Positions 1-34,692 of a DNA stretch of 34,692 bases are shown here, one piece after another. The DNA comes from a virus, in IMG/VR virus record IMGVR_UViG_3300021197_000674, positions 1-34,692 of that record, one strand, 5' to 3'. The notes under the pieces were generated by a model that saw only the letters and a list, made by a program, of their open reading frames with translations, was not told where the DNA came from and made no database searches. Position 1 is the stretch's first letter. Each line of letters starts with the position of its first letter. A program made the translations under genes and the position numbers.

Positions 1-174
1 AGTTATGGCGATAATGTATACGCAAACTACTACACCGAAAAAGAAATGGCCCTTATATCGAGCCTAGTAACCCACCATATAAAAACACTAGAAGGGCTTC
101 TGGATGATGGCCACGTATCATTACCAGAGCATAAGAAGTGGATGTATGAATTAGAAGATAAATTAGAACTATGA
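1..174 (+). CDS. Hypothetical protein, 3' part of a gene that crosses the contig ends
   Basis: The frame is open from base 1 to the stop at 172-174 and has no start of its own. If bases 34686-34692 are merged with bases 1-7 (both agttatg), the frame continues from the ATG at 34668 and gives a 63-aa protein. It is mostly helical and charged, with aromatic clusters (NYYTEKEMALISSL, KKWMYELEDKLEL). I do not recognise a family. Its stop overlaps the next start (cTATGA), which suggests translational coupling. The in-frame join is part of the evidence for a circular map. Confidence 0.7.
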   Translation, partial: SYGDNVYANYYTEKEMALISSLVTHHIKTLEGLLDDGHVSLPEHKKWMYELEDKLEL

Positions 175-329
175 ACCAACAGAACGACTTTAAGATAGAT
201 GTAAAGGAAACCAGTAGAAAAGATCACTACTTAGTTTCATTAACCTACCCAAACTCAAAACCAATTGACCTTACGCTGGAGCGATCCGAGATAAGGTATT
301 TGATAGAGAAGTTGGATAACGCAATATAA
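171..329 (+). CDS. Small hypothetical protein (52 aa)
   Basis: The ATG overlaps the stop of the preceding gene by four bases. The product starts MNQQNDFKIDVKET and looks like two or three beta strands (HYLVSLTYPNSKPIDLTL) followed by one helix (RSEIRYLIEKLDNAI). No family is recognised. It is the last gene of the operon that begins at 33662; after it come 348 non-coding bases with direct repeats and a terminator. Confidence 0.65.
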   Translation: MNQQNDFKIDVKETSRKDHYLVSLTYPNSKPIDLTLERSEIRYLIEKLDNAI

Positions 330-404
330 TTCCATTGGGGTGATTAGGTAACAGACAATCCTTAATTATATAAACATAATCTAGGTCTATTTTTCTTTTA
401 CCTC

Positions 405-477
405 TGTGAATCTAATACCCCTTTGTGAATTTAATACCCTTGTGAATTCAATAGGGTCAAATGTGAATTCAATACCC
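405..477 (+). repeat. Four iteron-like direct repeats, consensus TGTGAATTYAATACCC
   Basis: Copies start at 405, 424, 441 and 462, spaced 19, 17 and 21 bases. Copy 1 is TGTGAATCTAATACCC, copy 2 TGTGAATTTAATACCC, copy 3 TGTGAATTCAATAGGG and copy 4 TGTGAATTCAATACCC. The repeats lie in the 3' untranslated part of the upstream operon, and the last one runs into the C-rich arm of the terminator. Near-regular direct repeats like these are usual for initiator-binding iterons or clustered operators. Which of the two is not decided by the sequence. Confidence 0.8.
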
Positions 478-504
478 CCCTACCTCAGGGGGTTTCTTTT
501 TTCT
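476..504 (+). terminator. Intrinsic terminator closing the 33662-329 operon
   Basis: Stem CCCCC (476-480) with GGGGG (488-492), loop TACCTCA, followed by a T-rich tail (493-504). Confidence 0.75.
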
Positions 505-529
505 ATATACTATGCGTGCATAATACTTC

Positions 530-623
530 AGCGTTTTTACGCTATTTTCTTTGTATCCTTAATATATATATAAGGCTTATTTAGAATGATTTTAAACTAG
601 CGTTTTTTCGCTATTTTGTTTGT
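530..623 (+). repeat. Two copies of a 25-bp hairpin-bearing repeat (530-554 and 599-623)
   Basis: Both copies read AGCG, five or six T with or without a final A, then CGCTATTTT, one variable base, TTTGT. They differ at only two of 25 positions. Each can fold AGCG with CGCT around a 6-base loop, and each ends with a TTTG; in the second copy that TTTG is the -33 element of promoter P1. They may be operators or short RNA hairpins. Confidence 0.7.
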
Positions 624-649
624 CAGGTGGAAAAATTAACCTACATTTG
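619..649 (+). promoter_or_regulatory. Promoter P1 (Bacteroidota type) for the 678-2362 operon
   Basis: TTTG at 619-622, a 19-base spacer and TACATTTG at 642-649 match the Bacteroidota consensus TTTG-N19-TAnnTTTG. The -33 element extends into TTTGTCAGGTGGAAAA, an element shared in variant form with P3 and P4. The predicted transcript starts about 25 bases before the ATG at 678. Confidence 0.8.
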
Positions 650-677
650 TACCAACGTTAACAAACAAATATTTATT

Positions 678-800
678 ATGAACACACAAAACGACAAACA
701 AGAAAAACTATTTTCAACGGGTGAGCTTATCCAATTAGGGATCGGGTTCGGTGCATTCTTTATCTTTTTAACTACTGTATTAATCAACGCTAATTTATAA
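678..800 (+). CDS. Small membrane protein (40 aa)
   Basis: First gene behind promoter P1. A polar N-terminus (MNTQNDKQEKLFSTGEL) is followed by one hydrophobic segment, residues about 17-37 (IQLGIGFGAFFIFLTTVLI), ending NANL. This predicts a single-pass inner-membrane peptide. The following gene starts 3 bases after its stop. The role is unknown; position as the first gene of an early-type operon would fit a host-takeover or superinfection function, but nothing in the sequence proves it. Confidence 0.6.
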   Translation: MNTQNDKQEKLFSTGELIQLGIGFGAFFIFLTTVLINANL

Positions 801-803
801 ATT

Positions 804-1523
804 ATGTACACAATCCCTAAAAAATTATTATCGAACGGCAATACCAACGCCAAAACAAAGAAAAACGATCTAAAAACTTTTATCTTATATCTTTCACCAT
901 ATAATCAAAATAGTAAGAAAGTAAATATCTGTCCTAAGGCATCAAAAGGCTGCGCAGCATCCTGTTTATTTTCAGCGGGTCGAGGTTCTTTTAATAGTGT
1001 TAAAAATAGCCGTATAAATAAAACAGAATTCTTTTTGGCTAATAAAGCTAAATTCATAGAACAATTAGCAAAGGAAATTATAACAAAACATAAAACTGCA
1101 TTAAAAACAGGTGCAAAAGTTGCTTTTCGTTTGAACGGGACGTCCGATCTAGATTTCATTTATTTACTGAAAAAATACGCTGCTTTAGATGTTGAAACTT
1201 TAACCAATGCGGTATTTTACGACTATACAAAAATATTGGGTAAAGTAAAAAAGTATATTGGTCATAAAAATTACTTTTTGACCTTCAGTAGGGCTGAGGA
1301 TAACGAAAATGAAACTTTGGAAGCTTTAAAGCTAGGCGCCAATGTAAGTGCAGTATTTCTAGGTGATTTGCCTGTAAAATACAAAGGTTTTAAAGTGGTA
1401 GACGGTGACAAATCAGATGATTTAATGATTAACACAAAGAATAGCATTTTAGGCTTAAGCGCTAAAGGTGCAGCAAAGAAAGATCAAAGCGGCTTTGTAA
1501 TTAACACTAACTTAAATTTATAA
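804..1523 (+). CDS. GP88-like protein (mycobacteriophage gene product 88 family)
   Basis: A 239-aa soluble protein. The signature is the early cysteine cluster NICPKASKGCAASCLFSAGRG around residues 41-61 (C43, C50, C54), preceded by a TFILYLSPYNQN strand and followed by basic N-rich helices (SVKNSRINKTEFFL) and an FRLNGTSDLD segment (about 108-117). This arrangement matches the family called Gene product 88, found widely in phages and of unknown biochemical role; the cysteine cluster suggests metal or Fe-S binding. The ATG lies 3 bases after the preceding gene. Assignment is by motif memory, not alignment. Confidence 0.7.
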   Translation: MYTIPKKLLSNGNTNAKTKKNDLKTFILYLSPYNQNSKKVNICPKASKGCAASCLFSAGRGSFNSVKNSRINKTEFFLANKAKFIEQLAKEIITKHKTALKTGAKVAFRLNGTSDLDFIYLLKKYAALDVETLTNAVFYDYTKILGKVKKYIGHKNYFLTFSRAEDNENETLEALKLGANVSAVFLGDLPVKYKGFKVVDGDKSDDLMINTKNSILGLSAKGAAKKDQSGFVINTNLNL

Positions 1524-1527
1524 TAAT

Positions 1528-1683
1528 ATGAAAGAAATTGTATCAAATTGTTGCGGTGCCTCATTATGGCACACTGAGAGCGAAATTTGTTCACAATGTT
1601 TTGAGCATTGCGAAGGCGAGGAAATAGAGGAAACTATAATACCTCGTAAAGTTATTGAGGAAATACTAAATAAAATAAAATAA
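1528..1683 (+). CDS. Small zinc-ribbon protein (51 aa)
   Basis: It begins MKEIVSNCCGASLWHTES and carries CC at residues 8-9, C21-x2-C24 (CSQC) and C28, followed by an acidic stretch (EGEEIEE) and a basic C-terminal helix. The CCGA...C-x2-C pattern is typical of small phage zinc-ribbon proteins. It sits 4 bases after the GP88-like gene and 6 bases before the next gene, so it is co-transcribed. Its function is unknown; a nucleic-acid or protein-binding role is plausible. Confidence 0.65.
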   Translation: MKEIVSNCCGASLWHTESEICSQCFEHCEGEEIEETIIPRKVIEEILNKIK

Positions 1684-1689
1684 TATAAT

Positions 1690-1929
1690 ATGCGACCAAT
1701 ACAAAAAAGAAACTTTATTGCCTATTACATTGAAATAAAGTTAAAACAAAGGGACGCCCATTTCAGCTTATCCGATATGATCCAAAAGATAAGCCAGTTT
1801 AGATACACCGAACAGGCGCATAATTTTGAGCAATACGAGAAAGAAATACTACAATTTTACAAAAGCATTGAAGATGATAATCCCGAACAGACGTACAAAG
1901 AAACATTAATACAAAAAAACATCATATAA
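1690..1929 (+). CDS. Hypothetical protein (79 aa)
   Basis: Charged, mostly helical protein beginning MRPIQKRNFIAYYIEIKLKQ. It has no signal peptide or membrane segment and no recognised family. It is tightly spaced within the P1 operon, one base before the next start codon. Confidence 0.55.
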   Translation: MRPIQKRNFIAYYIEIKLKQRDAHFSLSDMIQKISQFRYTEQAHNFEQYEKEILQFYKSIEDDNPEQTYKETLIQKNII

Positions 1930-1930
1930 A

Positions 1931-2185
1931 ATGAAACTAACCACAAAACAAATAAACGCTAAAATAAAGCATCTTAACAGCGTTTTAAACAGCAACCCAA
2001 TTAAACCCATAAAAGACAAAGCGCAACGCCTTAAAACGTTTTATTTGCGCTTATTAGATCCGGTACAAAGAGAAAGAGAATATCAGCACCGCAAAGAACT
2101 ATCTGAAGCCTTAAAAAGTAGCGTTATTTTTTGGCGAGATAATACAACAACAATAAATATAAATAATAAACCAACAACAATTTAA
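1931..2185 (+). CDS. Hypothetical basic protein (84 aa)
   Basis: A lysine-rich helical protein (MKLTTKQINAKIKHLNSVLN...) with a polar, Asn/Thr-rich tail (TTTININNKPTTI). The basic charge would fit nucleic-acid binding, but no motif supports this. It lies in the P1 operon, 1 base after the preceding stop and 3 bases before the next start. Confidence 0.55.
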   Translation: MKLTTKQINAKIKHLNSVLNSNPIKPIKDKAQRLKTFYLRLLDPVQREREYQHRKELSEALKSSVIFWRDNTTTININNKPTTI

Positions 2186-2188
2186 GTT

Positions 2189-2362
2189 ATGAAAGAAGTT
2201 CAAAGAATAGTAAAGGAATGTATACAGCTAAAAGAATATGAACAAAAGCAAATCATATCTTGCCTCATTGCTAATATGTTAACCGATATAAGCGACAAAG
2301 AAGCAAAAATAATATATAACAATGCGATCAACTCGCTAAAAGAAATAGACAATTTAAAATAA
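2189..2362 (+). CDS. Small helical protein, paralogue of the protein at 33662-33820 (57 aa)
   Basis: The core EYEQKQIISCLIANMLTDIS followed by DKEAKIIYNNAINSL aligns without gaps to EYERKQIMSVLLASMLNDIS followed by ADEASKTYDEIISKL in the protein encoded at 33662. The pattern EYE-x-KQI-x-S-x-L-x-A-x-ML-x-DIS-x2-EA-x3-Y-x3-I is kept. Both are all-helical with amphipathic spacing, which suggests a dimerising protein. This copy is the last gene of the P1 operon; the other is the first gene of the P4 operon. The function is unknown. Confidence 0.65.
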   Translation: MKEVQRIVKECIQLKEYEQKQIISCLIANMLTDISDKEAKIIYNNAINSLKEIDNLK

Positions 2363-2398
2363 AATTAATGAAGTTTATAGATTAACATATTAATTTAT

Positions 2399-2425
2399 AG
2401 GGGGCTTTTTAGCCCTCTTTTTTTT
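2399..2425 (+). terminator. Intrinsic terminator closing the 678-2362 operon
   Basis: AGGGGGCT (399-406 of this thousand) pairs with AGCCCTCT (2411-2418) through 8 positions including one G-T, loop TTTT, followed by seven T. Confidence 0.85.
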
Positions 2426-2660
2426 GTGCTATATTTTTGTAACTTACTGTAAATCATTGTGAGTGGAATTAAAAAAGGTTGAATTGGTAGCTCGATCCGT
2501 CCTCACATCGATTTTAAGGCACTTTTTAAGCGATTTAAGAGCCTTTTGAACATTAGGCGGTATATTGGTATAGCTGGAGCAATTTTAACGGCTTAGGTGG
2601 CAACTCTAACGGAAAAGTAACTTAGTATACCTTATTACCCTACTCTCTACACACAAGATG

Positions 2661-2674
2661 TTTTCCACCTGACA
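2661..2674 (-). promoter_or_regulatory. Inverted copy of the P1 upstream element (operator candidate)
   Basis: TTTTCCACCTGACA is the exact reverse complement of TGTCAGGTGGAAAA at 621-634, a perfect 14-base match. It ends 6 bases before the -33 TTTG of P2. No matching -7 element lies downstream on the minus strand, so a bound regulator is more likely than a minus-strand promoter. Confidence 0.6.
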
Positions 2675-2680
2675 GATAGA

Positions 2681-2712
2681 TTTGCCAGTGTTGTGATAAT
2701 TTCCTACCTTTG
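2681..2712 (+). promoter_or_regulatory. Promoter P2 for the tail/head operon, giving a leaderless message
   Basis: TTTG at 2681-2684 (in the context TTTGCCAG), a 20-base spacer and TACCTTTG at 2705-2712 match the Bacteroidota consensus. The start codon at 2717 is only 4 bases after the -7 element, which is about where transcription should begin, so the first gene is probably translated from a leaderless transcript. Confidence 0.75.
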
Positions 2713-2716
2713 GTGT

Positions 2717-3001
2717 ATGGCTAAGAGACATAAGAAAGTTATTTATGATGATTACTTCAGAGATGATATGCACACCTGTATGAATTGGTGCTTAAAAAAC
2801 GGCATCATTATCTGGACGGAAGCGGATTCTATCAATACTAGTGAAAATAAACACAGGCCTAATCACATTCCTACTGGCGAAATGACTATATTTATAGATC
2901 AGGACGGTATGAAGATACGTTCACCTAAGAAATATAAGCCTAAGGAAGTATATGCCAAAATATGGGAGTTATATTGCCACTACTATGACACCAAAAAATA
3001 G
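2717..3001 (+). CDS. Hypothetical protein at the head of the virion operon (94 aa)
   Basis: I chose the ATG at 2717 (MAKRHKKVIYDDYFRDD...) over an in-frame GTG at 2693 because the GTG lies upstream of the promoter -7 element. The protein has a basic N-terminus, a DDMHTCMNWCLKN segment with two cysteines, and a mixed alpha/beta body; no family is recognised. It is separated from the tail genes by a TA-rich stretch of about 160 bases. As the first product of the late operon, a regulator is possible but unproven. Confidence 0.65.
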   Translation: MAKRHKKVIYDDYFRDDMHTCMNWCLKNGIIIWTEADSINTSENKHRPNHIPTGEMTIFIDQDGMKIRSPKKYKPKEVYAKIWELYCHYYDTKK

Positions 3002-3165
3002 ATACATCTCCAAGTGTCATTTTGTCACATATATATATAATAGTATATATACTATAACTAAGGGTTTATATATATTATACATACAGTATACAAGTATACA
3101 GTATACATACACTAGTATATATAGTATGTATAGATACTTTATGTATATATACAGTATGTATAGAT
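3002..3165 (+). repeat. TA-rich low-complexity spacer with 14-bp direct repeats
   Basis: The stretch is made of TATA, GTATAC and AGTATGTATAGATA units. AGTATGTATAGATA occurs at 3123-3136 and again at 3153-3166, 30 bases apart, the second copy ending on the first base of the next start codon. Self-complementary TATA runs could fold weakly. Open frames through this stretch give Tyr/Ile-rich low-complexity peptides and are not genes. Confidence 0.6.
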
Positions 3166-3924
3166 ATGTCAATAAACCAGTTGGAGATACTCTTCAGTAC
3201 ACAAACCTTAAAACCAGTTAATATATCGATGGAAGAAATGAAGTTAATTATACCAGACAGTCTAGAAGAGATTACCTTAGGGCAGTATCAATTTTATTTG
3301 GGCGCCATAGAAGGTAAAGATGAGGTGACTGATGCGGAGTTTATCAATAAGAAGCTTATAGAGGCGTTTTGCGGGATAGAATACGACCTAGTGGATAAGA
3401 TACCTTACCGAGACATAGAAAAGCTCTTAGGAGTGCTTAAAATGGCTTTTGAGAAGGATTACGACCTTATACGTCACTTCAAATTACTAGATGTTGATAT
3501 GGGATTCATTCCTAAACTAGATGATATGTCTTTAGGTGAGTATATAGATACAGAGAATTACTTTGGTAATTGGGAGGATATGCACAAAGCTATGGCTGTA
3601 CTGTATCGCCCAGTGAACTTTAGGAAGGGTGATAAATACACTATAGCTCCATACGAGCCTAGTGACGAGATAAACGAGTTAATGAAGGAAATGCCACTTA
3701 GTGTAGTTATGAGTTGTACGCTTTTTTTTTACAATTTAGGGATCGAACTATCAGCGACTACCCTGAGCTTTATGGAGAAAACACTTCAGAGGCAGGATAT
3801 AACGTCACAAGTGAGGACGGCTTTGGAAAAAAGTGGGGATGGTATCAAAGTATCTATGCGCTTGCTCAAGGAGATGTCAGGAGATTTGATGAAATTACGT
3901 CACTCTCCCTCCACCAATGCCTAA
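3166..3924 (+). CDS. Tail assembly chaperone, short (gpG-like) form
   Basis: A 252-aa helical protein just upstream of the tail genes. It begins MSINQLEILFSTQ; an in-frame ATG at 3229 (MEEMKLIIPDSLEEITLGQY) is an alternative start. Its N-terminal region (SLEEITLGQYQFYLGAIEG) resembles the chaperone N-domain seen in Bacteroidota siphophages. The zero frame continues past a T9 run at 3722-3730 and ends at 3924, while a second frame overlaps it to 3995. By analogy with lambda gpG, this form would bind the tape measure protein during tail assembly and be absent from the virion. Confidence 0.75.
   Translation: MSINQLEILFSTQTLKPVNISMEEMKLIIPDSLEEITLGQYQFYLGAIEGKDEVTDAEFINKKLIEAFCGIEYDLVDKIPYRDIEKLLGVLKMAFEKDYDLIRHFKLLDVDMGFIPKLDDMSLGEYIDTENYFGNWEDMHKAMAVLYRPVNFRKGDKYTIAPYEPSDEINELMKEMPLSVVMSCTLFFYNLGIELSATTLSFMEKTLQRQDITSQVRTALEKSGDGIKVSMRLLKEMSGDLMKLRHSPSTNA
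3723..3729 (+). promoter_or_regulatory. Slippery heptamer T TTT TTT for -1 frameshifting
   Basis: In the chaperone frame the codons are CTT TTT TTT TAC (3721-3732), so T TTT TTT at 3723-3729 fits the X XXY YYZ slippery rule. A one-base backward slip continues with TTA CAA TTT in the frame that stays open to 3995. The downstream -1 stop overlaps the next start (ATGA at 3992). Confidence 0.75.
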
Positions 3925-3995
3925 CATTCCTAACTTTTGAGAAAGAGAAAAACGAACTAGAAGCTAAAATGATACGAAAACAACATAACCAATGA
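3729..3995 (+). CDS. Tail assembly chaperone, -1 frameshift extension (gpT-like part)
   Basis: The -1 frame adds 88 residues after residue 188 of the chaperone, giving a fusion of about 276 aa (3166-3729 joined to 3729-3995). The extension contains KKWGWYQSIYALAQGD, then VRRFDEITSLSLHQC and LTFLTFEKEKNELEAK, which resembles the conserved T domain of such chaperones. It has no good start codon of its own and its stop (TGA 3993-3995) overlaps the start of the next gene, both expected for a frameshift product. In lambda the corresponding gpGT recruits tail tube subunits to the tape measure. Confidence 0.75.
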   Translation, partial: LQFRDRTISDYPELYGENTSEAGYNVTSEDGFGKKWGWYQSIYALAQGDVRRFDEITSLSLHQCLTFLTFEKEKNELEAKMIRKQHNQ

Positions 3996-4483
3996 AAACA
4001 TACTACAACTTAATCGATAAACTTTTCTCCTACCTAAACGGGAGTGATCTTATCAGTACAGTTACCTTTGGCGATCTATTAGATGTGGATTTATCTAAAC
4101 AGTCTATATTTCCATTGGCGCACATCGGAATATCATCTATTACTTTTCAGGAATACATTATGACGGTATCGTTGAATATTATAGTTATGGATATTGTTGA
4201 TGATGATAAAGATAATAAACTAGATAAGGTTGATCCTCATTTAGGATTAGACAATACGCACGATATACACAATTCGTTACTTAATGTTGTAAACGGGGTG
4301 CAATCTTCTTTACGTAGAGGAGGTATGTATGACGCCAATTTTGAGATTGAAGGCAACCCTACTGCACAATTATTTGAAGATAGATTCGAAAACAAAGTAA
4401 CAGGATGGTCAATGACAGTTAATATTAATATGCCAAATAATGATATGGCGTTAATTAATGCAGACGGAAGCGAATGTCCATAA
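3992..4483 (+). CDS. Tail completion/neck-type structural protein
   Basis: A 163-aa protein starting MKTYYNLIDKLFSYLNG, with the segment DVDLSKQSIFPLAHIGI and later NDMALINADG. This arrangement recurs in Bacteroidota siphophages next to the tail chaperone and fits a tail terminator or completion protein that caps the tube. Its start overlaps the frameshift frame by 4 bases and its end overlaps the next gene by 10 bases. The specific role is inferred from position. Confidence 0.55.
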   Translation: MKTYYNLIDKLFSYLNGSDLISTVTFGDLLDVDLSKQSIFPLAHIGISSITFQEYIMTVSLNIIVMDIVDDDKDNKLDKVDPHLGLDNTHDIHNSLLNVVNGVQSSLRRGGMYDANFEIEGNPTAQLFEDRFENKVTGWSMTVNINMPNNDMALINADGSECP

Positions 4484-5010
4484 GAACTAAGAATGTCGAG
4501 GCCTATATGGAAAGCTATGCTAAGAAGCTAGTGGCCTTGCTAAAGAAGAAGATATTAGAACCTAGACAAGATAGAGAAGAAAAATCTTCGATATACTCAA
4601 CGGGTAAGTCTTATCAGTCTTTAGGGGTGATCGACAGAACTGGTGGCATTATAGAGATTGTAGGTGAAGATTACCTACTAGATGTAGATAAAGGAGGAGT
4701 TAAAAGAGTTTCAGAAGAAAAATTAGCAGATTGGATACTAGCAAAACCAGTAAATTACAGAGACATATCAGGAAGACAGGGAAGCCCAATAACGGAAAGA
4801 GCGGCAGCCAGAAGTTTAGCAAAGGTGATGACAAGGTCAATAAGCCAATTCGGAACAAGGCCAACCCCATTCATTCAGGAGGCAATGCAAGAGCAGCTAA
4901 AAGACCTAAAGGTAGTTGCTCCTGTAGTGGAGGATGTAAAAGAGAGTGTGGAGGATATTCTAAAGGAGGCAGGCTTTGATCTCAAGGGTAAAACAATAAA
5001 ATTCGTATAA
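4474..5010 (+). CDS. Neck/tail protein, HK97 gp10-like candidate
   Basis: A 178-aa basic helical protein. Residues near VEAYMESYAKKLVALLKKK form an amphipathic helix; the middle (GDYLLDVDKGGVKRVSEEKL) and the RGTRPTPFIQEAMQEQLKDL-type segment around residues 127-147 resemble minor tail or neck proteins of the gp10/gp22 type. It starts inside the end of the preceding gene and its last base is the first base of the next gene. The family call is tentative. Confidence 0.5.
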   Translation: MSIRTKNVEAYMESYAKKLVALLKKKILEPRQDREEKSSIYSTGKSYQSLGVIDRTGGIIEIVGEDYLLDVDKGGVKRVSEEKLADWILAKPVNYRDISGRQGSPITERAAARSLAKVMTRSISQFGTRPTPFIQEAMQEQLKDLKVVAPVVEDVKESVEDILKEAGFDLKGKTIKFV

Positions 5011-6344
5011 TGGCGTCAGAAGAAGAATTAAAGAAAATTAACGTAAGAAGTCCATACTTCATAAATGTGACTAAAGCTGTATCATTAGGCGGTGAAGAAC
5101 CACCAGAACCTATAGAAACAGGTGATGATAGTGATGGTAGTGGAGATACTGGAGGTGGTGAAGAACCTTTTGTAGAGCCTACAGAACCAACAGTTACTAC
5201 ATATACATTAGATTGTGGAGGCACTAAGGTTATTGGAGTTGTTGTTGGTATACAAAGGTATGAGATACCTATATCAGGGAAACAGATAGGGGACTATGAT
5301 GTTGATTTCTCAAAAATAACCGTCCCTTTCTACGCTAAAATAGGTCTGGAAGGCAATATGCCAGCCTCATACACTTTTATGGCAGGATGGGTAAATTCGA
5401 ATGATACTTGGTTGGACGCAGTAGGAACTTCTACACCTTCGTACACAACAATAGCATCACATCCAAATGGAAATTCTCAAACATTAACATATACCTCAAC
5501 ACAATCTGATATAGACACTTATGGAGAAAAGCTTGTACTAGAGCTATTTTTCCCTATATTCAACTTAGACTCTTCTACTAGGTTTACTTTAAACTGTGCT
5601 GCTGATGAGGTTATTGCGACTGAAGATAGTGGACAAAGTAGTGTTTTTGTAATGACTATTGGTTCGGGTCACACTGGCCCAGAGGTTCTTTCGGGAGTTG
5701 TTAATCAACTTAACGGTGTTGACGCAAGTTGGCTAACATTTCCAGATAAGTATAAGTTTAAGACTTTTGTGTTCGGTGATTATACACCAAATTTAGAACC
5801 TGTCATAAAGGAATATGCAAAACACCTCAACAGTGCAGAGTTAGTAGACTGGGATGACAGTAGACACACTGTCGTGTATAGACCTGCCAGTGACATAAAT
5901 TTGACTCAAAATGTAATAAAACTTAAACAGAGATCACTATCTAACTCAGGTAATAGTGTTTATAAGATTTGGTTCTCTAAACACACTATAGAAACTGTAA
6001 CAGACGCAACTAGAACGAATGATGAGGCGTTCACTACATACAGAAATATTCCTTCTGGAGGAGGAAATATAAACTTAGTTTCCAGACTATTCCAAGAGGG
6101 TTTAAATCACACGTTAGGGCAAGGTCAATGGGTTTATTGGAGTGGATTCGAGTCAGAGCAAATTTTTACAATAAATACTACAGGTACAGCCGAGAGTGAC
6201 CTTACATTGGAAACTAACCACCTAACAAACTCAACTATGAGAATAAAGAGTGTAGATAACGCAGGAAGGGAGCAAAACAACAGAGTATTCAATCTAGTAC
6301 CTGCGATAGATGACCAGTACATAACTTTATATAGTGAGGATTAA
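5010..6344 (+). CDS. Tail-associated structural protein (444 aa)
   Basis: It begins MASEEELKKINVRSPYFINV, a start often seen in Bacteroidota phage tail proteins, then has an acidic Pro/Gly/Asp-rich linker at about residues 28-61 (GDDSDGSGDTGGGEEPF). The rest is beta-rich with conserved-looking aromatic strands (KYKFKTFVFGDYTPN, SVYKIWFSKHTIET). Position between neck genes and baseplate-like genes suggests a tail tip, distal tail or tail decoration protein. No enzymatic motif is seen. Confidence 0.5.
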   Translation: MASEEELKKINVRSPYFINVTKAVSLGGEEPPEPIETGDDSDGSGDTGGGEEPFVEPTEPTVTTYTLDCGGTKVIGVVVGIQRYEIPISGKQIGDYDVDFSKITVPFYAKIGLEGNMPASYTFMAGWVNSNDTWLDAVGTSTPSYTTIASHPNGNSQTLTYTSTQSDIDTYGEKLVLELFFPIFNLDSSTRFTLNCAADEVIATEDSGQSSVFVMTIGSGHTGPEVLSGVVNQLNGVDASWLTFPDKYKFKTFVFGDYTPNLEPVIKEYAKHLNSAELVDWDDSRHTVVYRPASDINLTQNVIKLKQRSLSNSGNSVYKIWFSKHTIETVTDATRTNDEAFTTYRNIPSGGGNINLVSRLFQEGLNHTLGQGQWVYWSGFESEQIFTINTTGTAESDLTLETNHLTNSTMRIKSVDNAGREQNNRVFNLVPAIDDQYITLYSED

Positions 6345-6356
6345 CACAACACACAA

Positions 6357-7472
6357 ATGGCAGAATTAACTAAAGCTAAATTAGAACTAACCGTTTATGG
6401 GGGTACGAAAGATTCACGCCCCCTTACGCCCAACTATACGCTTACTAAAACAGCAATAGGAGAAGATAAAGCTATATCTTTTGAGATATCTGAGCTTATC
6501 AAAGATTACGTTACAATAGAATTTAATGGTGATTACGACTCTTTAGTACAAACTAAGTGGGTTCATTGGAGGGTTACTAGAACGTATGATGATGATACTA
6601 CTGACTTTTATGAGAAAGAGGGCATTGCTTTTAGAGGTTATGGTGAGTTAAAGGATGGTATAAATCCTCCACTATCTAAGGATTTAATGATCTCCAATGA
6701 TGTTATACATAATTATTGCGGATATCCATTAACCGTACCGTTCTACACTAGGGGAGCTGACGGAGTTACGGATGTTACGTATGTAGCAGACAATGTAGAA
6801 GCGTCCAAAGTAGTTACAGGTAGTGCTAATAGATACTCTATAGCGCAACAAGTTAGACTTAATCCGTCTGGAAACGTAATAAAGATAGATAAGACAGCTA
6901 GTATAGCGGGTGATTCTAACGATTCGACTAACTCTTCTGAAGTAGATCTAGATGCGGATAGTATAGAATACACAACGGCTGATGGTTCATTGAAAACTAT
7001 ACAGATAAAATGTATTGACGAGTGTAAGAACGTTCCTTATAAAGTGTCTTTCATTAACAAGTATGGCGTTATGCAAGATATTTGGTTCTTTGCTAAGCGT
7101 AAAGACAGTATCTCGTCACAAAGAGAAAATTACAAGAAAAACACCCTGTCTATTGGCCCGAACGGAGCTTCGTATAATATATCCGATCATCAGAGAGTAT
7201 ACTTAGAGAATCAGGGCAGAGAGGCTTTGACTATGAATACTGGATTTATAGACGAAAGCTACAATGAAGTTATGAAACAGTTGTTGGTTTCTGAGTATGT
7301 TTATATACACGACAAGAATCGACTTAGTCCTACAAACTCAGGTTACGACCTTGCTATACCTATAAGTGTTGTGACTAGCTCACTAGACTTCAAAACTAGC
7401 AGAAACGACAAGTTAATCAATTACGAATTACAATTTGAGATGGATTCTGAATTTATACAAAGCATTCGTTAA
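6357..7472 (+). CDS. Distal-tail/baseplate structural protein (371 aa)
   Basis: A beta-rich protein without signal peptide. Near the C-terminus it has the pattern SQRENYKKNTLSI, then HQRVYLENQGREALTMNTGF and MKQLLVSEYVYIH, which I recognise as a recurrent block in tail proteins of Bacteroidota siphophages. The gene abuts the next one (last base shared) and sits between the 444-aa protein and the 762-aa protein, consistent with a distal tail or hub component. Confidence 0.55.
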   Translation: MAELTKAKLELTVYGGTKDSRPLTPNYTLTKTAIGEDKAISFEISELIKDYVTIEFNGDYDSLVQTKWVHWRVTRTYDDDTTDFYEKEGIAFRGYGELKDGINPPLSKDLMISNDVIHNYCGYPLTVPFYTRGADGVTDVTYVADNVEASKVVTGSANRYSIAQQVRLNPSGNVIKIDKTASIAGDSNDSTNSSEVDLDADSIEYTTADGSLKTIQIKCIDECKNVPYKVSFINKYGVMQDIWFFAKRKDSISSQRENYKKNTLSIGPNGASYNISDHQRVYLENQGREALTMNTGFIDESYNEVMKQLLVSEYVYIHDKNRLSPTNSGYDLAIPISVVTSSLDFKTSRNDKLINYELQFEMDSEFIQSIR

Positions 7473-9760
7473 TGAGGGAAGTACAAATATATATAGAAGA
7501 TCAACGGCTAGACTTATTTAAGGATGAGACTATTGAGATAACATCCTCGATACAGGACGCCAAAGATTTAAGCAAAGTATTTACAGACTACAGTCAGTCT
7601 TTTCAGCTTCCTGCGTCTGCGGAGAACAATAAAATATTTAAGCACTTTTATAACTTTAATATAGATGGAGGATTCGATGGAAGGGTTCGTCACGAAGCTA
7701 AAATATTTATAAACAGCATTCTATTTAAGAAAGGTAAAGTCTTTTTGAATGGCGTCAATATGAAGAATAACGTTGCTCACACATACAATGTAACATTCTT
7801 TGGAAATACAGTATCATTGACTGATATATTTGGCGATGATAAACTAATCTCCTTAGACTTCCAATCATTCAATCACGAATATTCATTTAGTGATGTTGGT
7901 GCGTTTTTAGTTGGAGATGGACTGGAGATAGATGGTGACGCTTCCGCTTTAATATACCCATTAATAACATCTAAAAAAAGGTTATTCTATGATAGCGCAT
8001 TAGCTAATAACAGTAACTCTAACTTTGAAGGAAATCTATATAGACCTCTTGACATTACGGGTGACGAAGATAGATACTACAAAAGAGGCGTTACTAATCA
8101 CGATTTGAAACCTGCTATAAAGGTATATCATATCATAAAGGCGATAGAGGGGAAGTACGGAATAACACTAATACCTAACGACTCCGCAGGCACTAAAGAC
8201 TTCTTTTCTAAACACAATGAAGCTATATCCAATTTATACCTATGGTTAAGTAACTCAAGTGGTAATATTTTCGGTGAAGAAGGGTCTAACGAATACGCTT
8301 ATAAAAAGATCATAGAACAATATGCTGACCACGCTCAAGATAATGCGGACATTCCTTGGTTTACGGTGTCTGGTTCTGAATTAAGAATAGGTCAAGAAAC
8401 AGGTTCTTATGTCAATCAACAACACTATAATATAAGGATAAAAGGTAGTGCCTCACTTATACATCAAGGAGATGATTACTCTATAAAGCTAATAGATAAA
8501 AGTACGGGAGAAGTTGTTTTTAGTGTAAGTGGAAGTAATGATATAGAGGGAGACTATTTATTTACCCCTAGAACCGAAGGTGATCCAGACTTAGTCTATG
8601 AATTAGAGGTTTCGTCAAGGAACCCTATGGCTGGAACCGAAGTGAGCTTTGAGGTGCTTGAACCTGCGTTCGGAGGGTTGGTTAGAGATGTTTATATGGC
8701 TGTAGGGGAATTTGGTAATTTTATATCTACATCAATCGCAACTTTATCGGTAAGGGAGCATCTTCCTGATATGAAGATTTTAGACTTCTTGACAGGAATG
8801 TTTAAGATGTTTAACCTAACAGCCTATTATATTGATGATGAAAATGACCCTGAATACGATCCACCAAATAATCAAGGAAAGCCTGTAATAAAAGTAGTAA
8901 CACTAGATGAATACTATGCTGATGCTGTGAACAATCAATCTAAAGGAATAATTGACGTTAGTAAGTATATAGATGTTTCTAGTCACGCAGTGAATACCTC
9001 TTTACCTTTTTCAGAAATACAGTTTAAGTTCAAAGAGGCTGACACATTACTGATAGAAAATCACACAAACTTATTTGGAAAGACTTTTGGTGATTCAGTG
9101 CTAGAAGTTCAGGATTTATATCCAACTTTATTTACAGGTAAAAAGTACGAAGTTGAATTACCTTTTGGCAAGTTGAAATATGAAAAAATATCTGGAACTA
9201 ACATCCAATGGGGTTTTGCAGCAGGGGGTGATTTTTCACCACAAAACGCAGACTATTCTAACCTAAACGACATTAAACCTCCAAAAGGAGGGTACACTTC
9301 CACAAAGATGCCTCCATTACTATTCTACGGACTCAAAGTGGATGCTTCGGCAAATCCCTTTAATTACAGCAACCCAAACTCTAATGCAACAGGTCGTTAT
9401 ACTGCGTATTGGAGGGCTTCAAACAGAAATGAAGACAGCACGGTTTCTTCCCTAGCCGATCATAGCATAAACTTTGGGGCAGAAGTAGATGAATGGACTG
9501 CGGTAGACGATGGATATACAGGTAATTCTTTATTCGCCAAATATTATAGAAATTACATTAAGAGTATATTTGACCCATCTAAAAGAATATTTAAGTTTGA
9601 GGCGTACCTACCGCCTAGTTTCTTAATTCATTACAAACTTAATGACCAACTTAAGATACAAGATGTGGTGTATCGCATTAATTCTATAACTACAAATTTA
9701 ACCACAGGTAAGTCAACATTAGAACTGATAAACCTTAATGCAGAAGAAATCGTAGAATGA
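7472..9760 (+). CDS. Large tail tip/baseplate hub protein (762 aa)
   Basis: The N-terminus (REVQIYIEDQRLDLFKDETI, then SKVFTDYSQSFQLPASAENN) is characteristic of a large tail protein in Bacteroidota phages. The central part contains beta-sandwich-like segments (SLIHQGDDYSIKLID), and the C-terminus ends with KLNDQLKIQDVVYRINSIT, similar to hub proteins with a final beta barrel. Order in the module (tail chaperone, neck, distal tail, this gene, tape measure) suggests a baseplate hub. No lysozyme or peptidase motif is visible. Confidence 0.55.
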   Translation: MREVQIYIEDQRLDLFKDETIEITSSIQDAKDLSKVFTDYSQSFQLPASAENNKIFKHFYNFNIDGGFDGRVRHEAKIFINSILFKKGKVFLNGVNMKNNVAHTYNVTFFGNTVSLTDIFGDDKLISLDFQSFNHEYSFSDVGAFLVGDGLEIDGDASALIYPLITSKKRLFYDSALANNSNSNFEGNLYRPLDITGDEDRYYKRGVTNHDLKPAIKVYHIIKAIEGKYGITLIPNDSAGTKDFFSKHNEAISNLYLWLSNSSGNIFGEEGSNEYAYKKIIEQYADHAQDNADIPWFTVSGSELRIGQETGSYVNQQHYNIRIKGSASLIHQGDDYSIKLIDKSTGEVVFSVSGSNDIEGDYLFTPRTEGDPDLVYELEVSSRNPMAGTEVSFEVLEPAFGGLVRDVYMAVGEFGNFISTSIATLSVREHLPDMKILDFLTGMFKMFNLTAYYIDDENDPEYDPPNNQGKPVIKVVTLDEYYADAVNNQSKGIIDVSKYIDVSSHAVNTSLPFSEIQFKFKEADTLLIENHTNLFGKTFGDSVLEVQDLYPTLFTGKKYEVELPFGKLKYEKISGTNIQWGFAAGGDFSPQNADYSNLNDIKPPKGGYTSTKMPPLLFYGLKVDASANPFNYSNPNSNATGRYTAYWRASNRNEDSTVSSLADHSINFGAEVDEWTAVDDGYTGNSLFAKYYRNYIKSIFDPSKRIFKFEAYLPPSFLIHYKLNDQLKIQDVVYRINSITTNLTTGKSTLELINLNAEEIVE

Positions 9761-9915
9761 TAAAAAATATACTAGAATTACTCAATACAGATGATTGGTA
9801 CGGGGTGTCAGAAAATATAGACATTGCCAAAGGCAAGTATAAAGCGGTTAAAGACGCAAAGGAACTTAAACAAACACTAAAACGTACTTACTATGGCGCA
9901 AGAAATATTAATTAG
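9757..9915 (+). CDS. Small hypothetical protein overlapping the tape measure gene (52 aa)
   Basis: Its ATG overlaps the stop of the hub gene by 4 bases (ATGA), and its 3' end runs 23 bases into the tape measure gene in another frame. The product is MIKNILELLNTDDWYGVSEN followed by a basic helix (KGKYKAVKDAKELKQTLKRTYYG). Coupled overlaps on both sides favour a real gene. The function is unknown. Confidence 0.6.
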   Translation: MIKNILELLNTDDWYGVSENIDIAKGKYKAVKDAKELKQTLKRTYYGARNIN

Positions 9916-12235
9916 CATAAATGTTGAGTCTGGCGAGGCTAAAGCTAGGGTTAACGATCTAAAAAAGGGTACTGATAGCCTTAGTAAATCATTCGGAGTA
10001 CTAGCGAAGCAAAGCAATAAAAATAAATTTGAGCAAGCATCATTAAGGGGTGAGCAAAAATTAGCTACTGCACAGCAGAAGAAGCTAAACTACGAAATGC
10101 AGAACGCAGGTAAGATTGCTGCTGTATATGAGATGTCTACAAAAAAGCTAGGAAAGGGGATTCAGTCAAACAGAGCGCAATCTGGTCTTAGTAATGCAAT
10201 ATTGATTGAGACAGGTCGTGTTGCTTCAGATGCGGCTTATGGTATTCAGGGTATAGCGAACAACTTAGGTCGTTTGATTGAATTAGGTCAGGAATTTGCT
10301 AGAACCAATAAAGAGGGATTAGGAGGAGCTGTTAAGCAACTAAAGCAGTCTTTCCTTGGTTTAAACGGAGTTATAATCGGGGTTCAGCTGTTGTTGAGTT
10401 TCTTACCGAAGATAACTAAAGCATTTCAAAATTGGTTAGCTGAAGTGACCGCAGTAAGAAAAGCCCTTAATGATGCTACAGAGACATATGGTTCGCAGAT
10501 CGGTGCTTTAGAAACATACATCAGTTTTATTAATGACTCGAACGTTTCTGATGAGCAAAGAAGAGTAGCTATATCTAGGGTTAAAAGTGAATTTGAAGAT
10601 CTAAATATAGTTATTGACGAAAATACAGGACTTACTGAGGCTCAAAATGCAGTTATTGACGAATACATAATTAATTTACAGAGGCAAGCTGAGTCACAGG
10701 CTCTTCTATCAGCAATACAAGATAAGTATAAGAGTAAATTTCTTAATTCTACAGAAACTATAAGTGAGAACCTTGTCACTTGGGACGCTTTATCTGGTGC
10801 TTTTATTGGACTAGGAAGTGGAGTTGGTTTAGCAGCAGGAGCAATTTCAGGAGCAGCAAAATCCATAGGCGATGACAACAAAGATCTTGAAAAGGATATA
10901 GATATACTATTAGCTAAGTTAAAAGAAGTTGGGTTATTTGGAAAAGATAAAGAAAACGGTCTAGGAGCATCTAATAGGAGAAGATATAGATTATTTAAGG
11001 AGGCTTTCAATGACCTAGAAAAATTAGAGGAAAAGTACAGGCAAAAATCTATAGACACCACCTTAATGACTGAGGAGGAGAAGATAGAAATGCAAAGGCA
11101 GAATAACTTGACCGATTTGAATTTACAGGTCAAAAACTTCAAAGATAAGGAGAAGTTAAGGTTAAAAAACTACATAGCTCAGTCAAACGAGAATAGGAAG
11201 AGGGATTTAGATAAAGTGGCGGAAGATGATAAGAATGGAGAAAAAGCCCTTGCGATAGATAAAAAGTATAACGACCTACTTAAAGAAGCAAATTCCACAT
11301 ACCGTAGAGAGGTTAGAACTATAGATAAGGATGCTGCGAAAGTTAAGGTTCAGATAGAAGCTGATACGAATACTAAGCTAAAACAATTAGGAAGAGAAAG
11401 AACGGAAGATATTATGTCTGAAAGGGAATCTCAGGTAAATATTCTTAGAAGTTTGAATGACCAGAAGCAGCAATTAGCTTTGTTAGAACTTACTGATCCG
11501 AATAGTCTTACTTTTGCTAGAGAGCAGTTGGATTTAACTATAAAACAGACTGACGCTGAAAAAGAAAGAATTGCAGGTTTAATTGTGGCAGCCGATCAGA
11601 ATATACTATCAATTGCAATTAAGTTGAATTCGGAGGACTTAGGAGAGGAAGAAAGGTCGAGGCTAGAGGTTGGGTTTGCTGATGCTTTAACTAATAGAGC
11701 AAAACTAGATTCAGAATACACTAAAGTCAGTATTAAAAATTCTACAGATAGACGGAAGATAGCGCAAGCTGAAGAAAATGCTCAAGTACAAGGATTTAAG
11801 GTTGTGGGTGACGCTATGAATGCATTCTCTAGGTTGGCTGGAGAAGACACTAAAGCAGGTAAGGCTCTAGCTGTATCTGGCGCATTGATATCTACATATC
11901 TTTCTGCTAATAAAGCATTTGAGTCTCAATTTAGTCCTATAGCCACAGCATCCTCACCAGTAAGAGGTACTATCGCAGCAGCAGCAGCGGTAGCTAATGG
12001 TTTAGCTAACGTAAAAGCTATACTTGCAGTTGATCCGTCTGGAACCACTTCGGGAGGTTCTAGCCCTTCGGTACAAGCACCCAACTTCAATGTTGTTGGC
12101 ACATCTTCCGTAGATCAGTTGGCGCAAACAGTAGCAGGGCAAACAAAAGATCCAATAAAAGCATATGTTGTAGGTAAAGATATAACTAATCAGCAAGAAT
12201 TTGACAGAAACACAGTAAACACAGCAGGAATATGA
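9893..12235 (+). CDS. Tail tape measure protein (780 aa)
   Basis: Long, mostly helical protein. Residues 1-100 are charged; a hydrophobic segment (VIIGVQLLLSFLPKI, about 160-175) and a Gly/Ala-rich segment (FIGLGSGVGLAAGAISGAAK, about 303-322) could span membranes; long coiled-coil runs follow (370-600). The C-terminal part is Ala/Gly-rich (SALISTYLSA-type and TIAAAAAVANGLANVKAILAV). It is the tail-length ruler and a possible channel-forming protein during DNA entry. At about 0.15 nm per residue the tail would be roughly 115 nm if the whole protein were helical ruler, which assumes no processing. Confidence 0.85.
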   Translation: MAQEILISINVESGEAKARVNDLKKGTDSLSKSFGVLAKQSNKNKFEQASLRGEQKLATAQQKKLNYEMQNAGKIAAVYEMSTKKLGKGIQSNRAQSGLSNAILIETGRVASDAAYGIQGIANNLGRLIELGQEFARTNKEGLGGAVKQLKQSFLGLNGVIIGVQLLLSFLPKITKAFQNWLAEVTAVRKALNDATETYGSQIGALETYISFINDSNVSDEQRRVAISRVKSEFEDLNIVIDENTGLTEAQNAVIDEYIINLQRQAESQALLSAIQDKYKSKFLNSTETISENLVTWDALSGAFIGLGSGVGLAAGAISGAAKSIGDDNKDLEKDIDILLAKLKEVGLFGKDKENGLGASNRRRYRLFKEAFNDLEKLEEKYRQKSIDTTLMTEEEKIEMQRQNNLTDLNLQVKNFKDKEKLRLKNYIAQSNENRKRDLDKVAEDDKNGEKALAIDKKYNDLLKEANSTYRREVRTIDKDAAKVKVQIEADTNTKLKQLGRERTEDIMSERESQVNILRSLNDQKQQLALLELTDPNSLTFAREQLDLTIKQTDAEKERIAGLIVAADQNILSIAIKLNSEDLGEEERSRLEVGFADALTNRAKLDSEYTKVSIKNSTDRRKIAQAEENAQVQGFKVVGDAMNAFSRLAGEDTKAGKALAVSGALISTYLSANKAFESQFSPIATASSPVRGTIAAAAAVANGLANVKAILAVDPSGTTSGGSSPSVQAPNFNVVGTSSVDQLAQTVAGQTKDPIKAYVVGKDITNQQEFDRNTVNTAGI

Positions 12236-13152
12236 GAATAATAGAATTAATTATTGATGAGGAAGCAATGCTTTCAGGAATAGAGGCTATAAGTATAGTA
12301 GACCGCCCAGCAATCGAAGAAAACTTTATCGCCTTGTCTAAGGAAGAGAAGGTAGAGCTAGCGAAAGTTGACGAAGAGAAGCGAATACTTATGGGCGCAG
12401 CTTTGATCCCAAACAAGAACATCTATCGCCAAAATGAAGAGGGAGAGTATTACATATTCTTCTCGGACGATACCGTTCGTCAAGCGTCAGAACTATTTTT
12501 AATGCGAGGCAACCAGAACAAATCCACCTTAGAACATCAGGCAGACCTTCACGGATTATCTGTAGTAGAGTCTTGGATTATAGAAGATGAAACGCACGAT
12601 AAGTCCAGAAAGTATGGAATGGATTTACCAGTAGGTACGTGGATGGTATCTATGAAGGTAAACAATGATGAGGTATGGGAAGATTACGTTAAAACAGGTC
12701 GAGTATCTGGATTTTCTATTGAGGGCTACTTTACTGATCGAGTTGAGATGAGTCAGGACGATGAGCTAAATAGCCCAGAAGCTATATCGTTATTAGAGGA
12801 GATTTCTGATGCACTAGAATCTAAGATGCTTAATCTAGCCTCGTATAGTGATTACCCAGACTCTGTATCAAATAACGCTAAAAGAGCCTTAAAATGGGCG
12901 GAAGAGAACGGTTGGGGAAGCTGTGGAACCTCTGTAGGAAAACGCAGAGCGTCCCAGCTGGCTAATAGAGAGGCTATAAGCGCTTCTACCATCAAAAGAA
13001 TGTATAGCTACCTTTCACGTCATAAAGGCGATCTAAAGGCTTCTAAGGGCTATTCTGACGGGTGTGGTAAACTAATGTACGATGCGTGGGGAGGAAAATC
13101 AGCCCTGAGTTGGTCTGAATCTAAAATCAACTCAATAGAGAATGAGAAATAG
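12232..13152 (+). CDS. Prohead protease, XkdF-like, with an extra C-terminal helical domain
   Basis: A 306-aa protein. The N-terminal 170 residues fit the XkdF-type phage serine protease: SIVDRPAIEENF at 21-32, a LEHQ segment with H102, and VSGFSIEGYF with S162, the usual His/Ser pair of prohead proteases. From about residue 206 a second domain follows (SVSNNAKRALKWAEENGWG, then CGTSVGKRRASQLANRE and TIKRMYSYLSRHKGD, ending YDAWGG-type), which recurs in Bacteroidota phage proteases and has no known function to me. It would process scaffold and capsid. It overlaps the tape measure gene by 4 bases. Confidence 0.75.
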   Translation: MRIIELIIDEEAMLSGIEAISIVDRPAIEENFIALSKEEKVELAKVDEEKRILMGAALIPNKNIYRQNEEGEYYIFFSDDTVRQASELFLMRGNQNKSTLEHQADLHGLSVVESWIIEDETHDKSRKYGMDLPVGTWMVSMKVNNDEVWEDYVKTGRVSGFSIEGYFTDRVEMSQDDELNSPEAISLLEEISDALESKMLNLASYSDYPDSVSNNAKRALKWAEENGWGSCGTSVGKRRASQLANREAISASTIKRMYSYLSRHKGDLKASKGYSDGCGKLMYDAWGGKSALSWSESKINSIENEK

Positions 13153-13393
13153 AAGAAAATACACATATAGCAGAACCAGTAGAAGGGGAGGTAAGAGAGG
13201 ATGCCTTTGTGCTGACGGCAAAACATACTCATCAAAATGTTGTGATGGAAGTTTACAGGCGCAGGGAATAGGTAGTATAACTGGCTCGTCAGTATCTACA
13301 CCTGTAGACCCACCACCAAATGGTGATTCGTACCTACTACTAGAAAACGGAGACTTTATACTACAAGAAAATAACGATAAAATAACTTTATAA
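13142..13393 (+). CDS. Small Cys-rich virion-associated protein (83 aa)
   Basis: An Arg-rich N-terminus (MRNRRKYTYSRTSRRGGKRG) is followed by CLCADGKTYSSKCCDGSLQA with four cysteines, then a Pro/Gly linker and the C-terminal SYLLLENGDFILQENNDKIT, a motif seen in minor structural proteins of flavophages. It overlaps the protease gene by 11 bases and shares its last base with the next gene. The role is unknown, possibly a small decoration or adaptor protein. Confidence 0.55.
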   Translation: MRNRRKYTYSRTSRRGGKRGCLCADGKTYSSKCCDGSLQAQGIGSITGSSVSTPVDPPPNGDSYLLLENGDFILQENNDKITL

Positions 13394-13866
13394 TGGCAAA
13401 TTCCAAAATATCAGAACTAACAGCGGTAACCGCTATAAACATTGTAGGTACTGAAGAGCTACCTATAGTTCAGTCTTCGGAGACAAAGAAAACAACACTA
13501 TCAGATGTGCAACACTACGTTGTTAATCATCTAGAGCCAACAACCTTATCTGTAACCGATGGCGGAACCTACGATTTAGGAGATGCAGCTTATGATGAGT
13601 CTGAGCTGATAGTCCTTAGTTGGATTGGCGGAAATGGAACGGCCACACTTACGCTACCAGATGTAACTTTAGCTAAAAACCTAAATAGATGCAAGAGAAT
13701 AATTACAGACTCTACGTTTACTAACGCAACACACGCCAACCTTAGTCCATTTGGTTCTCAAACACTAGATGGATCAAACAGCGCATTTGACCTAAACAGA
13801 GCGTATGAAGGTATAAAGGTCTGGGGAAACGGAACTGAATGGTTTGTTATTCAGCAAAAGGCATAA
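13393..13866 (+). CDS. Head or tail fibre-like structural protein (157 aa)
   Basis: The N-terminus MANSKISELTAVTAIN, then VGTEELPIVQSSETKKTTLSDV, is a common attachment module in phage fibre and decoration proteins. The remainder is beta-rich and ends in GIKVWGNGTEWFVIQQKA, a strand-turn-strand close typical of a trimeric fibre tip. Its position just before the scaffold and capsid genes suggests a head fibre or capsid decoration. Confidence 0.55.
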   Translation: MANSKISELTAVTAINIVGTEELPIVQSSETKKTTLSDVQHYVVNHLEPTTLSVTDGGTYDLGDAAYDESELIVLSWIGGNGTATLTLPDVTLAKNLNRCKRIITDSTFTNATHANLSPFGSQTLDGSNSAFDLNRAYEGIKVWGNGTEWFVIQQKA

Positions 13867-13920
13867 GTAAAAATCGAACACACAACACATTAATCATTAC
13901 TATCTAAAATTATTCGTAAA

Positions 13921-14427
13921 ATGAACAGTCCAAAAGCAACAACCATTCTAAATGAAATCTTGCAGAAGCTGTCCTCTATTACAGACGAAAACAAAGTGGT
14001 CGAAGAGACTACTGAATTAGAAGCTGTAACAGAAGAAACTCCTACCGAAGAGGTGGAGGCTGCTGCTGAAGTTGAAGAATCTGTAGAAGAGGCTACTGAA
14101 GAATTATCTGAAGAAGCTGAACTCGAAACAGAAGAAACTCAACTAGAAGAGGGTTATGTTACTGTGGAAGCGTTTGAATCTAAAATTGCTGAGATGGAAG
14201 CTAAGTTAGCTGAAGTTATGGGAGCTTTAGATACAGAGATGGGTTACAAGAAAGAATTAGAGGAATTATCTTCTAAGATGGAAAAACTTTCTGCTGAGCC
14301 TGCTGCTGAAGCAATTAACCACACCCCAGAAGCTGCTACCGAAAAGAAACCAGTCTACAACTTCGGAATGCAGAGATCACAAAACACATTAGACAGAGTA
14401 TTTAACCGATTAAACAATCAAAACTAA
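13921..14427 (+). CDS. Scaffolding protein candidate (168 aa)
   Basis: Very acidic (long Glu/Thr/Val runs at residues 25-80) with a predicted coiled coil (FESKIAEMEAKLAEVMGALD, then KKELEELSSKMEKLSAE) and a basic C-terminal helix (NTLDRVFNRLNNQ). This composition, the length and position directly before the capsid gene are typical of an internal scaffold that is cleaved by the prohead protease and binds capsid through its C-terminus. There is a 54-base gap before its start with no visible promoter. Confidence 0.75.
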   Translation: MNSPKATTILNEILQKLSSITDENKVVEETTELEAVTEETPTEEVEAAAEVEESVEEATEELSEEAELETEETQLEEGYVTVEAFESKIAEMEAKLAEVMGALDTEMGYKKELEELSSKMEKLSAEPAAEAINHTPEAATEKKPVYNFGMQRSQNTLDRVFNRLNNQN

Positions 14428-14433
14428 CCAATA

Positions 14434-15417
14434 ATGGCTACAACTACTTCAATTACAACAACTTATGCTGGTGAATTTGCAGGACAATACGTTGCTGCAG
14501 CTTTACTAGAAGCTAATACCCTTGCAAAAGGTGGTATTACAATCAAACCAAACGTTAAATTCAAAGAGGTGCTAAAGAAAGTATCTGTTGATGACATCGT
14601 AAAAGACGCATCTTGTGACTTTGACGCTACATCTACTTTGACTTTAACTGAGAAAATCCTTACTCCTGAAGAGCAGCAAGTAAACTTACAAATCTGTAAG
14701 AAAGACTTTGCTTCTGACTGGGAAGCTGTACAGATGGGCTACTCTGCTTATCACAATGTACCACCTAGCTTTGCTGACTTTATCTTAGGACACATTGCCG
14801 CTAAAGTAGCAGAGCGTACTGAGAAGTCTATCTGGGCTGGATCAACTGCTACAAATGGACAATTCGATGGATTCTCTACTTTGTTAGCTGCTGACGCTGA
14901 CCTACCTGCTGCACAAGAAGTTGCAGGAGCTACTATCACATCTTCTAACGTTATTGCAGAATTAGGGAAAATCGTTGACGCTATTCCAGACGCTTTATAC
15001 GGAGCTGAAGACCTTTACATCTACGTTTCTCAGAACATCGCTAGAGCTTACATTAGAGCGCTAGGAGGATTTGCAGCAGTACAAAATGCAGCAGCAGATG
15101 AAAACGTAGGTTCTATCGGAGCTAACGGTATTGGTGGACAAGGTACAATGTGGTACCAGAACGGTGGATTAGAAATCGATGGTGTAAAAATCTTTGTTGC
15201 TAACGGATTAGCAAGCAATGACGCTATCGCCACTACTAAATCTAACTTATTCTTCGGAACAGGCTTAATCGCTGACCACAACGAAGTTAAATTGCTAGAT
15301 ATGGCTGACCTAGACGGAAGTCAAAATGCTCGTATCGTTATGCGATTTACAGCAGGTGTACAGTACGCTAACGTTGAAGATATCGTAACATACGGTATTC
15401 CAAACACAGCTAACTAA
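14434..15417 (+). CDS. Major capsid protein (HK97-fold type)
   Basis: A 327-aa protein directly after the scaffold gene. Features include the N-terminal Thr-rich arm, the segment KFKEVLKKVSVDDIVKD, TEKSIWAGSTATNGQFDG around residues 129-146 and a long central helix (ASVIAELGKIVDAIPDAL-type), ending FTAGVQYANVEDIVTYG, which matches the P-domain/A-domain order of Bacteroidota phage capsids. Codons are notably biased (frequent GCT, TCT, GAC, AAC), as expected for a highly expressed gene. A terminator follows at 15439-15476. Confidence 0.8.
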   Translation: MATTTSITTTYAGEFAGQYVAAALLEANTLAKGGITIKPNVKFKEVLKKVSVDDIVKDASCDFDATSTLTLTEKILTPEEQQVNLQICKKDFASDWEAVQMGYSAYHNVPPSFADFILGHIAAKVAERTEKSIWAGSTATNGQFDGFSTLLAADADLPAAQEVAGATITSSNVIAELGKIVDAIPDALYGAEDLYIYVSQNIARAYIRALGGFAAVQNAAADENVGSIGANGIGGQGTMWYQNGGLEIDGVKIFVANGLASNDAIATTKSNLFFGTGLIADHNEVKLLDMADLDGSQNARIVMRFTAGVQYANVEDIVTYGIPNTAN

Positions 15418-15438
15418 GAATAAACAATAATTCAGAAC

Positions 15439-15476
15439 AAAGGGTGGGTGAGCATAGAGCCTACCTACCCTTTTTT
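15439..15476 (+). terminator. Intrinsic terminator after the capsid gene
   Basis: AAAGGGTGGGT (15439-15449) pairs with ACCTACCCTTT (15463-15473) with one G-T pair, and the T run continues to 15476. Read-through must occur to reach later genes unless other promoters exist, so it probably tunes capsid abundance. Confidence 0.8.
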
Positions 15477-15494
15477 CATTAAACAAAAAAAACT

Positions 15495-16070
15495 ATGGCT
15501 TGTAATTTAACTAGATCTCGTGCTGAAGCGTGTAAAGACACGGTAGCAGGAATCAAAAAAATATATTTCGCAGACTTTGGTACATTAGGGACGGTAACGT
15601 TGACTAATGACGAAGTGACCGATATGACTGGAGGTAGCTCTAACGAACTAACTCTATTCACATATGAGGTTAAAGGGAACAACTCATTTGAAACTACCAT
15701 TAACGCATCTCGTGAGAATGGTACTGTATTTTATGAGCAGACTCTAAACGTAACCTTAAAGAAACTAACTAAGGAAGACAATAAAGAATTGAAATTATTG
15801 GCCGCAGGAAGACCTCACGTCTTTGTTGTTGACCAGAATGACAATGTATTCTTAATGGGTAAGGAGAATGGTGCTGACGTAACTGCTGGTACTGTTTCTA
15901 CTGGAAACGCTCTAGGAGACTTTAACGGTTACAACCTAACCTTTACTGCTCAGGAAGTTTCTCCACCAAACTTTGTTGAGGTTGACGTTACTGAAGCTAA
16001 ATTCCCAGTAAGTGAAATGGGCACTTTAGATCAAACGGCTGTAACTATTGGCGCCCCAACCGCTGTATAG
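15495..16070 (+). CDS. Probable major tail tube protein (191 aa)
   Basis: It begins MACNLTRSRAEACKDTVAGI, a start I recognise from an abundant structural protein of Bacteroidota siphophages, and continues beta-rich (FETTINASRENGTVFYEQTL). The C-terminal half has FNGYNLTFTAQEVSPPNFVE, resembling the last strands of tube proteins. The gene is enclosed by terminators before and after, which fits separate control of an abundant protein. A capsid decoration protein is the main alternative, since it lies in the head block. Confidence 0.55.
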   Translation: MACNLTRSRAEACKDTVAGIKKIYFADFGTLGTVTLTNDEVTDMTGGSSNELTLFTYEVKGNNSFETTINASRENGTVFYEQTLNVTLKKLTKEDNKELKLLAAGRPHVFVVDQNDNVFLMGKENGADVTAGTVSTGNALGDFNGYNLTFTAQEVSPPNFVEVDVTEAKFPVSEMGTLDQTAVTIGAPTAV

Positions 16071-16090
16071 TATTAGTTGATTTTATAAGA

Positions 16091-16120
16091 AAAGGGTGTG
16101 CATTTGTACGCCCTTTTTTT
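16091..16120 (+). terminator. Intrinsic terminator after the tube-like gene
   Basis: AAAGGGTGTGC (16091-16101) pairs with GTACGCCCTTT (16106-16116) including two G-T pairs, loop ATTT, followed by T to 16120. Confidence 0.85.
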
Positions 16121-16147
16121 GTATCTTTAGAACAGAATATACGTTTT
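16118..16147 (+). promoter_or_regulatory. Possible promoter P6 before the portal pair
   Basis: TTTG at 16118-16121, formed by the end of the terminator T tract, is followed after 18 bases by TACGTTTT (16140-16147), one base off TAnnTTTG. It would start transcription about 10 bases before the ATG at 16161 and restore transcription after the terminator. The -7 mismatch keeps confidence low. Confidence 0.4.
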
Positions 16148-16160
16148 TAGTTATTTGTCT

Positions 16161-16496
16161 ATGCACATATTAACGACTTCAACGAACACTCAGTCATTAA
16201 GGATTATACCTAGAAGGGATACTGATAGTCCATTATTTACCCTGACTGATAAAACCAAAAGAACTACAGAGACTATATCTGTAACTAAAACTACTGACGG
16301 AAGCTTTATGGTGCTTTCTGCTAGCTTTTCCCTTAAGGAAGGTAGTCAATACTCATTTAGAGTAAAGGAAGGCTCTGATGAGCTTTATAGAGGCTTAATC
16401 TTCTGCACAGACCAAACGGACTTAGATAAGTTCTTTATCAATAAAGATGAATATGTATCTCAAACAGGATACGATAATGACTTTGTAATATTATAA
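16161..16496 (+). CDS. Small structural protein upstream of the portal (111 aa)
   Basis: The ATG at 16161 (MHILTTSTNTQSLRIIPRR) is preferred to an in-frame TTG at 16155. The protein is beta-rich, with SFSLKEGSQYSFRVKEG in the middle and DKFFINKDEYVSQ then YDNDFVIL at the end; this pattern is common in Bacteroidota phages beside portal or neck genes. Its last base is the first base of the portal gene. The precise role is unknown. Confidence 0.55.
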   Translation: MHILTTSTNTQSLRIIPRRDTDSPLFTLTDKTKRTTETISVTKTTDGSFMVLSASFSLKEGSQYSFRVKEGSDELYRGLIFCTDQTDLDKFFINKDEYVSQTGYDNDFVIL

Positions 16497-17707
16497 TGGA
16501 AGAAAATAAGAAAGACCAGAACCAGACTTCTGTTCACGTACTAAGAATGTCCTCGTACACAGCACCTCCAGTAATAGAGAATGCTAGGAATGAATGGATA
16601 GAGTATGGTGAAGATAACAATTATTTCCAGTACCTAATAGATAGGTATAACGGATCGCCAACAAACAATGCTGCCGTCAACGGTATTTCAGAGATGATAT
16701 ACGGAAGAGGCTTAGAGGCCACTAATAGCGAAGAGAGTCCAGAGGCTTATGCTGCAATGCGTGAGCTATTCCAAAAGGACTGTATGAAAAAGGTTTGCTA
16801 TGACTATAAGATGATGGGTCAGGCAGCCTTACAGGTTATATACAGTAAAGACCACTCTAGAATCGTACAGGTAGAGCATATTCCGATTGAAACACTTAGG
16901 GCTGAGAAAGCAACATTAGGTAATGTACAGGCTTATTTCTATCACCCAAACTGGCAGGAGATGCAAAGAGATGAGAAGCCTAAGCGTATATCTGCTTTCG
17001 GAACATCTAAGGATGGAATAGAGATTATGTACATTCGCCCATATAAAGCTGGATTTTATTACTATTCTCCTGTAGATTATCAGGGAGGGTTGCAGTATGC
17101 TGAACTAGAAGAAGAGATCGCCAACTATCATATAAACAATATACAGAACGGTTTACAGCCTAGTATGTTGATTAACTTCAATAACGGTACGCCGTCAAAG
17201 GAGCAGAGAGATGATATAGAAAGGGCCATCTATGAGAAGTTCTCAGGGACATCTAATGCAGGTAGATTTATTTTGGCGTTCAACGATAGTAAAGAATTAG
17301 CAGCGTCTATAGAACCTGTAACACTAAACGATGCTCACCAACAGTACCAGTTCCTTTCGGATGAAAGTATGAAGAAGGTAATGGTGTCTCACCGTATTGT
17401 ATCGCCAATGTTAGTAGGGATAAAGGATAACTCTGGATTAGGTAATAACGCTCAGGAATTAGAGACTGCATCCTTACTTATGGATAATACAGTTATCCGT
17501 CCTATGCAGGTTACTATCATAGACTGTCTAGAGAAAATACTAGACTACAATGAGATTGATTTAGACCTATACTTCCAGACCCTACAGCCTTTAGAATTTA
17601 CTGATCTAACTAATGCGCTAACCGATGCTGAGGTTGAGAAGGAAACTGGTGTAAAGCCATCACAGGTACAAAGAGAAGAGGAGATTAACGAAGAAACAGA
17701 AGGATAA
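16496..17707 (+). CDS. Portal protein
   Basis: A 403-aa protein. The N-terminal half includes WIEYGEDNNYFQYLIDRYN and SPTNNAAVNGISEMIYGRG, typical of portal wing and clip segments in Bacteroidota phages; the middle has KAGFYYYSPVDYQGGLQYAE; the C-terminal half shows RFILAFNDSKE and SPMLVGIKDNSGLGNNAQEL, the crown-stem block of portals. The tail is acidic (REEEINEETEG). It forms the dodecameric DNA gate and docking site of terminase. Unusually, it lies about 15 kb away from the terminase genes. Confidence 0.8.
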   Translation: MEENKKDQNQTSVHVLRMSSYTAPPVIENARNEWIEYGEDNNYFQYLIDRYNGSPTNNAAVNGISEMIYGRGLEATNSEESPEAYAAMRELFQKDCMKKVCYDYKMMGQAALQVIYSKDHSRIVQVEHIPIETLRAEKATLGNVQAYFYHPNWQEMQRDEKPKRISAFGTSKDGIEIMYIRPYKAGFYYYSPVDYQGGLQYAELEEEIANYHINNIQNGLQPSMLINFNNGTPSKEQRDDIERAIYEKFSGTSNAGRFILAFNDSKELAASIEPVTLNDAHQQYQFLSDESMKKVMVSHRIVSPMLVGIKDNSGLGNNAQELETASLLMDNTVIRPMQVTIIDCLEKILDYNEIDLDLYFQTLQPLEFTDLTNALTDAEVEKETGVKPSQVQREEEINEETEG

Positions 17708-18210
17708 TGGCTACAGCACTTTTTATAAAAAGAGACGATTTAGTTAAAAATACTGCGCTAAGTGGGAATGTAGATACAGATAAATTTATACATTTCATAA
17801 AGCTAGCTCAGGAGATACACATTAGAAATTATTTAGGTAGTGATCTTTACGATAAGATTAGCGCAGATATAATTGCAAACACTTTGACTGGGGATTACCT
17901 AACTCTAGTTAATGACTATATTCAGGATATGCTTATTCACTATGCTATGGCGGAATATCTACCATTTGCAGCGTACACTATATCTAATGGCGGTGTACAT
18001 AAACATAGTAGTGAAAGCAGTCAAATAGCTGGTAAAAGCGAGATAGATCAGTTAATCGCCAAAGAAAGGGATTATGCCGACTATTACACTAACAGATTTA
18101 TCGACTATATGAGTTTCAATGCTGGAAGTAAATTCCCCGAATACTTTAGCAATAATAACGAGGAAATATACCCAGATAAAGAAGTAACGTTTAATGGATG
18201 GAATCTTTGA
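17707..18210 (+). CDS. Head-tail adaptor candidate (DUF6712-like)
   Basis: A 167-aa helical protein starting MATALFIKRDDLVKNTALSG and containing KFIHFIKLAQEIHIRNYLGS and DYIQDMLIHYAMAEYLPFAA. This helix pattern matches the head-tail connector type common after portal genes in Bacteroidota phages (DUF6712-like, by memory). It ends with a Tyr/Asn-rich segment. It shares its first base with the portal stop. Confidence 0.65.
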   Translation: MATALFIKRDDLVKNTALSGNVDTDKFIHFIKLAQEIHIRNYLGSDLYDKISADIIANTLTGDYLTLVNDYIQDMLIHYAMAEYLPFAAYTISNGGVHKHSSESSQIAGKSEIDQLIAKERDYADYYTNRFIDYMSFNAGSKFPEYFSNNNEEIYPDKEVTFNGWNL

Positions 18211-18323
18211 GAAAGAGAAAAAAAACTGGTCAATATAAACCAAAACAAAAGAACGAAGTAAAGCTTTCTAGTTATATTAGAAAGGAAAAATATGAGCTGG
18301 GGAAAAATATACGAAACGACTAG
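18207..18323 (+). CDS. Very small basic protein with a TTG start (38 aa)
   Basis: The TTG at 18207 overlaps the preceding stop (TTGA) and opens a frame rich in Lys/Arg (RKRKKTGQYKPKQKNEVKL) that ends at 18323, overlapping the next gene by 32 bases. The 81-base gap between 18210 and 18292 would otherwise be empty. The unusual start codon makes this uncertain. Confidence 0.35.
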   Translation: MRKRKKTGQYKPKQKNEVKLSSYIRKEKYELGKNIRND

Positions 18324-18453
18324 TTGGGGGGAGATAGTTTCCTATATTCATATAGGATTCAATAAGGCAGCAGCCTTAGCAACATTAGCGATAACATTAT
18401 TAATTGATAACGCTAATATATTTATAGATAGCATAACAAATAGATTAAACTAA
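18292..18453 (+). CDS. Small protein with MSWGKIYE start (53 aa)
   Basis: The product MSWGKIYETTSWGEIVSYIH and its tail (NIFIDSITNRLN) flank a hydrophobic stretch (FNKAAALATLAITLLI). The MSWGKIYE start is familiar from small proteins between adaptor and fibre genes of flavophages. It ends one base before the fibre gene start. The function is unknown; a membrane-associated or structural peptide is possible. Confidence 0.6.
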   Translation: MSWGKIYETTSWGEIVSYIHIGFNKAAALATLAITLLIDNANIFIDSITNRLN

Positions 18454-18454
18454 T

Positions 18455-19393
18455 ATGGCAACAAATCAACAAAACATCAATATCGGAAGTGCGGATAACG
18501 CAAATGACGGTGATGTATTAAGAGCAGCATTTCGCAAAGTACGAAAGATGTTCGCTGAAATCTATGGCGATACTGACGCTGAGAACTTAACTGATACCGA
18601 AACAGTACCAGCAACTAGTTTTGATACTCACATTACTGAGAAGATTGAGGATACTGTAGGCGCTATGTTTGCAGGAGGTACTCAAACAAACGTAACGGTA
18701 ACTTATGATGATACAGATGGGTCTATTGATCTAAACGTAGCTGCCGACATCACAGACATCAATACAGCATCAGATTCTGGTTTAGCTGGAGGTGTAAATG
18801 ATGGAGATGCAACACTAACATTAGACCTAAACAACCTTGCGGCAGCCACAGTAAACGTAGCTAACGATAGTATTGGTATTATAGATGCTAGTGCTGGTAA
18901 CGTATCTAGGAAAGAATCTATTGCAGATGTTATGTCTGCTGTGGCAGGAACTGGAATTACCGCTACCAACGGTGTGCTGAATGCTTCTGCAGTAACCAAC
19001 GCAACCCATACAGGAGATGTTACAGGCTCAACGGCTTTAACAATAGCAAATGATGTTATTGACTACGATAAACTAGCGGGAGAATTTACCACCTCTAGTG
19101 CGTTAACAGCGGCAGCAGATTTAGATATAGATTTTAGTTCGGCAGCCGTATTTACATTCACTTCTTCTATAGCGGTTGAATTAGAATTTACAAACGCAGA
19201 GATAGGGCAGGTAAAAACAATTGTCGTAACAGATTCAGGAGGAACATCTTCCTTAGCTTTTGACTCAACTACTAACACATCCGTAACACTAAACGGAACT
19301 TATTCAGCAACGGCAGGAGCGGTAAACTATATCCAAGCGCAATGTATCGCAGCGAATAGCTTTATTTTAACAATTTCACAAGTAGCATCATAA
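18455..19393 (+). CDS. Fibre protein with conserved N-terminal attachment module (312 aa)
   Basis: Residues about 8-40 (INIGSADNANDGDVLRAAFR, KVRKMFAEIYGD) match the attachment module found at the start of many phage head or tail fibres. The rest is Ala/Thr/Asp-rich and repetitive in style (LNNLAAATVNVANDSIGI), ending in a short beta domain (ATAGAVNYIQAQCIAANSFI), as expected for a trimeric fibre shaft and tip. It is followed at once by another appendage gene. Confidence 0.6.
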   Translation: MATNQQNINIGSADNANDGDVLRAAFRKVRKMFAEIYGDTDAENLTDTETVPATSFDTHITEKIEDTVGAMFAGGTQTNVTVTYDDTDGSIDLNVAADITDINTASDSGLAGGVNDGDATLTLDLNNLAAATVNVANDSIGIIDASAGNVSRKESIADVMSAVAGTGITATNGVLNASAVTNATHTGDVTGSTALTIANDVIDYDKLAGEFTTSSALTAAADLDIDFSSAAVFTFTSSIAVELEFTNAEIGQVKTIVVTDSGGTSSLAFDSTTNTSVTLNGTYSATAGAVNYIQAQCIAANSFILTISQVAS

Positions 19394-19905
19394 TGAAAGC
19401 AAGATTAGAAGCAGGAAAAGTAGTAAAGTACTCACAGATTCCACAATCATTTAAGGCAGGTTCAAAATTAATATTAGGAGGTGGAAGAAACCTACCTACA
19501 GCTAAGCTAGAAGAATACGGATTCTTTGACGTTATTACACCAACATACGATTCAGTAACAGAAGTTATTTATAACCTACACTTTGATAACGCTTATCCTA
19601 GTCCTACGCCTGAAGATGCAAGTGCTACTAGGGAAGTGTTCGTTTACGACAAGAAGAATAAGACTATTTCGGAAACAGTAGCGGAACTAAAAACAAAGCG
19701 CATAGACGAACTTAAAAAACTCGCCTATGATAAACTAGCTTCTACCGACTGGTATGCCATTAGAAAGGCTGAAAATGATACTGCCATCCCTGCTAGTGTG
19801 GTAACGGAGCGAAGTGGGATTAGAACAAGCGTAACAACTAAAGAAGGTGAGATTAACGCACTCACTACAAAGGCTTCTATATTGAAGTACGATATTAACT
19901 TCTAA
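19393..19905 (+). CDS. Fibre-associated or fibre assembly protein (170 aa)
   Basis: The N-terminal half (KVVKYSQIPQSFKAGSKLIL) is beta-rich; the C-terminal half (LKTKRIDELKKLAYDKLAST, DWYAIRKAENDTAIPASV) has the Asp-Trp helix-turn pattern of tail-fibre assembly proteins. It lies between two fibre genes, sharing the first base with the stop of the first. The role is inferred from that pattern and position. Confidence 0.5.
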   Translation: MKARLEAGKVVKYSQIPQSFKAGSKLILGGGRNLPTAKLEEYGFFDVITPTYDSVTEVIYNLHFDNAYPSPTPEDASATREVFVYDKKNKTISETVAELKTKRIDELKKLAYDKLASTDWYAIRKAENDTAIPASVVTERSGIRTSVTTKEGEINALTTKASILKYDINF

Positions 19906-19914
19906 ATCCCTTAT

Positions 19915-22434
19915 ATGGCGATTAACGAAAGACTTATAGATACAGAAGTAGCCGCAGCAGGTAACGGTGGTGGTGGTAACGGTGGTGGTGGAACTGGAAA
20001 TCAAGAAGAGGGCTTAATACTTCATTTAGATGCCAATGATGTAGATAGTTACGATGGAGATGGTTCAGAATGGGTTGATATAACTAACCACGAATATACA
20101 CCTGCTACTAATGTATCAGAACATTTTAATACTATTATATGGGACGGAGACGGCTCAACAGATAGAGATATTACAGGCGTAGGTTTTGCCCCTGACCTTG
20201 TATGGATTAAAAGATATGCGCCATCTTATGGAGGACTAAGAGACCATAGATTATTTGATACATTAAGGGGGGCAGGGAAAGTTATTTATAGCTCTGGTAC
20301 ATTTGCGGAGACTACACCAACAAATGAGTTAAATGGATTTTTGCCTGATGGCTTTAACGTAGGCAATAGTGATGCCGTAAATGCAAATATTTATGGCGTG
20401 GAAAAATACGTTGCTTGGTGCTTTAAAGCAGGTGGTGCGCCTACTGCAACTAACACGCTAACTAATGGCACTATGTCGGACAATAGTGTATCTATTGATG
20501 GGGAATTAAAAACATCTTATTCTATAACAGATGCTACTTTATATCCTAAAAAAATATCTGCGAATACAAAGTTAGGTTTTAGTACGGTTTTATTTACAGG
20601 TACAGGAGATTCAAATAACAAAGTACCTCACGGTTTAGGTGTAGCTCCCGAATTAATAATATACAAAAATATTGATGCTGCTAAAAGTTGGGTTGTAGGA
20701 ACTGATGGTATTGGGTGGAGCAATACTTTAAAGTTAGATGACACTACTGCTTTAGGAGATAGAGCATATTTTGACGATGTTACACCAACATCTAATGTAT
20801 TTGAAATATATAATGGTCAAGCCAGTACTGCTAATGATTCAGGAAGTGATTTTATAGCCTACTGCTTCGCTTCTAAAAGAGGTGTAAGTAAAGTAGGTAG
20901 TTTTACTGGTACTGGTGCAGCAGGGAATAAAGTTTATACTGGTTTTGAACCTGCTTTTATTTTAACTAAGAGGTCTTCATCTAGTGGTGCAGGTTGGACT
21001 ATTATAGATAACAAAAGAAGTACTGATTCTGATAAGAATGACTACCTTTACGCTAATACTAGTGGTGCAGAAGCAACTTCTTCTAGTGGAATAACATTTA
21101 ACAGAGATGGGTTTACTTTTAATGGCTCATCTTTTAATACAAGTGGCCAACAACATATTTACTACGCAGTAGCTAAAAGCACTAACGAAACCGATTTAAT
21201 AGACGATACAGATTTAGAATTACATTTAGATGCTGACAGCTTCCCTGAAAAAGGAGAAAGCGGATACAGTAATACACCGAGTACTTGGACTGCTTTAACT
21301 GGTAGTAACGGAACAATTAGCGGTGCTGTATTTGATAGTGAATTAGGCAATTGGTTAGATTTTGATGGAAGTAATGATTCTGTTTCCGTACCTCACGATG
21401 TAGCCTTTAATTCTAGTACAGATATATCATTTGAAGTTTGGGTGAATAGAGATGGTACAACAGAAGATACTATAATAAGCAAAGGTACAGGAGGAAGCAC
21501 TAACTACTTCTTTATTTACAATCCTTCGAATGGATATTACTACTACAATTACGTTTCTGGGGGCGGTGTCAAAACAGGTACATCGGGTTTGTCCACAGGG
21601 AAATGGGAACACGTTGTTTTATCAATAGATGGTAGCGGAAATAAAAAAATATACGTTAATGGAGAAGATAAATCTACAGCAATTGGTAGTGTAGGCACTA
21701 CCGATACAACAGATACAGGTGCTTTGAATATAGGTGGAGCAAATGGATATACGGCAACAGCTCTAGCTGGTTTCGGTGGTAAAATAGGGCAATTCAGAAT
21801 ATACGGTTCAGCCCTAACCCAAGACCAAGTACGCCAAAACTTCAACTTCACTAAGAACGATTATCCTAATGGGAATAACTTTACAAAGTCAGGAGATGTT
21901 AGTTGGAACTCTAACGGATACTTTGATTTTGATGGTGTTAACGATAGATTTAACGCTATAAGTTTTAAAGGACGCCCAATCCAATCTTGGGCATTATGGA
22001 TTAATCCCGATTCGGTAAGCACTAGATATACCATTTTAACCACATACCCTACGGGTACGATTGGAAAGGGTGGAATGTATATTGAACTAAGAGATGATGC
22101 TAAAATAGAAGCAGGTTTAAGAACTGAAAGTGGAAGCACAAGCAGCGTTAATTCTACGACAACATTGTCTGCTAACCAATGGCAGCACATAGTAGTTACT
22201 TCGGATGGAACCGATTTGACAATATATATAAATAGTGTAGAAAGAGGTTCAACTAGCGCGTCTGTTACAACTTTCCAAGACAGCCTTATAGCTCCACTTG
22301 GGATAGGCTATGAGATAAGAAATGTAAGAAATTATTTCAATGGTCAGATGTCAGATATTAAGGTATATGATAAGGCTTTAACACAAGGCGAAATAGATGC
22401 CCAGTTTGCGATAAAACAAACCGACATAGGATAA
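19915..22434 (+). CDS. Receptor-binding protein with two LamG-like domains and a DUF7483-like domain (839 aa)
   Basis: Residues 1-15 form a short anchor, followed by a Gly/Asn linker (GNGGGGNGGGGTGN, about 16-29). A LamG-type strand (LILHLDANDVDSYDGDGSEW) then leads into a domain with FAPDLVWIKRYAPSYGGLRD and VAPELIIYKNIDAAKSWVVG, typical of marine phage fibres (DUF7483-like). Two concanavalin-like domains follow: about 425-640 (LDFDGSNDSVSVPHDVAFNS to GQFRIYGSALTQDQVRQNF) and 655-835 (FDFDGVNDRFNAISFKGRPI to DIKVYDKALTQGEIDAQF). Such domains bind sugars, so it probably recognises host surface polysaccharide. Confidence 0.75.
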   Translation: MAINERLIDTEVAAAGNGGGGNGGGGTGNQEEGLILHLDANDVDSYDGDGSEWVDITNHEYTPATNVSEHFNTIIWDGDGSTDRDITGVGFAPDLVWIKRYAPSYGGLRDHRLFDTLRGAGKVIYSSGTFAETTPTNELNGFLPDGFNVGNSDAVNANIYGVEKYVAWCFKAGGAPTATNTLTNGTMSDNSVSIDGELKTSYSITDATLYPKKISANTKLGFSTVLFTGTGDSNNKVPHGLGVAPELIIYKNIDAAKSWVVGTDGIGWSNTLKLDDTTALGDRAYFDDVTPTSNVFEIYNGQASTANDSGSDFIAYCFASKRGVSKVGSFTGTGAAGNKVYTGFEPAFILTKRSSSSGAGWTIIDNKRSTDSDKNDYLYANTSGAEATSSSGITFNRDGFTFNGSSFNTSGQQHIYYAVAKSTNETDLIDDTDLELHLDADSFPEKGESGYSNTPSTWTALTGSNGTISGAVFDSELGNWLDFDGSNDSVSVPHDVAFNSSTDISFEVWVNRDGTTEDTIISKGTGGSTNYFFIYNPSNGYYYYNYVSGGGVKTGTSGLSTGKWEHVVLSIDGSGNKKIYVNGEDKSTAIGSVGTTDTTDTGALNIGGANGYTATALAGFGGKIGQFRIYGSALTQDQVRQNFNFTKNDYPNGNNFTKSGDVSWNSNGYFDFDGVNDRFNAISFKGRPIQSWALWINPDSVSTRYTILTTYPTGTIGKGGMYIELRDDAKIEAGLRTESGSTSSVNSTTTLSANQWQHIVVTSDGTDLTIYINSVERGSTSASVTTFQDSLIAPLGIGYEIRNVRNYFNGQMSDIKVYDKALTQGEIDAQFAIKQTDIG
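19960..19989 (+). repeat. Tandem 15-bp repeat encoding the Gly linker
   Basis: GGTAACGGTGGTGGT occurs twice in tandem and in frame, coding GNGGG twice. Copy-number change would alter linker length without shifting the frame. Confidence 0.7.
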
Positions 22435-22574
22435 TGGAAAACTTAAAGATATACGGATTGAATATAGGAGCGTTAGCATTTAGCTTAACAGAAATTAACC
22501 CCATATTGCAGACCGTTGTCTTGGTCTTAACAATAGCATATACAATAACTAAAATCTACAGAGAGATAAAATGA
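22434..22574 (+). CDS. Small membrane protein, possible holin component (46 aa)
   Basis: MENLKIYGLNIGALAFSLTE is followed by a hydrophobic segment (PILQTVVLVLTIAYTI, residues about 24-39) and a basic tail (KIYREIK). It overlaps genes on both sides by 1 and 4 bases. Similar small membrane proteins precede the lysis genes in Bacteroidota phages. A holin or holin-regulator role is plausible by position. Confidence 0.6.
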   Translation: MENLKIYGLNIGALAFSLTEINPILQTVVLVLTIAYTITKIYREIK

Positions 22575-22915
22575 AAAAGAAAGACTTAATACATTATTCG
22601 GGAGCTGCAGGTATATTTATACTGGTAATTTTATTACTGTTGTACCTAGCTAACAATTCTATTCCTAAAGAAAACAAGGATATTATTGTGTCTATTGTCG
22701 GAATGATAGTAGGTAGTCTTTCAGTTGTAATCTACGCTATCATTGGGCGAAACCCTGACGAGGTAAACAAATTGCAAAGCAAAGTAGAAAGCCAACAGAA
22801 ACACATTGACACTTTAGTAGAACAAAAGGATGCTTATGAGGCACAAATGATTACCTTGCAGAAAGAAATAATTTCGGCAGGTAGTGAAGCCTTTAAGTCG
22901 ATACTAAAAAAATAA
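22571..22915 (+). CDS. Membrane protein with coiled-coil tail, holin/spanin-like (114 aa)
   Basis: Two hydrophobic segments (GIFILVILLLLYLA, about 14-27, and IIVSIVGMIVGSLSVVIYAI, about 38-57) are followed by a charged coiled coil (VNKLQSKVESQQKHIDTLVE). It lies two bases before the M15 peptidase gene. The topology fits a lysis-module membrane protein; the order does not decide between holin and spanin-type functions. Confidence 0.6.
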   Translation: MKKKDLIHYSGAAGIFILVILLLLYLANNSIPKENKDIIVSIVGMIVGSLSVVIYAIIGRNPDEVNKLQSKVESQQKHIDTLVEQKDAYEAQMITLQKEIISAGSEAFKSILKK

Positions 22916-22917
22916 AT

Positions 22918-23271
22918 ATGTTACATTTTGAAATATCTGAATTTGATTCGCCAGATGAAACTGGCAGTGGTAAAAAGATGCAAAACTCAACCCTACAAAT
23001 GCTTGACGATGCTCGTGCTATTGCTGGGATTCCTTTTAAGATTAACTCAGGGTTCAGAACAAAAGAACACAATGCCTATGTTGGCGGAAGTAGAGATAGT
23101 TCCCACTGCTACGGCTACGCAGTCGACATACACTGTACCGACTCAAGAAGCAGGGGTGCTATTATTAAGTCCTTACAGGTTGCAGGCTTTAATAGATTCG
23201 GTATCGCAAAGACGTTTATTCATACCGACAACGATCCAGAAAAAGACCCAGACGTTTATTGGGTTTACTAA
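22918..23271 (+). CDS. Endolysin, peptidase M15 family (117 aa)
   Basis: The M15_3-type motifs are clear: SGFRT at 44-48, SSHCYGYAVDIH with H63 and D70, and FIHTDND with H102, giving the His-Asp-His zinc site. It hydrolyses peptide bonds in peptidoglycan (D-Ala-D-Ala carboxypeptidase or L-Ala-D-Glu endopeptidase type). No signal peptide is present, so release depends on the neighbouring membrane proteins. Length is that of a single catalytic domain with no binding domain. Confidence 0.85.
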   Translation: MLHFEISEFDSPDETGSGKKMQNSTLQMLDDARAIAGIPFKINSGFRTKEHNAYVGGSRDSSHCYGYAVDIHCTDSRSRGAIIKSLQVAGFNRFGIAKTFIHTDNDPEKDPDVYWVY

Positions 23272-23291
23272 AACCGCAGGAAATACACTAA

Positions 23292-23711
23292 ATGAGTGAA
23301 AAAAAGAAATTCAAAGATACAAACGTTGGTAAATTCTTGCTTGAGAAGATTCCATCCGTTGTTGGTTCTCTTGCTGACGATACTCCCATTGGGAATGTGG
23401 TTAGGACTCTTATTGGTGGTTCTGAAATGTCCGAAGATGATAAAAGAATTGCTCTCAAAAAACTAGAGCAGGAGATTCACGAATTTGATGGAATAACTAG
23501 ACGTTGGGTTGCTGACGCACGCAGCGGAAGTTGGCTGTCTTCTAATGTGAGACCTTTAACTTTGGCGTTCTTAACCGTTGCCTTTGTTTTTGGATGGGCC
23601 TATCAATTAGAGGGCCTAGATACAGTTAAATCTCTTCTACAGATAGTCTTTATGGGCTACTTTGGAAGCAGAGGGTTTGAGAAAGTAATGGGTAACAATA
23701 AACACAAGTAA
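23292..23711 (+). CDS. Holin, GTA_holin_3TM-like (139 aa)
   Basis: The middle carries TRRWVADARSGSWLSSNVRP (about 70-89), the pattern of the GTA 3TM holin family, followed by two hydrophobic segments (LTLAFLTVAFVFGWAY and SLLQIVFMGYFGS). The N-terminal part has a weakly hydrophobic amphipathic region rather than a clear third segment. It follows the endolysin gene after 20 bases and would form the membrane lesion for lysis. Confidence 0.7.
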   Translation: MSEKKKFKDTNVGKFLLEKIPSVVGSLADDTPIGNVVRTLIGGSEMSEDDKRIALKKLEQEIHEFDGITRRWVADARSGSWLSSNVRPLTLAFLTVAFVFGWAYQLEGLDTVKSLLQIVFMGYFGSRGFEKVMGNNKHK

Positions 23712-23776
23712 TGACTAGATTTCTAAATAGAAAGTTCTACATCTTTAGAGCCTCTATTGCAACTAAAAAAAGATAA
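23711..23776 (+). CDS. Possible very small basic peptide (21 aa)
   Basis: The ATG overlaps the holin stop by one base (TAATG) and encodes MTRFLNRKFYIFRASIATKK with one more residue. It is basic with an aromatic core. The only support is coupling to the upstream stop. Confidence 0.3.
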   Translation: MTRFLNRKFYIFRASIATKKR

Positions 23777-23786
23777 TTCATACTAT

Positions 23787-23888
23787 ATGAATGTAGAAGA
23801 TTACGCCAAAGAGTTTTATGAACAGATAAGAAAGAGTAGAAATACCAAAAATAATTACAATTATATGTATTTATTTGCGCACATCTAA
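23787..23888 (+). CDS. Possible small peptide at the end of the late region (33 aa)
   Basis: The ATG at 23787 opens a frame of MNVEDYAKEFYEQIRKSRNT followed by an Asn/Tyr-rich tail. It is 10 bases after the previous small frame. The N-terminal helix looks protein-like, but the tail is low-complexity, so this may be spurious. Confidence 0.3.
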   Translation: MNVEDYAKEFYEQIRKSRNTKNNYNYMYLFAHI

Positions 23889-23890
23889 CG

Positions 23891-23898
23891 TATATTTG
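23891..23898 (+). promoter_or_regulatory. Isolated -7-like element TATATTTG (cassette A)
   Basis: TATATTTGTAG at 23891-23901 also occurs at 33499-33509. A TTTG at the correct distance upstream is lacking, so if it is a promoter it would need an activator or a different sigma factor. A terminator follows about 40 bases later. Confidence 0.35.
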
Positions 23899-23938
23899 TA
23901 GTGTTTAATAACAAATCCTTTGTTTGTTCTCCTTTTAG

Positions 23939-23971
23939 AAAGAGTCGGTTTAGTTACTGGCTCTTTTTTTT
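23939..23971 (+). terminator. Intrinsic terminator between the late and replication regions
   Basis: AAAGAGTC (23939-23946) pairs with GGCTCTTT (23959-23966), extended inward by GGT with ACT, and is followed by a T run to 23971. Confidence 0.85.
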
Positions 23972-23979
23972 GTATACTA

Positions 23980-24011
23980 TTTGGCAGTTGGAAAACTTTA
24001 GTATATATTTG
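23980..24011 (+). promoter_or_regulatory. Promoter P3 for the replication operon, giving a leaderless message
   Basis: TTTG at 23980-23983, a 20-base spacer and TATATTTG at 24004-24011 match the Bacteroidota consensus. The upstream element is TTTGGCAGTTGGAAAA, close to those at P1 and P4. The ERF gene begins 4 bases after the -7 element, at the expected transcription start. Confidence 0.8.
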
Positions 24012-24015
24012 CCTT

Positions 24016-24585
24016 ATGAAGTTACAAGAGAAACTGGTGAACATTCAGGGGAGTCTGAAAGCACCAAAGAATCAAAGGAACAATTTCGGTAAGTATAACT
24101 ACCGTAGTTGTGAGGACATTTTAGAGGCCGTAAAGCCTCTACTACTCAAAGCTAAGTTAAACCTAACTATTAGTGATGAGGTATTATCTGTAGGTAACCT
24201 AACCTATGTGGAAGCAACAGCTACAGTATCTGATGGCGAGAACAGCGTGCTAGTTAAGGCGCAGGCAGGTATTGATCCTAACCGTAAAGGAATGGACATA
24301 GCTCAGTCGTTTGGAAGTAGCAGTTCTTACGCTCGTAAGTATGCTCTAAACGGTTTATTCCTAATTGATGACACTAAGGATGCTGATGCTACAAATACTC
24401 ACGGTAAATCAAACGCAAATGCGTCTAATACGACTACTAACACACCTGCTAGTCTACCTAGCTTAGTAGCGAATACAGAAGCCTTCAATAGAGTCAAGAA
24501 AGCTCTACAGGAGGGATTCAGTATGAATGAAGTAAAGACTCGGTACAAAGTAAGTGCTGCAGTAGAGAAACTATTAACTAACTAA
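24016..24585 (+). CDS. erf: ERF-family single-strand annealing protein (189 aa)
   Basis: The start at 24016 (MKLQEKLVNIQGSLKAPKNQ) is chosen because it lies just after promoter P3; an upstream open frame from 23920 runs through the terminator. ERF hallmarks are present: NNFGKYNYRSCEDILEAVKP at 22-41 and MDIAQSFGSSSSYARKYALN at 93-112, followed by LFLIDDTKDAD. A Thr/Asn-rich linker (about 127-150) precedes a small C-terminal helical domain. It anneals ssDNA in phage recombination and probably works with the RecE-like nuclease at 29663. Confidence 0.85.
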   Translation: MKLQEKLVNIQGSLKAPKNQRNNFGKYNYRSCEDILEAVKPLLLKAKLNLTISDEVLSVGNLTYVEATATVSDGENSVLVKAQAGIDPNRKGMDIAQSFGSSSSYARKYALNGLFLIDDTKDADATNTHGKSNANASNTTTNTPASLPSLVANTEAFNRVKKALQEGFSMNEVKTRYKVSAAVEKLLTN

Positions 24586-24609
24586 TTTTAACCTTTATTT
24601 TTTTATATT

Positions 24610-24891
24610 ATGAGTGAAGTAACACAGAAACCCAGAAACTACGTAGGAAACGGAACGCAAAGCGGAGAGTACTACGTGAACATTTCATTGAAGAAAAGCC
24701 AACTAGAGCCACACTTCTATGAGTACAATGGAGAGCAGTATGTTCGCCTAACTGTAGGTAAACTGCGTGAAACAAATGAGTGGGGTAAAACTCACAGCGT
24801 TTGGGTCAACGATTATCAGGCTAACAAAGATCAGCAGGATGATAATGCAAATAATGCCCCTGTAAAGGCAGGAGACGGTCTCCCTTTCTAG
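24610..24891 (+). CDS. Possible single-strand DNA-binding protein (SSB-like tip, 93 aa)
   Basis: A compact beta-rich N-terminal region (SGEYYVNISLKKSQLEPHFY, then YVRLTVGKLRETNEWGKTHS) is followed by an acidic, Asn-rich tail that ends GDGLPF. Ending in acidic residues and Pro-Phe is the hallmark of the protein-binding tip of bacterial SSBs. The gene directly follows the annealing protein, where SSBs often lie. The body is shorter than usual SSBs and I cannot confirm an OB fold, so the function is inferred. Confidence 0.5.
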   Translation: MSEVTQKPRNYVGNGTQSGEYYVNISLKKSQLEPHFYEYNGEQYVRLTVGKLRETNEWGKTHSVWVNDYQANKDQQDDNANNAPVKAGDGLPF

Positions 24892-24900
24892 TTTAACCTT

Positions 24901-24937
24901 GTAGTAAGGGGTAAGGATACCTTGCCCCTTAAACTAC
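24901..24937 (+). ncRNA. Strong hairpin without T tract between the SSB-like and HTH genes
   Basis: GTAGT pairs with ACTAC, then AAGGGGTAAGG (24906-24916) pairs with CCTTGCCCCTT (24920-24930) around loop ATA: 16 pairs with one G-T and a two-base bulge. No T run follows, so it is not a standard terminator. It could be an RNA-stability or processing element, or a protein-binding site. The next start is preceded by near-tandem ACGCTTAAA and ACGCTTTAAA. Confidence 0.65.
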
Positions 24938-24954
24938 GCTTAAAACGCTTTAAA

Positions 24955-25251
24955 ATGAGTAAAACTAAATTTGTAACAATTAAGAAGGGTATAACCAGTA
25001 GAGATTTGACCTTAAACGAATCTACTGTACTATCATACCTAGCCTCTCTAACGAAGAAGGATTACTGCTATGCTTCAACAGAACACCTTTCGACATCTCT
25101 AGGGATTCACGAAAGAACGTTGTACAGGGTTCTTAATAAGCTAGAAGAAAAGGAGCTTATCAAAAGGGTAACAAACTCGACAGGACGGTATGGAAAAGAT
25201 CGTAGAATTTACGTTTCTCCAGCTGTCAAATTGTCATATCATAGTATATAG
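24955..25251 (+). CDS. Helix-turn-helix DNA-binding protein (98 aa)
   Basis: The ATG at 24955 (MSKTKFVTIKKGITSRDLTL) is chosen; an upstream in-frame TTG would start inside the hairpin. Residues about 20-75 (NESTVLSYLASLTKKDYCYA, STEHLSTSLGIHERTLYRVL, NKLEEKELIKRV) form a winged-helix of the HTH_36/MarR-like type used in phage replication initiators and regulators. It lies between recombination and primase-helicase genes, so either an origin-binding or a regulatory role is plausible. Confidence 0.7.
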   Translation: MSKTKFVTIKKGITSRDLTLNESTVLSYLASLTKKDYCYASTEHLSTSLGIHERTLYRVLNKLEEKELIKRVTNSTGRYGKDRRIYVSPAVKLSYHSI

Positions 25252-25304
25252 TATATATAATAAATATATAATATATAATAATATATATAATAATATTATA
25301 CATA
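25252..25304 (+). repeat. TA-rich low-complexity spacer before the primase-helicase gene
   Basis: The stretch is almost entirely A and T (TATATAATAAATATATAATA style) and resembles the TA-rich spacer at 3002-3165. It could be a DNA-unwinding segment or simply drifted spacer. Confidence 0.5.
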
Positions 25305-27062
25305 ATGGAGAATTTTATAGACTTAGGAATAGATATTAAACACAACACTAACAGCGACCAAAAAGTTCAATGCCCTAATTGCGTAAAGTTAGGCAAAGAG
25401 AATTTTAGAGACAGATGCTTATCTGTTAATCAGGCGAAAGGAGTATTTAATTGCCATAAATGTGGTTGGACTGGTAGTGTAAACAAAACACAGGAGAAGA
25501 TTATGAGTATAAAATCTTACACATCGCCAGAAAAAAAGAATATGAAAAAACTTACCGCAGAGGGTAGAAAGTTTCTTTTAGATCGGGGTATAACAAACGA
25601 AGTTATTGATGCTAACAAAATAGTGTCTACAAAGGATAACAAGAACATTCTATTGCCTTATTTTAAGAATGGTAGGATTGTTAATTATAAAACTAGAGGA
25701 TTAAACAATAAGTTCTTTACACAGTCAAAAGATGCTGAACCGGTAATCTACAATTATGATCGTTGTAAAGGAGCTGATACTATTGTTATTTGTGAAGGCG
25801 AAATGGATTCTATGTCTTGGGAGGTTACAGGAATTGAGTCACACACATCTGTTAATATGGGTGCGCCAAACAGTAATGATAAAAATGTGGATAAGAAGCT
25901 AGAGTGCATAAGCAACTGCTATGATGTGTTTGAAGAAGCTAAAAGAATATACATTGCTACCGATGAAGATGAGAACGGTAGAAACCTACAGGAAGAGTTG
26001 GTTAGACGGTTTGGAGCAGAGAAATGCTTATTAGTCGATTTAAAGCCGTTTAAGGATGCAAATGAGGTTCTAGTAGCCGAAGGAGTAGAAAGTCTCCAGA
26101 AACGCCTTAAAATATCTTCTAGCCCTAAGATAGAGGGTGTTTTTTGTGTAGATGATGTAGCTGAATCTATGATCGATGGATTTCACAATGGTCAGGAGAG
26201 AGGAACTACAACCTATATTCCAGAGGTTGATAAGGCGTGGACGTGGAGAAATGGTGAGGTGAATATTTGGACAGGCTATCAGAATGAAGGAAAGACATTA
26301 TTCCTTAATCAATTGGCGACCCTTAAGGCTGCTATGGATGGATGGAAGTTTGCTGTATTTAGCCCAGAGAATATGCCCATCAATGACTTCTTTAACGATA
26401 TTATTGAGATGTATGTTGGTCGTTCAGCAGACCCTCATCACAAGAATGTACAGATGAGTAAAAAGGAGTATAAGGAGGCTATGGATTTTGTGAATAAGCA
26501 TTTCTATATCATTTACCCTAAGAAGAACTTTGAGCTAAGCAGTATATTCGAAAGAGCAAAATATCTAGTAAAAGCTAAAGGTATCAGGAGTTTAATCATT
26601 GACCCATACAATACGATTCAGCATAAGTTACGTTCTGGCGAAAGAGAGGATTTATACATCTCTAGGTTTATGTCAGAGCTAAAGCGTTTTGCCTTAGATC
26701 AGAAAATATCAGTACATTTAGTGGCGCATCAGGTTACGCCAACAAAGACTGATGAAGGTCGTTATATTAAGCCTGACGTCAATAGAATAAAGGGTGGAGG
26801 TACTTTTGCTGATAAGGCTGACAATGTGATGTTTATATGGCGACCAGATAGGGCTTTGGAATTTAGCTCGACTTTAGTTACCTTTGGGTCACAGAAGATT
26901 AAGAAACAGAAATTAGTCGGTATTCCACAGGAGATAAACGAGATAACATTTAGTATGAAGGAGCAAAGGTATTATTTCAATGGCAAGACGCCATTCACTA
27001 AAGTAGATGAATTACGTACAGGACATAAAAGTAACGTTACCGATCTGGATCAAATCTGGTAA
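25305..27062 (+). CDS. Primase-helicase (T7 gp4/Twinkle-like, 585 aa)
   Basis: Domains in order: a zinc ribbon with C23, C26, C50 and C53 (CPNC, CHKC); a Toprim domain with VICEGEMDSMS (E164) and IATDEDENGR (D220, D222); and a DnaB-type helicase with Walker A GYQNEGKT (324-331), Walker B RSLIIDPYN (D433) and HLVAHQ at 471-476. It unwinds DNA and primes lagging-strand synthesis. No phage DNA polymerase is visible, so it must use host polymerase. The RusA gene starts inside its 3' end. Confidence 0.9.
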   Translation: MENFIDLGIDIKHNTNSDQKVQCPNCVKLGKENFRDRCLSVNQAKGVFNCHKCGWTGSVNKTQEKIMSIKSYTSPEKKNMKKLTAEGRKFLLDRGITNEVIDANKIVSTKDNKNILLPYFKNGRIVNYKTRGLNNKFFTQSKDAEPVIYNYDRCKGADTIVICEGEMDSMSWEVTGIESHTSVNMGAPNSNDKNVDKKLECISNCYDVFEEAKRIYIATDEDENGRNLQEELVRRFGAEKCLLVDLKPFKDANEVLVAEGVESLQKRLKISSSPKIEGVFCVDDVAESMIDGFHNGQERGTTTYIPEVDKAWTWRNGEVNIWTGYQNEGKTLFLNQLATLKAAMDGWKFAVFSPENMPINDFFNDIIEMYVGRSADPHHKNVQMSKKEYKEAMDFVNKHFYIIYPKKNFELSSIFERAKYLVKAKGIRSLIIDPYNTIQHKLRSGEREDLYISRFMSELKRFALDQKISVHLVAHQVTPTKTDEGRYIKPDVNRIKGGGTFADKADNVMFIWRPDRALEFSSTLVTFGSQKIKKQKLVGIPQEINEITFSMKEQRYYFNGKTPFTKVDELRTGHKSNVTDLDQIW

Positions 27063-27399
27063 GAAGAAGAGGTATCTTAATCTTAACCAGTACCGTAACT
27101 GGCACTATCAGGTAAGTAACAACATAAAGAAGAAGTTTAAAGAGCAAGTCGGGGGAAACCTCGACTTTTCTATTTTAGGACAAATCGAAATAGATTATAT
27201 CTACTATGCTCCTGATAAAAGGAAAAGGGACTTAATGAATGTAATAGCTGTGGCTGACAAGTTCTTTCAGGATGCGCTAGTTGAGACAGGTTGTATTGAG
27301 ACTGACGATACAGATACGGTGATAAAGATTACTTCATTGTTTGGAGGTATTGATAAAGAGAACCCTAGAATTGTTGCAACAGTAAAAAAAATAATATAA
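27007..27399 (+). CDS. RusA-like Holliday junction resolvase (130 aa)
   Basis: The ATG lies inside the primase-helicase 3' end, a 56-base overlap in another frame. RusA features include LNLNQYRNWHYQ, the acidic cluster APDKRKRDLMN (D70, D75), ADKFFQDALVETG (D84, D89) and a DD at 100-101. It cuts Holliday junctions or replication branch points before packaging. The first nine residues (MNYVQDIKV) look ordinary for the family, and no better start exists. Confidence 0.8.
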   Translation: MNYVQDIKVTLPIWIKSGKKKRYLNLNQYRNWHYQVSNNIKKKFKEQVGGNLDFSILGQIEIDYIYYAPDKRKRDLMNVIAVADKFFQDALVETGCIETDDTDTVIKITSLFGGIDKENPRIVATVKKII

Positions 27400-27400
27400 T

Positions 27401-27568
27401 ATGATAGTTAAGCTATTTCCTATTTACGGAATAACTTTCGGAGTTAATTACTGGGATACGCATATGCTTCCTGATGATGATCCGCATCCAGAAGACCTTT
27501 CTCCTGAGTATTTAATACAAGTATTCGTAGGAATATTTGGAATATCTTTTCATTGGTGGAGCGATTAA
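27401..27568 (+). CDS. Small conserved-type protein of Bacteroidota phages (55 aa)
   Basis: The product starts MIVKLFPIYGITFGVNYWDT, is acidic in the middle (PDDDPHPEDLSPE) and ends in a hydrophobic aromatic segment (VFVGIFGISFHWWSD). The FPIYGITFGVNY start is familiar from small proteins in this position in flavophages. The hydrophobic C-terminal segment could bind a membrane. It overlaps the next gene by 13 bases. Confidence 0.6.
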   Translation: MIVKLFPIYGITFGVNYWDTHMLPDDDPHPEDLSPEYLIQVFVGIFGISFHWWSD

Positions 27569-28086
27569 TTGATAGGTTAGGTGCAAAGCATCCAGAGTGG
27601 GTACATATGGCTATGTCGTTTGGGTGCAACTTCGAAGAGGCTAATGAGATCGTACAGTCAATGTATGTTAGATTAGTTAAGTATATTGATGACCCTGACA
27701 GAATTATGTATAACGAAAAGGAACTTAATAGTTTTTACGTTTATGTAACGCTAAGGAATCTGTACTTATCTAAGGTTCATAAATGGAAGGTGGACTCTGA
27801 TGTTAACGAAGGAACTGTAAGTGCTGATAATAATATACACCTATATGAAGAAGAAGATATGTATGAGAATCTAGTGGGTGGTATAGAGGAAATGGTGAAT
27901 AGTTGGTACTGGTATGATAAGAAGATGTGGGAAATACATTTTAAGAAGCAGCTTAGTATGAGGGCCATATCATCTGTGACTAGGATAAGTTTAAGCTCTA
28001 TATTCGGTACGCTTAAGAACGGAAAGAATAAAGTTAGGGCTGCGTTTGAAAAAGAGTGGAAAGAGTATTTAGAAACTAGAAAATAA
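27556..28086 (+). CDS. Sigma-70-like RNA polymerase factor candidate (176 aa)
   Basis: It probably starts at GTG 27556 (VERLIDRLGAKHPEWVHMAM); a TTG at 27553 is also in frame. The segment FEEANEIVQSMYVRLVKYID resembles sigma region 2, and MRAISSVTRISLSSIFGTLK near the C-terminus resembles the region 4 helix-turn-helix. Aromatic residues in SFYVYVTLRNLYLSKVHKWK fit the region 2 core. Such ECF-like proteins recur in Bacteroidota phages. It could redirect host polymerase to phage promoters; the isolated TATATTTG elements are candidate targets, by inference only. Confidence 0.6.
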   Translation: MERLIDRLGAKHPEWVHMAMSFGCNFEEANEIVQSMYVRLVKYIDDPDRIMYNEKELNSFYVYVTLRNLYLSKVHKWKVDSDVNEGTVSADNNIHLYEEEDMYENLVGGIEEMVNSWYWYDKKMWEIHFKKQLSMRAISSVTRISLSSIFGTLKNGKNKVRAAFEKEWKEYLETRK

Positions 28087-28087
28087 T

Positions 28088-28501
28088 ATGGAAGTATTTA
28101 ATGGCGATAAACGCACTAAAGCCTACCGAGAGTGGAAGGCTAAACAGGAAAAAGAAAGTAAGGGTCTAGGAGACACCGTAGAGAAGGTATTAGAGAAGAC
28201 TGGAGTAGCTAAGGTAGCTAGATTCATCTTAGGTGAAGACTGTGGCTGCGACCAGCGCAAATCCGTTCTCAATCGTATGTTTCCCTACGAGAAGCCTAAT
28301 TGTTTGACGGAAGATGAGTACAACTATCTATCCGAATGGTTTAGTAAGTCTAGGCCCACCATCAAAGCAGAAGAGCAGAAACAGCTTGTGGTTATATACA
28401 ATAGGGTATTTAACGATAATTTCAAAGGCACTAATTGCGCTCCTTGTTTGGTGAACAGCGTGATAAAGAAGCTAGAGAAGGTTTATAGAAAATACAGATG
28501 A
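28088..28501 (+). CDS. Conserved-type phage protein with Cys motifs (137 aa)
   Basis: The N-terminal half has GLGDTVEKVLEKTGVAKVAR followed by FILGEDCGCDQRKSVLNRMF; later come NCLTEDEYNYLSEWF and NCAPCLVNSVIKKLEKVYRK. The GEDCGCDxRK block is recurrent in Bacteroidota phages near sigma-like genes. Five cysteines (CGC, NC, NCAPC) suggest a metal site. The function is unknown. It overlaps the next gene by 4 bases. Confidence 0.55.
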   Translation: MEVFNGDKRTKAYREWKAKQEKESKGLGDTVEKVLEKTGVAKVARFILGEDCGCDQRKSVLNRMFPYEKPNCLTEDEYNYLSEWFSKSRPTIKAEEQKQLVVIYNRVFNDNFKGTNCAPCLVNSVIKKLEKVYRKYR

Positions 28502-28887
28502 GAGACTGGAAAGAAGAAGATTTATTTAACTATCTAAAGGATAACTATTATCCTGACCTAGTTAAGGCCAAAGACCCTACCAGTAGGTGGGATTGCTATT
28601 CACCTTCAGCCAATCACATAATAGAGCTTAAGTGTAGAAAGAAGCACTACCCTAAGCTGATGATTGAGAAGAAGAAGCATAAGGCCGTTATGGAATATTG
28701 TAAGGGTACTTTTGAGATACCTATGTATATCAATTCTACACCAGAGGGTGTGTTTAGATTTAACCTAAAGATGTTTAGACCTAGATGGCAATCTATGAAG
28801 CTAAACAAGACAACCCACTTCTATGACTCTACTAGGGTTCCAAAGGAGGTTGGGTTTTTATCAGTAACTAAAGCAGAAAAACTATGA
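28498..28887 (+). CDS. Putative PD-(D/E)XK-type nuclease (129 aa)
   Basis: The segment RWDCYSPSANHIIELKCRKK gives D32 and an E-x-K (IELK) about 11 residues later, the core of a PD-(D/E)XK site; KLMIEKKKHKAVMEYCKGTF follows as the usual helix and strand. The C-terminal half is basic (RFNLKMFRPRWQSMKL). It could be a small Holliday-junction or structure-specific endonuclease. Overlaps of 4 bases on each side place it in the replication operon. Confidence 0.5.
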   Translation: MRDWKEEDLFNYLKDNYYPDLVKAKDPTSRWDCYSPSANHIIELKCRKKHYPKLMIEKKKHKAVMEYCKGTFEIPMYINSTPEGVFRFNLKMFRPRWQSMKLNKTTHFYDSTRVPKEVGFLSVTKAEKL

Positions 28888-29141
28888 GTGACTCAGTAAC
28901 AAAGTACTTTGAGAATGCATCCTCTACTTCGCCTATAAGAAGGGAAGAGAAGGATATGATTGTACAGAACGTAATAAGAAAGTACAATAACAGAAGTAAG
29001 GTTGGTATAGATAAGTACGGAACAACCTTAGAAGAATCTAAAGAAGACACAATAGCATTTATCAGACATTTACAGGAAGAAATGATGGATGCCACGCTAT
29101 ATTGCGAGAAACTATTAAAACTAATAAACGATGCCAATTAA
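28884..29141 (+). CDS. Small helical protein, weak MazG-like resemblance (85 aa)
   Basis: The sequence has RSKVGIDKYGTTLEESKEDT and FIRHLQEEMMDATLYCEKLL, with an EE-x2-D pattern close to the metal site of MazG-like NTP pyrophosphohydrolases, but shorter than a full domain. It may be a reduced nucleotide-pool enzyme or only a helical look-alike. It overlaps the neighbouring genes by 4 and 11 bases. Confidence 0.45.
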   Translation: MSDSVTKYFENASSTSPIRREEKDMIVQNVIRKYNNRSKVGIDKYGTTLEESKEDTIAFIRHLQEEMMDATLYCEKLLKLINDAN

Positions 29142-29289
29142 GATGCAACCTAAGAAGTACGAAGAGCAGAAAGATTTTAACCGTAGATGTATGAACAACG
29201 CCAAACTCATAAGTGAGTACCCTGACAGGGATCAGCGTTATGCAGTATGTCAAACCGTTTGGAAAGATAACTTCACTCCGAAAAAATAA
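29131..29289 (+). CDS. Small protein with YPDRDQRYAVC motif (52 aa)
   Basis: The ATG at 29131 lies inside the end of the previous gene. The product is polar (MPIKMQPKKYEEQKDFNRRC) and ends LISEYPDRDQRYAVCQTVWK then a basic tail. The YPD-x2-QR-x-AVC-x3-W motif occurs at the ends of some phage head and protease proteins; here it stands alone. The function is unknown. Confidence 0.6.
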   Translation: MPIKMQPKKYEEQKDFNRRCMNNAKLISEYPDRDQRYAVCQTVWKDNFTPKK

Positions 29290-29320
29290 TTTGGTTATAT
29301 CAAAATTTTGTTTATCTTTG
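29290..29320 (+). promoter_or_regulatory. Promoter P5 inside the replication region
   Basis: TTTG at 29290-29293, a 19-base spacer and TATCTTTG at 29313-29320 match the consensus exactly. The following leader contains AAAGGAAAACATT before the ATG at 29338, close to AAAAGGAAACATT before the ATG at 33662. Confidence 0.75.
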
Positions 29321-29337
29321 ATGCAAAGGAAAACATT

Positions 29338-29517
29338 ATGAAGATATTATTAACAATTCTTAAACCGCTTAAGTTAGCAATGGCAATAGTTTTGCTCTTG
29401 TTTTTTTACATCATAGAGACTGTTCTTATGATACTCTATGTTTCTATCGAGTATCCACTTTCGTTTATACTCAAGAAGGTAGAACTAATAATTAAGTATC
29501 TAATAAAAAACATTTAA
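29338..29517 (+). CDS. Small membrane protein (59 aa)
   Basis: I use the ATG at 29338 because an in-frame TTG at 29308 lies within promoter P5. The protein has one or two hydrophobic segments (LAMAIVLLLFFYIIETVLMI, then LYVSIEYPLSFIL) and a basic C-terminus (KKVELIIKYLIKN), giving a membrane peptide of unknown role. Confidence 0.55.
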   Translation: MKILLTILKPLKLAMAIVLLLFFYIIETVLMILYVSIEYPLSFILKKVELIIKYLIKNI

Positions 29518-29518
29518 G

Positions 29519-29659
29519 ATGGGAGCAACAAAAAGAGAGTTTGAGAAAATACAGTTTGAGGATATACTAGGTGAAGAAGCTAGGGTATACCATAAATGGT
29601 TAGAGGAGGAGGAATACTATAGATACCCTTCTAGAAATGAAGAAAGAAATAAAGAATAG
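29519..29659 (+). CDS. Small acidic hypothetical protein (46 aa)
   Basis: It starts one base after the preceding stop and is charged and helical (MGATKREFEKIQFEDILGEE, then RVYHKWLEEEEYYRYPSRNE). The next gene starts 3 bases after its stop. No family is recognised. Confidence 0.5.
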   Translation: MGATKREFEKIQFEDILGEEARVYHKWLEEEEYYRYPSRNEERNKE

Positions 29660-29662
29660 AAT

Positions 29663-30430
29663 ATGATATTTACTTTAGATGGTAAGGCTTGGAGAGAGAG
29701 TGAACTTCTGGAAAAGATGAAGGACGACCCATTTTACTTTGGTTATATGGGGAAGAACAGTTTGTCATCTTCTTCAATAAAGCTTTTATCGAAAGACCCA
29801 CTAAAGTATATCAGTAGTATTGATGGTGAAAGTGAGCATAAGTCAGCGTTTGATTTCGGCTCGCTATTCCATTGGTACGTACTAGAGCCAGATGTATACG
29901 CTAAGCAGGTGTTCCTTGATGTACCTAAACGAGCAGGTAATGTATGGAAGGAAGCTTTATCTGAACACGGAAGAGTATTCCTACAGAAGGATAAAGATAA
30001 GGTTGAGGAGATTGCTGATATGTTCCTGTCTTGTTCAAAGATTGGCGATATACTGGAGAAGTCTACACCTGAAGTTCCTGCCGTAGGATACATAGACGGT
30101 CTTTGCTTTAGGGCCAAAGCGGATATACTAGGGGACGGTTACATTGCCGACCTTAAGACCTGCCAGAACCTGAAGTGGTTTAAGAGTGACGCCAGAAAAT
30201 TTGGTTATGCAGCTCAGGTATATATCTACTGTAGTCTATTTAACATTACATATGACAATTTTGTATTTATAGCTGTAGATAAATCGACAGGTGACTTTGG
30301 TTTCTTTAGCGTATCCGAATCATTCTACTTATCTGGGAAAGAAATAGTAGAGCAGGGAATACATAATTACAGGAAAATATCTGAAGGAGATACAGACTTT
30401 GAGCCATTTTATGTAGAAGATATATTATGA
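29663..30430 (+). CDS. RecE-like exonuclease, PD-(D/E)XK family (255 aa)
   Basis: The sequence FDFGSLFHWYVLEPD (H70) and GLCFRAKADILGDGY then IADLKTCQNLKWF (D154, D163, K165) gives the metal-binding core of the RecE/exodeoxyribonuclease VIII-type domain, and FGYAAQVYIYC follows at about 180-190. It degrades one strand of dsDNA ends to feed an annealing protein, here the ERF protein. The two genes of this pair are about 5 kb apart. Confidence 0.8.
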   Translation: MIFTLDGKAWRESELLEKMKDDPFYFGYMGKNSLSSSSIKLLSKDPLKYISSIDGESEHKSAFDFGSLFHWYVLEPDVYAKQVFLDVPKRAGNVWKEALSEHGRVFLQKDKDKVEEIADMFLSCSKIGDILEKSTPEVPAVGYIDGLCFRAKADILGDGYIADLKTCQNLKWFKSDARKFGYAAQVYIYCSLFNITYDNFVFIAVDKSTGDFGFFSVSESFYLSGKEIVEQGIHNYRKISEGDTDFEPFYVEDIL

Positions 30431-30624
30431 TTTACACTAATAAAGATGAGTGTTATCAGGACATCCTAATATCACTAACGACTGGAATATTAGAAGAGGA
30501 AGACTTAGCAACGCTAAGAAGGTATTACGAGGAAATAGAACATTACGAATGCTGTCAAGGGATAGCAGAAGCTTATAAAGATTATAAAAAACTATTATAT
30601 GTTAACAGAGGAGATCAGGAATAG
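30427..30624 (+). CDS. Small hypothetical protein (65 aa)
   Basis: It overlaps the RecE-like gene by 4 bases and the next gene by 26 bases. The product is acidic and helical (MIYTNKDECYQDILISLTTG, EEDLATLRRYYEEIEHYECC) with three cysteines. No family is recognised. Confidence 0.5.
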   Translation: MIYTNKDECYQDILISLTTGILEEEDLATLRRYYEEIEHYECCQGIAEAYKDYKKLLYVNRGDQE

Positions 30625-31138
30625 AGTAGAGCAAGAATTACAAATAAATTTAGATGAGAGGCGTGAAAACGGAAAGCACATCAGGACACCTGAAGCCGTT
30701 TATGCTAGATCATTATACTACGGTTTATGTAGGGAATTTAGCAACTTAAGTTTGTCCGACATAGCGGCAACATTAGGACAGAATCACGCAACGGTTTTGC
30801 ATTCACTAAATAATGTGTTCTCAAACTTTGAGGTCTGGAATGATAAGGTATACTTAAATGTATATACAGAAGTATCAAATCAAATAAAGCCTATAAAGGA
30901 AGAGCTAAAAAAACGTAGGGCTGAAAAAGATAGTTACCTTAATTTACTAAGTGAGAATGTAAAGCTTAAAGCCTTAGTTGAAAAGGCCAATAAAGAGCTG
31001 AATGATTCAGGTAGACATAAGGAAAAGTACATAAAGGCTAATGTAAAGCTACAACACCTGAAGAGCCTTGTATCAAAGAGACAGAGTTTAACTCAGGCTA
31101 AGCAATTTGTAGAGGAAATTAACCTAATAGAAGAATAG
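30599..31138 (+). CDS. DnaA C-terminal domain-like DNA-binding protein with coiled coil (179 aa)
   Basis: Residues about 28-72 (IRTPEAVYARSLYYGLCREF, LSLSDIAATLGQNHATVLHS) match the DnaA domain IV helix-turn-helix, including the GQNHATVLHS basic-loop region that reads DnaA-box DNA. A long charged coiled coil follows (KEELKKRRAEKDSYLNLLSE onward). There is no AAA+ domain, so it is not a full DnaA. It is a candidate to bind the repeats at 405-477, by inference. Confidence 0.7.
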   Translation: MLTEEIRNRVEQELQINLDERRENGKHIRTPEAVYARSLYYGLCREFSNLSLSDIAATLGQNHATVLHSLNNVFSNFEVWNDKVYLNVYTEVSNQIKPIKEELKKRRAEKDSYLNLLSENVKLKALVEKANKELNDSGRHKEKYIKANVKLQHLKSLVSKRQSLTQAKQFVEEINLIEE

Positions 31139-31140
31139 AT

Positions 31141-31197
31141 ATGTTTTATGTATTTGGAGGAATGATATTATTTTTAATGCTAATATTCGAACAGTAA
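31141..31197 (+). CDS. Possible membrane micropeptide (18 aa)
   Basis: The frame starts 2 bases after the preceding stop, ends on the first base of the terminase small subunit start (TAATG), and encodes MFYVFGGMILFLMLIFEQ, one short hydrophobic segment. The exact fit between two genes supports translation; the peptide may act only in coupling. Confidence 0.35.
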   Translation: MFYVFGGMILFLMLIFEQ

Positions 31198-31613
31198 TGG
31201 CAGAAGATAAACCAAAGAAGGTAGACGGTAGAAAGAATAATGGTGCAGTAAAAGGTGTCTCCAGAGGACAGGGTAGGCCTAGAAAGGTAGCTGATAAGGA
31301 TATGAACAGGCTTACCCTTTCTGCACTAAAGAAGACGTTTGGTAGCGAAGAGAAGATGTGGATCGAGGTGGCTAAGTTAGCTAAAGGAGGTTCGTCAAAG
31401 CATTGGGATTACCTTATGAATTATAGATACGGTAAGCCAAAAGAGATGCAACAGATAGATGTTAACACAAAGGTCAACATACCTGTAATAGATTTCGCAC
31501 AACCTAAAACAATAGATATAACACCACAGAATGAAAGAATCGAAGCTAATAGAAATGAAGAACAAAATAGAACGACTGGAGATGATAGTAGTTCTATGCC
31601 TAGAAAAGATTGA
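31197..31613 (+). CDS. Terminase small subunit candidate (138 aa)
   Basis: A basic protein with GRKNNGAVKGVSRGQGRPRK at its N-terminus and LTLSALKKTFGSEEKMWIEV, then HWDYLMNYRYGKPKEMQQID. The helix pattern and GRPRK segment resemble small terminase subunits of Bacteroidota phages. The C-terminal 40 residues are polar and low-complexity (NERIEANRNEEQNRTTGDDS) and overlap another frame. The position just before the HNH and large terminase genes is the main support. Confidence 0.6.
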   Translation: MAEDKPKKVDGRKNNGAVKGVSRGQGRPRKVADKDMNRLTLSALKKTFGSEEKMWIEVAKLAKGGSSKHWDYLMNYRYGKPKEMQQIDVNTKVNIPVIDFAQPKTIDITPQNERIEANRNEEQNRTTGDDSSSMPRKD

Positions 31614-31683
31614 AACACTAGAGAGGCTAGTGACGGAACTAAAACCAAAGGAAGATGAACACACACAACAAAATAAAGTATAG
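31531..31683 (+). CDS. Possible overlapping coiled-coil protein (50 aa)
   Basis: In the +1 frame relative to the small terminase gene, an ATG at 31531 (or 31555) opens a frame encoding MKESKLIEMKNKIERLEMIV, then VLCLEKIETLERLVTELKPK and a polar tail, ending at 31683. Leu/Ile heptad spacing is clear. It overlaps the terminase small subunit by 83 bases and the HNH gene by 29 bases, filling the gap between them. The overlapped terminase tail is low-complexity, as expected for overprinting. Confidence 0.4.
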   Translation: MKESKLIEMKNKIERLEMIVVLCLEKIETLERLVTELKPKEDEHTQQNKV

Positions 31684-32185
31684 TTATAACGAGAAGTTAG
31701 CTATAGAAAAAGGATATAAAGTTACTAATGATGGTATTCTTCTAAACGCTAAGAATAAGGCTATAGGCAGCTTAGATAGTTCTGGATATCAAAGAGTAAC
31801 ACTTAAGTTTAATGGAAAAAGACCAGTAATATATACTCATAGGCTTCAGGCTTACCAAAAGTATGGGGAAGCTGTATATTCTAAGGGTATAGTAGTTCGT
31901 CATTTAGATGGCGATAAGAGAAACAATTCTATAGATAATATAGCGATAGGCACTAACAGGGATAATGTTATGGACAGACCTGCTGAAGAAAGAATTCGTC
32001 ACGCCAATAAAGCCACAAAGAAAACTATAAAATACAACAGAGATGAGGTTGTTGATTTTCACAATAATAACGGCAAGGTCAGTAAATTAACTATGGAACA
32101 TTTTAATATATCTTCTTCAGGAACTTTACATTACATACTAAACAAAAGAAAGTTTAATGACAAATTCGATTCAGCTTCATCCTAA
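31655..32185 (+). CDS. HNH endonuclease, homing-type (176 aa)
   Basis: The motifs GYQRVTLKFNGKRPVIYTHR and VVRHLDGDKRNNSIDNIAIG with GTNRDNV (about 80-105) are the HNH core (H62 region, H83, N91, N101). The C-terminal part (VVDFHNNNGKVSKLTMEHFN) looks like a helix-turn-helix of the DNA-recognition type found in free-standing homing endonucleases. It lies between the two terminase genes, overlapping the large subunit by 29 bases. It could be a mobile homing gene or, as in some phages, part of packaging. Confidence 0.75.
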   Translation: MNTHNKIKYSYNEKLAIEKGYKVTNDGILLNAKNKAIGSLDSSGYQRVTLKFNGKRPVIYTHRLQAYQKYGEAVYSKGIVVRHLDGDKRNNSIDNIAIGTNRDNVMDRPAEERIRHANKATKKTIKYNRDEVVDFHNNNGKVSKLTMEHFNISSSGTLHYILNKRKFNDKFDSASS

Positions 32186-33371
32186 ATATCAATCCCTTTT
32201 TAACAGCGATAGTAGATACTTTGTAATTACAGGTGGGAGGGGTTCTGGTAAGTCATATGCAGCAACCCTTTTTCTTAATCTACTAACATATGAAGAAGGT
32301 AACGGTATATTATTTACTCGGTATACTATGAGTTCTGCTTCTATGTCTATTATCCCTGAATTTAATGATAAGATTGAGATGATGGGCGCACAGGATAGCT
32401 TCACCGTCACAAAGAATGACATAAAGAATAAGCACACCGAAAGCTTTATATACTTCTCAGGTATTAAGACAGCCTCTGGAGATCAGACCGCCAAACTAAA
32501 ATCTATTAGTGGTATCAATACTTTTGTATTGGACGAGGCTGAAGAGCTTCTGGACGAGGAGAGCTTCGATAAGATTGACTATTCCATACGAGCTAAGGGA
32601 GTCAGGAACCGAGTGCTGTTAATCCTAAACCCAACTACAAAGGAGCATTGGATATACCAAAGGTTCTTTCAGAATAGAGGTATTCCAGATGGTTTCAACG
32701 GTACACAGGACAACGTAACCTACATACATACAGATTACAGGGATAACATCGAGAATCTATCGGAGTCGTTTGTGAAGCAGGTAGAGGATATGAAGATACG
32801 CAGGCCAGATAAATATAAGCACCAGATACTAGGAGGATGGCTACAGAAAGCAGAAGGCGTTGTGTTTGATGACTGGCAGATGGGTAGGTTTAACGAAGAG
32901 ATGCAGCTTACTTGCTATGGCCTAGACATTGGATTTAGCAGGGATGAGAGCGTACTTACTAAGGTTTCTATAGATAAGCAAAGAAAGATTATTTGGGTGA
33001 AGGAGATGTTCTATAAGAAGGGCCTAGTGACCTCTAATATATATGAGTTGTGTAACCGCCACGCTGGGAAGCAACTGATCGTATGCGACAGCTCAGAGCC
33101 TAGACTTATTGCGGAGCTTAATTCTAGAGGCCTTAATGTAACGCCAACAGTAAAGAAGAAAGGATCAATCCTAGCAGGGATAGCTCTTATGCAGGACTAT
33201 AATATAAACCTAGATGGCGAAAACCTAGTCAAAGAATTTAACAACTATGTATGGGATATTAGAGGCGTAAAGCCTAGAGATGCTTATAATCACGGTGTTG
33301 ATTCAATGAGATACGCTATTGAGTATCTGTTACTTAGAACGAATCCAAAGGGGATGTATGTAATAAGGTGA
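32157..33371 (+). CDS. terL: Terminase large subunit (Terminase_3 type, 404 aa)
   Basis: Walker A GGRGSGKS at 26-33, Walker B FVLDEAEE at 123-130 and LLILNPTTKEHW (coupling motif) mark the packaging ATPase. The nuclease half shows GLDIGFSRDES (D257), LIVCDSSEP (D311) and HGVDSMRYA (D382), the three metal-binding acidic residues of the RNase H-like nuclease. The length of 404 aa is normal for PBSX/Terminase_3-type proteins. It cuts and pumps DNA into the prohead through the portal. Two terminators follow. Confidence 0.9.
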   Translation: MTNSIQLHPKYQSLFNSDSRYFVITGGRGSGKSYAATLFLNLLTYEEGNGILFTRYTMSSASMSIIPEFNDKIEMMGAQDSFTVTKNDIKNKHTESFIYFSGIKTASGDQTAKLKSISGINTFVLDEAEELLDEESFDKIDYSIRAKGVRNRVLLILNPTTKEHWIYQRFFQNRGIPDGFNGTQDNVTYIHTDYRDNIENLSESFVKQVEDMKIRRPDKYKHQILGGWLQKAEGVVFDDWQMGRFNEEMQLTCYGLDIGFSRDESVLTKVSIDKQRKIIWVKEMFYKKGLVTSNIYELCNRHAGKQLIVCDSSEPRLIAELNSRGLNVTPTVKKKGSILAGIALMQDYNINLDGENLVKEFNNYVWDIRGVKPRDAYNHGVDSMRYAIEYLLLRTNPKGMYVIR

Positions 33372-33446
33372 TAAAAATTTTGGTATATTCATATATTATA
33401 TATATATTTGAATTGTTATTGTTTCATATAATTGTTAATTATAAAT

Positions 33447-33481
33447 ACCTCCAGTTTCTAAACCTTTCTGGGGGTTTTTTT
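33447..33481 (+). terminator. Intrinsic terminator after the large terminase gene
   Basis: ACCTCCAG (33447-33454) pairs with CTGGGGGT (33468-33475) with one G-T pair, loop of 13 bases, followed by seven T. Confidence 0.8.
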
Positions 33482-33498
33482 ATTTCAATTATTTTATT

Positions 33499-33506
33499 TA
33501 TATTTG
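33499..33506 (+). promoter_or_regulatory. Isolated -7-like element TATATTTG (cassette B)
   Basis: TATATTTGTAG is identical to the element at 23891-23901. Upstream at the -33 distance only TTTT is present. If active it would produce a transcript of about 80 bases ending at the 33561-33593 terminator. Confidence 0.35.
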
Positions 33507-33560
33507 TAGGGTATTTGTCGAACAATACGAATCCTTACGTCAGTCGTTAAACTGAGAAGA

Positions 33561-33593
33561 AGTCCTCTAGGTAGTCACTAGGGGATTTTTTTT
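33561..33593 (+). terminator. Second intrinsic terminator after the terminase gene
   Basis: TCCTCTAG (33563-33570) pairs with CTAGGGGA (33578-33585) with one G-T pair, loop GTAGTCA, followed by eight T. Confidence 0.85.
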
Positions 33594-33601
33594 ATATTTT
33601 A

Positions 33602-33632
33602 TTTGGCAGTTGCAAAAAAAGTACTATCTTGC
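33602..33632 (+). promoter_or_regulatory. Promoter P4 for the right-end small-gene operon
   Basis: TTTG at 33602-33605, a 19-base spacer and TATCTTGC (33625-33632), an imperfect TAnnTTTG. The upstream element TTTGGCAGTTGCAAAA is nearly identical to that of P3, and 13 bases (TATTTGGCAGTTG) are identical at both sites. The leader ends AAAAGGAAACATT before the ATG. Confidence 0.65.
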
Positions 33633-33661
33633 GCATAGTTAAACACTAAAAAGGAAACATT

Positions 33662-33820
33662 ATGAGAAACGAACTAAAAACTATCTGTACAATTCTAGTG
33701 AATTTGCCAGAGTATGAGCGTAAACAAATTATGTCAGTATTATTGGCTTCTATGCTTAATGACATTTCAGCTGATGAGGCTAGCAAAACTTACGATGAAA
33801 TAATATCTAAGCTAAACTAA
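33662..33820 (+). CDS. Small helical protein, paralogue of the protein at 2189-2362 (52 aa)
   Basis: The product MRNELKTICTILVNLPEYER continues KQIMSVLLASMLNDIS and ADEASKTYDEIISKLN. It aligns without gaps to the 57-aa protein at 2189 over its core. This is the first gene after promoter P4 and has a good leader (AAAAGGAAACATT). The protein is helical and probably self-associating; the role is unknown. The next gene starts after a single base. Confidence 0.65.
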   Translation: MRNELKTICTILVNLPEYERKQIMSVLLASMLNDISADEASKTYDEIISKLN

Positions 33821-33821
33821 G

Positions 33822-33980
33822 GTGAAAAAAATAGATGTAGATTCAGATGAGTTTTTTATAGCTACTGATGCTGAGATTGCAGATGTTTTACTGGAGTATT
33901 ATCCAATGGTATTTCATAAAATCGCAATAGCTTTAGAGGAACACTACGAAGGAATAAGGAACACAATAGTAAATAAATAA
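33822..33980 (+). CDS. Small hypothetical protein with GTG start (52 aa)
   Basis: The GTG at 33822 lies one base after the preceding stop, and the frame ends one base before the next ATG, so the fit argues for a real gene despite the start codon. The product (MKKIDVDSDEFFIATDAEIA, DVLLEYYPMVFHKIAIALEE) is acidic and helical. No family is recognised. Confidence 0.55.
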   Translation: MKKIDVDSDEFFIATDAEIADVLLEYYPMVFHKIAIALEEHYEGIRNTIVNK

Positions 33981-33981
33981 A

Positions 33982-34257
33982 ATGGAGAAAATTATATTTG
34001 AAATTATCGACAGCCTAGTATCGACAGGCAAAATCTTTTCAGCTAACTTTACAAAGGCTGATGGAAGTGAACGTACGATGTCCTGCCGAGTAGGCGTACA
34101 GAAAGACCTAAAGGGCGTAGGACTGCAATACGATAGGCGTAAGGCCCACAACCTAGTTGTATGGGATATGAACGCCAATGGTTATAGAACGATCAAAACA
34201 GACCGTTTAAACTGGATACAGATAGAAGGAGATAAATACAATTTTGATAACATATAA
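33982..34257 (+). CDS. SH3-like beta-barrel protein candidate (DUF2693-like, 91 aa)
   Basis: The pattern GKIFSANFTKADGSERTMSC, then KAHNLVVWDMNANGYRTIKT and DRLNWIQIEGDKY resembles small SH3-like barrel proteins (DUF2693 type) common in Bacteroidota phages and plasmids, which follow the rule F-x-K-x-DG-x-x-R and end with a strand giving the final V/I-x-I. The function is unknown, probably protein or nucleic-acid binding. It is tightly packed in the P4 operon. Confidence 0.55.
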   Translation: MEKIIFEIIDSLVSTGKIFSANFTKADGSERTMSCRVGVQKDLKGVGLQYDRRKAHNLVVWDMNANGYRTIKTDRLNWIQIEGDKYNFDNI

Positions 34258-34258
34258 T

Positions 34259-34516
34259 ATGGAAAATAAAGAAATAGAAAGAGCAAAAGAGTTGCTAAGG
34301 AATACAACTCAGGAAGAGCAATTGGCTATATTAAAAGTCCTAAGTCCTTTGATGAATGTCGTTACTTACGTGGGAGATCAAAGCTACAGAATAGACGATG
34401 TGTTGGATGTAACCATTACAAGGGACAATGCTTATGGAATATTAACAGATAATACAGTTGAAGCTTTACTGGGAGATTGCACTTTAGATGGCGCTAAATC
34501 AATTTTAGGAATATAG
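34259..34516 (+). CDS. Hypothetical protein (85 aa)
   Basis: The ATG at 34259 is chosen because it lies one base after the preceding stop; an in-frame ATG at 34244 would overlap that gene by 14 bases. An amphipathic N-terminal helix (MENKEIERAKELLRNTTQEE, QLAILKVLSPLMN) precedes a mixed segment (YRIDDVLDVTITRDNAYGIL). No family is recognised. Confidence 0.55.
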   Translation: MENKEIERAKELLRNTTQEEQLAILKVLSPLMNVVTYVGDQSYRIDDVLDVTITRDNAYGILTDNTVEALLGDCTLDGAKSILGI

Positions 34517-34534
34517 TACTGCAAAATCAATAAT

Positions 34535-34687
34535 ATGGAAAAGAAGGAAACTAGGGGCAGAGCAGATATACCACCAATGCCGTGGGACTTTTGGAACTAT
34601 CCCTATAATCCTATTACTGGATTTCTTGTGGAGAACAAGAGGTCTAGGTTATTTAAAAAGCTAAATTATGAGAACAAAGAAAAATAG
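34535..34687 (+). CDS. Small aromatic-rich hypothetical protein (50 aa)
   Basis: The product is MEKKETRGRADIPPMPWDFW, then NYPYNPITGFLVENKRSRLF and a basic tail. The Trp/Pro/Tyr-rich centre without helix pattern suggests a short structured or partner-binding peptide. It overlaps the start of the last gene by 20 bases. Confidence 0.55.
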   Translation: MEKKETRGRADIPPMPWDFWNYPYNPITGFLVENKRSRLFKKLNYENKEK

Positions 34688-34692
34688 TTATG
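34668..34692 (+). CDS. Start of the gene that continues at base 1 (partial)
   Basis: The ATG at 34668 opens MRTKKNSY and runs off the end of the window. Merging the 7-base overlap (34686-34692 with 1-7) continues it in frame to the stop at 172-174, a 63-aa protein. Simple end-to-end joining without merging would stop it after a few codons. Confidence 0.65.

Follow-up and report, generated by a model that had tools for sequence, protein, structure and literature searches.

A conserved cassette with two predicted promoters at the operon junctions of a clade of marine Bacteroidetes phages

Known systems and layout of the phage genome

In phage lambda, the pR'-tR'/Q unit consists of a promoter, a short untranslated RNA and an intrinsic terminator placed before the operon. 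The same order is found at the operon junctions of the phage genome analysed here, a 34,692-base IMG/VR virus record (the window, meaning this whole stretch), where a first predicted promoter (P1), a U-rich leader and an intrinsic terminator are followed by a second predicted promoter (P2); block A designates the copy before erf and block B the copy behind terL (Table 1). The cassette resembles in this order the antitermination units of lambda Q and Xp10 P7 (PMC6624301), from which it differs in the second promoter behind the terminator and in that neither an antiterminator nor a loading site was identified in the window. The regulons of the phage sigma factors of phiEco32 and 7-11 (PMC4331800) combine an encoded sigma factor with a few strongly conserved phage-specific motifs before operons, as the window phage apparently does, but in the latter the -7 box is host-like, an inverted copy of the core is present and an anti-sigma factor is not known. 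Finally, intergenic small RNAs of Bacteroides such as GibS (PMC7366714) have their own start, an intrinsic terminator and a largely unstructured 5' part, features also predicted for the short RNAs of the cassette, whereas these are phage-borne, located at operon junctions and poorly conserved in sequence.

With respect to host promoters, the primary sigma factor of Bacteroidetes uses a -33 TTTG and a -7 TAnnTTTG box, as described for Flavobacterium johnsoniae (PMC6847099), with six near-invariant positions in its -7 box (T-12, A-11, T-8, T-7, T-6 and G-5), and for F. psychrophilum (PMC9723704), whose SM1-3 motifs are of the same -7 box type as TATATTTG and whose SM5 motif is TAnnTTGY. Both boxes of P1B and P2A match this type with N20 spacing, and P1A matches it at the -7 box. 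In contrast, P2 carries after TTTG a 12-base extension that is absent from the sampled genomes of the host phylum, and the -7 box of P2B is mostly TAnnTTGY.

The TerL of the window (32157-33371) is 52% identical to that of P12024L, a phage of the marine flavobacterium Nonlabens, and the window phage is evidently an uncultured relative of P12024L. Its genes, nearly all on the plus strand, form two operons, one for replication (Erf, primase-helicase, exonuclease and TerL) and another with small genes and the structural and lysis genes. In a circular reading the second operon would run from 33662 across the contig ends to 23711; an end repeat was looked for in the window and not found. Near the start of this operon, a small WYL_2/SH3-barrel protein (33982-34257) has homologues in several relatives.

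Table 1. Predicted features of the cassette and associated genes in the window
Feature	Position	Strand	Details
P2C	619-649	+	third same-sense copy of P2, TTTGTCAGGTGGAAAA and -7 box TACATTTG; preceded by a small hairpin that ends in a T-rich tail
Inverted P2 core	2661-2676	-	TCTGTCAGGTGGAAAA, upstream of the structural genes; a plus-strand -7 box adjoins it (2677-2684)
P1A	23891-23898	+	-7 box TATATTTG upstream of terminator A; predicted start 23903, by the rule of G at -5 (PMC6847099)
Predicted short untranslated RNA A	23903-23971	+	about 69 nt, U-rich TTTGTTT leader
Intrinsic terminator A	23937-23971	+	terminator call and fold
P2A	23980-24011	+	TTTGGCAGTTGGAAAA (23980-23995) and -7 box TATATTTG (24004-24011); predicted start 24016
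Erf-like ssDNA annealing protein	24016-24585	+	PHROG 155, E 2e-44; first gene of the replication operon
ECF-like sigma factor, candidate P2 reader	27553-28086	+	weak PHROG sigma hits, E 0.002-0.02
P1B	33379-33410	+	-33 TTTG (33379-33382), N20, -7 box TATATTTG (33403-33410); predicted start 33415 (G at -5); kept in terL-side relatives
Predicted short RNA B	33415-33482	+	about 68 nt; ends at terminator B1 (stem 33447-33475)
Extra promoter-RNA-terminator unit	33499-33593	+	-7 box TATATTTG (33499-33506), predicted start 33511, RNA of about 83 nt with hairpin, terminator B2 (33555-33593)
P2B	33602-33632	+	TTTGGCAGTTGCAAAA (33602-33617) and -7 box TATCTTGC (33625-33632), TAnnTTGY type; predicted start near 33637
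Small gene	33662-33820	+	52 aa, no assigned function; first in the second operon

Order and conservation of the cassette

A first-pass annotation had proposed that both operons carry copies of one regulatory block, and its elements were all found where it had placed them: TATATTTGTAG is exact at 23891-23901 and 33499-33509, TATTTGGCAGTTG is exact at 23978-23990 and 33600-33612, terminators lie at 23937-23971 and 33555-33593, and the distances of 89 (23891 to 23980) and 103 (33499 to 33602) bases are right. The repetition of these words is not a matter of chance, the mean in shuffled windows being 0.07 per window for exact TATATTTGTAG and 0 for TATTTGGCAGTTG. When both blocks were compared, a 32-base stretch comprising the T-run and the promoter was 88% identical.

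Conservation of the block order in related phages, which the annotation itself had named as a check, was assayed in relatives fetched by TerL (80) and Erf (80). Similar sequences were removed, which left 32 loci on the terL side and 19 on the erf side for comparison with 300 dinucleotide shuffles; counts were restricted to loci with a detectable terminator (the more distant Erf loci often have none), and the shuffles overstate significance as the loci are related. The order P1, U-rich leader, terminator and P2 recurred behind terL and before erf, in support of this part of the proposal. On the terL side, a -7-like box was present upstream of the terminator in 28 loci vs. 6.6 in shuffles, exact TATATTTG in 12 (vs. 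0.7), a perfect TTTG/TAnnTTTG pair in nine (vs. 0.2), TTTGTTT within the leader in 17 (vs. 4.5) and TTTG.CA..TG downstream in 14 (vs. 0.1). The erf side gave 18 loci with TAnnTTTG (vs. 3.2), 13 with TATATTTG (vs. 0.4), 12 with TTTGTTT (vs. 1.8) and 18 with the P2 pair (vs. 1.6). Block A was present in all complete relatives with an erf match, and in genomes with an extra gene after terL the cassette sits behind that gene and therefore marks the operon junction. Altogether, about 150 related loci were compared, and both operon junctions carry the cassette.

Regarding P1, the TAnnTTTG box is exact in P1A, P1B and P2A, whereas P2B has TATCTTGC at this position. A -33 TTTG is found about 18-21 nt upstream in P1B (N20), P2A (N20) and P2B (N19), but not in P1A, where no TTTG lies 17-22 nt upstream and the -33 half is weak. 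The annotation had taken TATATTTG as a possible phage-directed site, which was not borne out, as TATATTTGTAG/TATATTTG corresponds by its sequence to the ordinary -7 box (TAnnTTTG) of the host primary sigma factor (PMC6847099, PMC9723704); it is excluded as a phage-specific element for this reason.

A further revision concerns the second block. The copy of TATATTTGTAG at 33499 is a real element, but comparison of relatives ruled it out as the counterpart of that at 23891, since the conserved first promoter, and the partner of P1A, is P1B (33379-33410), which starts directly 3' of the TerL stop and has its own terminator B1 (33447-33481). The 33499 copy belongs to the extra unit, for which an 84% identical module was found in contig L017 and in no other; the promoter-terminator unit is also doubled in L075 and L076.

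These data bear on a plain operon boundary, in which the terminator would end one operon, P2 would start the next and P1 would be either a leftover host promoter or AT-rich sequence present by chance. AT-rich DNA contains many TAnnTTTG words (57 in the window vs. 39 expected), which agrees with such a boundary, as does the missing -33 box of P1A; but in most loci, terL-side and erf-side alike, P1 is kept at distances that vary little, much more often than in the shuffles, making this reading rather unlikely.

The second promoter and its candidate reader

P2 is composed of TTTGKCAGTTGSAAAA, a gap of about 8-9 nt and a -7 box. The predicted start of P2A is the first base of the ATG of Erf, and the replication mRNA is therefore expected to be leaderless. 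A spacing of 4-5 nt between -7 box and ATG was found in 13 of 13 exact erf-side P2 matches; among the mapped mRNAs of F. psychrophilum just 5.5% are leaderless (PMC9723704). The -7 boxes of P2A and P2B are of different classes, and therefore the single common switch that the first-pass annotation had suggested for both operons is doubtful. Among exact P2 matches, obtained with a pattern that accepts both -7 types equally and in loci that are related, an SM5-type -7 box was found in 25 of 38 on the terL side vs. none of 13 on the erf side (Fisher P 3e-5). The P2 of the replication operon is of sigma-A type and that of the structural operon mostly of the TAnnTTGY (SM5) type.

The exact P2 pattern was absent from all 247 Bacteroidota genomes searched, a sample of the host phylum, and a host origin of the element was discarded on this result. 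Among viral sequences it gave 86 hits in 83 stretches: 38 are placed behind terL, 13 precede erf, 29 occupy other positions in clade contigs and six fall in contigs without a clade gene, so that clade contigs hold 80 of the 86. These sequence matches point to the -33 region of P2, and not TATATTTG, as the phage-specific element; because P2 carries this clade-specific element, it is also the P2 element that both operons would have in common and that a phage factor most likely reads. A recent duplication of block A into block B need not be invoked, as the shared 13-mer is the clade consensus and other genomes also contain P2 copies that differ from one another. P12024L, the nearest annotated isolate, could not be used as an annotated example of the cassette, given that no P2 match within three mismatches was found in it and a single promoter was seen at the one candidate junction inspected.

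Both P2C and the inverted core at 2661 have counterparts in relatives. The orientation of the latter fits an operator, bound by some other DNA-binding protein, better than it fits a plain sigma -33 box.

Other repeated sequences were observed in these regions. Four direct repeats TGTGAATYYAATA(C/G)CC, spaced 17-21 bases, lie at 406-480, upstream of P2C; such repeats are present in 10 of 10 clade genomes (two to nine copies, almost all on the coding strand) and absent from P12024L, and some relatives have them next to P1A or P1B, suggesting an operator or iteron array. Two near-identical small hairpins, AGCGTTTTTWCGCT, each followed by ATTTTSTTTGT, occupy 530-553 and 598-621, the second directly before P2C. 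The region 2390-2690, kept in seven relatives, consists of a terminator and about 200 noncoding bases with the conserved words ACTCTG and CTACACA and, close ahead of the structural genes, the inverted P2 core; a packaging site, a noncoding RNA and an operator are candidates for it. Ahead of the gene at 3166, an AT-rich and partly palindromic array of tandem TATAC-type repeats covers 3025-3165.

As a candidate reader of P2, the putative sigma factor at 27553-28086, encoded between P2A and P2B, has homologues in 10 of 10 clade genomes and at 44 viral loci, and gp35 of P12024L, at a comparable position, is annotated with sigma-70 region 2. Its structural model is helical and two-domain (pLDDT 71, pTM 0.43). 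ECF sigma factors were its top PDB matches (best E 9e-4), with a whole-chain TM of only about 0.3 because the domain arrangement of the model is uncertain. Clade genomes G005 and G007 have the sigma gene without a close P2 match. This protein may read P2.

Short RNAs and transcription of the operons

The predicted RNAs have a median length of 75 nt on the terL side (quartiles 68-82) and of 79 nt on the erf side (73-86), and each short RNA unit has a promoter and an intrinsic terminator of its own. The RNA A region is 93-99% identical in the three closest relatives, while the sequence upstream diverges. Between lineages the leaders vary in sequence except for TTTGTTT, and according to single-sequence folding they are U-rich and mostly unstructured, their good fold z-scores being owed mainly to the terminators. 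Inspection and folding of single sequences revealed no conserved seed or structure in the leaders, and an Rfam search for known RNA families gave only chance matches, elsewhere than in the cassette.

Antitermination, one of the switches that the annotation had suggested, would have P1 active early and the polymerase stopping at the terminator; a phage protein that loads close to P1 or onto the U-rich leader would later let it continue into the operon, as for lambda Q or N and Xp10 P7. The tightly spaced promoter, short untranslated leader and intrinsic terminator before both operons and the TTTGTTT-rich leaders on both sides are in its favour. However, no shared leader hairpin or structured loading site of the nut or put kind was seen by the same inspection and folding, which a qut-type DNA site could escape; no antiterminator gene was recognised among the scanned window proteins, many of which have no family; boxA-like GTTCTTTGACATA was found in only one of 301 loci; and each operon already has its own P2. 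Antitermination was on these grounds considered unlikely. The sole locus with GTTCTTTGACATA is L247:8640-8691, where it immediately follows a P2 copy; this word resembles the boxA of Bacteroidetes rRNA leaders.

If the P1 units were instead genes for trans-acting small RNAs, their U-rich single-stranded stretch would be expected to base-pair with translation starts that are rich in A. Their own promoter and terminator, their tight length and the conservation of the extra unit in L017 agree with this, as does a pairing of leaders with the downstream translation start slightly better than that of shuffled leaders (2 of 100 shuffles as good). Against it, leader sequences differ between lineages, pairing with the own operon was no better than with the operons of other loci (permutation P 0.75), and for two of the three window leaders, shuffled versions paired at least as well with window starts; trans-acting RNAs are thus a rather improbable reading. 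The missing own-locus excess also ruled out P1 RNA as an antisense to the start of its own operon. A role as replication primers or origin transcripts, to which a promoter with a short terminated AT-rich transcript and the iteron-like repeats TGTGAATTYAATA adjoining P1A or P1B in some relatives could be fitted, is very improbable, since the repeats of the window lie at 407-475, away from P1, and no GC skew turn occurs at the cassettes.

The explanation that we favour, with a probability slightly above even, is a cassette of two promoters by which the marine Bacteroidetes phages of this clade separate and start their operons. P1, of the host primary-sigma type, would start a short, mostly unstructured, U-rich untranslated RNA ending at the intrinsic terminator that also closes the preceding operon; downstream, P2 would drive the operon. 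The core of P2 is compatible with the host, and its extended -33 element, TTTGKCAGTTGSAAAA, is specific to the clade and most likely read by a phage factor (an ECF-like sigma or another DNA-binding protein). The analysis shows the sequence, order, conservation and clade restriction of the cassette; promoter activity, termination and the phage factor are deduced here from the DNA. For the short RNA, a constitutive terminated transcript with read-through at most limited or conditional ranks first, and antitermination and a trans-acting RNA come next. A more specific version, in which a phage factor (an ECF-like sigma or an activator) reads the 16-base extended -33 element at operon starts and the RNA of about 75 nt, U-rich and terminated, has a dedicated regulatory role or serves as an antitermination leader, is possible but improbable.

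In the literature searched, no account was found of the transcription programme of these marine Bacteroidetes phages, nor of the P1-terminator-P2 arrangement, an absence that is weak evidence; the parts of the cassette are of known kinds, and what appears new is that they are used in pairs together with a clade-specific P2 element. The more specific version, if true, would represent a transcription programme not yet described for viruses of Bacteroidetes. The cassette offers start and stop sites that are defined and testable. Its P2 element is specific to a phage clade, and a candidate reader is encoded by the phage itself. The cassette further predicts that the replication mRNA has no leader and that short terminated RNAs form a family, and its promoter parts may serve in Flavobacteriia.
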